Origin: Natronobiforma cellulositropha
GTDB taxonomy: Archaea > Halobacteriota > Halobacteria > Halobacteriales > Natrialbaceae
Assembly: GCF_025629245.1 (NCBI RefSeq)
Contig: NZ_JANZXN010000004.1
Coordinates: 1-52,856, forward strand
DNA: 52,856 nucleotides
Reading direction: 5' to 3'
Shown here: piece after piece, positions 1-52,856 of the stretch
Position numbering within the stretch: the first letter of the stretch is position 1
How the letters are laid out: the number at the start of each line of letters is the position of its first letter
Position numbers and translations under genes: made by a program
The notes under the pieces: generated by a model
What the model saw: the letters and a program-made list of their open reading frames with translations, nothing else
Database searches by the model: none
What the model was told of the DNA's origin: nothing

Positions 1-50
1 CGGAGTATCCACCGTTAGGAGAAAGTCGCTCGCGTGGTGGTTCGGCATGA
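1..50 (+). CDS. TnpB C-terminus (partial, 5' end outside window)
   Basis: The frame starting at base 3 reads [15 protein letters not shown] and stops at TGA 48-50. The complete TnpB in this window ends with a similar GEYVPP segment shortly before its stop, which supports calling this the tail of another TnpB. The stop codon overlaps the ATG at 47 (ATGA) that opens the GGGP synthase frame, so the two are arranged for translational coupling. Only about 16 residues are visible, so the assignment rests on this short match plus the element end just downstream. Confidence 0.5.
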
Positions 51-104
51 GCCGAGACCCCCAACGTGAGGATTCCCGCGCCTTTAGGCGCGGTGAGGAT
101 GTCA
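1..104 (+). mobile_element. Right end of an IS1341-type (tnpB-only) IS200/IS605 element, left part outside the window
   Basis: The segment holds the last codons of a tnpB-like frame, then a perfect 7-bp hairpin (CCGCGCC at 76-82, loop TTTA, GGCGCGG at 87-93), then TGAGGATGTC. The complete tnpB element later in this window ends the same way: a hairpin at 25031-25047 on the minus strand followed by TGAGGATGCC. In IS200/IS605 elements this hairpin region is the right end and the 3' part of the omegaRNA scaffold, with the guide starting just past the element. The exact end, about 103-104, is inferred from this comparison. Host sequence (the GGGP synthase frame) begins immediately afterwards. Confidence 0.65.
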
Positions 105-829
105 ATGCGCCCTGGGACGAGTGGAACCACATTCTGAAGCTCGATCCGGACAAAGACCTCCCCGACGGCGTCACCTACGGCGATCTGTGTGCGACCGGGA
201 CGGACGCGATCGAGATCGGTGGCACGATGGGGATGACCGAAGAGAACATGACGGCGGTGATCCAGGCGTGTGCCGAACACGACGTGCCGCTCTATCAGGA
301 GCCGTCGAACCCAGGCGTCGTCGTCGACGACGAGGCGCTGGCGGGCTACCTCATCCCGACGGTGTTCAACGCTGGCTCGCCGTTCTGGATCACCGGCGCG
401 CACAAGGAGTGGGTCCGGATCGACGGCGACTTAGACTGGAATCGCACCTGGACCGAGGCCTACATCGTCCTCAATCCCGAGGCCGACGTCGCCACGCTGA
501 CCGAAGCCGACTGTGACCTCTCACCCGACGACGTCGCCTCCTACGCGACCGTCGCCGAGCGGATGTTCGGTCAGCCGATCGTCTACGTCGAGTACTCCGG
601 GATGCTGGGCGAGGAGTCCGTCGTCGCGGCCGCGAGCGAGGCGCTCTCTGAGTCGACGCTGTTTTACGGCGGCGGCATCCGCGACTACGACTCCGCCTAC
701 GCGATGGCCAGCCACGCCGACGTGATCGTCGTCGGCAACCTCGCCCACGACGAGGGTGTCGAGGCGGTCCGCGAAACCGTCGAGGCGGCCAACGACGCCT
801 CGGCGGACGCCCGACCTGAACTGTTTTAG
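47..829 (+). CDS. Geranylgeranylglyceryl phosphate synthase (PcrB/GGGPS family)
   Basis: This enzyme joins geranylgeranyl diphosphate to sn-glycerol-1-phosphate, making the first ether bond of archaeal membrane lipids. The family signature is clear: a TIM-barrel phosphate-binding segment with YVEYSG, then [10 protein letters not shown] and ADVIVVGN near the C-terminus. The normal family N-terminus would begin at about [16 protein letters not shown] (codon 20 here). The preceding residues, [20 protein letters not shown], are encoded by the end of the upstream tnpB element. I see no in-frame ATG, GTG or TTG between 50 and the first conserved residues, so ATG 47 is the only plausible start. Function is secure; the hybrid N-terminus is inferred. 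Confidence 0.93.
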
Positions 830-851
830 ACCGGCGGGACGGACGGGAGCT

Positions 852-1490
852 ATGAGCCTCGTCGCGGACTTCGAACTCACCTCGTCGAACCTCCTCCTGG
901 GACCGACCCTCGAGGAGTGCCCCACACTCGAGGTCACCCTCGAGCGCCAGTTCGCGCTCGACCCCGACCGGCCGATCTCCTTCTGCTGGATGGCCGGTGT
1001 GCAGCCACCGGTGCTCGAGGAGGTGTTCGAGCGCGACGGGACGGTCGCGACGAGCGAGCGACTCGAGACGGCGGACGAGCGGACCCTCTACGCGCTGACC
1101 GAGTGCGGCGAGGAGAGCGTCGGTACCTACCGGCGCTGGGTCGCTCTCGGCAGCGAGTTGCTCGAGGCGTGCGTGAGCGCGGGTGGGTGGGAGTGTCGCA
1201 TGCGCTTTCCCGGTCGGGACGCGCTCGCAGCCTACCACGAGTACCTCACAGTGCAGGGCGTCGGCTTCGACTTACACCGCCTCGCCACCGGCGGCGACTC
1301 GGTGGACGGGGCGATACTGACCCCGTATCAGCGGAACGCGTTACGCACCGCCTACGAGCGCGGGTTCTTCGACGTGCCGCGCGGGTCGACGCTCGAGGAA
1401 ATCGCGGCGGAACTCGGCATCTCGGATCAGGCGCTGAGCGAGCGGCTTCGGCGCGGACAGTCGCGGCTGGTCGAGCGCCACGTCCTATAG
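852..1490 (+). CDS. Bat-type helix-turn-helix regulator (HTH_10)
   Basis: A 212-residue protein ending in a bacterioopsin-activator type HTH domain. The segment from about residue 155 begins LTPYQRNALRTAYERGFF and continues through TLEEIAAELGISDQALSERL, the recognisable HTH_10 helices. The N-terminal ~150 residues resemble the sensor-like half of these regulators but show no motif I can assign to a ligand. The start at ATG 852 follows the GGGPS stop by 22 bp, so the gene may be co-transcribed with it. Expected role: DNA-binding transcription factor. Target genes cannot be read from the sequence. Confidence 0.85.
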   Translation: MSLVADFELTSSNLLLGPTLEECPTLEVTLERQFALDPDRPISFCWMAGVQPPVLEEVFERDGTVATSERLETADERTLYALTECGEESVGTYRRWVALGSELLEACVSAGGWECRMRFPGRDALAAYHEYLTVQGVGFDLHRLATGGDSVDGAILTPYQRNALRTAYERGFFDVPRGSTLEEIAAELGISDQALSERLRRGQSRLVERHVL

Positions 1491-1574
1491 TGCCCTCCCA
1501 AGCGCCGACTGGTGAGTCGAACCGGTACCCGCCAACTGGATCGACTCATCGGTTCAGGCTTGGAAAGCCACTGG

Positions 1575-2192
1575 TCACTTCGAGCGCTGGGGACCGTCGC
1601 CGACACCGGAGAGCGCACCGACGAGCAGGCGTTTCACGGCGAGGACGAAATCGCGCGCGACGGGTGCGCCGTCGGCGAGCCACAGCAGGAAGGTGAAGAC
1701 GGCGAGACCCACCTGGAGCCACATGTACGTCGAGAGGTCGCCCGCGAGCAACGCCGCCGAGTAGTCGCTGAACAGCCTCGAGAATCCCTCGACGATGCCG
1801 TGGCCGTGTGTGTCGGGGACGCTGTCGACCGGCCAGAGCATCAGCTCCCACTGGACGACGCCGCGGACGGCGTAGTGGTGGAGCACGTCAGCCGGGAGGT
1901 GGAGGAGGTAGCCCAGACCGAACGCGAGCCCGGCGCGCGAGCGACCGGCCGCTCGAGCGAGCAGGCCGACGCAGATCGCGAGCGGCAGGGCGAAGAATAT
2001 CGAGTGGCCGAGCGCGTAGCCGGTCTCGAAGACGCCGTACTCCCAGGCGAGGGGTTTGTCGATGAGGTCGGGCAAGACCGACGCGAAGACGACCGCGAAC
2101 GCCTCGAGTCCACCGGGGGGTTCGCGGAACACGACCCGACTGACCAGTGAGTAGACGAGGTAGCCGACGATGGCGTGCTCCCAGGGCCACAT
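1575..2192 (-). CDS. DUF457/YdjM-like membrane-bound hydrolase family protein
   Basis: A 205-residue protein with about five hydrophobic segments. It has histidine/aspartate motifs typical of the DUF457 (membrane-bound, putatively metal-dependent hydrolase) family: WEHAIVGY near the N-terminus, SVLPDLIDKP at about 38-47, ALGHSIFF at about 60-67 and LHLPADVLHHY at about 97-107. These conserved His/Asp residues lie near membrane boundaries and could bind a metal. Substrate and pathway are unknown. It is transcribed convergently with the preceding regulator, and its upstream neighbour on the same strand is the sirtuin gene. Confidence 0.8.
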   Translation of the reverse strand: MWPWEHAIVGYLVYSLVSRVVFREPPGGLEAFAVVFASVLPDLIDKPLAWEYGVFETGYALGHSIFFALPLAICVGLLARAAGRSRAGLAFGLGYLLHLPADVLHHYAVRGVVQWELMLWPVDSVPDTHGHGIVEGFSRLFSDYSAALLAGDLSTYMWLQVGLAVFTFLLWLADGAPVARDFVLAVKRLLVGALSGVGDGPQRSK

Positions 2193-2258
2193 AGCTAGCG
2201 CGAGCGGTCTCGGCCGGTTAGTTATCCCGTTGTTTCGACCGGGTAGGTAGCGGTTTCC

Positions 2259-3062
2259 TCACGGTCGTGGCTGCTCGCGGCCGGTGACGAGCCGGTACAG
2301 GTCGGGGAGTGCGTCGGTCACGTCCGCACGGTGGACGACCGTCGCCACCCCGTCGACCGGCGTCTCCTCGAGCGTGAACACGGCGACCGTCGCGCCGTTC
2401 CGAGCGGCCAGCCGCGGGAGCGAGGCGGCGGGTTCGACCACCAGCGAGGAGCCGATGGCGAGGAACACGTCGCAGGTGCGCGCGAGTGTCTGTGCGCGCT
2501 CGAGTGAGTCGTGTGAGAGTGTCTCACCGAAGAGGACGACGTCGGGTTTGTAGACACCCCCACAGTCACAGCGCGGCGGCGTCTCGCCAGCCGCGACGCG
2601 CTCGAAGGCAGGCGCGGCGTCGGCCCGACCCCCACAGGCCGTGCAGACGACGCGGTGGGCGTTACCGTGGAGTTCGACGACCGATTCGGCCGGGTCTGTG
2701 TCGGGACCGCCGCCGTCGGGCACAGCCGCGGCCGCCCCGAGGTGTAGGCCGTCGGTGTTCTGGGTGACGATTGCCTCGAGGTGGCCCGCACGCTCGAGGG
2801 CGCAGAGCGCCTCGTGGGCGACGTTCGGTTCGACGGGGGCGCCGAACATCGCCCGCTGGAGCGTCAGCCGGTCGTTCCAGAAGCCCGCGGGGTCGCGCTC
2901 GAAACGGCCGGAGGTAAACTGGCCGGCGTCGAACTGCTCCCAGACGCCACCTTCGCCGCGAAAGGTCGGAACGCCCGACGGGGCGGAGATACCCGCACCG
3001 GTGAGGGCGACGACGCGCTCGGCGTCGCGGATGTCGGCGGCGAGTCGCTCGAGCGCGTCCAT
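2259..3062 (-). CDS. Sir2-family NAD-dependent protein deacylase
   Basis: Sirtuins remove acyl groups from lysine using NAD+, producing nicotinamide and O-acyl-ADP-ribose. The 267-residue protein has the NAD motif GAGISAPSGVPTFRG (22-36), TQNTDGLH (100-107) and the catalytic histidine H132 in VELHGNAH. The structural zinc site is C140, C143, C165 and C167. Length fits a single-domain sirtuin without extensions. In archaea, chromatin proteins and metabolic enzymes are plausible substrates, but the context gives no specific partner. There is 66 bp to the next same-strand gene. Confidence 0.93.
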   Translation of the reverse strand: MDALERLAADIRDAERVVALTGAGISAPSGVPTFRGEGGVWEQFDAGQFTSGRFERDPAGFWNDRLTLQRAMFGAPVEPNVAHEALCALERAGHLEAIVTQNTDGLHLGAAAAVPDGGGPDTDPAESVVELHGNAHRVVCTACGGRADAAPAFERVAAGETPPRCDCGGVYKPDVVLFGETLSHDSLERAQTLARTCDVFLAIGSSLVVEPAASLPRLAARNGATVAVFTLEETPVDGVATVVHRADVTDALPDLYRLVTGREQPRP

Positions 3063-3122
3063 ACGCTGGCATCGGCTGGGGCGGGCAAAAACGCTCGGAC
3101 CGATAGCGCGTCGTACGGAACG

Positions 3123-3791
3123 CTAGCGCATCGTCTCGGCGTAGACGGCCATCAACGCCGCTTCGATGCGCTGGAGGTGTTCGCTCACCGTGCCCGTCGC
3201 GAGGTCGAGGGTCTCGGCGAGTTCGCGCTGGGTGGTCCGGCGCGGCACCTCGTAGTAGCCCTCACGGATCGCCACCGCGAGCAGTTCGCGCTGTCTCGCC
3301 GTCAGCGACCTGGCGAACGCGTTGGCTGTCGGATCGTACGCGCCGATCCGCCGGAGGTCGACGCCGATGCCGTCCGGCACCGCCGCGACCGCGCGTTCGA
3401 TCGCTCCGGTCGACCCGACGACGGTCACCTCGAGTCCGCGCGTCGACCCGGTCTCGAGAATCGGCAGCGGCCACTCGAGAACGATCTCGTGTTCGTAGAG
3501 GACCGCGAGCAGATCGTCGACGAGACCGACGGACCGAAACCGAACCGAGGCGACGGCGCGTTCGTCGGTACCGGCAACGTTGTAGCCCAGAACGTCCGGC
3601 GAACTCTCGAGCAGCGCTTCGGCGCGCGCCACGTCGCCGCGGAGTTCGAGAAGCTCGAGGTACATCGACCCCGGGAGCGGACTGATGTCTCGAACCGCGG
3701 TGACGGTGACGGCTTCGGCCTGCCGAAGCAAATCGTCGACCGGGTGGATGCCCCGGTCCCCCCACGTCAGCGCGACCGTCGCGTATCTCAT
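3123..3791 (-). CDS. Bat-type helix-turn-helix regulator (HTH_10)
   Basis: A 222-residue regulator starting at ATG 3791 (MRYATVALTWGD). The C-terminal HTH_10 domain starts at about residue 165 (LTARQRELLAVAIREGYY) and includes RTTQRELAETLDLATGTVSEHLQRIEAAL, the helix-turn-helix itself. The N-terminal half is a variable, probably signal-responsive region. An upstream in-frame ATG at about 3824 would add 11 residues with no family support. It is divergent from the cytochrome P450 gene, 83 bp away, so it is a candidate regulator of that gene; this rests only on position. Confidence 0.87.
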   Translation of the reverse strand: MRYATVALTWGDRGIHPVDDLLRQAEAVTVTAVRDISPLPGSMYLELLELRGDVARAEALLESSPDVLGYNVAGTDERAVASVRFRSVGLVDDLLAVLYEHEIVLEWPLPILETGSTRGLEVTVVGSTGAIERAVAAVPDGIGVDLRRIGAYDPTANAFARSLTARQRELLAVAIREGYYEVPRRTTQRELAETLDLATGTVSEHLQRIEAALMAVYAETMR

Positions 3792-3874
3792 GGCTCGGGG
3801 GAGGCGAGGCTGAATAAAAAGCACCTAGCATGCTCGTACACAGAGATAGACGGCTCGCACCCGTCGAAGCGAGT

Positions 3875-5221
3875 ATGCCCAACCAGCCCACGCCGACAGG
3901 CACGCGTCGACCACCCGGCCCCTCGGGGCTGCCAGTTCTCGGCAACCAGCTCGCGTTCGTGCGCGATCCGTACGGATTCGTGACGCGGACGGCGCGTGAG
4001 TACGGCGACATCGTGAGCTGGGACGACCCCGCCGGGCCGGTCTACCAGCTGAACCACCCCGAACACATCGAGCAGGTGCTCGTGCACAACAACGAGTCGT
4101 ACGTCAAAGGCGAGCAGTTCCAGACCATCCTCGGGCCAATCACCGGAAACGGCATTCTGAACAGCGAGGGAGCACTCTGGCGACGCAACCGCCACCTGAT
4201 CCAGCCCGCGTTCCACCCCGACCGGATCGAAGAGTACGCGACGATGATGACCGAGGTGACCGCGGAGGGTCTCGAGCGCTGGCGCGATGGGCAGGTCCGT
4301 CCCATCCACGAGGAGATGATGGAGCTAACGCTGAAAATCGTCGCCCGCGCGCTCTTCGGCGTCGACATCGGCGAAGACGTCGACACCGTCGGCTCCTCGC
4401 TCGAGGCGTTCATGCTCGCCTCCGAGAACCTCGCACACCTGGTGTTGCCGCCGTGGGTGCCGACGCCCGCTCGCCGAGAGATCCGCCGCGCCCGCGAACG
4501 CCTCGATACCGTCGTCTACGGCATGATCGAGGAGCGGCGGGCGAATCCGACCGAGCGGGACGTGGTCTCGAAACTGCTCGAGGTGAGCGACGAGGCGGAC
4601 GTCACCCTCACCGACGAGCAGATCAGAGACGAGGTCGTCACCCTCCTGCTGGCCGGCCACGAGACGACGGCGCTCGCGCTGACGTTCACCGCCTACCTCC
4701 TCTCTCAGCACCCCCACGTCGAGGAGAAACTCGTCGCCGAACTCGAGGCGGAACTCGACGGCGAGACGCCGACGATGGCCGACCTCGAGCGGCTGACCTA
4801 CACCGAGCAGGTCGTCGAGGAGTCGATGCGCCTCTACCCGCCCGTCCCCGGTATCATCCGCGAGGCCGTCAAGCCCGACGTCATCGACGGCTACGTGATT
4901 CCGCCGGGTGCGACGGTTCGAATGCACCAGTGGGTCGTCCACCGCGACCCCCGCTGGTACGACGACCCGCTGGCGTTCCGCCCCGAGCGCTGGGACGGCG
5001 ACCTCGAGTCGGAGCTGCCGAACCTGGCGTACTTCCCGTTCTCGGCGGGTCCGCGCCGGTGTATCGGCGACCGCTTCGCCATGCTCGAGGCGCGGCTCAT
5101 GCTCGCGACTATCTACCAGCAGTTCCACCTCGAGTTGGTCCCCGGCGTCGACCTCGACCTGCTGGCGACGATCACCGCACGGCCGACCCACGAGATCCCG
5201 ATGACGGTCTACCGGCGCTGA
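3875..5221 (+). CDS. Cytochrome P450
   Basis: A 448-residue soluble heme monooxygenase. Diagnostic elements are the proline-rich N-terminus (RRPPGPSGLPVLGN), the I-helix oxygen-binding motif AGHETTA at about residue 260, the K-helix ExxR in EESMRLYPP, and the heme ligand loop FSAGPRRCIGDRFA with the cysteine at about residue 396. No membrane anchor is visible. The start at ATG 3875 is preferred over 3830 because the family-like sequence begins there. No ferredoxin or reductase gene is adjacent, so the redox partner must lie elsewhere. The substrate is unknown. The divergent Bat-like regulator may control it. Confidence 0.95.
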   Translation: MPNQPTPTGTRRPPGPSGLPVLGNQLAFVRDPYGFVTRTAREYGDIVSWDDPAGPVYQLNHPEHIEQVLVHNNESYVKGEQFQTILGPITGNGILNSEGALWRRNRHLIQPAFHPDRIEEYATMMTEVTAEGLERWRDGQVRPIHEEMMELTLKIVARALFGVDIGEDVDTVGSSLEAFMLASENLAHLVLPPWVPTPARREIRRARERLDTVVYGMIEERRANPTERDVVSKLLEVSDEADVTLTDEQIRDEVVTLLLAGHETTALALTFTAYLLSQHPHVEEKLVAELEAELDGETPTMADLERLTYTEQVVEESMRLYPPVPGIIREAVKPDVIDGYVIPPGATVRMHQWVVHRDPRWYDDPLAFRPERWDGDLESELPNLAYFPFSAGPRRCIGDRFAMLEARLMLATIYQQFHLELVPGVDLDLLATITARPTHEIPMTVYRR

Positions 5222-5292
5222 GACGGCCCAGCTGAGTTGGCCACGCGGGGAAAAAGACACAAGTACACAGAAGACGAACAATAGAGACACAG

Positions 5293-5541
5293 ATGGGGAG
5301 CAAAACGATCAGTCTTCACGAGGAAACCTACCGGCGACTCGACCGGGAAAAACGAGCCGACGAGAGCTTCAGCGACGTTGTCGACCGCCTGCTCACGGGC
5401 GAGACGGAGAACCCACTCCGAGAACTGATCGGTCTCGTCGACGAGGAGGAACTCGAGCGAGTCCGCCACCACTCCGACGCCTTCCGTGAGGACGTCGACG
5501 CACGCTTCAGTGACCGCGACGACGCGCCAGTGGAGGAGTGA
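5293..5541 (+). CDS. VapB-type antitoxin (DUF217/UPF0330 family)
   Basis: An 82-residue acidic protein starting MGSKTISLHEETYRRLDREK, with the ribbon-helix-helix-like N-terminus typical of UPF0330 antitoxins (SFSDVVDRLL at about 36-45). It should neutralise the PIN toxin encoded next and repress the shared promoter. The stop TGA (5539-5541) overlaps the toxin start ATG (5541-5543), giving the tight coupling expected of a toxin-antitoxin pair. Confidence 0.85.
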   Translation: MGSKTISLHEETYRRLDREKRADESFSDVVDRLLTGETENPLRELIGLVDEEELERVRHHSDAFREDVDARFSDRDDAPVEE

Positions 5542-5912
5542 TGGTCCTCCTCGATAGCTGTTTCATCATCGACCTCCTCGATGCGGACCCCGGCGCGGTC
5601 GAGAAACTCAACGAGTTCGCGTGGACCACGGCGTCAGTGTCGACGCTCACCGTCACCGAAGTCGGCCGGGGACTCACGCCCACCGATCAGGAACGGTTCG
5701 AATCGATCGTGAGCCGAATCGACGTGTTGCCGTTCGGACTCGAGGAGGCGAGGCGAGCGACGCGCGAACATCGTCGACTTCGGCGCGAGGGACGACAGAT
5801 CGGGACCGTCGACCTGCTAATCGCTTCGACGGCCATCGAGGCGAACAAGACGGTCGTCACCAGAAACGTCGGCGAGTTTCGCCGAACGAGTGCGTCGGTG
5901 ACGCCGTACTAG
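5541..5912 (+). CDS. VapC-type PIN-domain toxin
   Basis: A 123-residue PIN-domain ribonuclease. The conserved acidic residues are D5 in [11 protein letters not shown], the glutamate in TVTEVGRG, and the aspartate in [13 protein letters not shown], followed by VVTRNVGEF. VapC toxins typically cut tRNA or rRNA to arrest translation. The start could be ATG 5541 or GTG 5538; the ATG is chosen because it gives the usual MVLLDS start. It forms a pair with the upstream antitoxin and lies directly before aspS. Confidence 0.87.
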
Positions 5913-5965
5913 GCCGGCAATCGCGAACCACTGCGCTTACGTTTGGGCCTCGAGAACGCGAACGT

Positions 5966-7270
5966 ATGCAGGACAGAACCTACACTGCCGAGGCCGAGCC
6001 AGGCGAGACGGTCACCGTCGCTGGCTGGGTCCACGAGGTGCGCGACCTCGGAGGCATCGCCTTTCTGATTCTCAGAGACACCACCGGACAGATCCAGGTC
6101 AAGTTCCAGAAAGACGAGATGGACGAGGACTTAGTCGAGACCGGTCTCGGCGTCTCTCGAGAGAGCGTCATCACCGTCACGGGTGCGGTCGAAGAGGAGC
6201 CACGCGCGCCGACGGGCGTCGAGATTACCCCCGAGTCGGTCGAGGTCGTCGCCGCCGCCGACCCGGAACTGCCGCTCGACCCCTCCGGGAAGGTCGACGC
6301 CGAAATCTCGACGCGCCTCGACAACCGCACGCTCGACCTCCGCAAGGAGGAGGTGCAGGCGATCTTCGAGATCCGCGCCGAGGCGCTCGCCGCGATCCGA
6401 GCCCACTTCCGCGAGGTCGGCTGTACGGAGATCAACACCCCGAAGATCGTCGCCACGGGTACCGAAGGCGGCACCGAACTGTTCCCGATCACCTACTTCG
6501 GCCAGGAGGCATTCATGAACCAGAGTCCACAGCTGTTCAAACAGCTGATGGCCGGCTCGAGTCTCGAGCGCGTCTTCGAGATCGGTCCCATCTTCCGCGC
6601 CGAAGAGCACAACACCCCCCGACACCTGAACGAGGCGACCTCGATCGACTTCGAGGGCGCGTTCTGTGACCACCAGGAGGCGATGGACGTCGTCGAGGGC
6701 GTCGTCAAAGCCGCCTACGAGGCTGTCGCCGAGGAGTGCAGCGAGGAACTCGAGACGCTCGGCCTCGCAGACGAGTTCGAGGTACCCGAGGAGGCGTTCC
6801 CCCGACTGAGCTACGAGGAAGCCATCGAGCGGATCAACGCGACGGGTGAACTCGAGGAGCAGCTCGTCTGGGGCGACGACCTGCCCACCGAGGGCGAGAA
6901 GGCCCTCGGTGAGGACGTCGGCACCCACTACTTCATCACCGACTGGCCCAGCGAGATCAAGCCCTTCTACATCATGGACCACGAGGAGGACGAACAGCTC
7001 TCGACCGGCTTCGACCTGATGCACCCACGGATGGAACTCGTCTCCGGCGGCCAGCGCGAACACCGCTACGAGGAACTCGTCGACGGCTTCGAACAGCAGG
7101 GGCTCGACCCCGACGCCTTCGAGTACTACACCAAGATGTTCAAGTACGGCATGCCACCGCACGCTGGCTGGGGTCTCGGCGGCGAGCGCCTCGTGATGAC
7201 GATGCTCGGTCTCGAGAACATTCGGGAGGCTGTGTTGTTCCCGCGAGACCGTCAGCGACTCAGTCCGTAG
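5966..7270 (+). CDS. aspS: Aspartyl-tRNA synthetase (archaeal type)
   Basis: A 434-residue class II synthetase charging tRNA-Asp, and possibly tRNA-Asn in a non-discriminating enzyme. It has an N-terminal OB anticodon-binding fold ([15 protein letters not shown]), motif 2 around [21 protein letters not shown], the long archaeal/eukaryal-type catalytic core, and motif 3 [22 protein letters not shown], ending [10 protein letters not shown]. The stop TAG lies in the loop of a strong hairpin (7251-7284). The 3' end of the gene is repeated in degenerate form downstream. It is flanked on both sides by toxin-antitoxin modules. Confidence 0.96.
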
Positions 7271-7610
7271 GACTGGTCGCTGACCGTCGAGCGGGAGCTC
7301 GTTGGACGAGCAGCGCGAGTCCAACGGTGTTCCCGCGAGATCGTCAACGTCTGAGCCGTAGGCGAAGACGTTGAGAGCCAACGAGACTCACGAGTGCGGT
7401 TGCGAGTTGAGCCTCGTCAGATTGTCAACGTCTGAGCCGTAGGCGAAGACGTTGAGAGCCAACGAGACTCACGAGTGCGGTTGCGAGTTGAGCCTCGTCA
7501 GATTGTCAGCGATTGAGTCCCTGACGAAGTCTCTGAGAGCCAACGAGAAGAGCGAAGCGACTCTCGTCAGATCGTCAGCGACTGAGTCCGTAAGACTGGT
7601 CGCCGACCCT
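7251..7610. repeat. Array of five hairpin-forming repeats derived from the aspS 3' end
   Basis: Copies begin (TCAGCG/TCAACG) at 7252, 7344, 7425, 7506 and 7575. Copies 2 and 3 are an exact 81-bp tandem duplication (7344-7424 and 7425-7505); copies 1, 4 and 5 are diverged. Copy 1 is the end of aspS itself. It folds as GTCAGCGAC/GTCGCTGAC plus CAGTCC/GGACTG around a GTA loop. Copies 2 and 3 fold as TCAACGTCT/AGACGTTGA plus GCC/GGC around the same GTA loop, so base changes are compensated. Another 8-bp hairpin lies at 7300-7326. This fills the 346-bp gap between aspS and the convergent PIN gene and may act as a bidirectional terminator. Confidence 0.85.
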
Positions 7611-7617
7611 CGAGCGA

Positions 7618-8136
7618 TCACTCTCGTGCGGCTGCCTCGAGTAATTCGTCGGCGCGTACGCGGAGTTCGCCGGTCATGTGGAGTCCGTTCGCGTCGAGGC
7701 GGTGGACGAGTGATCGCGCGTCCGACAGCGCGTAGCCGTCCTCGACGGCGCGCACGATCACACCGATCGTGCCGGTGACCGTCGCACCGAACCCTCGAGT
7801 GACCGTCCGAACCCGTCTGTCGTCGGAGACGACGCCGATGGGGCGACCGTCGTCGGTGGCTGCGAGTACGTCCGCGAGGAGGCGCACGTCGCCGTTTCGG
7901 GTGCGCTCGTCGAGAACCGCCATCGACTGCTCGAGGTACGCGTCCTCGACGGCAGCCGATCGGACACACAGGTCGGTCTCGAGGAACCGTTCGAGGGCGG
8001 TCGCAGCGGGTTCGGTCGTCACCTCGGCGATAACTGCTGGCGGTATCTCGGGGGTGGCGTCGAAGACGGCGAGTAACTCGAGTTCACCGACCCCTCCGAG
8101 CGCGATAGCGGTCGTCGCATCGACCAGAATCCTCAT
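7618..8136 (-). CDS. PIN-domain toxin of a toxin-antitoxin pair (DUF3368-like)
   Basis: A 172-residue PIN-like protein starting MRILVDATTAIALGGVGELELL, with the first catalytic aspartate at D6 and a later acidic motif in GVVSDDRRVRTVTRGFG. This resembles the DUF3368 group of predicted toxins that pair with UPF0175 antitoxins. The upstream gene (antitoxin) overlaps this start by 4 bp, as expected of coupled translation. Predicted activity is metal-dependent RNA cleavage. Identification as a toxin rests on fold motifs and the neighbouring antitoxin. Confidence 0.78.
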   Translation of the reverse strand: MRILVDATTAIALGGVGELELLAVFDATPEIPPAVIAEVTTEPAATALERFLETDLCVRSAAVEDAYLEQSMAVLDERTRNGDVRLLADVLAATDDGRPIGVVSDDRRVRTVTRGFGATVTGTIGVIVRAVEDGYALSDARSLVHRLDANGLHMTGELRVRADELLEAAARE

Positions 8137-8435
8137 AACTCACGTGCAGCATCTGCATCGGCGCTCAGGTCGTCGGGCTGTAGGTGTGTCGTGAGGTTTC
8201 GCTCCCGTGCGATCTCGAGCCACTCGGCGATGCTCACGCCAGCGATCCGTGCCGCCTGGTTAACCGAGGCATCCCCGCTCTGGTAGGCTTCGATGGCTCG
8301 GCGCACCCGGAGTTCGGCCAGTCCCTCGCCGAGTGCCTTGCGTATCGTCGTACTCCGGTCGAGACCGAGTAGCTCGGCGACCTCCTCGAGTTCGTCGGCT
8401 TCGTCGTCGGGGAGCCGGGCGCTGATCGCAGGCAT
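8133..8435 (-). CDS. UPF0175-family antitoxin
   Basis: A 100-residue protein starting MPAISARLPDDEADELEEVAELLGLDRST, an N-terminal ribbon-helix-helix-like region. A UPF0175-type helical segment follows (YQSGDASVNQAARIAGVSIAEWLEIARERN), which resembles a second HTH. It is expected to bind and neutralise the PIN protein encoded next. The upstream region 8436-8462 contains repeated TACAC half-sites (GTATACACTGTATTACACC) that could be an autoregulatory operator. Confidence 0.82.
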   Translation of the reverse strand: MPAISARLPDDEADELEEVAELLGLDRSTTIRKALGEGLAELRVRRAIEAYQSGDASVNQAARIAGVSIAEWLEIARERNLTTHLQPDDLSADADAAREL

Positions 8436-8461
8436 GTATACACTGTATTACACCGAGTACA
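8436..8461 (-). promoter_or_regulatory. Candidate TA promoter/operator
   Basis: The AT-rich stretch GTATACACTGTATTACACC directly precedes the antitoxin start and carries two TACAC repeats in an otherwise GC-rich region. It may combine core promoter and operator for the toxin-antitoxin operon. No binding site for this family is known to me, so this is inference from position and repetition. Confidence 0.35.
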
Positions 8462-8620
8462 TGCATAGCTGTTTCGGCGCGTGACGTGGTCACCGAGAAC
8501 ACTTGAGCGCGATCCATATCAGAGCGCGCCGGTCGTCGGCTTCGAACGGTACGTCTGAGCACGTGTCTGGTGGGCAGGGCCGTGAGGGAAGCGTTGCGTC
8601 GGTGGCCAGCGGTCTCGAAT

Positions 8621-8638
8621 CCGGCATCTTATAGCCGG
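8621..8638 (+). promoter_or_regulatory. TATA box inside an inverted repeat, pantoate kinase promoter
   Basis: CTTATAG (8628-8634) lies about 28 bp before ATG 8658, fitting a leaderless archaeal transcript. It is framed by the inverted repeat CCGGC (8621-8625) and GCCGG (8634-8638). A dimeric regulator bound here would block TBP/TFB. The rest of the 222-bp gap 8436-8657 holds nothing else I can identify. Confidence 0.5.
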
Positions 8639-8657
8639 TCGAGCGAAACGACGGCAC

Positions 8658-9506
8658 ATGGTGGACGAGGCGACGGTGTTCGTTCCGGGCCACATCACGG
8701 GCTTTTTCAGCGCCCATCCGGACGACGACCCGACGAAGGCGGGCTCTCGAGGGGCCGGACTCACCCTCACCGACGGCGTGGAGGTGACGGTACGGCCAGC
8801 GGAGGCGTCGGAAGTGATTCTCGAGGGGAGCGCCGGCGAGGCGAGCACCGGTCCCGTCGAGATCGAACCGGTCGAGACGGTTCTCGAGACGCTCGCGGTG
8901 AGCGCCCGCGTCGAGGTCGCGGCCGACCTCCCGCTCGGGGCTGGCTTCGGCGTCTCGGGGGCGGTAGCGCTCGGGACGGCGCTCGCGGCCAACCGCGTCT
9001 TCGACCGGCGGCTCTCGACGAACGAACTGGTGACCATCGCCCACGCGAGCGAGGTCGAGGCCGGGACCGGACTCGGGGACGTCGTCGCCCAGGCCCACGG
9101 CGGGATTCCGATCCGACTCGAGCCGGGGGCACCGGCGCACAACGCACTGGATTCGATCCCCGAGCGAGCGCGCGTCGAGTACGTCTCGTTCGGCTCGCTC
9201 TCGACCGCGGAGGTGCTCTCGGGCGATACCGAGGCACTGAGTGCGGCCGGAGCGAAGGCGCTCTCGCGGGTCGTCGAAGAGCCGACGCTCGCCTCGTTCG
9301 TCTTCGCCTCGAGACGCTTCGCCCGGGAGGCGGAGTTGCTCACGCCGGCCGTCGTGGAGGCGCTCGAGCGGGTCGCGGCGGCGGGCGGGCAGGCGTCGAT
9401 GGCGATGCTCGGCGACACGGTCTTCGCGCTCGGAACCGGGCTCTCCGATGCGGGCTACGAGCCGTCGGTCTGTGCGACCCACCCGGCTGGAGCGATGTTC
9501 GTCTGA
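8658..9506 (+). CDS. Pantoate kinase (archaeal CoA biosynthesis)
   Basis: A 282-residue GHMP-family kinase. Archaeal pantoate kinase phosphorylates pantoate to 4-phosphopantoate, which phosphopantothenate synthetase then condenses with beta-alanine. The ATP-binding GHMP motif is PLGAGFGVSGAVALGTALA (about 93-111). The N-terminus VFVPGHITGFFSAHPDDDP and the segment EVEAGTGLGDVVAQAHGG match the pantoate kinase subfamily rather than homoserine or mevalonate kinases. The promoter with a TATA box inside an inverted repeat suggests regulation. Confidence 0.88.
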   Translation: MVDEATVFVPGHITGFFSAHPDDDPTKAGSRGAGLTLTDGVEVTVRPAEASEVILEGSAGEASTGPVEIEPVETVLETLAVSARVEVAADLPLGAGFGVSGAVALGTALAANRVFDRRLSTNELVTIAHASEVEAGTGLGDVVAQAHGGIPIRLEPGAPAHNALDSIPERARVEYVSFGSLSTAEVLSGDTEALSAAGAKALSRVVEEPTLASFVFASRRFAREAELLTPAVVEALERVAAAGGQASMAMLGDTVFALGTGLSDAGYEPSVCATHPAGAMFV

Positions 9507-9562
9507 GCCGAGCGGCGCGTGTTCCGTCACACCTATTTTCCGACCGGCGAAAGGCCGGGTGT

Positions 9563-10048
9563 ATGTTCGAGCGCCTGCGCGCACGGTTCGCCCGAGACGA
9601 TGGCGAGAACGAGGAAGCGACGGCGGCCGGGCGCGAAGCGCTCGTCGGGCTCTTCGTCGACGGCCCGAACGTGCTACGCGACGAGTTCGACGTCGACCTA
9701 GACGACGTGCGCGAAGCAGGCGAGGAATTCGGCCAGGTGAGCGTCTGTCGGCTCTACCTGAACGAACACGCGACGCCGGGACTCATCCAGGCAGCGGAGG
9801 CCCGCGGCTTCGAGGTCGTCGTCACGAGCGGCGACGTCGACGTGCGACTCGCTGTCGACGCGACCGCACTCGTCACCGACGACACCCTCGACGTGCTCGC
9901 GGTCGTCTCGCGGGATACGGACTTCAAGCCGGTGCTCGAGTACGCCGGCACCTACGGGACGCGGACAATCGCCATCGCACCGGGAAGCTACGGGCGTTCG
10001 GACGCGCTGCGCAACGCCGCAGACGAGGCGCTGACGCTCGGGCCGTGA
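9563..10048 (+). CDS. NYN/PIN-like domain protein (TIGR00288 type)
   Basis: A 161-residue protein of the NYN superfamily, predicted RNA-cleaving proteins with a PIN-like fold. The acidic active-site motif is LFVDGPNVLRDEFDVDLDDV (about residues 29-48), with further acidic residues in SGDVDVRLAVDATAL and VVSRDTDFKPVLEYA. The C-terminus IAIAPGSYGRSDALRNAADEALTLGP is typical of the archaeal group. It lies 56 bp after the pantoate kinase gene. A role in RNA processing or degradation is inferred from the fold; no antitoxin is present. Confidence 0.8.
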   Translation: MFERLRARFARDDGENEEATAAGREALVGLFVDGPNVLRDEFDVDLDDVREAGEEFGQVSVCRLYLNEHATPGLIQAAEARGFEVVVTSGDVDVRLAVDATALVTDDTLDVLAVVSRDTDFKPVLEYAGTYGTRTIAIAPGSYGRSDALRNAADEALTLGP

Positions 10049-10126
10049 CGGCCATCGGCGCGGCGACGGCCGCCACGCTGTCGGAAGAACGGAGGCTTTT
10101 CACGTGCCGACGACGCACTCGAGCGC

Positions 10127-10984
10127 ATGAGCGAGGAGTTACGGCGGCCGGTTCTCGACAACCACCTCCACCTCGATCCCGACCACGGGCGGGGACTCGA
10201 GGCGGTCGAGGAGTTCGCCCGCGTCGGCGGCACGCACCTGCTGGTCGTCAACAAGCCCTCCTGGCACCTCGGGGTGGCGGCGGGTGAGGACGGCCGCGAG
10301 GGGTTCGAGGCGGTGTTCGAACGCACGCTCGAGATCGTCGAGGCGGCCTCGGACCTGCTCCCGGGACGGGCGTGGGCGATCCTCGGTGTCCACCCGGGGC
10401 TGGTCTCGCGGTTAGTCGAAGACGGCCACAGTGGCGCGGAGGCGGAGACGATCATGAAGACGGGAATCGACACCGCGGCGGGTTACGTCGCCGACGGACG
10501 GGCGCTCGGGCTGAAGTCCGGGCGGCCCCACTACGAGGTGCCGGAGGGAGTGTGGGAGGCGTCGAACGCCGTGATGCGGCGGGCGTTCGAACGCGCGGCC
10601 GACCTCGAGTGTGCGGTCCAGTTGCACACGGAGGCGAGCGAGGACCTCACCGAGGTCGCCGCGTGGGCCGAGGAGGCGGGTCTCCCCGCCCACCGGGTGG
10701 TCAAACACTACGCGAGCGGCCGGCTCGAGGGTGTGACGCCGAGTGTGATGTGTGAGAGAGACTGGCTGCTCGAGGCGGCCGACCGCGGCGAGCCGTTCCT
10801 GATGGAGACCGACTTCATCGACGACCCCGACCGGCCGGGTGCGGTGCTGGGTCCGAAGACGGTGCCGCGGCGGGTGGCGTGGCTGCTCGAGGAGGGCCAC
10901 GAAGCGGCGGTCGAGACGGCACACGTCGAGACGCCGAAGCGGGTCTACGGCATCGACACGGTGGGGACGCTCGAGAGTCCGTGA
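10127..10984 (+). CDS. TatD-related metal-dependent hydrolase
   Basis: A 285-residue amidohydrolase-fold protein. The metal-binding HxH is in LDNHLHLDP (9-17). Further ligands are likely in GVHPGL (about 86), QLHTEA (about 165), KHYASG and ETDFIDDP (about 225-232). The last motif is the catalytic aspartate region of TatD-like enzymes. Archaeal members are annotated as TatD-related hydrolases of unknown substrate; nuclease activity is known only for bacterial and eukaryotic TatD. It is the third gene of a possible co-oriented run from pantoate kinase. Confidence 0.8.
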   Translation: MSEELRRPVLDNHLHLDPDHGRGLEAVEEFARVGGTHLLVVNKPSWHLGVAAGEDGREGFEAVFERTLEIVEAASDLLPGRAWAILGVHPGLVSRLVEDGHSGAEAETIMKTGIDTAAGYVADGRALGLKSGRPHYEVPEGVWEASNAVMRRAFERAADLECAVQLHTEASEDLTEVAAWAEEAGLPAHRVVKHYASGRLEGVTPSVMCERDWLLEAADRGEPFLMETDFIDDPDRPGAVLGPKTVPRRVAWLLEEGHEAAVETAHVETPKRVYGIDTVGTLESP

Positions 10985-11135
10985 GAGGGCGGTCGGACCG
11001 GGCAGGTGGCCAGTTCGGCGAGTGTCGACGAGAGCGGACAGATCCGCCTCGAGAGAGGTTCTACAGAGGATCTGTGCGATTGCAGCCGCCGCACGGTAGA
11101 GAAAGGCATTTCAAGCGGCCGGTGTAGGTGTGAGT

Positions 11136-11714
11136 ATGAGCACTCCCCCTACCGAGTTCTATTCGGCGGACCGTTGGCAGAACTGGATCGACCGCATCGA
11201 CGACGAGGAGATCGATCCGGAAGACGAGTCGTCGGCCCGCCTGCTGTTGAACCTCCAGGACGATACCGCGATTGCGGTCGCGAAGATCGTCTCCGCCTAC
11301 GACGACGGGGAACTCGACGAGGAGAGCGCGCTCGAAGAGATCGCCGAGGTCCGCGACATCGTCCTCGCGGAGGTCGACATCGACGACGAGGAGAAGGCGA
11401 TGCTCGTCGACGGTGTCCAGACGAGTCTCGTCTGCGTGTTCGTCGCCGCAGAGGAGTTCATCGTCGGCGGACCCGCAGACGAGGCGAGCGTCGAAGAGTA
11501 CGTCAGGGCGGCGGCCGACGCGGAGGCCGAAGAGGACCTCGACAGCGCGCTCGGCTACAGCGCGCAGGCGGGGACGCTCGTGATCGACGGCGACGAACTC
11601 GACATCAGCGTCGCCGAGGAGTTCGAGTACGGTCTCGTCACGGAGTGGGTCAACGGTCTCGACAGCCTCCAGAGTGCGATGAGCGATCCCGAACTCGTCG
11701 AAGAAGAAGGGTAA
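11136..11714 (+). CDS. DUF2150 family protein
   Basis: A 192-residue acidic protein starting MSTPPTEFYSADRWQNWIDRID, which matches the haloarchaeal DUF2150 family. It is soluble, helical and without cofactor motifs; function is unknown. A GTG at 11130 would add two residues. No neighbouring gene explains its role. Confidence 0.8.
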   Translation: MSTPPTEFYSADRWQNWIDRIDDEEIDPEDESSARLLLNLQDDTAIAVAKIVSAYDDGELDEESALEEIAEVRDIVLAEVDIDDEEKAMLVDGVQTSLVCVFVAAEEFIVGGPADEASVEEYVRAAADAEAEEDLDSALGYSAQAGTLVIDGDELDISVAEEFEYGLVTEWVNGLDSLQSAMSDPELVEEEG

Positions 11715-11777
11715 GAGTGGCTCTTTTCGGCCCTCGGTGGCCAACAAGCGTTTAACCGGCGCTGACGATCAGCGTCT

Positions 11778-13682
11778 ATGTCACGTCCGGGCGACGAGCG
11801 TGCCGTCACCGTCCAGATCGGGGCGGTGTTGTTGCTCGCGATTCTGATCGCGACGCTCTCGCTCTATCAGGTCAACGCCGTCCCCGACCAGACGTTCGAC
11901 GCGGAGTTTACCCACCACCAGGGAACGCTCGGTGATCTCGTCGAACTGCGCGACGCGATCGGCGACTTCGACGCCCGCCACGAACGCGGCGTCCCGGTGA
12001 GCCTCGGGACCCAGTACCAGACGCGCGTCGTGGCCATCAACCCGCCAGCACCCGCCGGCGAGATTGCGACCTCGGAGCCGAAGGCAGTCCGGGTCGAGAA
12101 CGCCTCCGTCGACGACCCGACCGTCGCGGACATCCTCGAGAACCCTCCGACGACGCGGCTGCTCGCCTACGAACCGGGCTACAACGAGTACGACGCGCCG
12201 ACGACTGTCCTCGAGCACGGTCTGCTCTACAACCGCTTCGACGGGGCGAGCGTCACGCTCGAGGAACAGACGGCGATCGGCGAAGAGCGCATCACGCTCG
12301 TCTTCGTCGACGGGAACCTCTCGCGGGCAGCCAGCGGAACGGTCTCGGTCGCGGTCGAGACCATCGGCGGGCCGAGCGACGAGCGGCGACTCGAGTCCGA
12401 CGGCACCGGCAACGTGACGATCACGCTGCCGACGCGCGCCGAAGCGCGCTGGGAGGCGTCGGTCGGCACCACCTTCGACGCTGGTGTGGCGAACGCTCGC
12501 ATCCTCCCCGACGGCGACGAGGGGACCGTCACGGTCGAACTCGCGGACGAGTCCTACGCACTGCAGGTGGCGCAGGTCCGCGTCGGCGAGGGAGGCGAGC
12601 GCGACGAGCGCTTCGACGAGGCGCGGGCGGGCGAGGGCGGAGGCGGGGAGACTGGCGGAGACGGCGGGTCCGGTCCGTTTGCGGTCTCGTGGGCGAGCGA
12701 GGAGGTGACGGTGGTGGAAGGCGAGAGCGAGACGCTCGAGGCGCTCGTCACCGACGCCGAGACGGGTGAGCCGGTCGCGGCGGCGGGAGTCGACTTCTCG
12801 AGGAGCGGCGCGGCGATCAGCTTCGAGGGCGATTCGAGCGCCGAGACCGACGAGGACGGCGTCGCGAGCGTTACCGTCACCGGCGAGAGCGAAGGTGAGA
12901 GCGCAGTGTTCGCCACCGTCTCTGGGGGGCACGCACGGGCGGGCGTCACCGTCGAGGCGTTCGAGCCACCGACCGACGAGCCGTACGTCGACGTAGCGAT
13001 CACGGGCACGAACGCGCCGGTCGAGGCCGGGTCGGTGCTCACCGTCGACGCGACGGTCGAGAACCGCGGTGAGGCGGGGAGCCAGACGGTGACGCTCGAG
13101 ACGGACGATGGCACCGTACGCGACAGCCAGACGGTCACCCTCGACGGCGGTGAGGTGAGGGCGGTGACGCTCGAGTGGGCGACCGAGGCGAGCGATGCGC
13201 GCGACGAGGAGTACACAGTCACCGTCCGGAGCGAGAATACCCAGGACTCGAGGGCCGTCCGGGTCGACGCGAGCGCCATCGAGGACGGATCGGTGTTCGC
13301 CGTCGCCGCAGCGGAACTCGAGAACAACCAGCAGATCGATACGACGGTCACGCTCGAGACCGACGAGGGGAGCCACGAGATTCGCGTCCTCCTCGTCGAC
13401 CAGCCCGGCGGCGGCGCGGCGGGCAGCGACGGCAGCGGCTGGCAGACCAAACGGGTGTTCGTCGACGGCACCGTCCTCGAACTCGAGACGGCGGCGGCCG
13501 ACGACATCGCGGTGAACCTGGCCGCACGCGACCTCTTGGACGAGGATACCTACGTCGGTGGCGACACCTCGATGCTCGAGGGAATCCGCGAGGCGGTCGA
13601 CGGCTCGAGCGAGTTGCACGAACAGACCGACGAGGGATCCGTCGGTCTCACGGTGACGATCGAGGAGCGAAGCGGGGCGTAG
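11778..13682 (+). CDS. Secreted surface protein with pilin-like N-terminus and Ig-like/CARDB repeats
   Basis: A 634-residue protein. After a short charged N-terminus (MSRPGDERAVTVQIG) comes one hydrophobic segment (about 14-31), like archaeal pilin-type or anchored proteins. A long extracellular region follows. Residues ~30-285 are unassigned. A Gly/Glu-rich linker follows at about 285-305, then a bacterial-Ig-like (Big_1 type) domain at about 310-398 (EEVTVVEGESETLEALVTD, AAGVDFSRSG, VASVTVTGESEG), then a CARDB-like domain at about 405-500 (DVAITGTNAPVEAGSVLTVD, ATVENRGEAG). It probably sits on the cell surface. Domain calls are by pattern only. Confidence 0.7.
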   Translation: MSRPGDERAVTVQIGAVLLLAILIATLSLYQVNAVPDQTFDAEFTHHQGTLGDLVELRDAIGDFDARHERGVPVSLGTQYQTRVVAINPPAPAGEIATSEPKAVRVENASVDDPTVADILENPPTTRLLAYEPGYNEYDAPTTVLEHGLLYNRFDGASVTLEEQTAIGEERITLVFVDGNLSRAASGTVSVAVETIGGPSDERRLESDGTGNVTITLPTRAEARWEASVGTTFDAGVANARILPDGDEGTVTVELADESYALQVAQVRVGEGGERDERFDEARAGEGGGGETGGDGGSGPFAVSWASEEVTVVEGESETLEALVTDAETGEPVAAAGVDFSRSGAAISFEGDSSAETDEDGVASVTVTGESEGESAVFATVSGGHARAGVTVEAFEPPTDEPYVDVAITGTNAPVEAGSVLTVDATVENRGEAGSQTVTLETDDGTVRDSQTVTLDGGEVRAVTLEWATEASDARDEEYTVTVRSENTQDSRAVRVDASAIEDGSVFAVAAAELENNQQIDTTVTLETDEGSHEIRVLLVDQPGGGAAGSDGSGWQTKRVFVDGTVLELETAAADDIAVNLAARDLLDEDTYVGGDTSMLEGIREAVDGSSELHEQTDEGSVGLTVTIEERSGA

Positions 13683-13757
13683 CCGGCGACGCGCGTCTCG
13701 ACAGGTGTCGAAACCTCGAACGACACTATCATGTAGCGTCCCCCGTAGGTATGGTAT

Positions 13758-15095
13758 ATGACCGCCGTCGGAATCGACGCCGTCGAGATCTGGACCGGAA
13801 AGCTCTCGCTCGACCTTCCCGGGACGTTCGCCCCGCAGAAGGGAGAGGACCCGGAGAAGTACACGAAAGGGCTCGGTCTCAACGCGAGTTCGTTCCCGGA
13901 CAGCTACGAGGACATCGTCACGATGGCGGCCAACGCCGCCTACCGGCTGATGGAGCGAAAGGGACTCACCCCCGACGACATCGGCCGCATCGACGTCGCC
14001 ACCGAGAGCGCCTTCGACAACTCGAAACCGGTGTCGACGTACGTCGCAGGCTGTCTCGAGCAGGTCTACGACGGCGACTTCCACCACGCGAACAAGGGTG
14101 AGCGGAAGTTCGCCTGTATCGCCGGCACGCAGAGCTTAGACGACGCCTACAACTGGATCAAAGCGGGGCGCAACCGTGGCCGTGCGGCGCTCGTGATCGC
14201 GACCGACACCGCGCTCTACGCCCGCGGCGACGCCGGCGAGGCGACCCAGGGGGCGGGTGCCGTCGCGATGCTCATCACCGAAGAGCCGAGCCTGGTCGAA
14301 CTCTCGACCGAGCAGGGCTACGGCAGCGCCGACGAGACGGACTTTCTCAAACCCAACCAGCAGTTCCCCTCCGTCGACGGCAAGCGCTCGGTGCAGGTCT
14401 ACCTCGCCCGCATGCGCGAGGCGCTCGAGGACTTCGAGAGCGTCGCCGGGGCGAGCCACCCCGACCAGTACGCCTACATCCCGTTCCACACGCCGTTCCC
14501 CGGGATGGTCCGGAAGGCGGGCTTGCTCGCCTACCGCCACATGATCCGCGATACGGCCATCGAAGACGACCTCGCCGACGAGATCGGCCGCCAGCCCCGC
14601 GAGGAGGCGTTCGACGACGCCGACGCCTACCACGAGGCAGTCCGCGAGTACATGGACGCGCTGAAAGGGACCGAGACCTACCAGGAGTGGTACGCGGAGA
14701 CCATCGATCCCACACTCACCATCTCTCGAGAGGTCGGCAACTGGTACACCGGTTCGGTCCACGTCGCGCGTATCAGCGCGCTCAAACACGGCTACGAGAA
14801 CGGCCTGGATCTGGCGGGCAGCAAACTCCTCGTCGGCTCCTACGGCAGCGGCGCACAGGCAGAGGGTCACGCAGAGACCGTCTGTGAGGGCTGGCACGAA
14901 GAACTCGAGGCGCTCGACATCGACGCCCGACTCGAGTCGCGCTACGACCTCACCTGGGAGGACTACGAGGAGATTCACGACGTCCACAACCACGACCTGG
15001 ACGTCGACATCGACGCGCGGACCACGCCCGAAGACGAGTTCGTCTTCGACGGCTGGGGCCGCATGGGCGAGCGCAAGTACCGCTTCGCCGAGTGA
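13758..15095 (+). CDS. Hydroxymethylglutaryl-CoA synthase
   Basis: A 445-residue thiolase-fold enzyme that condenses acetyl-CoA with acetoacetyl-CoA to HMG-CoA, the entry to the mevalonate pathway for archaeal isoprenoids. The catalytic triad is visible: E83 in ATESAFDNSK, C120 in KFACIAGTQSL and H244 in PFHTPFPGM. Length and motifs match the haloarchaeal enzyme. It works upstream of the GGGP synthase at the left end of the window in lipid synthesis, although the genes are 13 kb apart. Confidence 0.95.
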   Translation: MTAVGIDAVEIWTGKLSLDLPGTFAPQKGEDPEKYTKGLGLNASSFPDSYEDIVTMAANAAYRLMERKGLTPDDIGRIDVATESAFDNSKPVSTYVAGCLEQVYDGDFHHANKGERKFACIAGTQSLDDAYNWIKAGRNRGRAALVIATDTALYARGDAGEATQGAGAVAMLITEEPSLVELSTEQGYGSADETDFLKPNQQFPSVDGKRSVQVYLARMREALEDFESVAGASHPDQYAYIPFHTPFPGMVRKAGLLAYRHMIRDTAIEDDLADEIGRQPREEAFDDADAYHEAVREYMDALKGTETYQEWYAETIDPTLTISREVGNWYTGSVHVARISALKHGYENGLDLAGSKLLVGSYGSGAQAEGHAETVCEGWHEELEALDIDARLESRYDLTWEDYEEIHDVHNHDLDVDIDARTTPEDEFVFDGWGRMGERKYRFAE

Positions 15096-15238
15096 GCAGG
15101 CGACGCTGCGGCCGCCCGTTCCAGGCGAAACCACGCCAGTCATTACGCCCCTCCCGCTAGTACGACCATCGTGAGATGGACTGGTTTCGGTGCTGGTGGA
15201 GAGCGGAGAGTGACCGACGGGCGAACGGGGCGAGGTGA

Positions 15239-16582
15239 GTGAAAGTGGGCAACCCAGAGGCGAACGGGAGTCCCTACGCCCCACACACGGCAGCGGAGAC
15301 GGCGGCGATGTGTGAGGCAGTCGGCGTCGACTCCGTCGAAGAGTTGTTCGACATTCCCGACGACGTCAGATTTTCGGACACGTTCGGCATCGAGGCGCGA
15401 AGCGAGCGCGAGACGCGCGCGCTCGTCGAGGGGATGCTCTCGAGAAACGACGACCTGACCGAGCTGCTCGGCCGGGGCCACTACGGCTACTACGTGCCGT
15501 CGCTGGTCGGCCACCTCGCCGACCGGTCGGAGTTTCTCACCTCCTACACGCAGTACCAGCCGGAAGTCTCCCAGGGGTTCTTACAGGCGCTGTTCGAGTA
15601 CCAGTCGCTGCTCGTCGAACTCACGGGACTCGGAGTCGCAAACTGCTCGATGTACGACGCGGCAACCGCCCTCGGCGAGGCCGCGACACTCGCCGCGCGC
15701 CTTCGCGCCACGAGCGGCCACCGGGTGCTCGTCCCCGACATCCTCAGGGCGGGCAGACGCGCCACGCTCGAGAACTACGTCGCCGGCACCGACCTCGTCG
15801 TCGAGACCTACCCCACGACGGCGTCGACGGTCGACCTCGAGGCACTCGAGTCGGTCTGTGACGAGGACGTGGTGATGGTCTACGCCGAGACGCCGACGGT
15901 TCGCGGCGCGATCGAAGAACGCCTCGGTGCGGTCGGCACGCTCGCGGACGAGACCGACGCGCTGTTCGTCCTCGGCTCCGATCCGGTCGCGCTCTCACTG
16001 CTCGAGCGCCCGGCGGACGTCGGCGCGGACGTGGTCGTCGGCGACGCGAGCGTCCTCGGGCTGGGGACGAGTTACGGGATGGGCCTGGGGCTGTTCGCCA
16101 CGCGCGAGCGCTACCTCCGGCAGGTTCCCGGCCGCCTCGTCGGCGCGAGCGAGGACGCCAGCGGACGGCGCGCGTTCACGCTGACGCTCCAGACGCGCGA
16201 ACAGCACATCCGCCGGGAGCGGGCGACGAGTAATATCTGTACGAACCAGGCGTGGGTCGCCCTCCGGAGCGCGATGCACGCGTCGGTCCTCGGGCCGACC
16301 GGACTCGCCGAACTCGCCGCGCGCGGCGTCAGACGCGCCGAATCGCTCGCGGAACGGGTCGACACTATCGACGGCGTCGACGCCCCCGTCGACGACCGCC
16401 GCCACATGCGCGAGTTCGTCGCCCGAACGGAGCGGCCCGCGAGCGCCGTCGCGGACGACCTCACGGAGCGGGGCTTCGCCATCCACGTCGTCGGCGACCA
16501 CGAGATTCAGGTCTGCGTCGCGGGCGTCACGGACGCCGCACTCGAGCGCTTCGTCGACGCGCTCGCGGAGGTGGCGCGATGA
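15239..16582 (+). CDS. gcvPA: Glycine dehydrogenase (decarboxylating) subunit 1
   Basis: A 447-residue N-terminal half of the split P-protein of the glycine cleavage system, which decarboxylates glycine and passes the aminomethyl group to the H-protein lipoyl arm. Family motifs are [23 protein letters not shown] and [13 protein letters not shown] near the N-terminus and SNICTNQAW. The start is GTG 15239; GTG 15245 is also possible. The stop overlaps the gcvPB start (ATGA). The active PLP lysine is in the partner subunit. Confidence 0.93.
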
Positions 16583-18084
16583 GCCGAGACGGGGACGGAC
16601 GGGAGACACAGGAGGGAGGGGCGGAGCGGACGCCCCACGGCTACACGGACTACGAGCAGGCGCGCTGGACGCAGAACGGCACCTACGAACCGCTGCTCTC
16701 GGAGAAGGATTCGACGCGCGTCGAAATCGGCGACGACGTCGACTCGCCGCTGCCCGAGGGACTGACGCGCGAGGAACTCACGCTCCCGCAGCTTTCGGAA
16801 CCCGAACTCGCACGCCACTACACGCGTCTCTCGCAGATGGTCTACGGCATCGACACGGGTCCGTACCCGCTCGGCTCCTGTACGATGAAGTACAACCCGA
16901 AGTTCACCGAAGACGTCGCCGCCCTCCCGGACGCGGCCGTCCACCCGGACCGGAAGGCCGAGACGGTCCAGGGCACACTCGAGGTGCTCTACCGGTTACA
17001 GGAGTACCTCGGACGGATCGGCGGGATGGACGCCGTCAGCCTCCAGCCACCCGCCGGGGCGGCCGGCGAGTTCGTCGGCATCCGCGTCGCGGCGGCCTAC
17101 CACGCCGACAACGGCGGCGAGGAGCGAACCGATGTCATCATCCCCGAGAGCGCCCACGGGACCAATTTCGCGACCGCTGCCCTCGGCGGCTACGACGTGG
17201 TCTCCTTGCCGAGCGACGAGGGTGGTCGGGTCGACCTCGGCGCGCTCGAGGCCGCGCTCTCGGAGCGGACGGCCGCGCTCATGCTGACGAACCCGAACAC
17301 GCTGGGGCTGTTCGAACGCGACATCACGCGGATCGCCGAACTGGTCCACGACGCCGGCGGCTTGCTCTACTACGACGGCGCGAACCTGAACGCGCTGCTC
17401 GGCCGTGCCCGGCCGGGCGACATGGGCTTCGACGTGATGCACTACAACGTCCACAAGACGTTTGCGACGCCCCACGGCGGCGGTGGGCCGGGTGCCGGAC
17501 CCGTCGGCGTCGTCTCGGAACTCGCGCCGTACCTGCCCGCCCCGCGGGTTCGCAGACGCGGAGACGGTAACGACGCGAGCTACGAGCTGTTCGATCCCGA
17601 GTCGACGATCGGCACGGTCCACGGCTACCAGGGTAACTGGCTCGTCCTGCTGAAGGCGTTCGCTTACATCGCCCGCCTGGGCGACGAGGGTCTCACCGAC
17701 GCGAGCGCGAAGGCCGTCCTCAACGCGAACTACCTGGCGAGCAGGCTCGAGTACGAGGTCCCCTACGGGCCGTTCCACCACGAGTTCGTCGCGAGCGCGG
17801 GCGCACAAGACGCCGCCGACGTGGCCAAACGCATGCTCGACTACGGCGTCCACCCGCCGACGACGAAGTGGCCGGAAATCGTCCCCGAGGCGCTGATGAC
17901 CGAGCCGACGGAGGTCGAGAACAAGGCGAGCCTCGACGACCTCGCCGCCGCGTTCAACGCGGTCGCGAACGAAGAGCGAGAGACACTCGAGCGTGCCCCC
18001 GAGCGCACGTCCGCGCGACGGATCGACCAGGCGAGCGCCGCGCGAGAGCCGCGGCTGTCCTGGCACGCACTCGAGGATCGTTAG
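16579..18084 (+). CDS. gcvPB: Glycine dehydrogenase (decarboxylating) subunit 2
   Basis: The C-terminal, PLP-binding half of the split P-protein (501 residues). The Schiff-base lysine is about K293 in [16 protein letters not shown], preceded by [16 protein letters not shown] and [13 protein letters not shown]. It forms an alpha2beta2 complex with the gcvPA product and is translationally coupled to it through ATGA. gcvT and gcvH are not in the window, so the operon is incomplete here. The 3' end overlaps the convergent regulator gene by 4 bp. Confidence 0.95.
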
Positions 18085-18842
18085 TCGAATCCCCAGACGA
18101 GGTCGGCGTCGGCGCGGCGGGCGGCGTAGGCGTCTTCGGCCCAGCGAACGGCCTCCGGGCTGGTGTTTCTGATGACGCCGACCGGTCCACCCTCGCCGTA
18201 GACGGTGACGCCCGCGTGGTCGCGTTTCCCGCCGCCAGCGATCCAGATGGCGAAAGAATCCTCGATGTCGGTGACGTACAGCGAGCCACCGCCGGTCTCG
18301 AGAATCGCTCGCAGTCGCTCGCGTTCGTCGTCCCCGAACGAGTCGAACAGGGTCGCGTCGACGACCAGTTCGCAGGTCAGGCCCCCGTTGTCGACGGAGT
18401 CGCCGATGTCGTCGAAGAACTGGGAGAAGACCGCGGGTGCCGTCCCCGTCAGCGAGCGCGCCTCGTAGACGAGCGTCGCGCTCCGTTCGAACGCCCGCCA
18501 GGGCGCGTCGGGGTCCGGTCGGTCGACGCTCGCACCCCGGAGCAATCGCAGGTCGAGCGCACCCGGCTCGAGCGTCTCGAGGATCGGTGCCGCCTCGGTG
18601 ATCGTCTCGAGGTCAGCCAGGTACGACTCGTGGGCGTCGTAGGCGAGAGCGCCACAGCCGGTGACGCGGTAGGTCGATCCGGCGTCGATCCGTTCGATAC
18701 AGCCGGTCTCGAGGAGTTCCGACACCGCCCGGTCGACCGTCGAGCGCGAGACTGCCGTCTCTGTGGCGAGTTCCGGTTTCGTTCGTGGCTCCTCGAGGAG
18801 GGTCTCGAGCACCTCGTATCGCGTGGTGAGTGTCCGGTGCAT
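18081..18842 (-). CDS. Winged-helix regulator with FilR1-type C-terminal domain
   Basis: A 253-residue regulator. The N-terminal winged helix (residues 1-65: RYEVLETLLEEPRTKPELATE, VSRSTVDRAVSELLETGCI) is followed by a FilR1-like (formerly DUF1724) domain with ELVVDATLFDSF and a C-terminal GGPVGVIRNTSPEAVRWAEDAYAARR motif. Such proteins are haloarchaeal transcription regulators of mostly unknown targets. Its 3' end overlaps gcvPB on the opposite strand. Confidence 0.82.
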   Translation of the reverse strand: MHRTLTTRYEVLETLLEEPRTKPELATETAVSRSTVDRAVSELLETGCIERIDAGSTYRVTGCGALAYDAHESYLADLETITEAAPILETLEPGALDLRLLRGASVDRPDPDAPWRAFERSATLVYEARSLTGTAPAVFSQFFDDIGDSVDNGGLTCELVVDATLFDSFGDDERERLRAILETGGGSLYVTDIEDSFAIWIAGGGKRDHAGVTVYGEGGPVGVIRNTSPEAVRWAEDAYAARRADADLVWGFD

Positions 18843-18923
18843 CGGATCGATCGTCCGCCTCGAGTACGGTGAGAGAGGGGAAAAGACCGGTGGCCGCCGA
18901 CGGCGGCACGGTCGGTGTAGCGA

Positions 18924-19295
18924 TCAGTCGTCCTCGAGCGCGTCGGCGATGCGCTGGAGCTGTCGGGTGACGTCTCGGACCTCGTCGCGAAGCTGTCTGA
19001 CCTCGCGGACGAGTTCCTCGTCACCGGTGGACTCGCCGCCGGGACCGCCCGGGCCGCCACCCATCATCCCGCTCATCATCTGAGCGAACGGGTTGCCACC
19101 GCCCATGCCGCCGGGTCCGCCCGGGCCGCCCGGGCCACCGAAGGGGTCGCCACCGCTCTCTTCGGCCTCCTGGGCGCGCTTCTCGCGAATCTCCTCGACA
19201 CGCTCGCGGAACGTCTTCTCCTCACCGCCGTTCTCCTCGGCGTCGCTGGTGTCCTGTACGTCGTCCTCGGGGGTAGAGTCGCCGTCGTCGCTCAT
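18924..19295 (-). CDS. Low-complexity Gly/Pro/Met protein, conserved hypothetical
   Basis: A 123-residue protein with three parts: an acidic N-terminus with a basic helix (FRERVEEIREKRAQEAEE), a glycine-proline-methionine tract at about 50-88 (repeated GGPGGPGG, MMSGMMGGG), and a C-terminal predicted coiled coil (ELVREVRQLRDEVRDVTRQLQRIADALEDD). I do not recognise a function. The coiled coil suggests self-association; the tract resembles flexible low-complexity linkers. It lies 46 bp downstream of the DUF2797 gene on the same strand. Confidence 0.65.
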   Translation of the reverse strand: MSDDGDSTPEDDVQDTSDAEENGGEEKTFRERVEEIREKRAQEAEESGGDPFGGPGGPGGPGGMGGGNPFAQMMSGMMGGGPGGPGGESTGDEELVREVRQLRDEVRDVTRQLQRIADALEDD

Positions 19296-19341
19296 AGTTC
19301 GAGTTCTCTGTGGTCTCGGAAAAGGGTTGCCATGTCTACGG

Positions 19342-20136
19342 TCAGCCGAACGATCCGAGCGACGACTGGAGACGACGGGCCGAGGTCGAGCCGTCGGCTT
19401 CGTCCGCGAGTTCGTAGCCCACCAGGTCGCGCATGTCGACGCCGTAGGCCGTCCCCGCGCGCTCGAGGACGAGCAGTCGGCCCTTGACCCCGCGGACGGT
19501 CCCCGACGCGAGCGTCTCGCGAACCGGCTGGCTCGAGAGGTCGAGTCCGTAGGAGAGCGTGTGGCGCTCGAGGACCTCGAACTCGTCGAGGAGCGCCTCC
19601 CAGGCGGTCTCGTCGACCTCGGTCGCGAGACTCTCGAGTTTCGCGTCGGTGCGAACCCGGTCGATCAGGTCGGGGCGCGTCGCCAGGTCGGTCTCGAGTT
19701 CGCGGGCGATGCGGCCGTCGGGGACGCTGTGGATCTGGACGCCGCGGTCTGCGCCCTGCTCGCGCAGGCGCGTCTCGAGTCGCCACTCCTTCGTGACGCC
19801 GACTTTGAACGTGTCGGGGGCGAACGCGGCGAGGTAGACGGCGTGCGGTTCGTGACAGTCCATCTCGTCTTTCAGACAGGTGCCCGTACACCGGGCACAC
19901 ACCCAGGTACTCGTGTGAAACGAACAGTAGGGAGCCGACGGCCGATCACAGTCGCGGTGGCCATCACCGTCGAGGACGCCCGCACAGTGGCGCTCACCGA
20001 GAGTGTAGGCGAGTTCGTCGCCGGATTCGAGCGAGATACGCTCGAGTTCGTCACCGCTCACCAGGAGTGTGCGTCCGCGCCCGCTCGGTTCGTAGCCGAC
20101 GACCTGCACGGCCACTGGTAGCACGTGTCGACGCAT
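19342..20136 (-). CDS. DUF2797 protein with GIY-YIG-like core
   Basis: A 264-residue protein starting MRRHVLPVAVQVVGY (ATG 20136). A cysteine/histidine-rich segment (about 50-95: RHCAG, CSFHTS, CARCTGTC, DCHEPH) probably binds zinc. It is followed by YLAAFAPDTFKVGVTKEWRLETRLREQGA, which resembles a GIY-YIG nuclease core as in the DUF2797 family. Nuclease activity is not shown for this family as far as I know. A TATA-like ACTAATATCG lies about 24 bp before the start. Confidence 0.82.
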   Translation of the reverse strand: MRRHVLPVAVQVVGYEPSGRGRTLLVSGDELERISLESGDELAYTLGERHCAGVLDGDGHRDCDRPSAPYCSFHTSTWVCARCTGTCLKDEMDCHEPHAVYLAAFAPDTFKVGVTKEWRLETRLREQGADRGVQIHSVPDGRIARELETDLATRPDLIDRVRTDAKLESLATEVDETAWEALLDEFEVLERHTLSYGLDLSSQPVRETLASGTVRGVKGRLLVLERAGTAYGVDMRDLVGYELADEADGSTSARRLQSSLGSFG

Positions 20137-20188
20137 ACGTGTGGCGTTTTCACACGATATTAGTTTCAGCCGCCTGAACGGTGACGAA

Positions 20189-20198
20189 ACGTTTAATT
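20189..20198 (+). promoter_or_regulatory. TATA box of a candidate intergenic ncRNA
   Basis: CGTTTAATTG lies in a 241-bp intergenic region with no + strand coding frame downstream. Counting about 27 bp from its centre puts transcription start at about 20221, exactly the 5' base of a long-range stem. It reads antisense into the 3' end of the epimerase gene. Confidence 0.4.
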
Positions 20199-20221
20199 GC
20201 CTTCGGAAATAACACGTGGTT

Positions 20222-20347
20222 GCTGTCCGAAACTTGCGGTTACGGCTATCACCATTCCCCGTCGCGCGTGTGGCCCCAACGCGACGCATCCCCCACTCCC
20301 GCTTTCCCGACGCCCCCTTTGCGGGACCTATACACCGATCGGACAGC
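20222..20347 (+). ncRNA. Candidate structured non-coding RNA
   Basis: A perfect 9-bp stem, GCTGTCCGA (20222-20230) with TCGGACAGC (20339-20347), closes a C-rich region of about 126 nt. Internal hairpins are GTCGCG/CGCGAC (about 20261-20285) and CCCGC/GCGGG (about 20298-20325). A TATA box sits at the right distance upstream. No known RNA family is recognised; it is not a tRNA. The region otherwise holds only the promoter of the DUF2797 gene. Confidence 0.35.
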
Positions 20348-20377
20348 CCAAACGTGCACTCCTCCGGAGCCAACGCG

Positions 20378-21316
20378 TTACTCGAGTAGTTCGACGAGAT
20401 CCGACGCGGCGGCGCGGACCGACTCGTCGCTGCTCATCGACGGCTCCCAGATGGTCGAGAGTTTCTCGATGGAGAGGCGCATCTTCGGGACGTCGCCGGT
20501 CCAGCCCCGGTCGCCGCCGGTGTGTTCGTACGTCGGCTCGAGACCCATCTCCTCGCTGACGATGTCGGCGATGCGGTCGACCGAGGTGGTCGTCCGGGTG
20601 CCGAGGTTGTAGGTGTGCATCGGCCCGGCGCTATCTGGTGAGTCTTCGACGACCCGACGGATGGCCTCGGCACACTCGGTGACGTGCATGTAGGACTTCT
20701 CCTGGCGGCCGTCGCCGAGGATGGTCAGCGTCTCGGGATTCGCCTCGAGTTTCTCGACGAAGTCCGGGATGACGCCCGCGCCGAAGCGCGCGCCGACGAC
20801 GTTCGCGAAACGGAAGTTCCAGACGGTAAAGTCGTGGGAGTGTGCGTAGACCGAGAGCAAGGACTCCTCGGCGAGTTTCGCGGCCGCGTAGATGCTGATC
20901 GGCTCGAGCGGGGCGTAGTCTTCGGGTGTCGGCCGCGGGGCCTCGCCGTAGACCGTCGAGGAGGAGGTAAAGACGAGGTTACTGACGCCGACTTCGTCCA
21001 TCCGGTCGACGATGGAGTAGGTCATCGCGGGGTTCGTCTCGAACTGGGCGCGGGGGTCGTCGGAGTCGACGTACTTGTCGGCCGCAGCGCAGTGGATGAC
21101 CGCATCGAGGTCCGGGGTAACGACCTCCTCGACGACGGCGGGGTCAGTGAGGTCGCCCTCGACGAACTCGGCTCCGTCGGGAACCGAGTCGGCGAGACCG
21201 TTCGAGAGGTCGTCGACGACGGTGACGTCGTTCTCGGCTGTGAGTTGGCGTGTAAGCTCCGATCCGACGAGACCCGCACCACCGGTCACGAGCAATCGTC
21301 GATCAACGAGATTCAT
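20378..21316 (-). CDS. NAD-dependent epimerase/dehydratase (GalE-like SDR)
   Basis: A 312-residue extended short-chain dehydrogenase. The NAD motif is TGGAGLVGS (11-19), and the catalytic residues are S118-S120 in FTSSSTVYGE, Y143 and K147 in IYAAAK. The conserved RFANVVGARFG and GDGRQEKSYMHVTECAEAI segments place it with UDP-glucose 4-epimerase-like sugar nucleotide enzymes. It likely supplies sugars for glycosylation or surface polysaccharide, but no glycosyltransferase is nearby, so the exact substrate is open. Confidence 0.88.
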   Translation of the reverse strand: MNLVDRRLLVTGGAGLVGSELTRQLTAENDVTVVDDLSNGLADSVPDGAEFVEGDLTDPAVVEEVVTPDLDAVIHCAAADKYVDSDDPRAQFETNPAMTYSIVDRMDEVGVSNLVFTSSSTVYGEAPRPTPEDYAPLEPISIYAAAKLAEESLLSVYAHSHDFTVWNFRFANVVGARFGAGVIPDFVEKLEANPETLTILGDGRQEKSYMHVTECAEAIRRVVEDSPDSAGPMHTYNLGTRTTTSVDRIADIVSEEMGLEPTYEHTGGDRGWTGDVPKMRLSIEKLSTIWEPSMSSDESVRAAASDLVELLE

Positions 21317-21405
21317 CGTTCAATCCGATACCAGTACGGAATATGTGTGTTCCGGTTCAGGAAACGGGACTCGATACACCAGCAAAGAGAGACGTGAGTC
21401 GAACC

Positions 21406-22041
21406 TCAGGAACGGACGGTGCCGAACACCGGCCGTGGAGCCGTCTCGAGGGCGTCCTCGAGACGACAGTCGTCGAACAGCGGGTGGTCGAGCGCGGCGA
21501 CGGTGCCGTCGTCGCGGTCGTACTCGACGAGGTCCGCGTCGACGAGCACCGGGAGGTGGCAGTGGTGAAGCGACGTCAGGAACCGGTCGACGTCGCCATC
21601 CTCGGCGAGTTCCGCGGCGAGAGTGCGCCCCTCGAGCGGGCCGGTTCGGCCGTCGAGCCTCGATACGACCGCTCGGCGAACCGGGTGGGCCAGCGCCGCG
21701 ATGGCGTCGTCCCAGTCGGGACCGACCAGGTCGCGGTAGTCCTCGAGGTCCGGATCCTCGAACGCGTCGTGAGCGCGTGAGGTGACCGTCCTCGACTCAC
21801 GCGTCCACTCGAGCAGTCCAGCCTCCTGGAGGATGGGCAGGTGGACGTGGACGACCTCGAGGTACACGTCCGCCTGGGTGTCCCCCGCGTCGCGGGCGAG
21901 GCGGGCGGCGAGGTCGTCGACGCGCGCCGGCGGAGACCGTTCCTCGAGTAGCGCGAGGATACGTCGACGGCGGTGGTGTGCGAGCGCGCGGTAAACCTCG
22001 TATTGTGTCGAGGTACTCGGATCGGCAGCGTCGTGTGTCAT
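21406..22041 (-). CDS. Tandem DUF7344-like winged-helix regulator
   Basis: A 211-residue protein with two copies of a haloarchaeal winged-helix module. Copy one is about 14-80 (YRALAHHRRRRILALLEE, VDDLAARLAR, VHVHLPILQEAGLLEW). Copy two is about 110-185 (AALAHPVRRAVVSRLDG, LAAELAED, LHHCHLPVLVDADLVEY). Each copy contains the HxHLP motif typical of the family. The role is presumably DNA binding. It is divergent from a single-module relative at 22292, across a 250-bp shared upstream region. Confidence 0.8.
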   Translation of the reverse strand: MTHDAADPSTSTQYEVYRALAHHRRRRILALLEERSPPARVDDLAARLARDAGDTQADVYLEVVHVHLPILQEAGLLEWTRESRTVTSRAHDAFEDPDLEDYRDLVGPDWDDAIAALAHPVRRAVVSRLDGRTGPLEGRTLAAELAEDGDVDRFLTSLHHCHLPVLVDADLVEYDRDDGTVAALDHPLFDDCRLEDALETAPRPVFGTVRS

Positions 22042-22291
22042 CGTAGTTGTCGATTAGTGGCCACCCCCATAGAAGTGGCTCCAAAACACTTTGAGAGGCG
22101 ATAGAACGAGTGAAAACCAGATATTCGAGTGATTCACGCCGGCGAACTCGTCGCTCGGGAAACGTGGCGTTTCTCTCGAGGCGACGGCCGGAAAGACGTC
22201 CATATCGTCGTGGGAGAGAGAGCCTGTAATAAAGCAACATCCAATGTATTTTGGCAGCAGGTTGTAGTAGCGCTGGACGAATAGGTATACC

Positions 22292-22669
22292 ATGCAACAG
22301 CCGAACGGGCGGTCGGCGGACATGGCGCACGTCTACAGACTCCTCGGGGAGTCTCGACGCCGGTACCTGCTGTATCAGCTGTTGGACGAACCGTGCGTGA
22401 CGATCGACGACCTCGCGACGCAGATCGTCGCGTGGGAGCGCGGACAGTCGACCGACGCCGTCGACGAGGAGACCCACCAGCGGGTGTGCATCTCGCTCGT
22501 CCACGTCCACCTGCCGATGCTCGCCGACCACGGTGTCGTCGAGTACGACCTGCGCAGCGGTGACGTCGTCCTGACGGACGGTATCGACGAACTCGAACCG
22601 ATGCTCGAGCAGTTCCGGCCCACCGAAGCGGTCGCCGAGATCAAACAGCAGACCTCGGCGTCGGCGTAA
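22292..22669 (+). CDS. DUF7344-like winged-helix regulator (single module)
   Basis: A 125-residue protein with one module: VYRLLGESRRRYLLYQLLDE, IDDLATQIVAW, LVHVHLPMLADHGVVEYD. It resembles each half of the divergent 211-residue protein, so the two probably share ancestry and perhaps the intergenic control region (22042-22291). That region contains AT-rich TGTAATAAAG (about 22223) and AATGTATTTTGG (about 22243) elements. Function as a transcription factor is inferred from the fold. Confidence 0.8.
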   Translation: MQQPNGRSADMAHVYRLLGESRRRYLLYQLLDEPCVTIDDLATQIVAWERGQSTDAVDEETHQRVCISLVHVHLPMLADHGVVEYDLRSGDVVLTDGIDELEPMLEQFRPTEAVAEIKQQTSASA

Positions 22670-22754
22670 CCGACCCCGTTTTCCGATTCAGCCGCGACCC
22701 ACCCGAGCGGGCGCAAAACGAAATTTCCTAACGAGCGCGCACAGAGCGTAGGGT

Positions 22755-23297
22755 ATGCACGACGAACGCGAGGTAACCGTCCTCCGTCTCGGTCACCGCC
22801 CCGGCCGCGACGAGCGGATGACGACCCACGTCGGCCTGACCGCACGCGCCCTCGGCGCCGAGGGCGTGATCTTCCCCGCGAACGCCACCCAGTCGCTCGA
22901 GACCGTCGCCGACATCACCGAGCGCTTCGGCGGGCCGTTCGACGTCGAGTTGACCGAGTCGCCGCGCGCGGTCGTCAGAAACTGGGAGGGAAAGATCGTC
23001 CACCTGACGATGTACGGCGAGCGGATCCAGGACGTCGAAGCCGAGGTTCGCGAGGCCCACCGCCAAGCGCCGCTGCTGGTCGTCGTCGGTGCGGAGAAAG
23101 TCCCCTTCGACGTCTACGAGGCCGCCGACTGGAACGTCGGCGTGACGAACCAGCCCCACTCGGAGGTCGCCGGTCTCGCGGTGTTTCTGGATCGGCTGTT
23201 CGAGGGACGCGAACTCGAGCGCGAGTGGGTCGACGCCGACCGCCGGGTGATCCCCCAGGAGACGGGCAAGCGCGTCGAGCCGACAGACGAGGAGTGA
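22755..23297 (+). CDS. tRNA (cytidine-56-2'-O)-methyltransferase (aTrm56)
   Basis: A 180-residue SPOUT-class methyltransferase that methylates the ribose of C56 in the T-loop of archaeal tRNAs using SAM. Family sequences are VLRLGHRPGRDERMTTHVGLTARALGA at the N-terminus, LTMYGERIQDV, LVVVGAEKVPFDVYEAADWNVGVTNQPHSEVAGLAVFLDRLF. The last segment contains the knot that binds SAM. Length matches the short form. It has its own upstream region after the DUF7344-like gene. Confidence 0.93.
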   Translation: MHDEREVTVLRLGHRPGRDERMTTHVGLTARALGAEGVIFPANATQSLETVADITERFGGPFDVELTESPRAVVRNWEGKIVHLTMYGERIQDVEAEVREAHRQAPLLVVVGAEKVPFDVYEAADWNVGVTNQPHSEVAGLAVFLDRLFEGRELEREWVDADRRVIPQETGKRVEPTDEE

Positions 23298-23304
23298 GCG
23301 GGTC

Positions 23305-23631
23305 TCAGAGTCGACGGAGTGAGTCGAACGCGAGCAACCAGCCGACGAGCGCCAGGACGCCAGCGAGAACGGAGACGGCGGTTAGTGCAGCGTACGTCAT
23401 TACCACACCCGCGACGGCTCCGACGACGAGTCCGGGGACCGCAGACGAGAGCCCCAACGCCTCACACCCGGCTCTGAGTCCCGCGAGTACGAGCAGAATG
23501 ACGACGGCGACGGCACCCGTCCGCCACTCGAGACCATCCGTGAGGACGAACGCGACGAAGACGACGCCCGCGCCGACGAGACCGATGCGGCCGAGTTCGT
23601 CCGCGAGCGTGCGCCGAAACGAGAGTGACAT
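23305..23631 (-). CDS. Small membrane protein, function unknown
   Basis: A 108-residue protein with about four closely packed transmembrane segments (roughly 16-31, 37-52, 60-80, 83-103) and no charged motif that suggests transport or catalysis. It is convergent with aTrm56, 7 bp away. I do not recognise the family. Confidence 0.65.
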   Translation of the reverse strand: MSLSFRRTLADELGRIGLVGAGVVFVAFVLTDGLEWRTGAVAVVILLVLAGLRAGCEALGLSSAVPGLVVGAVAGVVMTYAALTAVSVLAGVLALVGWLLAFDSLRRL

Positions 23632-23720
23632 GGCTCGAGCGTACGTGCTGGATCACCAAACGTATTGGGCCAGTGCAAAGACCGGGGCGGCCACCCGGGT
23701 GAGAACGAACAGAGGGTCGT

Positions 23721-23914
23721 GTTTAGTTAGGCGAAAAACAACCGACCAACCGCCGCGGGGTGGGACTGAAAGGGGCGTCGCCATCGAGGAGCGAGACGAC
23801 GCAAGAACCGTAGGACGAAGTCCGAGGATCGCAGCGAGTCGCAGCCCTCGATGGCGGCGGGGCTTTCTGGGCGTTCACGGCCAACGGATCGGTAGATCGA
23901 GCTAAACTAAACAC
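23721..23914. mobile_element. MITE-like non-coding element with terminal inverted repeats
   Basis: A 194-bp non-coding element bounded by perfect 10-bp inverted repeats GTGTTTAGTT (23721-23730) and AACTAAACAC (23905-23914). An internal inverted repeat, CGCCATCGAGG (23779-23789) with CCTCGATGGCG (23846-23856), can form a long stem. CGAACAGAG occurs on both sides (23708-23716, 23918-23926), 3-4 bp away from the ends, so it is not a clean target duplication. No transposase is present, so it would need one in trans. This fills most of the 325-bp gap 23632-23956. Confidence 0.5.
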
Positions 23915-23956
23915 CACCGAACAGAGAGACTCAAGAGAGTACGCTGGACAGTCGGC

Positions 23957-24127
23957 TCAGTCGTGTCGCCGAAGGTCTCGCGCCTCCTGCTGCGTGAGAT
24001 AACAGCCACAGGAGGCGACGATGGTGTCGGGACCAGTCGCGGTCACCCCCACGACGACGCTCTCACAGTGGGGACAGCGCGGCGGGTTCCACCCCTCGCC
24101 ACCCCACCGGCCGAGGTCCCCGCTCAT
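23957..24127 (-). CDS. Small zinc-ribbon-like protein (56 residues)
   Basis: The frame reads MSGDLGRWGGEGWNPP, then CPHCES, then VTATGPDTIVASCGCYL, ending QQEARDLRRHD. Two paired cysteine motifs (CPHC and CGC) about 20 residues apart suggest a zinc knuckle, as in the many haloarchaeal zinc-finger microproteins. Third-position base use is coding-like. The start is ATG 24127, overlapping the stop of a low-quality upstream frame (ATGA). Function unknown; DNA/RNA or protein binding is possible. Confidence 0.65.
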   Translation of the reverse strand: MSGDLGRWGGEGWNPPRCPHCESVVVGVTATGPDTIVASCGCYLTQQEARDLRRHD

Positions 24128-24288
24128 CGACGCCTCACCGTCTGTGGCGCTCGAGTTGGTGTGACACGTACTCGAGTGGGTGTGGAGCGTGCTCGAGTGC
24201 GAGCGTATCCACTCCGAGAATCGGCGTTTCGCGGGCTGTACAGTGCGTTTGCGAGCCTTTTAAGGTCGCGTGGTTGGTACTGAGTCAT
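24124..24288 (-). CDS. Possible 54-codon upstream frame before the zinc protein
   Basis: The frame starts MTQYQPRDLKRLANALYSPR and becomes Arg/Thr-rich. Its stop overlaps the zinc-protein start (ATGA) and its ATG sits at the base of a strong hairpin. Codon third positions are not GC-biased, unlike real genes here, so it may be a leader frame or not translated at all. Confidence 0.2.
   Translation of the reverse strand: MTQYQPRDLKRLANALYSPRNADSRSGYARTRARSTPTRVRVTPTRAPQTVRRR
24145..24205. repeat. Three CTCGAGT repeats phased at 21 bp
   Basis: CTCGAGT occurs at 24150, 24171 and 24192, exactly 21 bp apart, inside imperfect 21-bp units (gcgCTCGAGTtggtgtg, gtaCTCGAGTgggtgtg, gtgCTCGAGTgcgagc). 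They lie 18-80 bp before the zinc-protein start. CTCGAG is common in this genome, so only the phasing is notable. Confidence 0.45.
24257..24264 (+). promoter_or_regulatory. TATA-like box facing the structured element
   Basis: CTTTTAAG at 24257-24264; about 26 bp downstream (24287) is the 5' base of the first hairpin of the structured region. A second AT-rich element on the other side (ACATATAATTTC, 24421-24432) is equally well placed for transcription on the minus strand from about 24400, so the direction is not settled. Confidence 0.35.
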
Positions 24289-24398
24289 GGCTTCAAACCC
24301 CGTGGTAGGGTTTATTGGAAGCCACGCCTCGGGTGGGTCTAGCACCCGGGGCACTTTCTGAGCGTGCCCCGACCGGCGTTCGGCGGGCGTCGCTTCCA
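24288..24398. ncRNA. Structured RNA region with mutually exclusive stems
   Basis: Three strong hairpins are present: TGGCTTC+AAACCC with GGGTTT+GAAGCCA (24288-24324), CGGGTG/CACCCG (24330-24348) and GGGCAC/GTGCCC (24349-24369). An alternative stem pairs TGGAAGC (24316-24322) with GCTTCCA (24392-24398) and uses the same bases as the 3' arm of the first hairpin, so the two cannot coexist. Read on the minus strand it would be a leader of the zinc-protein gene; read on plus, a free ncRNA. No family recognised. The remaining 24400-24525 holds only AT-rich promoter-like sequence. Confidence 0.4.
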
Positions 24399-24525
24399 GC
24401 CCAGAGTTTCACGGATAGATACATATAATTTCTGGAAATGGGCGTCGGTGATACGGAGCCGTCCACACCAGGTACACCCGATTCGACGAGGAACTCGAGC
24501 GTTCAGCGGACTCTACAGCAGCGCA

Positions 24526-24951
24526 TCACTCCCAGAAGGCACGCTGTCGGTCGTCAATCTCGGAGAGGGCCTGCGAGAGAACGTCACGCCAGTCAGCAGG
24601 GTGGGACGCATCCTCGCCAGGTGTCGGTGCGTCCGGTCCTGGATGGACGTGATCACGGCTGTTGTGATCGGAGGGATGTCTGTCCCACCGGTGGTCGAAC
24701 GCCCCGAGATCGGTGTCTTCGTGGTACCGAATCGAGAAATCGCCGTTCGTGAACCACACCACCTCCAGACGAGCGCCGCGAACCCGGTCCGGGTAGAATC
24801 GCTGGTCGTAGACGCAGACCAGACGGTCGGGAGCGAACGGTGGCTGTTCGTCTATCCGACTGAAACGCTCGCTGGTGAGCAACCGCTCTCGGATCGTCTC
24901 GAGTCGGTCGAAGTCGACTGGTGCACCGTCCGGCGAATCGGGTAAACAACC
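24526..24951 (-). pseudogene. C-terminal fragment of a gene split by a tnpB element
   Basis: An open frame of 141 residues preceded by an in-frame TAG (24952-24954). The visible protein begins PDSPDGAPVDFDRLETIRERLLTS and continues with DRLVCVYDQRFYPDRVRG, RLEVVWFTNGDFSIRYHED and an acidic/His-rich tail ending QRAFWE. Coding character is good but no normal start is present. A matching short N-terminal start (MTGSDDESPKLR) survives at 26507 beyond the tnpB element. It may have been one gene in an operon with the HTH protein at 26504-27076. Function of the intact protein is unknown to me. Confidence 0.6.
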
Positions 24952-25020
24952 CTACCCTACTTCGCTCGGTCTGACGACCTCGCTCGTTGAGGGTCGGGCT
25001 TTCGCGTGGACTCCCGTTCT

Positions 25021-26320
25021 ATGGCATCCTCAGATCCTTCGGATCTGATGTGCTGTGCAAGACTACGTCTTGCAAACACCGTCCGTGGTAGCAGGGGGGA
25101 CGTACTCCCCACTCACGTTCAGCGTCCCGCGATTCAGCGCAACGTCTACGGGTGCGCCTCCGTCGGCTGCGTTTTGCCTCCGACGGAGATACCGGAAACC
25201 GATGTTCTTCGCCGCGTTGTAATCCGCGTGGTTCTGGTACCCGCATTTCAGGCACTCGAACTGCTCGCCGTCACGGTTGTCCTCATGAGTACAGCCACAC
25301 GTCGAACAGCGTTGGGACGTGTGGTTCGGCGGGACTTGCACGGCTTCGACGCCATACTCTGCCGCCTTGTACTCGACGTATTGGAACAACCGACGGAACG
25401 CCCACACGTGTTGCCACGTTGCTTGCGGGATGTTCTCGCGGATATGCGTTAGGTCCTCGAAGACGATGTGCGAACAGCCGTATTCGACGGCTTCCTCGAT
25501 GAGTTCGTTCGCCACGCCATGAAGGTATATCTCGAAGCGTCCGTATTCCTTCCGACCAACGCCTTCGATAGCTTCGTGGGCTGCTCGCGTCCCGGTCTGT
25601 TGAAGCGAGCCACGGCGCTTCTCGTACTCCCGACGCCAATGGTTGAACTCATCGGCGGACCAAAACGTGCCGGTGGACGAGACGGCAATGTTGTTCACCC
25701 CCAGGTCCACACCGAGGACTGTTCTGTGCTCGGTGTCGGGTTCGGGATCGCCGGCTTCGACCTTCCGCATCGACGCATGAAGGAACCACTCGCCGTCTCG
25801 ACGCTGTAGGGTCGCCATGCGGAACTCGTAGTCCTCGTCTTCGAGGTACGTCCGTGGATGGCGCTCAGGGTCGTCGGGAAGGATGTAGGCGCACTCAACG
25901 CGCCCGTTGACGGTCGAAAGCGAAACGTGGTCACGGGAGAACGTCGCGCTTCGCTTGTCGTAGACCGCGCTATCGGCGGAGAAGTAGGGCTGCGACGTTC
26001 GTTCACCGCGCTTCAGTCGTGCGACACCGCTCTTGACGGCTTCGACCGCTCGGCGGACTCCTTTCTGAACGAGGTTCGCGGTAAGGTCGGTTTCGTCCCG
26101 CAGTTGGTCGTACAAGGCACGTTCGGCTTTGGCCTTCGAGGTAACGTGGTATCCGTCGTCACCATGCCAACACCATTCGCTCGCGGTGTTCGCACAGTGT
26201 TTGAATTGCTCGACCGTCTCGCGGAGGGACGAATCGGCGTCCTGAGCCACGTCGAGCTTGATTACGGCGGTACGACGTTTCACATAACTCGGCGGTGTTA
26301 CTTAAATATATGGGGGTGGG
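25021..26320 (-). mobile_element. IS1341-type (tnpB-only) IS200/IS605 element
   Basis: The element contains one intact tnpB and no tnpA. Its right end on the minus strand has a 7-bp hairpin (CAGATCC/GGATCTG, 25031-25047) followed by TGAGGATGCC (25023-25032), the same layout as the element fragment at 1-104. The left boundary is uncertain; the TATA box at 26301-26312 must lie within it, and the true end could be as far as about 26465. Sequence 24955-25020 (with a GACCCTCAACGAGCGAGG-type segment on the minus strand) may be part of the element or an older insertion. TnpB proteins are RNA-guided nucleases using an omegaRNA from this 3' end. Confidence 0.8.
25063..26283 (-). CDS. tnpB: RNA-guided endonuclease TnpB (IS1341-type OrfB)
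   Basis: A 406-residue, apparently intact TnpB. The RuvC residues are D193 in LGVDLGVNN, E276 in IVFEDLTHIREN and D354 in NHADYNAAKN. The zinc ribbon is C326/C329 and C344/C347 (CSTCG, CLKCG). The N-terminal helix-turn-helix/WED region (KLDVAQDADSSLRETVEQF) is present. The start is GTG 26283 with a TATA box 20-30 bp upstream (CTTAAATATATG on the plus strand, 26301-26312). Known biology: cleaves DNA next to a transposon-associated motif guided by omegaRNA and helps element persistence. No transposase TnpA partner is here, so mobility needs one in trans. Confidence 0.95.
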   Translation of the reverse strand: MKRRTAVIKLDVAQDADSSLRETVEQFKHCANTASEWCWHGDDGYHVTSKAKAERALYDQLRDETDLTANLVQKGVRRAVEAVKSGVARLKRGERTSQPYFSADSAVYDKRSATFSRDHVSLSTVNGRVECAYILPDDPERHPRTYLEDEDYEFRMATLQRRDGEWFLHASMRKVEAGDPEPDTEHRTVLGVDLGVNNIAVSSTGTFWSADEFNHWRREYEKRRGSLQQTGTRAAHEAIEGVGRKEYGRFEIYLHGVANELIEEAVEYGCSHIVFEDLTHIRENIPQATWQHVWAFRRLFQYVEYKAAEYGVEAVQVPPNHTSQRCSTCGCTHEDNRDGEQFECLKCGYQNHADYNAAKNIGFRYLRRRQNAADGGAPVDVALNRGTLNVSGEYVPPATTDGVCKT

Positions 26321-26385
26321 GCTGCCGAAGAACGTGGATTGTTGCGGAATTGTCGGCTCCTTCCCTCCCTACTCCGTTCGTGGTT

Positions 26386-26434
26386 CGAGACGCCAAAGGC
26401 GTCTCGTCATCACGAAAGACGCACGCGTCTTTCG
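26386..26434. repeat. Two perfect hairpins in the disrupted-gene region
   Basis: CGAGACGCC/GGCGTCTCG with a 3-nt loop (26386-26406) and CGAAAGACGC/GCGTCTTTCG with a 2-nt loop (26413-26434). They sit between the tnpB promoter and the surviving N-terminal fragment, so they may be left-end structure of the element or a separate small insertion. The gap 26284-26503 contains nothing else recognisable. Confidence 0.6.
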
Positions 26435-26465
26435 AACGACTTCGCTCGCGCTTGAGGAAGGGGCC

Positions 26466-26507
26466 TCCGCCTCGCAATTTAGGTGACTCGTCGTCGCTGC
26501 CGGTCAT
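26466..26507 (-). pseudogene. N-terminal fragment of the gene split by the tnpB element
   Basis: ATG 26507 overlaps the stop of the preceding HTH gene (GTATGA) and starts MTGSDDESPKLR. Soon after, the sequence turns into the hairpins and promoter of the tnpB element. The operon-style overlap shows a second gene once started here; its likely C-terminal part is at 24526-24951. Confidence 0.5.
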
Positions 26508-27076
26508 ACAGCCGAGTACAGGCCAGCCCCGTCACCGGACTCGGTGAGCGCTCGCTCGAGAAGCGCTATCCGGCGGCGAACCGTCCTCCACGTCGAGAGG
26601 CGGTCCCAGGTCTCCTCGATGGAGTGGCCGGTCTCCGCCGAGTACGCCGTCAGCGAGACCGCATCCGGAGCAGGAGCGTCGAACTCCGCACGCAGGGCCG
26701 CCGCACGCTCGGCGTCCGTCTCCAGCAGGTCGAGAAGTGCCTCCTGTGTGTACTCTCTCCGAAGCGTCTGGACGCGTCGCCAGTCCAGATACGCCTGGTT
26801 GCGTTCGTAGGTGGCTGGTGAGTCCGTCCGCTGGATCACGATCCCGATCCGTTCGAACCACTCGAGGTACTCGCGAGCAGCATCGACACCGTGTCCGGCG
26901 AGTTCGGCCACTTCGCTCGTCGTCGCCGGACTCTCGAGTCCGAGAGCCGCGTCGAAGAAGTCGTCTCGGGTTCGGTCACCGCGGACGAGGTCCGCAGGTG
27001 CCACCAGTGTATCGAACTCCGGAACCGCTGTCCGTTCGGCGGCGTCGGCTCTCAACTCGACGGGCGGTTCGTCCAT
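26504..27076 (-). CDS. Haloarchaeal HTH-domain protein, first gene of a disrupted two-gene operon
   Basis: A 190-residue protein starting at ATG 27076 (MDEPPVELRADAAERT). A winged-helix segment is visible at about 48-90 (SPATTSEVAELAGHGVDAAREYLEWFERIGIVIQ), followed by YERNQAYLDWRRVQTLRREYTQEALLDLLE and a helical C-terminus. Upstream GATTTATTCC (about 27100-27110) gives a TATA box at leaderless spacing. Its stop overlaps the start of the split second gene. Probable DNA-binding protein; target unknown. Confidence 0.72.
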   Translation of the reverse strand: MDEPPVELRADAAERTAVPEFDTLVAPADLVRGDRTRDDFFDAALGLESPATTSEVAELAGHGVDAAREYLEWFERIGIVIQRTDSPATYERNQAYLDWRRVQTLRREYTQEALLDLLETDAERAAALRAEFDAPAPDAVSLTAYSAETGHSIEETWDRLSTWRTVRRRIALLERALTESGDGAGLYSAV

Positions 27077-27205
27077 ACCGGTGTTCTCGAGGTGGAGCGG
27101 AATAAATCTTCGTGATGCTGAATATTCCGTCCGAGTGTGTTCTGACGGAGAATACGCCCCCGTGGATAGATAGATGCTGCTGGCGAACACGCGAGCGGAA
27201 CACCG

Positions 27206-27706
27206 ATGGTGAGCAGACGAGCGGTGCTGAGTGGCGTAGCCCTCCCGGTTGCGGGCGCACTCGCGGGGTGTACAGAGGGTGTGGAGGTCCTCCGCCGGGG
27301 CGAGTCGGCGAATTCGACACCCGAAACGGGGCGGTGGCCGGGTGCAGGAGAACTCACGCTCGAGGTCGTCGCCGACGGCGACGAACACGTACTCGTCCAA
27401 CCGACGACGAGCGAGCGCCTCTGGCTAAGCGGAGCGACACTCGAGTTCGACGGGAGGATACGCTACACGCTGGGGCGAAAGATGGACCTCGTGTTTCACA
27501 GCGCATCCGAACTGCGGGTGTATCTCGACGATCGCCCGCCGTCGCGACTGGACCTCGCCTCACCGCGGTATCGAGTCGGGGCGAGCCTCGAGGACACACT
27601 CGAGTTCGGCGAGGAGTCGGACGTCGCGCTCTACAACCAGCGCGGCGAGCGGGTTGCCGGTACGCCGGGTGCGCCAGCGAAAGGGACCGGAGCGGAAAGA
27701 AGATAG
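27206..27706 (+). CDS. Tat-exported lipoprotein, function unknown
   Basis: A 166-residue protein with a twin-arginine signal (VSRRAVLSGVALPVAGALAG) and a lipobox ending at the cysteine in LAGC (about residue 22), so it should be exported folded and anchored by lipid on the outer face of the membrane. The mature part (TLEVVADGDEHVLVQPTT, RVYLDDRPPSRLDLASPRY) shows no recognised domain. It is divergent from the HTH gene at 27076. Confidence 0.72.
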   Translation: MVSRRAVLSGVALPVAGALAGCTEGVEVLRRGESANSTPETGRWPGAGELTLEVVADGDEHVLVQPTTSERLWLSGATLEFDGRIRYTLGRKMDLVFHSASELRVYLDDRPPSRLDLASPRYRVGASLEDTLEFGEESDVALYNQRGERVAGTPGAPAKGTGAERR

Positions 27707-27777
27707 CGGGTACAGGAGGCGGCCGAACTCGAGTCACACGCCGATCCCCGTCCCGCGTCCGCCGCTGGCTCAAAAGA

Positions 27778-27785
27778 CTTAATGG
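27778..27785 (+). promoter_or_regulatory. TATA box of the TFE operon
   Basis: CTTAATGG about 28 bp before ATG 27809, consistent with a leaderless transcript. A GGAGGGG stretch (27800-27806) just before the start could alternatively act as a Shine-Dalgarno site if transcription starts further upstream. Confidence 0.5.
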
Positions 27786-27808
27786 CTGTATGCGATTAGG
27801 GAGGGGTA

Positions 27809-28333
27809 ATGGCTTTTGAGGACCTGCTCGAGGACCCGGTAATACAGAAGTACTTACACGAGCTGGTCGGACCGAAGGGGATGCCGGTCGCGGCGGCCCC
27901 GCCCGACGGCGAAGTGACGGACGAGGAACTCGCCGACTCCCTCGACCTCGAACTCAACGACGTCCGCCGGTCGCTGTTTATTCTCTACGAGAACGACCTG
28001 GCGACCTACCGACGGCTCAGAGACGAGGATTCTGGCTGGCTGACCTACCTCTGGACGTTCGAGTACGAGAACATCCCGGAGAACCTAGAGAGCGAGATGT
28101 ACCGCCTCCACGAGGCGCTCGAGCGCCGCCAGGAGTACGAGCGCAACCACGAGTTCTACCTCTGTGAGATCTGTTCGATCCGCTTCGAGTTCGGCGAAGC
28201 GATGGACTTCGGCTTCGAGTGCCCCGAGTGTGGCTCGCCGATGGAGTCGATGGACAACGACATGCTCGTCTACGCGATGGAAGACCGACTGGCAGCACTC
28301 GAGGACGAACTCAACCTCGACGCGGGCGCATAA
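27809..28333 (+). CDS. tfe: Transcription factor E, alpha subunit
   Basis: A 174-residue TFE that helps open promoters with TBP, TFB and RNA polymerase. The N-terminal winged helix (DEELADSLDLELNDVRRSLFILYENDL) binds the polymerase clamp. The C-terminal zinc ribbon has CEIC (about 117) and CPEC (about 137). The stop TAA overlaps the next start (TAATG), so it forms an operon with the DUF2110 and DUF5803 genes, a conserved haloarchaeal arrangement. Confidence 0.94.
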   Translation: MAFEDLLEDPVIQKYLHELVGPKGMPVAAAPPDGEVTDEELADSLDLELNDVRRSLFILYENDLATYRRLRDEDSGWLTYLWTFEYENIPENLESEMYRLHEALERRQEYERNHEFYLCEICSIRFEFGEAMDFGFECPECGSPMESMDNDMLVYAMEDRLAALEDELNLDAGA

Positions 28334-29001
28334 TGGTCGTCCTCGCAACCAAACTGTACGTCAGCGGTTCGGCTCGGAAACGCGCACTCGACTCGCTGCG
28401 CTCGCTCGTCGGCAACGACCTCGGCGACCTCGAGGTCGAGTACGAGGTGGGGATCCGCCACGACGACTTCCCCTCGGTCACTATCGAGGGCGAGGACGCC
28501 GTCGTCGCCCGGAACGTCCTCCGCGAGGAGTGGGGCGAGGTCGTCCCCGACCTCCGTGAGGGAGAGACCTACGTCGGCACGCTCGAGTCCTGGGACGAGG
28601 AGGGGTTCGTCCTGGACGCGGGCCAGGCGGTGCGAATTCCGAGCGAGGAACTCGGACTCGGTCCCGGGACGCCCGCCCAGATTCGCGAGCGCTTCGGGCT
28701 GGTCCAGCACCTCCCGATGCGCTTCGTCTACGAGGAGGGGGCGTCGCGGCTGGCCGACGACGAGCGCGACCGCCTCTACGACTGGCGACGCGGCGACGGC
28801 CGCCTGAACGTCAACAGTGCGACGCGCGCGGAGGTGCGCTCGACGCTCAACCGTGCCGGCCACGCCCGTGACGTGGTGACGATCGAGCGACTCGGCTTGC
28901 TCGAGCAGAGCGTCATCTGCACCGAAGACACGGACCCGCCGGGGCTGCTCGCGAGCGTCGGCTCCTACCTGCCGTCCGAGCTGCGGTGTGTCGTCCCCTA
29001 G
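28333..29001 (+). CDS. DUF2110 family protein
   Basis: A 222-residue archaeal DUF2110 protein starting MVVLATKLYVSGSARKRALDSLRSLVGNDL, with a beta-rich middle (GETYVGTLESWDEEGFVLDAG) and a helical C-terminus. It is coupled to tfe by a 1-bp overlap, suggesting a transcription- or RNA-related role, but no activity is known to me. Confidence 0.85.
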   Translation: MVVLATKLYVSGSARKRALDSLRSLVGNDLGDLEVEYEVGIRHDDFPSVTIEGEDAVVARNVLREEWGEVVPDLREGETYVGTLESWDEEGFVLDAGQAVRIPSEELGLGPGTPAQIRERFGLVQHLPMRFVYEEGASRLADDERDRLYDWRRGDGRLNVNSATRAEVRSTLNRAGHARDVVTIERLGLLEQSVICTEDTDPPGLLASVGSYLPSELRCVVP

Positions 29002-29002
29002 T

Positions 29003-29755
29003 ATGAATCGCCGCCTCCTCCTCGCGACGGTGCTGGTTGCGCTGGTCGCCATCACCGCCGGGTGTGCAGGCATCTTCGGCGGCATCTCGGACGAGACGCT
29101 CGACCGGGAACAGGAGTACGACGACCTGCTCGACCGTGAGGCGGACGCCGTGATCGACGTCGAGGATGGGGAGTTTCGCGCAGTGTACGACCTGAACGAC
29201 ACCGACTCGTTCTCGATGTCGCGCTCTGAGATCTATCGCGAGGTGGCGATCGACATCGAGGCGGTGCGCTACTGGTACCCGAACGGGACGATGGTCACCG
29301 GCTCCGAACTCGACATCGACCAGGGGCGCTCGAGTACGGAGGTACGCCTCCCGGAGGGCAACGGGACGTTCGCCTACACCAGCAACGCGGGTAGCAAGAC
29401 GTTCCACCTCCCGGCGTTCGTCTCGGGCTCGTACGAGGTGACGCTCCCCGAAGGCCACCGGAGCGACAACTTCCTCTTCGGGAGCGTCACGCCGCGTGGA
29501 TACGACCGCGAGGTCGTCGACGATCGCGAGGTGTTGCGCTGGGACGACCTGAGCAGCACCATCTCGATCAGGTTCTTCCTCGAGCGCGACCTGCTGTTGT
29601 TCGCCGGGTTCGTCGCGCTCGCGGTCGTGATCGGTGGCTCGCTGCTCGGCTACTACTACCGGCAGGTGAAGCAACTCCAGGCGCGCCGAGAGGAGATGGG
29701 TCTCGACGTCGACCTCGAGGACGACGGCGATGGCGGCTCGCCACCGTTTCCCTGA
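29003..29755 (+). CDS. DUF5803-type membrane lipoprotein
   Basis: A 250-residue protein starting at ATG 29003. A lipoprotein signal ends at the cysteine in LVAITAGCAG (about residue 21). The extracellular beta-rich domain is followed by a single C-terminal transmembrane segment (DLLLFAGFVALAVVIGGSLLGYYY, about 193-216) and a short cytoplasmic tail. It is the third gene of the tfe operon. Function unknown. Confidence 0.8.
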   Translation: MNRRLLLATVLVALVAITAGCAGIFGGISDETLDREQEYDDLLDREADAVIDVEDGEFRAVYDLNDTDSFSMSRSEIYREVAIDIEAVRYWYPNGTMVTGSELDIDQGRSSTEVRLPEGNGTFAYTSNAGSKTFHLPAFVSGSYEVTLPEGHRSDNFLFGSVTPRGYDREVVDDREVLRWDDLSSTISIRFFLERDLLLFAGFVALAVVIGGSLLGYYYRQVKQLQARREEMGLDVDLEDDGDGGSPPFP

Positions 29756-29846
29756 CACACCGTCGACGCCGACGCGGGGTACCGACCCGGGCGGTTCGCG
29801 GGGGTGTCGAGGGGGCGCGTCGGCGGGGTACGGTTGGGAGTCAATG

Positions 29847-29854
29847 TTTTATTG
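29847..29854 (+). promoter_or_regulatory. TATA box of cheW
   Basis: TTTTATTG, 28-35 bp before ATG 29882, in an AT-rich pocket. The same octamer appears before the opposing htr gene (minus strand, 41487-41494), so the two chemotaxis genes may share promoter strength. Confidence 0.5.
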
Positions 29855-29881
29855 GTGGGCTGTAATACACGAACAGGACCT

Positions 29882-30640
29882 ATGTCTCCGGATCTCCCGA
29901 AGAAACTTCTCGGAATCGACACCGACGACCCCAGCGGCGGGACTGCAGGGGGCAACGAGACGGACGAAGAGGAACTCGAGCGGTTCGTCTTCGTGCTGAT
30001 CGGCGACCAGCGGCTGGCGCTGTCGGTCGACGACGTCAAGTCGATCACGCGGCCGCCGGTAGAGATCACGCGCGTGCCGAGAGCGCCCGACGCCATCGAG
30101 GGCGTCGTCGACATCCGCGGGGAGATCACGGTCGTCATCGAGCCGCGGATTCACTTCCCCGTCACGGCGGCGGCTCCGACGAACCAGCGACTGCTCGTAC
30201 TGGACCGGCCGAGCGACCAGCAGCCGGCGGCGATCCGCGTCGACGACGTCCTCGGCGTCGAGACCATCCCCGTGACGAACGTGCTCGAGGAGACGGACGG
30301 CGACGATGCTGGCCCGCTCGAGCACCCGCTAGTCGTCGGTCTCGTCGAGAAAGAGACGTACGAGCGCGAGCCCGACGACGGGAGTGACGAACGCGAGCGG
30401 CTGCGGGCCCCCGACTCGTTGCTGGCCGACCTGCCGGGTGCGGAAGGACCCGCTGGGCCGTCGCCGTTGACTGCGGCGAGACAACGAACGAGCAGCGAGG
30501 AGTTCGACGTCTTCGAGGACGAAGACGAGGTGGAAGCCGACGAAACCGAGGACGAGGAGGAGGCTCCCGAGCCAACCGTCGAGACGACGCCGCTGGTCGA
30601 CGTCGAACGGTTGCTCCTCGCGTCGGGTCACGTCGAGTGA
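29882..30640 (+). CDS. cheW: Chemotaxis coupling protein CheW (with acidic insert)
   Basis: A 252-residue adaptor linking transducers to CheA. The SH3-like CheW core runs about 33-160 (RFVFVLIGDQRLALSVDDVKSI, RVPRAPDAIEGVVDIRGEITVVIEPR, IRVDDVLGVETIP). An acidic low-complexity segment (about 195-240, including EFDVFEDEDEVEADETED) is inserted before the last strand TPLVDVERLLLASG. Usual CheW length is about 150, so this one is long. The acidic insert resembles segments in CheA, Htr and the PilB-like ATPase of this window. Confidence 0.9.
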   Translation: MSPDLPKKLLGIDTDDPSGGTAGGNETDEEELERFVFVLIGDQRLALSVDDVKSITRPPVEITRVPRAPDAIEGVVDIRGEITVVIEPRIHFPVTAAAPTNQRLLVLDRPSDQQPAAIRVDDVLGVETIPVTNVLEETDGDDAGPLEHPLVVGLVEKETYEREPDDGSDERERLRAPDSLLADLPGAEGPAGPSPLTAARQRTSSEEFDVFEDEDEVEADETEDEEEAPEPTVETTPLVDVERLLLASGHVE

Positions 30641-30747
30641 GCGCAGAGAGGGGCTGAGTGGTTCTTTTTCGACGTTTATCACGTCTGATAATCGAGAGAC
30701 AGCATTTATGGTATTGGTATCTCTATCGAACTGTGGTGTACAACTGA

Positions 30748-31113
30748 ATGTCGACAGGGGTGCTCATCGTAGACGACTCACATTTTATGCGGAATCTCTT
30801 ACGACAGATTCTCGAACAAGAGTACCGCATCGTTGGAGAGGCGTCGAACGGTGCCGAGGCCGTGAAGTTATACAAGGAACAGAATCCGGACATCGTCATG
30901 ATGGACATCGTGATGCCGAAGTGTAACGGTATCAAGGCGACTGCAGCGATCAAGAAGCTCGATCCGCAGTCGCGCGTCATCATGTGTACGAGTGTCGGGC
31001 AACGAGAGAAGATGAAACTCGCCGTGAAAGCTGGGGCCGACGGCTACGTGACGAAGCCGTTCGAAGAACCCAGCGTACGGAAGGCTCTGGCAGACGTCGT
31101 CGCCGCGGTATGA
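30748..31113 (+). CDS. cheY: Response regulator CheY
   Basis: A 121-residue single receiver domain. The acidic pocket is D9-D10, the phosphorylated aspartate D53 (VMMDIVMP), with T81 and K103 (VTKPFEE) completing the switch. Phosphorylated by CheA, it signals to the motor. In archaea it reaches the archaellum through CheF, but no cheF is in this window. A TATA-like CATTTATGG lies about 40 bp upstream. Its stop overlaps the cheB start (ATGA). Confidence 0.95.
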   Translation: MSTGVLIVDDSHFMRNLLRQILEQEYRIVGEASNGAEAVKLYKEQNPDIVMMDIVMPKCNGIKATAAIKKLDPQSRVIMCTSVGQREKMKLAVKAGADGYVTKPFEEPSVRKALADVVAAV

Positions 31114-32321
31114 CTCAGGTACTCGTTGTCGAAGACTCGCAGTTCATGCGGACAGTCATCGACAACGCGCTCACAGATGCGGGCTACGAGGTCGCGGCGG
31201 TGGCCAGCGGTGAAGAAGCCGTCGACGCCGTCGCCGAACTCGAGCCCGCCGTAGTGACGATGGACGTCGAGATGCCCGGCATGAGCGGTATCGAAGCGGT
31301 CGAACACGTCATGGCGACGAATCCGACGCCGGTCGTGATGCTCAGTGCCTACACCGAGCGCGGGACCGACGCGACGCTCGAGGCACTGGAACGGGGGGCC
31401 GTCGACTTCATACACAAACCGGACGGGTCGGACTCGCGAAATCTCGCGCACCTCGTCGACGCGATCGTCGAAACCGTCGGTGACATCGTCGACGCCGACG
31501 TGTCGCCGCTCGCGCTCTCGCGTTCTGTGAGCGCGCCACCGTCGACGGCGAGCGAAGCGACAGCGAGTCCATCGGAGCCGATACCTGCACCGACGCCCGC
31601 GGCACCGGCCGACGCGGCGAACGAACAGCGTACAGGGCACAGCGACCGCGAGCGTGCCACCGAGGTGCGCTCGGATACGGACGACGCCGAGACGCGAGTC
31701 GACGGCGACGGACCCTACTGCGACGACCCGACGCTCGTCGTCGGTGCGTCGACCGGCGGCCCACGACTCATCGAACGTATCCTCGAGTGTTTGCCGCTCG
31801 ACCTCGGCGCGAAGGTCGTGGTCGTCCAGCACATGCCCGAGGGGTTCACCGCGCGCTTCGCCGACCGACTGGACGCAGCGAGCGCCTACGAGGTCCGCGA
31901 AGCCAGAGACGGTGACCGGGTGAGAGCTGGAGAGGTCGTGGTCGCTCGCGGTGGCGTCCACCTCGCGGTCACGAACAACGTCGGCGGCTGGCTCCGGGTC
32001 AGATACGACAGCCGAGAACGGGTACACGGCGTCCGCCCATCGATCGACGTGACGATGCAGACGGCTGCCAGCCGCGTCAGCGACCCCCTCGTCGGGGTCG
32101 TCCTGACGGGGATGGGAAAAGACGGTGCTGAGGGAATTGCGGCGATCAAACGCGCCGGCGGGCGAACCATCGCCCAGGACGAAGCGACGTCCCCCGTCTT
32201 CGGCATCCCTCGACAAGCGATCGAAACCGGGTGCGTCGACGAGGTCGTCGCCGCTGACGATCTCGTCGAGCGCATCTGTGACGCCTTCAGAACTGACACG
32301 GACGGTGAGACCAATGGATGA
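31110..32321 (+). CDS. cheB: Chemotaxis methylesterase CheB
   Basis: A 403-residue protein: receiver domain with D52 (VTMDVEMPG), a low-complexity linker rich in Ala/Pro/Ser (about 140-205), and the methylesterase domain with catalytic S214 (VGASTGGP), H241 (VVQHMPEG) and D338 (TGMGKDGAEG). It removes methyl groups from transducers for adaptation. It overlaps the cheY stop and the cheA start by a few bases, so the genes are translationally coupled. Confidence 0.95.
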   Translation: MTQVLVVEDSQFMRTVIDNALTDAGYEVAAVASGEEAVDAVAELEPAVVTMDVEMPGMSGIEAVEHVMATNPTPVVMLSAYTERGTDATLEALERGAVDFIHKPDGSDSRNLAHLVDAIVETVGDIVDADVSPLALSRSVSAPPSTASEATASPSEPIPAPTPAAPADAANEQRTGHSDRERATEVRSDTDDAETRVDGDGPYCDDPTLVVGASTGGPRLIERILECLPLDLGAKVVVVQHMPEGFTARFADRLDAASAYEVREARDGDRVRAGEVVVARGGVHLAVTNNVGGWLRVRYDSRERVHGVRPSIDVTMQTAASRVSDPLVGVVLTGMGKDGAEGIAAIKRAGGRTIAQDEATSPVFGIPRQAIETGCVDEVVAADDLVERICDAFRTDTDGETNG

Positions 32322-35300
32322 CTACTGGAGAGACTTCGTTCAGGAGAGCGAAGAACACATCACAGAGCTGAATAACTCGTTGCTGGTGCTCGAGCGCTCG
32401 CCGACGGACACCGACGCGCTGACGTCGATCTTCCGGAGTGCCCACACGCTCAAAGGAAACTGTGGCGCGATGGGCCTGACGCGCGCGAGCGACCTCGCAC
32501 ACGCGATCGAAGACCTCCTCGACGCCGTCCGCTCGGACGAAGTCGAGGTGACACCCGCGCTCATGGACACGATCTTCCAGGGCGTCGACGCCCTCGAGCG
32601 GGCGATCGACGAGGCGGGAGCCCACGGCGAGGTCCGAACGGACCCGAGCGAGACGATCGAAGCGCTCAGAGCGCCGCTCGAGGGGACAGACCAGACTCCC
32701 GGCATCTCGAGACCGAGCGACGACGAACTCGAGTCGACGCTCGCGGGGTTCGAACCGCCGGCGGACGACGATCACGACACGTTCTTCGTGCGCCTGCTGA
32801 TCGACGAGACCGAGGGTGTGAACAACGGCCGACTGGTCGTCGACGCGCTGATCGACGCGTTCGACCTCCTCGGGACCGTGCCGTCGCGCGAGACGATCGA
32901 CAACGACGCGTACGGACACACGTTCGACGCCGTCTTCGGCAGTGCCGTCGACGAGACGGCTATCGCGGCCGCGCTCGAACCGGTCGATGCCGTCGACGCG
33001 TTCGAGATCGTCACCGTCACCGACCGGGTCGAACGACTCCAGCGCGAACGGGAGGCTGTCGACGACGCGCCCGACGACGGCGCATCAGAGACGCTCTCGA
33101 GCGACGACGCCCAGGAGCTGTCGGTCGAGGAACTGCTCGACGAGTTCACGGAGTTCGACGACCTCGACGCGATGGTCGAGGAAGTCGGCGACGTCAGCGC
33201 GTTCGACGACATGGGTGAAGCGGGTTCGTTCCACGACTTACTCGAGGGCACCGACGACGACATGTCCGGGTCGGAAGCGCCCGTAGACGAGGTCACGACG
33301 GACGAAGAGCCGGTCTCGAGTGACGAACCAGCAGGCGACGACGACGATGTCGTCGACGACGCCAGCGCGGTGTTCGCGGAGCTGAAAGCCGAAGTCGAGA
33401 TGGTCGGCTTCGACGAGTTGCAGGCCGAACTCGACGAACTCGAGTTCGACGAGTTCGACAGCGACGACGAGGTCGACATGGACGAACTCCTCGGTGACGA
33501 CGTCGACGTCAACGACAACTCGTTTCTCGACGTGGTCTCCGAGGCGGACACAGGCGACGCCGCCCTCGAGACCGACGACCACGACGGCGGGCAGCCGGAC
33601 GACGAGCCAGCCGGCGAGGAGACCGACCTCACCGTCGAGGAAACCGATGTCGACGAACCAGCCGAACCGCTCGAGACCGACGAGACCGTCAGCGACGAGG
33701 CGTTCGAAGCGCTGGCCGTCGACGAGGCGGAGGCGGCGGACGCGGACGCCGAGGTGGCCGACGCGGCCGCCGACGAGCAGGCGCTCGAGGACCTCTCGGC
33801 GCTCGACGGTGTCGACTTCGGCGACGGAGACGAACCGGACGAACCACCAACGGACGACGAGGTGGCGAGCGACGAGGTCCCAGCGGTAGACGACGAGTTC
33901 GGCGAGGTCGCCATCGACGAGACGTCGTTCGCGCCCGACCCGGTCGACGAGGAGGCGTTCGACGACTCACTCGAGATCGACGACGCGGACGCCTTCGCCT
34001 ACGAAGACGACGGGTTTGGTGACGGCGAGTTCGACGACGATGAGTTTGGTGACGACGGGTTCGACGACGGTGCGGACACCTTCGCCTACGAAGACGACGA
34101 GTTCGACGATCAGGCGTTCGACGAGTACGACTTCCAGGACGACGAGACGATCGCTGCAGCGGCCGACCTCGAGTGGGAGTCGTCGGCGTCCGAGGAACTC
34201 GAAGGCTTCGACGAGGAGTCGGCAGCGAGCGACGAGGAGACCGACGAGTCGGACGACGGTCTCGAGAGCGAACACGAACTGGTCATTCCGGACATCACGG
34301 TTCCGGAGGTGCCAGCGCGTGACGAACCCGAGCAACAGGCCGACCGGATCCAGTCGGTGCGCGTCGACGTCGAGCAGATCGACACGCTACTCAACCTCGT
34401 CGAGGGTCTCGTCACGAGCCGCGTCCGCCTCCGTCACGCGATCGAACAGGGCGACGACCTCTCGACGATCGACGCCGAACTCGACGGGCTCGAGGACATC
34501 ACTTCCGAGTTACAGGAGACGGTGATGGACGTCCGTCTCGTGCCGTTGCAGACGGTCGCCAACCGACTCCCGCGCGTGGTGCGCGACATCGCTCGAACCC
34601 AGGAGAAAGAGGTTGCGTTCGAACTCGTCGGCGAAGACGTCGAACTCGACCGCAGTATCCTCGACCGGATCGGCGACCCGCTGGTTCACCTGGTTCGGAA
34701 CGCAGTCGACCACGGAATCGAGTCGCCAGCCGAACGCGAGGCGCTCGAGAAGCCCCGCGAGGGGTCGGTCGAACTGCGGGCCAGTCGGGACCGCGACCGG
34801 GTGACGATCGAAGTCGAAGACGACGGCCGCGGACTGGACCCGGAACAGCTCCGGTCGGCCGCCGTCGAGGCCGACATCCTCACGGAGAACGAGGTGGCCG
34901 AACTCGACGACGACGAAGCACTCGAGTTGGTCTTCCACCCGGGACTGTCGACGGCGACGGAGGTGACCGACGTCAGCGGCCGCGGTGTCGGCATGGACGT
35001 CGTCAAACGGACGGTCGACGAACTCGACGGGACGGTCACCGTCGAGAGCACACCCGACGGCGGGACGACGGTGACGATGCGCCTCCCCGTGACGGTCGCC
35101 ATCGCAAACGTCCTGTTCGTCGAGTGCGGCGGCGAGGAGTTCGGTATTCCGACGAAAGTCGTCCACGACATCGAAGACGCCCACCGCGTCGAAACCGTCG
35201 ACGGACGCGCCGTACTCGTCTCCACTGCGGACGAGACGGACGACGAGGAATCCGATGCGGACGACGAAGAACTCGACGTGAACGACGAGAGAGAAGACGT

Positions 35301-35544
35301 TCCCGTCATCGACCTCGCAGCGGCCTTAGAGACACCGGGTCCGAGTCCGAACGGCGACGGGATGGTCGTGCGCATTCGCGACGAGATCCGACCGGTCGGG
35401 CTACACTGCAACGAGGTTCGAGGCCAACAGGAGGTCGTCATCAAGCCGTTCGAAGGCTTCATGAGCAACGTCCCCGGTCTCAGCGGAGCGACCGTCAGAG
35501 GACGCGGAGAGGTAGTCAACATTCTGGATGTGAATACACTATGA
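32314..35544 (+). CDS. cheA: Chemotaxis histidine kinase CheA with a very long acidic linker
   Basis: A 1076-residue kinase. HPt domain with phospho-acceptor H44 (RSAHTLKGNCG); a P2-like response-regulator binding region at about 150-245; an acidic, probably disordered linker at about 250-670; dimerisation/kinase domains from about 675 with HLVRNAVDHGIE (N box, about 792), DDGRGLD and GRGVGMDVV; a CheW-like domain at about 935-1076. The linker contains tandem motifs around 33985-34140 (FAYEDD twice, FGDGEFDDDEFGDDGF). A kinase this long is unusual; the linker may tether or phase-separate the array. Confidence 0.95.
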   Translation: MDDYWRDFVQESEEHITELNNSLLVLERSPTDTDALTSIFRSAHTLKGNCGAMGLTRASDLAHAIEDLLDAVRSDEVEVTPALMDTIFQGVDALERAIDEAGAHGEVRTDPSETIEALRAPLEGTDQTPGISRPSDDELESTLAGFEPPADDDHDTFFVRLLIDETEGVNNGRLVVDALIDAFDLLGTVPSRETIDNDAYGHTFDAVFGSAVDETAIAAALEPVDAVDAFEIVTVTDRVERLQREREAVDDAPDDGASETLSSDDAQELSVEELLDEFTEFDDLDAMVEEVGDVSAFDDMGEAGSFHDLLEGTDDDMSGSEAPVDEVTTDEEPVSSDEPAGDDDDVVDDASAVFAELKAEVEMVGFDELQAELDELEFDEFDSDDEVDMDELLGDDVDVNDNSFLDVVSEADTGDAALETDDHDGGQPDDEPAGEETDLTVEETDVDEPAEPLETDETVSDEAFEALAVDEAEAADADAEVADAAADEQALEDLSALDGVDFGDGDEPDEPPTDDEVASDEVPAVDDEFGEVAIDETSFAPDPVDEEAFDDSLEIDDADAFAYEDDGFGDGEFDDDEFGDDGFDDGADTFAYEDDEFDDQAFDEYDFQDDETIAAAADLEWESSASEELEGFDEESAASDEETDESDDGLESEHELVIPDITVPEVPARDEPEQQADRIQSVRVDVEQIDTLLNLVEGLVTSRVRLRHAIEQGDDLSTIDAELDGLEDITSELQETVMDVRLVPLQTVANRLPRVVRDIARTQEKEVAFELVGEDVELDRSILDRIGDPLVHLVRNAVDHGIESPAEREALEKPREGSVELRASRDRDRVTIEVEDDGRGLDPEQLRSAAVEADILTENEVAELDDDEALELVFHPGLSTATEVTDVSGRGVGMDVVKRTVDELDGTVTVESTPDGGTTVTMRLPVTVAIANVLFVECGGEEFGIPTKVVHDIEDAHRVETVDGRAVLVSTADETDDEESDADDEELDVNDEREDVPVIDLAAALETPGPSPNGDGMVVRIRDEIRPVGLHCNEVRGQQEVVIKPFEGFMSNVPGLSGATVRGRGEVVNILDVNTL

Positions 35545-35630
35545 ACACGATCAACAACGAACACGTACGCGAGCGCGACCAGCCGAACGACCACTCTGAC
35601 GCCGTCAGCACACGGAGGCGAGCGCGATGA
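35541..35630 (+). CDS. Possible 29-residue microprotein between cheA and cheC
   Basis: The frame reads MNTINNEHVRERDQP then NDHSDAVSTRRRAR. It starts with ATGA overlapping the cheA stop and ends with ATGA overlapping the cheC start, so it links both genes by coupled translation. Third-position GC is fairly high. It has a basic C-terminus. It could be a real small protein or a translated spacer that delivers ribosomes to cheC. Confidence 0.4.
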   Translation: MNTINNEHVRERDQPNDHSDAVSTRRRAR

Positions 35631-36232
35631 CGCTGATGGTAGACATTAGGAAGCTGAGTTTCATCAACGAGATGGCCAAAGTCGGCACGAACGGCGTCGC
35701 CGAGAACATGAGCAAGCTCACCGGTGAGGACGCACAGATGGAGGTGACGAAGACCAACTTCATCGACGTCGACGACATCAAGTCACAGCTCGAGCCCGGA
35801 AAGCGCGTCGGCGTCCGGGTGCGACTGCTCGATCCGCCACACGGCCACATCCTCATTCTCTTCCCCGAAGCGAGTGCGAAGAAGATCACCGCGCTCATGC
35901 TCAGAGACGTCGTCGACGACATGTCGAACGTCTCCGGGAAGATGGCCCGGAGCGCCGTCGAGGAGATGGGGAACATGATGGCCAGCGGCTTCATCGACGG
36001 CTGGGCCGACGTACTGGGACGGGCGATCGATATCGCCGCCCCCCAACTCGTCTACGCGCCCGCGGGCGACATCGTCGTCCGTACTGCCGGTCTCGGCGGC
36101 GACGACCTCGCGTTGTTCTTCGACTCGAGTCTGAACGTCCCGAGCTATCAGATTCAAGCCGAGATCTACGCGTTCCCGGACCTCCAGGAGTTCGTCGAGA
36201 TGGTCAACGGCATCGAAGTACACCCCGCATGA
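35627..36232 (+). CDS. cheC: CheC-family phosphatase
   Basis: A 201-residue CheC, which dephosphorylates CheY-P and can be stimulated by CheD. It has one active-site motif of the SxxxExxN type (ARSAVEEMGNMMASGFIDGWAD) followed by an APQLVYAP segment. The start is ATG 35627 in the ATGA overlap, or ATG 35636. It is coupled to the next gene by another ATGA. Confidence 0.92.
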   Translation: MTLMVDIRKLSFINEMAKVGTNGVAENMSKLTGEDAQMEVTKTNFIDVDDIKSQLEPGKRVGVRVRLLDPPHGHILILFPEASAKKITALMLRDVVDDMSNVSGKMARSAVEEMGNMMASGFIDGWADVLGRAIDIAAPQLVYAPAGDIVVRTAGLGGDDLALFFDSSLNVPSYQIQAEIYAFPDLQEFVEMVNGIEVHPA

Positions 36233-37476
36233 GACTCGACGTCAACGCACTCGGAACGTTCTATCGAATGGCCCGCGAGGGCGCGGGACTGGCCGCAGGT
36301 CGGCTGACCCGCATGACCGGTGTCGAAACCCAGGTTGGGATAACCAAACTCAACTTCATGCGCGGCACCGAGATCCGTCGTGACTTCGGTGACGGCACCG
36401 ACCGGGTCGGCGTCCGCGTCGAACTCAGCGGCGGTCTCGACGGCCACTCGGTCGTCGTCTTCGACCGGGAGAGCGCCCTCCGAATCGTCGAGACGCTCAT
36501 CAACGACGCCGAGACCGACGAGTTCGACGAGATGAACCGCTCGGCCGCGACCGAGGTCGGCAACATCATGAACAACGGCTTCGTCGACGGCTGGGCCGAC
36601 GTCTTAGAGACGGTCATCGACGTCTCGACGCCGGAGTTCATCGAAGGGACGACCGTCGACGCGTTCTTCGGTGACATCGACGAGGCACCGGACGACGACG
36701 ACCTCGCGTTGCTCTTTCACAGCAACATCAGCGCCATCGGCACCGAGATGGACATCGGCTTCAGCCACTACCTCTTTCCCCGACGCGAGTCGATGGCCCA
36801 GCTTCTCGAACAGCTCCGGACGAACGAAGGCATCGAGTACGACAAACTCGACGGCTTCGACCGGATGGCAGAACAGGGCGCAGAGGAGGTGGCCAAAACC
36901 GCCACGACGCTCACCGGCATCGACACCTCCGTCGAGATTCGCCGCCTCAACTTCGTCTCGCTCGAGGCGATTCCCGAGGCGGTGTCGAACGAGACGCTCG
37001 TCGGCGTCGCCTTCGAGTTCGACGGCACGCCGAGTGGCTACCTGGTGTTCCTCTTCGACGAGGCCTCGGCCCACGAGATCATCGACGCCATGGTACCGAT
37101 GAGTCCCGACGACGGTGACGACGAGTTCGGCGAGATGGGAAAGAGCGCCATCATGGAGCTCGGAAACATCATGGCCAGTGGCTTTCTCGACGGCTGGGCG
37201 AACGTCCTCGATACGACGATCGACCACTCGACGCCCGAGTTCATCCACGACATCGGCTCGGCGGCGATCGATCCCGTCATCATCCAACTCGGCGAGAGCC
37301 AGGACTTCGCGTTCGTCTTCGACACGGTCGTCGTCGCCGACGGACGGGAGTTCGACTGTGAAATCTACGCGATTCCCGACGAATCGGACCTCGAGCGGGC
37401 ACTGAACGACCTCGACGTCGACAAGATCGACGAGACGCCGACCACCGCAGAGTTCGGCGAGATAGAGAACACATGA
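36229..37476 (+). CDS. Tandem CheC-domain protein
   Basis: A 415-residue fusion of two CheC modules. Module one holds NRSAATEVGNIMNNGFVDGWAD (about 103-125) with STPEF; module two holds GKSAIMELGNIMASGFLDGWAN (about 303-325) with STPEF. Both retain the Glu and Asn needed for phosphatase activity. It probably regulates CheY-P or interacts with CheD. It is in the che operon with ATGA-type overlap on both sides. Confidence 0.9.
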   Translation: MRLDVNALGTFYRMAREGAGLAAGRLTRMTGVETQVGITKLNFMRGTEIRRDFGDGTDRVGVRVELSGGLDGHSVVVFDRESALRIVETLINDAETDEFDEMNRSAATEVGNIMNNGFVDGWADVLETVIDVSTPEFIEGTTVDAFFGDIDEAPDDDDLALLFHSNISAIGTEMDIGFSHYLFPRRESMAQLLEQLRTNEGIEYDKLDGFDRMAEQGAEEVAKTATTLTGIDTSVEIRRLNFVSLEAIPEAVSNETLVGVAFEFDGTPSGYLVFLFDEASAHEIIDAMVPMSPDDGDDEFGEMGKSAIMELGNIMASGFLDGWANVLDTTIDHSTPEFIHDIGSAAIDPVIIQLGESQDFAFVFDTVVVADGREFDCEIYAIPDESDLERALNDLDVDKIDETPTTAEFGEIENT

Positions 37477-37988
37477 AGACGTACGGCACAGAACCGGGCA
37501 TTCCAGACCCGGTCCAAGTCGGTATCTCCGAACTGGTCGTCACCGAAGGTGACGACACGCTCAAGTCCTACGGACTGGGGTCGTGTCTCGCCATCGCACT
37601 CTACGACCCGGATACGGAGATCGGCGGACTCGCACACATCATGTTGCCCAACGGCGACGAGATCGAAAACAGCGACGCGAAACCCGGAAAGTACGCCGAC
37701 ACGGCGATTCGCGCACTCTTACGGCGCATGGTCGAACGTGGCGCGAGTTACACCTCCGTCGAAGCGAAGATCACCGGCGGCAGCGACATGTTCGAGTTCG
37801 AGAGCTTCGGCGACGGCGTCGGCAAACGCAACACCGAAGCCGCAAAACGAGAACTCGAGAAACTCGGCGTCCCCATCGTCGCCGAAGACGTCGGCGGCAC
37901 CGAAGGGCGAACCGTCGAGTTCACACCAGGAACCGGAACGCTCACGATCAAAAAGGCCAACACCGACGCCGGAGTAACAGAGCTGTGA
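37473..37988 (+). CDS. cheD: Chemoreceptor glutamine deamidase CheD
   Basis: A 171-residue protein with the CheD catalytic cysteine in LGSCLAIALYDP (about residue 37) and histidine in GGLAHIMLPNG (about residue 55), followed by EAKITGGSDMF. It deamidates receptor glutamines and can bind CheC. It overlaps cheR (GTGA). Confidence 0.93.
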   Translation: MKTYGTEPGIPDPVQVGISELVVTEGDDTLKSYGLGSCLAIALYDPDTEIGGLAHIMLPNGDEIENSDAKPGKYADTAIRALLRRMVERGASYTSVEAKITGGSDMFEFESFGDGVGKRNTEAAKRELEKLGVPIVAEDVGGTEGRTVEFTPGTGTLTIKKANTDAGVTEL

Positions 37989-38833
37989 CCACGAGCCGTG
38001 ACCGCGGCCGAAACCGGCCGTCAGCGACGAGCGAAGACGACACCTTCACCACACTTCTCGAGTACATCGAACGCGAACTCTCGTTCGCGACCAGCCACTA
38101 CAACGACAGCTACCTCGACCGACGCATCACCTCACGGATGCGCCGTACCCGACTCGAGGACTACGACGCCTACCTCGAGCGGCTACAGTCGGACCCCGAA
38201 GAGCAAGCCGCGCTCCTCGACTCGATGAGCATCAACGTCACCGGCTTCTTCCGTAACCCCGACGTCTGGGACGGTATCCGTGACCTCCTGCGGACGCTCT
38301 CCGAGACCAACGACCGCATCCACGTCTGGAGCGCCGCCTGTGCGGACGGACGTGAACCCTACTCGCTCGCGATGGTCGCCCACGACGACCCCGAAATCGA
38401 CGAATCGAGCGTCCACGTCATCGCCACCGACATCAGCGCCGACGCCCTCGAGACCGCACGCAACGGCTACTACCAGGGGTCACGGACGATCGACCTGGGC
38501 GAACAACTCGAGTACTTACGCGAGTACGAACGGTACGTCGAACCACAGGAAGACGGCGGCTACCTCGTCAGCGACGCGATCAAACGAAACGTCACCTTCG
38601 ACCGCCACGACCTGATCAACGACGACGCCAAATCCGGGTTCGATCTCGTCATCTGTCGCAACCTCTTCATCTACATCGACAACGAGTACAAGAAGCCGAT
38701 CCTCGAGACCATCGCCGACTCGTTGCGCGACGACGGCTACCTCGTCATCGGCAAGGCCGAGACGATTCCCCCGATGCTCGAGTCTTCGTTCACCGTCCTC
38801 GATGGACGGCTACGGATTTACCAGCGAGGGTAG
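37985..38833 (+). CDS. cheR: Chemotaxis protein methyltransferase CheR
   Basis: A 282-residue SAM-dependent enzyme that methylates receptor glutamates. The start is GTG 37985 (MTTSRDRGRN) in the cheD overlap. It has the N-terminal helical domain, SINVTGFFRNPDVWD, the SAM-binding segment WSAACADGREPYSLAM and the C-terminal DLVICRNLFIYID. It is the last gene of the che operon and is convergent with htr across a 59-bp gap. Confidence 0.94.
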   Translation: MTTSRDRGRNRPSATSEDDTFTTLLEYIERELSFATSHYNDSYLDRRITSRMRRTRLEDYDAYLERLQSDPEEQAALLDSMSINVTGFFRNPDVWDGIRDLLRTLSETNDRIHVWSAACADGREPYSLAMVAHDDPEIDESSVHVIATDISADALETARNGYYQGSRTIDLGEQLEYLREYERYVEPQEDGGYLVSDAIKRNVTFDRHDLINDDAKSGFDLVICRNLFIYIDNEYKKPILETIADSLRDDGYLVIGKAETIPPMLESSFTVLDGRLRIYQRG

Positions 38834-38892
38834 CGACAACAGAGTAGCTGTGTTAGAGCCACCAGTGAGCCGTGGCGATCGCTCGAAACGCG

Positions 38893-41463
38893 TCAGTTCT
38901 GGTCGTCGCCGAAGGTGAAGACGTCCTCGACCTCTTCGATCTCGTCGTCGGTCTCCTCGGGAGGGATTTCGAACTCGATCTTATCGAACGCCTGGTCGAA
39001 CGCCTCGTCGAACTCCTCGTCGGCTAACGCTTCGTCCTCCAGCGACGCGTCCGCTGCGTCTCCGGACTCGTCTGCTGGGTCGTCGACCGGTTCGTCGACG
39101 CCTTCGAGGTCCCAGGCAGTCTCCTCGAGGAACGAGTCGATACCCTCGTCGACCGCCTCGTCCTCCCAGGCGTCGGTCTCGTCTTCGAGGGCCTCCTCGA
39201 GTGCGGCCGCGTCGACGTCCTCGTCGATCCCACCGAGAGCGATCGGTTCGTCCGGCGGTGCGCCAGCGTCCGTCTCGGTCTCCGCTGACGGGTCGTCGTC
39301 GGACGGCTCGTCCGAGATCGGCGGCGCGAGGTCGGTCCCGTCCTCCAGATCGGTGGGTGTCTCGAGGTCGACACCGTCATCGGGCGTGGTTTCCGCCGGG
39401 TCGGCGTCGTCAGCCGGGTCGGCTTCGGTGTCTACAGCAGCCGCCGGGTCGGCTTCGGCGTCGACGTCGTCGGCCGCGGGTGCAGGCTCTGCCTCCGTCG
39501 CGGAATCGTCGAGAGACGGCGAGTCGCTCGCCAGACTCACGTCGGTCGATCCCTGTGCGGTCGGCTCCTCGTCGCCTGCGTCCGATTCCGTCTCGTCGTC
39601 CAGCGGGACGGCAGCGTGCTCGGTGGTCGTCTCCTCAACACTGGAAGCGTCCGCGGCAGTGTCGTCCTCGGTATCGGCCGTCTCGAGATCGGAGTCCTCG
39701 ACCGTACCTGTCTCCTCCTCGTCCGTCACCGAGGACTCCTCCCACGCGTCGGTCACGTCGTCGTCCGCCTCGAGGTCGAAGTCGAACGACGGCGCCGACT
39801 CCGTGGCCGTCTCTTCGATGTCGGTCCCGAACGCGAAGTCGGCACCCGTGTCAGTGTCGATGTCGGTGTCGCTCGTCTCCTCCGGCGTCGACTCGAACGT
39901 GAGGACGTCCCGGTCGTCGGTGTCGTCCTCGAAGGCGAAGTGCGTATCGACGTCGGCGTCGGTCTCGAAGCGCTCGAGTGCCTCGGAGAGCGACGTCGCC
40001 TGTCTCGAGAGGTCGTTCGCACTCCGGGAGACCTCGAGCAGCGAGGCGGTCCCCTCCTCGGCGGCGGCCGCGACGGCGCGACTCTCCGTGCTGGTCCGTT
40101 CTGCGATCGTCGCCGCCTCGTCGACCATCGAGACGACCTCTTCGGTCGAGGCCGCCTGCTCTTCGCTGGCTGCGGAGATGTCCTGTACCCCGCTGTTGGT
40201 CCGTTCCGCGTAGGCTGCAATCTCGTCGAGTGCCTCGACGGCACGCTCGACCGAGTCCGTGTGTTCGGAGACCCGTGCCGAGGTCGTCTGCACCTCGGTC
40301 GCCGTCCGCTCGGTCTGGGCTTTGATCTGCTCGAGGCGGGCCTCGATGTCTTCGGCAGCCTGTTTGGTCTCTTCGGAGAGTTCCTTGACCTCCCCGGCGA
40401 CGACCGAGAAGCCCTCGCCCGAGGTGCCAGAGCGCGCAGCCTCGATGTTGGCGTTCAACGCGAGCATGTTGGTCTGCTCTGCGATCTCGGTAATGAACTC
40501 GGTCAGTTCGTCGATCTGTTGCATCTCGGCTTCGAGACGAGCGATTTCTGCGACCGCAGTCTCGGAGTCGGCTTCGACCTCCGACATGCCGTCGATCGCG
40601 TCCTGTGCCGCATCACGCCCGCGCTTGCCGGCGTCTGCGGTCTGTTCGGCGATGTCTGCGACCTCGTTCGAGGAGGCTGCGATCTCTTCGATGGTCGTCG
40701 AGAGACCGTTCATCTCGTAGTTCACCGACTCGAGGTTCGCGTGCTGGCGGTCGGCCTCCGCCGAGATGTCACGGACCGACTCGGCGACCGACGCGGAGGT
40801 GTCCTGCGCCTCCTCGGCGCTCGCGGTCACCTCCCTCGAGGCGGTCCCGACTTCGTTCGAGAACACGGTGAGTTGCTCGGTCGTCTCTTCGATTTCCGCG
40901 AGCATCTCGTTGAACTCCTCGGCGAAACCGACGAGCGCCTCGTCGTCCGTCGCCGGGTCCATCCGCACGGTGAAGTCGCCGTCGGCGCAGGCCCGGACGA
41001 CGCGGCGGTAGTCCTCGACGGTCTCTGCGACGGTCTCGGTCTCGCGGACGGCGTCAGCGCGGGCGCGTTCTGCCTCCGTCCGCGCATCAGTCGCACGCTC
41101 GAGTTGCGTACCGACGCTCTCGCGCATCGCATCGACGCGGTCGTAGAGCGTGCCGACTCCGTCGACGCGGCCGGTCTCGATCGGTCCGTCGAAGTCACCC
41201 TCCTCGAGTCGCGCCGTCTGCTCAGAGAGGTCACGGAGTGACCGGGAGGTGTTTCTCGCGAGCAGGCCGCCGACGAGCGCGACGATCAGGAGCGTCCCCC
41301 ACAGGGCGTAGATGCCGTAGGTGTACGACACCCCCTGGTGCTCGAGGGCGACGAACGTGATCGCAATGGCAGACAAACCGAGAACGAGCAACGCCAGCGT
41401 GAATTTCAACGCGTAGCGTTGTCGGATAAATTTTGGTATCACTCGACGAACCGGGCCTAACAT
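38893..41463 (-). CDS. Haloarchaeal transducer (methyl-accepting chemotaxis protein) with minimal ectodomain and long acidic tail
   Basis: An 856-residue Htr. Two transmembrane segments (about 19-40 and 51-69) enclose only about ten external residues, so it cannot hold an extracellular ligand domain. HAMP-like segments follow (about 70-200). The signalling domain (about 200-520) contains the hairpin tip EIAEQTNMLALNANIEAARSG and methylation helices. The tail (about 520-856) is acidic, low-complexity and ends DVFTFGDDQN. FAFEDD and FAFGTD also occur in the tail. It may sense membrane state or cytoplasmic signals. The C-terminal peptide could tether a partner. Confidence 0.93.
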   Translation of the reverse strand: MLGPVRRVIPKFIRQRYALKFTLALLVLGLSAIAITFVALEHQGVSYTYGIYALWGTLLIVALVGGLLARNTSRSLRDLSEQTARLEEGDFDGPIETGRVDGVGTLYDRVDAMRESVGTQLERATDARTEAERARADAVRETETVAETVEDYRRVVRACADGDFTVRMDPATDDEALVGFAEEFNEMLAEIEETTEQLTVFSNEVGTASREVTASAEEAQDTSASVAESVRDISAEADRQHANLESVNYEMNGLSTTIEEIAASSNEVADIAEQTADAGKRGRDAAQDAIDGMSEVEADSETAVAEIARLEAEMQQIDELTEFITEIAEQTNMLALNANIEAARSGTSGEGFSVVAGEVKELSEETKQAAEDIEARLEQIKAQTERTATEVQTTSARVSEHTDSVERAVEALDEIAAYAERTNSGVQDISAASEEQAASTEEVVSMVDEAATIAERTSTESRAVAAAAEEGTASLLEVSRSANDLSRQATSLSEALERFETDADVDTHFAFEDDTDDRDVLTFESTPEETSDTDIDTDTGADFAFGTDIEETATESAPSFDFDLEADDDVTDAWEESSVTDEEETGTVEDSDLETADTEDDTAADASSVEETTTEHAAVPLDDETESDAGDEEPTAQGSTDVSLASDSPSLDDSATEAEPAPAADDVDAEADPAAAVDTEADPADDADPAETTPDDGVDLETPTDLEDGTDLAPPISDEPSDDDPSAETETDAGAPPDEPIALGGIDEDVDAAALEEALEDETDAWEDEAVDEGIDSFLEETAWDLEGVDEPVDDPADESGDAADASLEDEALADEEFDEAFDQAFDKIEFEIPPEETDDEIEEVEDVFTFGDDQN

Positions 41464-41486
41464 ACCTCAGACACACTCACCGCCGA

Positions 41487-41494
41487 CAATAAAA
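41487..41494 (-). promoter_or_regulatory. TATA box of htr
   Basis: TTTTATTG on the minus strand, 24-31 bp before ATG 41463, fits a leaderless transcript. The remaining 129-bp divergent region to 41593 holds no other feature I can identify. Confidence 0.5.
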
Positions 41495-41592
41495 CCTCAC
41501 CTGCAGTTATCACTGTTGAGAACACTTCGATTCGGTGGACCGTCGGCCAGCACCGATCGATACATGTCACCGCCGCGAGTAGGTGGCTGACG

Positions 41593-42891
41593 ATGACTCC
41601 CACAGGCGTCACCGCGTTCTGTGACCGTGCGCGGGCGCTCGTCGACGCCGCCCCACCACGGACGCGGGCGGAGACGCAACGCTGGCTCGTCGAACCGTTG
41701 CTCACGACGCTCGGGTGGGAGACCGACACCACCGCGTGCGTCCGCGACGGACCGCTCCCCGGCCGCGACAGCGAGAGCGAGAGAGAGCACCGCCTCGAGT
41801 ACCGCTTTTCGGTCGAGGGCATCCCGGCGCTGTTCGTCGCCGTCGAGGCCTTCGACACCGGGCTCGAGGACGGGCGCGAACGCCGCCTCAGCGCGGCGAT
41901 GGCAGCCACCGGCGTCGACCGGGCGATCTACACCGACGGACGGACGATCCGACTGCTCGCCGGTGCCGACGGCACCGACCGCTTTACCACCTCGCTCGAG
42001 TCGCTCGAGGAGGCCACCTCGAACCTCGAGTTCGTCTCACGGCCCCACCTCGAACGGCGACTCGGCCACCACTCGCGCGCGCTCGCCCGCCGCCGCCTCG
42101 CCGTCGAGCGAGCCGCTATCGAAGCGACGATCACCGAGACGCTCACGGTGCGGACGGGAACCGCCTACCGGGGCGAACTCGAGCGGGCGAGTCGGCGCTT
42201 TCTCGACGAGGTGCTCGATACCTTCGGAGGCGACGGCCAGCGCGAGCGCGAACGCTTCGAGACGGCCCCCGCCGAGACGGACGGGCCAACTCGAGAGGCC
42301 ACGACACCGGCGCGAGCCGACTCGAGCGAGCCCACGACACCGGCGCGAGCCGACTCGAGCGAGCCCACGTCCTCGGTGGCCACCAGCGAGTCGGATACTC
42401 GAGCACGGACGAGTGAGACGGCGAGCGAGGACGGCCGAGCGCCAGGAAGGGGAACTGGCGAGGGGGAGACGGCCAGCACGGACTCGAGCGTCCGCGATAG
42501 CTCGGGCGAGGGTGGCAAAGACGGCGATAGCTCGGGCGAGGGTGGCAAAGACGGCGACGGAGAGTACGTCGTCAGATTCTTCAACGAGCGGGGCTCGATC
42601 GGCGCGGTCGGCCACGCGACCTCGGCGGGGGCGCTGGTCTCTGCCACCGAGTACCTCTTCGAGCGCGGCCTCAGCGGAGTCCGTCTCCCCTGGGCACCTG
42701 AGGACGGCCACACCGTCTTACACACCGAAGCGGTCCGCGCCGACGGCACGCCGATGGACGAGCCCGCCACCCTCGAGAACGGAACCATCCTCGAGACCGG
42801 CGGCACACCAGCCCAGCACCGCGCGCGACTCGAGGCGCTGGTCGAACGCGCTGGCCTGCGCGCGATGTTCACCGGCGACTGGCCCGACTGA
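41593..42891 (+). CDS. Protein with HsdR-N-like N-terminus, repeat linker and unknown C-terminal domain
   Basis: A 432-residue protein. The N-terminal ~200 residues (ETQRWLVEPLLTTLGWETD, RLEYRFSVEGIPALFVAVEAFD, AIYTDGRTIRLL) resemble the type I restriction HsdR N-terminal region. A low-complexity linker follows with two perfect DNA tandem repeats: 33 bp twice (42301-42333, 42334-42366; TTPARADSSEP) and 30 bp twice (42496-42525, 42526-42555; DSSGEGGKDG). The C-terminal ~110 residues (YVVRFFNERGSIGAVGHATSAG) are unassigned. It sits between the chemotaxis and pilus blocks. No methyltransferase or specificity gene is near, so it is not a standard restriction enzyme. Confidence 0.7.
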   Translation: MTPTGVTAFCDRARALVDAAPPRTRAETQRWLVEPLLTTLGWETDTTACVRDGPLPGRDSESEREHRLEYRFSVEGIPALFVAVEAFDTGLEDGRERRLSAAMAATGVDRAIYTDGRTIRLLAGADGTDRFTTSLESLEEATSNLEFVSRPHLERRLGHHSRALARRRLAVERAAIEATITETLTVRTGTAYRGELERASRRFLDEVLDTFGGDGQRERERFETAPAETDGPTREATTPARADSSEPTTPARADSSEPTSSVATSESDTRARTSETASEDGRAPGRGTGEGETASTDSSVRDSSGEGGKDGDSSGEGGKDGDGEYVVRFFNERGSIGAVGHATSAGALVSATEYLFERGLSGVRLPWAPEDGHTVLHTEAVRADGTPMDEPATLENGTILETGGTPAQHRARLEALVERAGLRAMFTGDWPD

Positions 42892-42911
42892 CCGGCCACC
42901 GGCCGGCCCCC

Positions 42912-43682
42912 TCAGAGTTCGACATCGACGGTCACGATCCGAACCGTCACCGTATCGACCTCACACACACCGTCCTCCCAGCCGTTTCGCTCGAGGACGT
43001 GCGCCTCCCAGCCGGTCTCGAACGCCGAATCAGAGACGGTGATATTGACCTCACCGGCATCCGTGTAGCGTGCCGTCTGCACGTCGGTCTGTACGACGGA
43101 GAGTTCGACGCCGCCCGCCCCGGCGATCGAGCGCGCTTCGGCCTCGCTGTCGATCTCGAGAACGGAGATCAGCGCCGTCTCCCGGTCGGGTGAACAGACG
43201 AGGTGGGGGCGCTCGATGACGGCGCTCTGGGTCGGCTCGCCGTCGACACCACGGAAGACGCCGCCCGCCTCCATCGCGATGACGCTCGAGCCACGCTGGT
43301 AGGTGATCGAGCCGGTTTCGACCGTGTGCTCGAGCGACCCGTTGACCGAGATCTCGAGCGTCGTCCCGTTCTCGTCTACGGCGACACGGCCGTCACGGAG
43401 GGCGAGTTCGCCCGAGCGCTCTTCGATCGCGCCGTGGCGGACGACGTCGTTGAAGTTCTCAGAGAGGGCGCTCATCGCGCGCTCGGCGTTTCGGAGCTGT
43501 TCACCCTCCTGGTAGTCTCCCATCGACTGGAAGCCAACCGTATAGAGGATGCCGACGGAGCCGATGATGATCGCGAAGACGAGGATGAACGCGATCACCT
43601 CGCTGACCCCGCGGTCCGTCCGCCCGCTCGAGGGACCTACCCGAAGCGTCCGCGGCGCGCTATCGGAGTCACGTCGCGCCAT
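42912..43682 (-). CDS. Pilin-like membrane protein (DUF7289-like)
   Basis: A 256-residue protein with an archaeal pilin-like N-terminus: after a basic lead, DRGVSEVIAFILVFAIIIGSVGILY (about 23-47) is a single hydrophobic helix with a plausible PibD-type cleavage site before it. The rest is a beta-rich extracellular domain (ISVNGSLEHTVETGSITYQRGSSVIAMEAGG). It is the last gene of the pilus operon; its start abuts the upstream neighbour's stop. Likely a minor pilin of the type IV pilus. DUF numbers are from memory. Confidence 0.75.
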   Translation of the reverse strand: MARRDSDSAPRTLRVGPSSGRTDRGVSEVIAFILVFAIIIGSVGILYTVGFQSMGDYQEGEQLRNAERAMSALSENFNDVVRHGAIEERSGELALRDGRVAVDENGTTLEISVNGSLEHTVETGSITYQRGSSVIAMEAGGVFRGVDGEPTQSAVIERPHLVCSPDRETALISVLEIDSEAEARSIAGAGGVELSVVQTDVQTARYTDAGEVNITVSDSAFETGWEAHVLERNGWEDGVCEVDTVTVRIVTVDVEL

Positions 43683-44167
43683 CAGTGACCACTCTCCATG
43701 GTGATCTCGGAACCGTCAGAGCGGAACGTGATCGGCCCGCCACGGGCGCTCGCGTCGGTGTCGAGGTCGGCATCGACTGCCACCGGCACCTGAACCTCGA
43801 CATCCTCACCACTCGACTCGAGGAGCAGACAGTGCTCAGACTGGTTCACCAGCGGTGAGGTGCAGTCGTCGTCGTCACCGACATCGATCGAGTAGCCCGA
43901 CCCCGACACCGACCGCGGGTGGCTCACCCGGAGAACTACGTCGTCAGAGCCATCCGAGAGGCGGTCGACACTCGAGAGTTCACCCGAGAGGCGCTCACCG
44001 ATCGTCGTCAGCGAACTCTCGGCACCGCGTTCTTTCTCGCCGTCGATGAGCGTCCCCGCGCCGATCATCAGCCCCGTGATCAACACCGCCGTGATCGCGA
44101 TCGTGAGCACGTGCGTGACGGCGATCGAGACCGCCCGGTCGTCGCGACCGAATCGCGAGCGCATCAT
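43682..44167 (-). CDS. Small pilin-like membrane protein (DUF7266-like)
   Basis: A 161-residue protein with RDDRAVSIAVTHVLTIAITAVLITGLMIGAG at the N-terminus, a charged lead then one hydrophobic helix. The extracellular domain has a Cys pair (DDDDCTSPLV, SEHCLLLE). Start codons ATG 44167 or 44164; the gene overlaps the previous stop by 4 bp. Probable minor pilin; function inferred from the operon. Confidence 0.7.
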   Translation of the reverse strand: MMRSRFGRDDRAVSIAVTHVLTIAITAVLITGLMIGAGTLIDGEKERGAESSLTTIGERLSGELSSVDRLSDGSDDVVLRVSHPRSVSGSGYSIDVGDDDDCTSPLVNQSEHCLLLESSGEDVEVQVPVAVDADLDTDASARGGPITFRSDGSEITMESGH

Positions 44168-45075
44168 GGCCGATCACCGTAGACCTCGATCGGCAGGGAG
44201 CGCTCGTAGGAGAGGTCACTCGAGTCGGAGGTGTACTCGAGCTCGAGTGCCCAGGCGACCTCTCGACCGTCGTGTGACGGAATAATACCAGGCTCACCGC
44301 CTGCGACGACTACTTCGTACGATCCGTAGAGATCACCAATTGAGATCGCCGGGTCCTCGAACTGGAGGGAATCGTACGATCCCTGAACGGCTGAAGCAAC
44401 GTCCAGACAGTCGCTCGAATCGTACTCGCCGTTCGCTTCCCCTCGCAATACGTCGATCGTTACCGACTCACTCGACTGAGGAGTGATTTCACACTGCGGA
44501 CCACCGACCACCTCGACGGTAACGGTGTCGCTAGCCGAAACCCGAGTGAACCAGACCGTCGTGTCGTCGCTGAGGTTCAGTTCCAGTCGACCGTTTGAAT
44601 CAGACTGGTCGAGGTCGATCGTTACTAACAGCTGTCCAAATTCTCGTGGTAAAGTGCTATCGAATACCTCTCCCTCGTCGTTCAGCGGACTCGAAGGTTC
44701 CTCTTGGAAGAGCACTCCGGGCTCCTCGTCGACCATCTCGGCACTGATCGCCACCGGTCGGGACTCCCCGCTCGAGCGTTCGTACAACTCGAGGAAGGCC
44801 GCGACCTCTGCGTCGACGTCGCCGCCGTTGCGGTTGGTCTCCTGGACCAGACCGCGCAGGTTACGCTCGAGTTCGAGTTCGGTCTGGTGGGCGTCGCCCG
44901 TCTGTTCGATGGAGGTGCTCGAGGAGATGGTCTGGGTGTAGAGGACGCTGTTGAGGACGACCACGACCCCGAGGATGATGAAGGCGACCGCGATAGCCGC
45001 GATGAGGACGAGCTGGGCGCGCTCGCGGCGGGTCGCGTCGGGCCTGGCCGGCGCGAGCGAGGGGACGCTCACCAT
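44164..45075 (-). CDS. Pilin-like membrane protein (DUF7261-like)
   Basis: A 303-residue protein with TRRERAQLVLIAAIAVAFIILGVVVVLN near the N-terminus (charged, then one hydrophobic helix) and a larger, beta-rich external domain (LLVTIDLDQSDSNGRLELNLSDDTTVWF). Several NxT/NxS glycosylation-type sites are present. It overlaps the 5' neighbour by 7 bp. Part of the pilus operon. Confidence 0.73.
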   Translation of the reverse strand: MVSVPSLAPARPDATRRERAQLVLIAAIAVAFIILGVVVVLNSVLYTQTISSSTSIEQTGDAHQTELELERNLRGLVQETNRNGGDVDAEVAAFLELYERSSGESRPVAISAEMVDEEPGVLFQEEPSSPLNDEGEVFDSTLPREFGQLLVTIDLDQSDSNGRLELNLSDDTTVWFTRVSASDTVTVEVVGGPQCEITPQSSESVTIDVLRGEANGEYDSSDCLDVASAVQGSYDSLQFEDPAISIGDLYGSYEVVVAGGEPGIIPSHDGREVAWALELEYTSDSSDLSYERSLPIEVYGDRP

Positions 45076-45749
45076 ACGATCACCCGCACTTCGACGAGGT
45101 TGTAGAGGTCGCGATCGTCATCGACGTTCGGGATCGGGTACTCCCCCTCGGCGTCGGCGAGCGTCCGGTCGTCGTCGGGAGCGGTCAGCTGCTGGCCGTC
45201 GTAGAGAGCGACCGTCTGGCTGCCGGTGAAGGCGTTCGGACTCGGCCGGCCCTGGTAGACGAGGTAGAACGAACTCGAGTCGTCCCCGTCGTCGGTCCGG
45301 TAGACGAGTTCGACGTTGTAGTTTCGCCCGCTCTCCTCGAAGCGTTCGTCGAGGAGCGTCCCGAAGGCCGTCGCCATCGCCGCCTCGTCTGCGAACTGAC
45401 CGGAGGTGTAGTTCCCCCGCTGGGTCGGCGGGACGGTCGCATTGTGGTAGCCGCCGTCGCCGTCGAGACCGCCATCTGCACTCCAGTAGCGGATCAGGTG
45501 CGACAGCTGGCCGTCGTTCTCGGCGACGACGAGCGCGTCAGAGACCTCCTGTTGAAGCTGTGCCTGGACCGTCCGGTCGACGGCACCGCCGGTCGTCGGC
45601 GTGATGACGATCGATTGGATGGCGAAGAGGACCGCCGTCAGGACGATGATCGCGCCGACGAATCCCTCGAGCGTGTACGCCTGAGCGCGCTCGTGGCCGT
45701 CGTAGCCGGTCGATCGGTTCGGTTTTCGGTTGGAGTCAGGTCGTTGCAT
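45069..45749 (-). CDS. Pilin-like membrane protein (DUF7288-like)
   Basis: A 226-residue protein: ERAQAYTLEGFVGAIIVLTAVLFAIQS at the N-terminus is a pilin-like segment with a hydrophobic helix and a Glu in the fifth/sixth position after the presumed cleavage site, as in mature pilins. The extracellular domain includes NATVPPTQRGNYTSGQF. Probable minor pilin in the operon. Confidence 0.75.
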   Translation of the reverse strand: MQRPDSNRKPNRSTGYDGHERAQAYTLEGFVGAIIVLTAVLFAIQSIVITPTTGGAVDRTVQAQLQQEVSDALVVAENDGQLSHLIRYWSADGGLDGDGGYHNATVPPTQRGNYTSGQFADEAAMATAFGTLLDERFEESGRNYNVELVYRTDDGDDSSSFYLVYQGRPSPNAFTGSQTVALYDGQQLTAPDDDRTLADAEGEYPIPNVDDDRDLYNLVEVRVIVW

Positions 45750-45752
45750 CTG

Positions 45753-46316
45753 TTACCACACCCGTACCACGAGTCGACACGATGGCTCACAGACGTCGTG
45801 GATCGGTTCTCCATCGAGCGAGAGGTCGCTCCCGTCGACATCGCGCATATCGACGGTGACGATGCGTGCCGAACTGGCCGCGTCCTGTCCGGTGTAGGGA
45901 TCGCCGCCGGCGACGATTCGCCGGTCGTCGCGTGAGAGCGACTGGTTGACCCGCTCGAGTGAGACGTTCAGCCGGTCGACCGCGACCGAGTCAGTCGCCC
46001 GGAGACCGAGGTCCCCGGCGAGGTCGAAGCTGTCGTTTTCGGTGAGGTCGACCAGCGCGCTGCCGTTGACGTGGTTGGGCCGCGCCGGGTTCTCCGCGAG
46101 GTCGTCGACGAGCGTTGCCGCGATGCGATCGGCCTGTGCGGACTCCCCGCCGCCGTAAGCCGAGGCGTACGGCGTGATGAGCGAGGGGACGTACGAGAAG
46201 ACGAACGCGATGGCGAGTAAGAAGACGCCGATGCCGACGACGAAGTCCTGCGTCGTCTGCCCGCGCCCGCGAAGCGAGATCGAAACCGTCCGTTTGCGAG
46301 GGCGTTCGCGCGTCAT
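45753..46316 (-). CDS. Pilin-like membrane protein (DUF7287-like)
   Basis: A 187-residue protein: RGRGQTTQDFVVGIGVFLLAIAFVFS is close to the archaeal class III pilin signal (RGQ then a hydrophobic helix). The extracellular domain has a Cys pair (HDVCEPSCRLVV) near the end. It follows the pilC-like gene by 1 bp. Probable pilin or pseudopilin. Confidence 0.75.
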   Translation of the reverse strand: MTRERPRKRTVSISLRGRGQTTQDFVVGIGVFLLAIAFVFSYVPSLITPYASAYGGGESAQADRIAATLVDDLAENPARPNHVNGSALVDLTENDSFDLAGDLGLRATDSVAVDRLNVSLERVNQSLSRDDRRIVAGGDPYTGQDAASSARIVTVDMRDVDGSDLSLDGEPIHDVCEPSCRLVVRVW

Positions 46317-46317
46317 C

Positions 46318-48387
46318 TCAGGCCACCAGTACCCAGGCGACGAGTGCGATCGTCACGAGGACGATCACGTATTTCAGGCCGCTCAGGAGGTCGGCATCGC
46401 GCATGTAGCCGCTGATGAACCCCGAGAGGATCGCCTGGAAGGTCACCGCGTGGAAGAACAACAGCGACAGCAGGCTGGTGTCGATGTTCTCCGCGAGGTC
46501 GGCGTCGTCGAGCGGGCCGCCAGCGCCGCCAGTGTCGACGTCCGTACTCGCCGTCGTCTCGAGTCCGGCGACGGTGTCGATGAACTGCGTCTTGAGGATG
46601 GCGATCACCGCGAGCAGCGTCATGAACGTCATGATGATGATGACGACCTGCATGCGCGTTCGCGATTTGCGGTCGCGTTCGATGTCGTCGTGGTTCTCGC
46701 TGGCTCGCGCCGCAGTGCGGAGGACGGCCGAAATCTGGTTCGACGCCTCCTGGGCTTTCGTGACGAGTTTGACGGTGCGTGCCAGTCTGGGAATGTGGTA
46801 CTTGTTGTTGAACTCCGTCAGCGCCTCGGTGAGGCTCATCCCGTAGTTGACCTTCGTGTGCATCATCTCGAACTCGCGGGCGAGTTTCGAGTTCGTCGTC
46901 TCGGAGACCGACTTGAACGACTCGAGCAGCGTCAGCCCGGTATCGTTCGCACTCGAGAGCTTCCGGAGGTCGTCGGAGAGCGTGACGACGACGCGGGTGC
47001 GCGAGCGGACGTTCCACTCGCGGAAGATGGCGAGCGGCACCATCGTGATGTAGAGCGGAATGTAAACGTAGATGATCGTTCCCCAGACGGGGCTCTCGAC
47101 GAGTTCGGCCCAGGACAGTGGCGCAGAGCCGCGTACCATCGCCGTCGCGACGATCACGAGCGAGGCTGGGACGGTCAGCGCCAGCGTCAACAGCGGGTTC
47201 TCCCGGAAGAAGATGTGGGGCCGACGCAGGACGGAAATCGTCTCGTGGGTGCCCTCACGGTTTTTGATCCGGTCGAAGATGCTGTACTCACCGGTGAAGC
47301 GCTCGACCAGGCCGAGGTCTAACAGCCCCTGGTTTCGCTCGCTCTCGATGCGGCGATTGTCCGGGCCGCCGGTGAGGTAGCCGTCGCCGGGTTCGTCGTG
47401 TTTGACCGTCGAAACCAGGACGATGAAGCCGATGCCCGTCATCGGGATGAGACCGTAGACGGTCATGTAGAGCATCTCGTTCGAGACGTCCGTCCCGGGA
47501 ACCATCTGCATGATCACCATGATGATGATCAACAGCAGCGGGAACAGCGAGAGCGTCATGTACATCTCGCCGAACAGCTCGAGCGTCTCGAGGGTGAGTT
47601 CCTGTTGCTGTTTGGCGGTTCGCATGTGCTTTTCCTTCTTATCCTCGAGGAAGTGTTGCATGTCACCGCCACTGTTGACGATCGAGAGCATGTCGGTCAG
47701 AAACTGCGAGAGTTCGTCACTCGGCGTCTCGATCGCCTGTTTGCGGATCGCCGTCCGGTAGTCGATGTCGAAGTACTCCGTCTCCTGGACGATGCTCTGG
47801 AACTCCTTCGAGACCTCGCCGTAGGTGTCGTCGGCCTGTGCCATCGCCTCTAAGATCTCGAGCTGGTTGAGACCGCCGACCGAGAGCGCGTACATGAACG
47901 AGACGGAGTCGGTCAGCAGCATGTTGATCTCGCGCTTGCGGGCGGACGCACGCGAGTAGGGGACGGCGACGAGCGAGCCAAAGCCCATCGCGAAGCCGAG
48001 CGAGCCGAGAACCAGGCCGGTGAGCAACACCAGCGCGGGGTCGCGTCCGTTGAGCACGAGCCAGCGGACCGTCGGATTCTCCGGGATAGGCATTCCGAGC
48101 ATTCCCTGGGTCTGGATGAGGCCCGTAAAGAACAGGCCGTAGCCGACCAGCAAGCCGAGCAGCCAGAGGAACAGTCCACAAATAAACCCGATACCGATGG
48201 CGCGCGAGAGGTACAACTCGACGGTATCGGTCATCCGCGCCTGCGCCAGTTTCAGTTCGACGTCCGCGACGAGCTGGCTGTCGCCGCTGAACAGCCGGTC
48301 GTACAGCGGGTAGAACGTGTCACCGAGCAGGTCAGACGTCCCCGTCCCCCCACCAGGAGCGGTGTCGCCGGGCGTCTTGAGGCTCAT
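46318..48387 (-). CDS. pilC: PilC/TadC-like type IV pilus membrane platform protein
   Basis: A 689-residue protein with two T2SSF modules. Hydrophobic segments lie at about 60-85, 115-150, 285-340, 420-470 and 600-689. The soluble F-domain segments contain SFMYALSVGGLNQLEILEAM and TLSDDLRKLSSANDTGLTLLESFKS. It forms the inner membrane platform for pilus assembly, working with the ATPase encoded just upstream. Start and ATPase stop overlap (ATGA). Confidence 0.92.
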   Translation of the reverse strand: MSLKTPGDTAPGGGTGTSDLLGDTFYPLYDRLFSGDSQLVADVELKLAQARMTDTVELYLSRAIGIGFICGLFLWLLGLLVGYGLFFTGLIQTQGMLGMPIPENPTVRWLVLNGRDPALVLLTGLVLGSLGFAMGFGSLVAVPYSRASARKREINMLLTDSVSFMYALSVGGLNQLEILEAMAQADDTYGEVSKEFQSIVQETEYFDIDYRTAIRKQAIETPSDELSQFLTDMLSIVNSGGDMQHFLEDKKEKHMRTAKQQQELTLETLELFGEMYMTLSLFPLLLIIIMVIMQMVPGTDVSNEMLYMTVYGLIPMTGIGFIVLVSTVKHDEPGDGYLTGGPDNRRIESERNQGLLDLGLVERFTGEYSIFDRIKNREGTHETISVLRRPHIFFRENPLLTLALTVPASLVIVATAMVRGSAPLSWAELVESPVWGTIIYVYIPLYITMVPLAIFREWNVRSRTRVVVTLSDDLRKLSSANDTGLTLLESFKSVSETTNSKLAREFEMMHTKVNYGMSLTEALTEFNNKYHIPRLARTVKLVTKAQEASNQISAVLRTAARASENHDDIERDRKSRTRMQVVIIIMTFMTLLAVIAILKTQFIDTVAGLETTASTDVDTGGAGGPLDDADLAENIDTSLLSLLFFHAVTFQAILSGFISGYMRDADLLSGLKYVIVLVTIALVAWVLVA

Positions 48388-51300
48388 TCGTCGGCCTCCC
48401 GACGGTCGTCGTCCGCACTCGATTCCGACTCGTCGTCCGCACTCGACTCCGACTCGAACATCGACTCGTCGGTATCGACCTCTTCACCGAAGAGCGACTC
48501 CGCAGCCTCGTCGTCACCGAATATCGAATCGTCGTCGGAGTCGGTAAAGAGCGAGCCAGGAGACCGGTCGTCGTCACTCACGGCCACATCGTCGGAGCCG
48601 GTTGACGGGTCGTCGGAGCCGGCGAACGCGTCGTCGACACCGCTGTCGGTCGAGGCGTCTGTCGCCGTTTCCTCGCCGAAGATCGAACGCTCGCCGTGTT
48701 CGTCAGCCCCATCGTCTGTAGTGAACTCCTCGACATCGCCGAAGATCGACTCGAGGTCACCGCCGGGGAACATCTCGTCGAATTCGGCGGTCTCACTCGA
48801 GGGTTCGGGGTCGGCGTCGGTCGAATCGATGGCGGCCGAACCGCCGGAGAGGTCGGACTCGACGTCTTCGAGCGCCTGGTCCATATCGGAGAAGAGGGCA
48901 TCGATGTCGTCACCGTCGGACTGCTCGGCCGTCGACTGGGCGCTCGTCCAGTCGGAGAAGTCGAACTCTGCGGATTCGCCGGCGTGTCCCTCGAGCGCGG
49001 GGGCGTCGAGTTCGAACTCCTCGAACTGGGGGCGCTCGTCGCTATCCTCGAGCGCCGACGGCGGTGTCGCGTCGGCGGTCTCGACTGCACCCACGGAAGC
49101 GTCGAGATCCGACGCCGACGCCGGTGCGGTGGCCGTCTCCGCCGCGTCACCCTCTTCGAGCGCCGGACGAGCGGGTGCGTCGGTGTCGCCAGCCGGTGTG
49201 TCGGCCGCGTCGTCGACGGCCCCATCAGCTGATGCACTCGCACCCTCCCCAGGACCGACGTCGCCGTCGTCGTCGAGCCAGGAGGGGGCTGTCGAACCGT
49301 CGTCGTCGCCGAACGTGAACGCCTCGTCGTCACCGAGGTCCCACGTGTCGTCGGACTCGGCGGTATCACCGAAGTCGAACTCGTCGTCGCCGCCGACCGT
49401 GATCGGGTCCGCCGGTTCGATACCGCCGAGCGCGCTCGCGAGACCGCTGACCGCACGCCCGCGGTACTCTTCGAACAGCGACTCCTCGGCACGCTCTAAG
49501 ATGTCCATCGAGAGGTTGTACGTCTCGTCGGTCGCGTCCGGACGCGGGACGAGTTCTTCTTTCTCCGGGTCGACGTTGATCTGGACGCTCTCCATCTCCC
49601 GAAGGTCCTCGAGACTGTCCTCGAGCTGGCCGTTGGCGACGAGCGTCAGAATGGTGTCGGGGTCGTTGATGAATGCCTGGACGGTCGCGGCGACCTGCGC
49701 GTAGGTGTTGAGACCGTTCTTGATCAGGTAGGCGAGGATGACCTGCCGTTTGAACAGTTCCTCCTGGAGTTTCTCGTGGCTCCAGCCGCGGTCGAACTGG
49801 ATCTCGGAGAGGGTGTTCGAGTCACCCATCTTGAGGTACTCGTCGGTTTCGGCCTGCCACTGGTAGACGTCCTGGACGTTGATCTCGTCGTGTTCGGCCT
49901 CGTAGTGGTTGATCTCGGTGAGCGACTTGTTTCGGCGGACCTTCCCACCCTGGACCCGTGTCTGGGTCTGGATCGAGACCAGGTCGAGCGCCGTAAACAT
50001 CGTCTTCGAGACGTTGATCGGATCGGTCGTAAAGCGTTTGAGCACCTCGTCGACGGAGTCGGCGTGGAAGGTCGTGTAGGTCGTGTGGCCGGTCGACATG
50101 ACCTGAAACAGTGTCCGTCCCTCCTCACCACGGATCTCACCCATCACGATGTAGTCGGGCCGCTGTCGGAGCGCGGCCTCGAGGAGGTCGAACTCGTCGA
50201 CGTCGCCCTGCGCGTCGTCGTTGAACGACGGACGGGTGACGCTCGCGATCCAGTTTCGCTGGGGGAGTTCGACCTCGCGGGTGTCCTCGATGGAGACGAT
50301 TTTGGTGTTCGAGGGGATAAACAGCGAGACGGCGTTGAGCGAGGTCGTCTTCCCGGACGCGGTACCCCCGGCGAAGATCAGGCTCTTGTGGTTCTCGATG
50401 GCCAGCCAGAGGAACGCCATCTCGTCGAGCGAGAAGGTGTTCCAGTTGATGAGGTCGACTGGCGTGAACGGCACGTCCTTGAACTGCCTGATCGTGTAGT
50501 TCGTCCCGTGGTCGGAGACCTCCTTGCCGAGCGTCAGTTGCGCACGCGAGCCGTCGGGCAGGGTCGCGTCGACCTGTGGCAGGCGCTTGCTGATCCCCTT
50601 CCCGGAGCGCTGGGCGAGTTTGACGACGAACCCGTCGAGGTCGTCCTCGCCGTGGTAGATGTTCGAAATGATCTGCTCGTACTCGGAGTGGTAGACGAAG
50701 ACCGGTGAGTGGTAGCCGTCGACCGAGATGTCCTCGACGTTGATGTCGTGTTTGATGCCGTCGATGCGCTCGTAACCGATGAAATCGCGTTTGAGGTGGT
50801 ACAGTAACTTCTCGACCTGGTACTCACTCAGGGTGTCGGAATCTTCCTCGAGCACGACCGGTTCGGGTCGGGTCTCGATCCCCTCGAGACGCGTCTCACT
50901 CGCGTCGTCGTCGGTCTCCTCCTCGTCGTCGAGCAGCGTCCGGAGCGTCTCGAGGAGACCGACCTTCTTCGCACCGCTCGTCCGCTCGAACAGGTCGTAG
51001 CGTTTCAACAGGCGGCGCGTCTCCGTCTCGATGACGTTCCGACGGCCGTCCTCGTTCGCCTTCTCTTTGATGCCGTCCTCGGAGTACTTGATCGCCGTCC
51101 TGAGCTTCCCCGAGAGGAATTCACGAAGTTCGACCTCGATCTCGTTGAAGTACGGTTCGACCATGTAGTACTTCTTCTCGTTTTCCTTCTCGGAGTGGAA
51201 GATGATGACGAACGCGTAGGGCTTGTTGACCCAGTAGCGCTCGACCTCGCGGTAAAATCGCTTCTTCCGGAACGAGACCGCCTTCTCGAGGTCGTAGCGG

Positions 51301-52028
51301 TTGACGACGGTCGTGTGGCCTTCGTCGGTCGAGAAGAACTCGTCCTCGTCGAAGTCCTCGCGAACGTTGACGGTACGTTCGTCGACGAGTTCGTCGAGTT
51401 CCATCGCCCTGTTCCCACACTCGAAGAGCGTCCGCCGGATGTCGACTGCCGCCGGGTCGGACTCGGTCGAATCGTCGTCTTCCTCCTCGAGGTCGAACCC
51501 GAGGGCGTCGGCCTGGTCGAACCGCTCGATCTCACCGTCGCTCGTTCGCGGCCGAGCGCCGTCGCCGTCGTAGTAGTACTCCCACTTGTAGTGCTCCCAC
51601 GTGTAGACGTCCTTGACCACGGGGGTCGTCTCCGGGTCGACGTACTCGAGAAACGCTTCCTGGAGCACGTTCGCGTTCGGAACGAACACCGACCGTAACA
51701 GGTCGGGGAGGTCGTCCGGGTGATAGCCGAGGTGGGTCTCGGGGTCGAAATCCACCCGGTCCCAGTCACGCCCGGTAGGAACGGTCCGTTCCTCGCCCGT
51801 ATCGAGACCGAGTTGGTCGTCGGGCGTCGTCTGTCCGTCTGGGTACAGCGTCGATACCTCGTCTGCGTACCCGTGCTCGCGCATGTATTCGGCCCACGTG
51901 TACGCACCGACGCGGATCGGAGACCCCTCCACCGGCACGTGCGGGGGATCGCCGTCCGTCGACGGCGGTGACGCCTCGGCGTCAGAAAAATGTGCGCCAC
52001 TTGAGTGGTCGGCCTCGTCAATAGCCAT
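48384..52028 (-). CDS. pilB: PilB-like type IV pilus assembly ATPase with long acidic C-terminal tail
   Basis: A 1214-residue secretion ATPase (T2SSE family) starting at ATG 52028. Walker A is FAGGTASGKTTS (about 542-553). The Walker B/Asp and His boxes are in YIVMGEIRGEEG and STGHTTYTTFHADS. The N-terminal 500 residues are the regulatory/binding region. From about 870 to the end the protein is an acidic, low-complexity tail with repeats such as FDFGDT, FTFGDD, SIFGDD, SIFGEE and SLFGEE. Normal PilB proteins are far shorter, so this tail is unusual. It powers pilus assembly with the pilC product. Confidence 0.94.
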   Translation of the reverse strand: MAIDEADHSSGAHFSDAEASPPSTDGDPPHVPVEGSPIRVGAYTWAEYMREHGYADEVSTLYPDGQTTPDDQLGLDTGEERTVPTGRDWDRVDFDPETHLGYHPDDLPDLLRSVFVPNANVLQEAFLEYVDPETTPVVKDVYTWEHYKWEYYYDGDGARPRTSDGEIERFDQADALGFDLEEEDDDSTESDPAAVDIRRTLFECGNRAMELDELVDERTVNVREDFDEDEFFSTDEGHTTVVNRYDLEKAVSFRKKRFYREVERYWVNKPYAFVIIFHSEKENEKKYYMVEPYFNEIEVELREFLSGKLRTAIKYSEDGIKEKANEDGRRNVIETETRRLLKRYDLFERTSGAKKVGLLETLRTLLDDEEETDDDASETRLEGIETRPEPVVLEEDSDTLSEYQVEKLLYHLKRDFIGYERIDGIKHDINVEDISVDGYHSPVFVYHSEYEQIISNIYHGEDDLDGFVVKLAQRSGKGISKRLPQVDATLPDGSRAQLTLGKEVSDHGTNYTIRQFKDVPFTPVDLINWNTFSLDEMAFLWLAIENHKSLIFAGGTASGKTTSLNAVSLFIPSNTKIVSIEDTREVELPQRNWIASVTRPSFNDDAQGDVDEFDLLEAALRQRPDYIVMGEIRGEEGRTLFQVMSTGHTTYTTFHADSVDEVLKRFTTDPINVSKTMFTALDLVSIQTQTRVQGGKVRRNKSLTEINHYEAEHDEINVQDVYQWQAETDEYLKMGDSNTLSEIQFDRGWSHEKLQEELFKRQVILAYLIKNGLNTYAQVAATVQAFINDPDTILTLVANGQLEDSLEDLREMESVQINVDPEKEELVPRPDATDETYNLSMDILERAEESLFEEYRGRAVSGLASALGGIEPADPITVGGDDEFDFGDTAESDDTWDLGDDEAFTFGDDDGSTAPSWLDDDGDVGPGEGASASADGAVDDAADTPAGDTDAPARPALEEGDAAETATAPASASDLDASVGAVETADATPPSALEDSDERPQFEEFELDAPALEGHAGESAEFDFSDWTSAQSTAEQSDGDDIDALFSDMDQALEDVESDLSGGSAAIDSTDADPEPSSETAEFDEMFPGGDLESIFGDVEEFTTDDGADEHGERSIFGEETATDASTDSGVDDAFAGSDDPSTGSDDVAVSDDDRSPGSLFTDSDDDSIFGDDEAAESLFGEEVDTDESMFESESSADDESESSADDDRREADE

Positions 52029-52355
52029 TGACACCCACCAACCGTTCACCCAACAAAAAATTCATCCACGCATTACCATCTTTGATAATCACACATAGCC
52101 TCGTTCCGATCATTGTTGTATCACCGGGTCACGCTGCCGGGTTCCGCAACGCACGCGATAGATCCCCGTCCATCTGAAGAGCATCCTCGCCGAGGAGACT
52201 TTTAATTTACGGCTACGAAATGACATGGATAGAATACGTATTTGCCCTGCATAATTATCACTGGTGACACGAATCCTCGCCGACCGAGACGAGTACCGGC
52301 GGGCGCGCCCGTCAAGGTTATAACCTCGCCGAGTATAACGGCGACACTACCCGCG
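52029..52355. other. Divergent intergenic region
   Basis: AT-rich stretches occur at 52055-52066 (AAAAAATTC on the plus strand, placed for the pilus operon promoter) and 52200-52210 (TTTTAATTTA). No coding frame longer than 15 codons is convincing. A palindromic GGTTATAACC (52316-52325) is the TATA box of the next gene. Confidence 0.5.
52316..52325 (+). promoter_or_regulatory. Palindromic TATA box
   Basis: GGTTATAACC, 31-40 bp before ATG 52356. Its perfect symmetry could also serve as a regulator site. Confidence 0.45.
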
Positions 52356-52532
52356 ATGGTTCGAAGAAAGACACTCAGTCCGTGCGGTCCAAAAGACAAA
52401 GACGACAACTACCGCAACGCGCACGTCAATCTCCACGAGGACGAACTCACCGTCGCCGGCATGGAAATCGGCGAGCGAGTACTCGTGCGCGTCCGCGACA
52501 ACCGGATCGTCATCCAGCGGACGGACCGCTAA
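52356..52532 (+). CDS. Small AbrB-like/DUF8053-like protein
   Basis: A 58-residue protein starting MVRRKTLSPCGPKDKDDNYRN and continuing NVHEDELTVAGMEIGERVLVRVRDNRIVIQRTDR-like beta sequence (VNLHEDELTVAG, GERVLVRVRDNRIVIQ). This resembles AbrB/MazE-type swapped-hairpin DNA-binding domains in haloarchaea. No toxin is adjacent within the window. Regulator or orphan antitoxin is possible. Confidence 0.72.
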   Translation: MVRRKTLSPCGPKDKDDNYRNAHVNLHEDELTVAGMEIGERVLVRVRDNRIVIQRTDR

Positions 52533-52856
52533 ACGCGAGGGTTGACCGTCGGCCGACGGCGTCGAAGGCCGACGCAACTGGCGCGCTCGAGGGCTGCCCT
52601 GCGGGCGAACGGACTCTGAGCGACCCACTCGAGACTCGACGTGGACTCTCGAGGGAATTCTGCGACGCGACTTCCGTGTGCGACTGCGAAGAGTGGGACC
52701 CGAGTGCTTTCAGTTCGCTGCGCGCGACCTCTCTGATTAGAATCCCGCTCGGTCCGTAACAGACGCTCACGGTCGTTCGCGCCTGTTACGGGCGTGACGG
52801 GAGTGAGCGGGCGCAGAGCGCTCGCGAGCTACGTCACGTCCGCGAACGGAGTGAGC
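52533..52856. other. Non-coding right edge with a strong hairpin
   Basis: No coding frame here has normal codon use. A 9-bp inverted repeat CCGTAACAG (52754-52762)/CTGTTACGG (52783-52791) forms a hairpin with a 20-nt loop. GTCGGCCGAC just after the small gene may be part of its terminator. The rest looks like degraded intergenic sequence. Confidence 0.4.

Follow-up and report, generated by a model that had tools for sequence, protein, structure and literature searches.

A candidate translational RNA switch preceding small zinc-binding protein genes in haloarchaea

Background

Translational riboswitches, such as the adenine riboswitch add, carry an expression platform that masks the start site of translation. 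The fluoride riboswitch (crcB), presumed to act on translation, was in 2021 the only experimentally determined natural riboswitch of archaea (PMC8241225), and structured leaders have been described as untypical of haloarchaea (PMC4983044). In this study, we analysed a window of 52,856 nucleotides from the haloarchaeon Natronobiforma cellulositropha (Natrialbaceae; GCF_025629245.1, contig NZ_JANZXN010000004.1, positions 1-52,856), in which a structured leader precedes a short open reading frame (ORF1) and the gene of a small cysteine-rich protein.

Like riboswitches of the add type, this leader has a 5' domain closed by a stem, P1, whose 3' strand can alternatively pair beside the start codon; unlike them, it would mask the bases abutting the AUG rather than a Shine-Dalgarno sequence, carries an extra hairpin inside the coding region, has the P1 state as its computed default, lacks an Rfam match and is known by sequence rather than through a ligand. 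From the fluoride riboswitch it differs in the genes that it precedes, and neither the element of the window nor eight relatives matched any Rfam 15 family, riboswitch families included, at gathering or permissive thresholds. The literature consulted contained no description of the leader, and it is a member of no described RNA family tested. With the S15-Halobacteria ribosomal leader RF03143 it shares the nature of a structured cis-regulatory leader in Halobacteria, but it is a different RNA (RF03143 was found separately, at locus L006) and the gene downstream is not ribosomal. Overlapping ATGA gene pairs have been found experimentally to be coupled by termination and reinitiation in Haloferax volcanii (PMC6728339); ORF1 and the zinc protein share the ATGA overlap, whereas here the upstream frame shows no protein-level conservation and follows a putative switch RNA. 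The encoded protein resembles the haloarchaeal zinc-finger micro-proteins HVO_0758 and HVO_2753 (PMC10716476) in its small size and paired Cys motifs, but belongs to a CxxC...CxC family with 29 paralogous units in the genome. By analogy, the leader may work like a translational riboswitch or a protein-responsive leader, membership of the riboswitches being a claim that would need a ligand.

Results

Architecture of the locus

The original prediction had placed at this locus three hairpins and a long-range alternative stem, read on the minus strand upstream of a zinc protein; every structural statement checks out on that strand, and we judge the direction to be right. From 24438 to 24124, the order is promoter, structured leader, ORF1 and 56-residue CxxC...CxC protein, with the following parts:

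24422..24438, minus strand: promoter TTTCCAGAAATTATATG, a BRE-like stretch plus TATA box, near-invariant among the copies of this genome
24422-24430, minus strand: TATA box, part of the promoter
24386..24398, minus strand: P1 5' strand TGGAAGCGACGCC, covarying with the P1 3' strand; predicted 5' end of the transcript
24348..24370, minus strand: P2 hairpin GGGGCAC...GTGCCCC with a conserved GAAA-like loop; 95% of cells paired, 5 of 6 pairs doubly changed
24330..24348, minus strand: P3 hairpin CGGGTG...CACCCG; 99.5% of cells paired, 3 of 5 pairs doubly changed order-wide
24316..24328, minus strand: P1 3' strand, the switch strand, GGCGTGGCTTCCA, in diverged lineages complementary to both of its partners, P1 5' strand and start-proximal strand
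24295..24313, minus strand: P4, a small hairpin between switch strand and start codon, its stem varying in paired fashion
24289..24294, minus strand: start-proximal strand GAAGCC, which competes with P1 for the switch strand, judged by pairing score against re-paired controls
24124..24288, minus strand: ORF1, a leader frame of 54 codons (ATG at 24288), its stop overlapping the zinc-protein start
24251..24269, minus strand: P5 hairpin within ORF1, GCGACC-TTAAAA-GG(C)TCGC, a covarying hairpin in relatives
23957..24127, minus strand: 56-residue CPxC...CGC protein, probably translationally coupled

The long stem P1 thus joins 24386-24398 to 24316-24328, and the competing pairing of GGCTTC with GAAGCC (24289-24294) immediately adjoins the ORF1 ATG. 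None of 100 dinucleotide shuffles folds as well as the 309-nt minus strand (z -4.7). Among copies the P4 stem occurs as CCC/GGG, CTC/GAG or ACC/GGT, with GNRA or UUCG loops, as read off the alignment rather than counted statistically. A tRNA/tmRNA scan returned none.

The surroundings hold several further features. A TnpB/IS605 OrfB-like gene with a Cas12f1-like TNB domain (25063-26283, minus strand) lies upstream of the leader unit, and an aTrm56 tRNA ribose 2'-O-methyltransferase gene (Pfam E 4e-49) at 22755-23297 on the plus strand. Parts of the segment 23717-23910, which has GTTTAGTT and AACTAAAC at its borders and a GC-rich palindrome at its core, recur near two other leader copies (L045, L050); it is apparently a further dispersed repeat, separate from the leader.

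Family size and distribution

A DNA search found many dispersed copies in this genome and in other genera, up to 88% identical and some of them on megaplasmids, the similarity setting in shortly before the promoter and ceasing close to the end of the zinc gene. A covariance model (R1) recovered 29 copies in this genome, all with E <= 1.4e-22, values that are rough owing to a shortened calibration, and matched 89 of 125 genomes of the family, some with at least 25 copies. A wider model (R2) detected the leader in 272 of the 392 genomes sampled from the order and in 76 of 95 genera; of 295 genomes sampled across the phylum, 34 had matches, every one of them in the same order. Carriers include Natrinema, Natrialba, Halostagnicola, Halopiger, Halovivax, Natronorubrum, Natronoglomus and Natrarchaeobius, and, for a version preceding SWIM zinc-finger genes, Haladaptatus and Halalkalicoccus. 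Phages and viral contigs gave no match. At one locus (L128, G020:C1:1568500-1577500), three copies lie within about 3.3 kb, which suggests local tandem duplication, and no third gene shared between them is evident. Nor was a recurrent neighbour gene seen in annotated megaplasmids or between tandem copies, apart from an SprT-like gene after some SWIM copies.

Covariation of the fold

In a MAFFT alignment of 53 mostly Natrialbaceae-type copies (A2), drawn like the other alignments (A4, A6) from related copies, 35 cells were doubly changed against 15 after shuffling. In A4, 86 sequences spanning many families and fitted, as was A6, to a model that contains P1, P2, P3 and P5 and leaves out the competing helix, 90% of cells pair, both sides have changed in 25 of 30 pairs, and doubly changed cells number 299 against 70 in shuffles (score 0.381 against 0.135). 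None of 500 shuffles reached the observed score, and sliding the partners destroyed the signal (score <=0.072). The leader thus has a conserved structure with compensatory changes and lies between promoter and start codon, as is characteristic of cis-regulatory structured RNA leaders. With 29 copies in the genome and covariation across the order, its structure is not a product of chance.

Three strands changing together

The 5' partner (24386-24398), the switch strand (24316-24328) and the start-touching strand (24289-24294) co-vary across lineages. The three strands read GGAAGCC / GGCTTCC / GAAGCC-AUG in the window, GGAAGACC / GGTCTTCC / GAAGACC-AUG in the Haladaptatus type, and GAGAAC.CC / GGGTTCTC / AAACCC-AUG in a further one; additional combinations of switch and start-proximal strand are GGGTTCC with GAACCC-AUG, GGCTGTCTC with CAGCC-AUG, GGCCTTCTC with AGAAGGC-AUG, and GCTTCCGTA with TACGGAAGC-AUG. 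After each cluster of related sequences had been cut to one member, the pairing of switch and start-proximal strands scored 14.5 in 30 clusters, against 11.5 +/- 0.45 for re-paired controls, of which none in 2000 was as good; in 26 clusters including 16 extra loci it scored 14.8 against 11.3 +/- 0.6 (0 of 5000 re-pairings). Among the extra loci alone, which form only six clusters, 47 of 5000 re-pairings reached the observed value. The strength of the competing helix varies, because full GAAGCC is kept in 23 of the 53 first-set copies and most of the others retain only AGCC or GCC. The original prediction had held the two stems to be mutually exclusive and had named covariation as one test; both stems do covary, in the three-strand pattern expected of exclusive pairings, and these strands would form the mutually exclusive pairing of a riboswitch expression platform.

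Promoter, ORF1 and coupling

In 49 of the 50 copies with a recognised TATA motif, this motif precedes P1 by 30-32 nt, and the same distance recurs in 56 of 66 named loci. Such a TATA-to-start spacing is usual for archaeal promoters, so that the constant distance predicts a transcript 5' end at P1. TATA-like boxes had been noted on both sides of the element, and it is the minus-strand box, with its conserved spacing to P1, that stands. The plus-strand box CCTTTTAAGG (~24256-24265), considered as a promoter, coincides with the loop region of P5, and nothing supports it as one. P5 itself accounts for that sequence: in 18 of 24 clusters, a covarying hairpin begins between +18 and +21 relative to the start codon, with stems fully changed, A-rich loops (ATAAAC, TTAAAC, TTGAAC, TTGAAA) and a mean stem score of 12.6 against 6.5 +/- 0.8 in shuffles.

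The overlap of the ORF1 stop with the zinc-protein start, already noted for this locus (ATGA at 24124-24127), is a general feature. ORF1 ends in TGA in 52 of 53 copies, nearly always after A (42) or G, so that a start codon overlaps the stop; the resulting ATGA or GTGA is present in nearly all of the 53 copies and in 53 of 66 named loci, is kept regardless of an ORF1 length of 28-159, and opens the zinc frame in 39 of 53 copies. As judged by comparison of the copies, ORF1 and the zinc protein thus have the overlapping stop and start of a putative translationally coupled pair. In the zinc core of 20 copies, third-position substitutions dominate (2307 vs 497 and 490), whereas ORF1 codons 1-22 have no third-position excess (580 vs 411 and 693); this pattern points to purifying selection on the zinc protein as a protein, and not on ORF1. 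ORF1 has the look of a translational-coupling device that brings ribosomes as far as the ATGA. A single frameshifted protein made of ORF1 and the zinc domain was considered and rejected, since the overlap frame is kept, the length varies and ORF1 is without protein-level selection.

Zinc proteins and other downstream genes

In 34 homologues of the 56-residue protein, C18, P19, C21, C40, G41 and C42 are invariant, which gives two conserved paired-Cys knuckles, and the Cys pattern is what suggests zinc binding. The protein had no match above cut-off in Pfam/NCBIfam, and its AlphaFold model (pLDDT 79) matched no PDB fold with E <= 0.001. The overlap frame encodes a CPxC...CGC protein in most copies, and in others a different CxxC...CxxC protein or one with an additional domain. 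In haloarchaea of other families, the genes directly after the leader encode SWIM zinc-finger proteins, other small Cys-rich proteins, an integrase or a PadR-like regulator; judged by their sequences, small zinc-binding proteins usually dominate downstream without being exclusive.

Several loci deserve separate mention. Haladaptatus megaplasmids (L125, L126, L280) carry up to 32 leader plus SWIM zinc-finger matches per record, and a gene with an SprT-like domain follows a SWIM copy in H. halobius and in Halalkalicoccus. In Halostagnicola (L146, L153, L190), the coupled protein has an extra N-terminal domain (VVDIVRTLE...DPEALARL...) before its CxxC...CxC ribbon, which we take to resemble HalOD1. 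At L113 (G234), the first ORF of the leader continues in frame into a tyrosine recombinase/integrase. At L277 (G014), a putative PadR-like winged-helix protein, judged by its sequence, follows the same leader, and the regulon would therefore not be limited to zinc proteins.

Discussion

We propose, with a probability of about 0.72, that the leader is a cis-acting RNA switch controlling translation initiation, and it probably turns the translation of small zinc-binding proteins on and off. In the mechanism that we infer, the transcript would begin at the first bases of P1. In one state, presumably the ON state, P1 would close a domain that contains P2 and P3 and would leave free the nucleotides ahead of the ORF1 AUG; in the other, the 3' strand of P1 would quit P1 and pair immediately upstream of the AUG, so that the start would be masked. 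Ribosomes translating ORF1 would reinitiate in vivo at the overlapping ATGA and produce the zinc-binding protein, and in other haloarchaea the switch would act directly before a SWIM or other small-protein gene. P5 probably assists in placing the ribosome on an mRNA whose translation does not depend on a Shine-Dalgarno sequence.

Computed energies bear on the direction of switching. For the window, the conformers have -54.6 kcal/mol in the P1 state, -46.6 in the start-masked state and -38.7 with neither helix, and the P1, start-free state is the more stable one in 80 of 84 copies by a mean of 7.6 kcal/mol, as calculated ligand-free. The masked state can therefore matter only if something counteracts P1. 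Left without ligand, the RNA is probably start-free by default, P1 forming first during transcription, and in this model masking would become possible through destabilisation of P1 by some factor or through loss of the 5' end. Alternatively, a factor might stabilise P1 where the calculation is too generous to it, so that the switch may run in either direction.

As to what drives the switch, one possibility, less likely than not, is a new riboswitch class native to haloarchaea, in which an aptamer-like P1-P2-P3 domain would sense a small molecule or ion, move the switch strand between P1 and a start-abutting helix and, with a ribosome-positioning hairpin at about +19, control dozens of small zinc-binding proteins per genome; zinc or another metal as candidate ligand would suit the regulon. 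A bound protein, be it the encoded zinc protein, a ribosomal or another RNA-binding protein, could drive the same switch in place of a small molecule or ion, a serious contender that nevertheless falls short of even odds. P3 is nearly invariant and the loops of P2 and P5 are conserved, as protein sites can be, and haloarchaeal leaders that bind proteins exist (S15-Halobacteria RF03143, PMC7247131). On the other hand, the leader precedes proteins as unrelated as CxxC-CxC ribbons, SWIM, PadR-like proteins and integrase, which makes autoregulation by each product unlikely; a shared trans factor may be at work instead. It is unlikely that the fold is static, with P1 and the hairpins stabilising the 5' end or holding the start open and the start-proximal match having no regulatory role: the computed minimum does favour P1 in nearly every copy, but at least six sequence types show the start-proximal strand changing in step with the switch strand, which a static fold does not require.

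The remaining readings deny a translational switch in cis altogether. The dispersal of the 29 copies and the occurrence of megaplasmid copies might suggest a MITE-like mobile element whose stems are transposition ends with no role in expression; we regard this as very unlikely, given the compensatory changes, the constant TATA spacing, the ORF overlap and the selection on the encoded protein, and the copies cease to resemble each other at the promoter and close to the stop codon of the zinc gene rather than at sharp inverted repeats, about 20 compared copies having neither sharp ends nor flanks in common. That the true product is a trans-acting small RNA or a plus-strand RNA, as the compactness of the leader and the TATA-like sequence on the plus-strand side might hint, is highly improbable, since that sequence is the P5 loop, the model scores 19.5 bits on the plus strand against 129.1 on the minus strand, and the element runs on into an ORF in nearly all copies read. 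Attenuators typically contain competing hairpins, and the original prediction had left room for an attenuator; we give next to no credence to attenuation through an intrinsic terminator, because a T5 or T3NT3 run before the start codon occurs in 0 of 102 leaders, which favours a translational switch. The earlier observation is thus confirmed and its reading as a switch-like leader supported, except that the leader is no one-off but belongs to a large RNA family.

The RNA described here, which Rfam lacks, occurs in about 70% of the genomes sampled from the order, with up to about 30 copies in each, and its triple-strand covariation makes a switching mechanism directly testable. It also suggests a means of gating start codons that work independently of a Shine-Dalgarno sequence, and would give a regulon to many uncharacterised small zinc proteins of haloarchaea.
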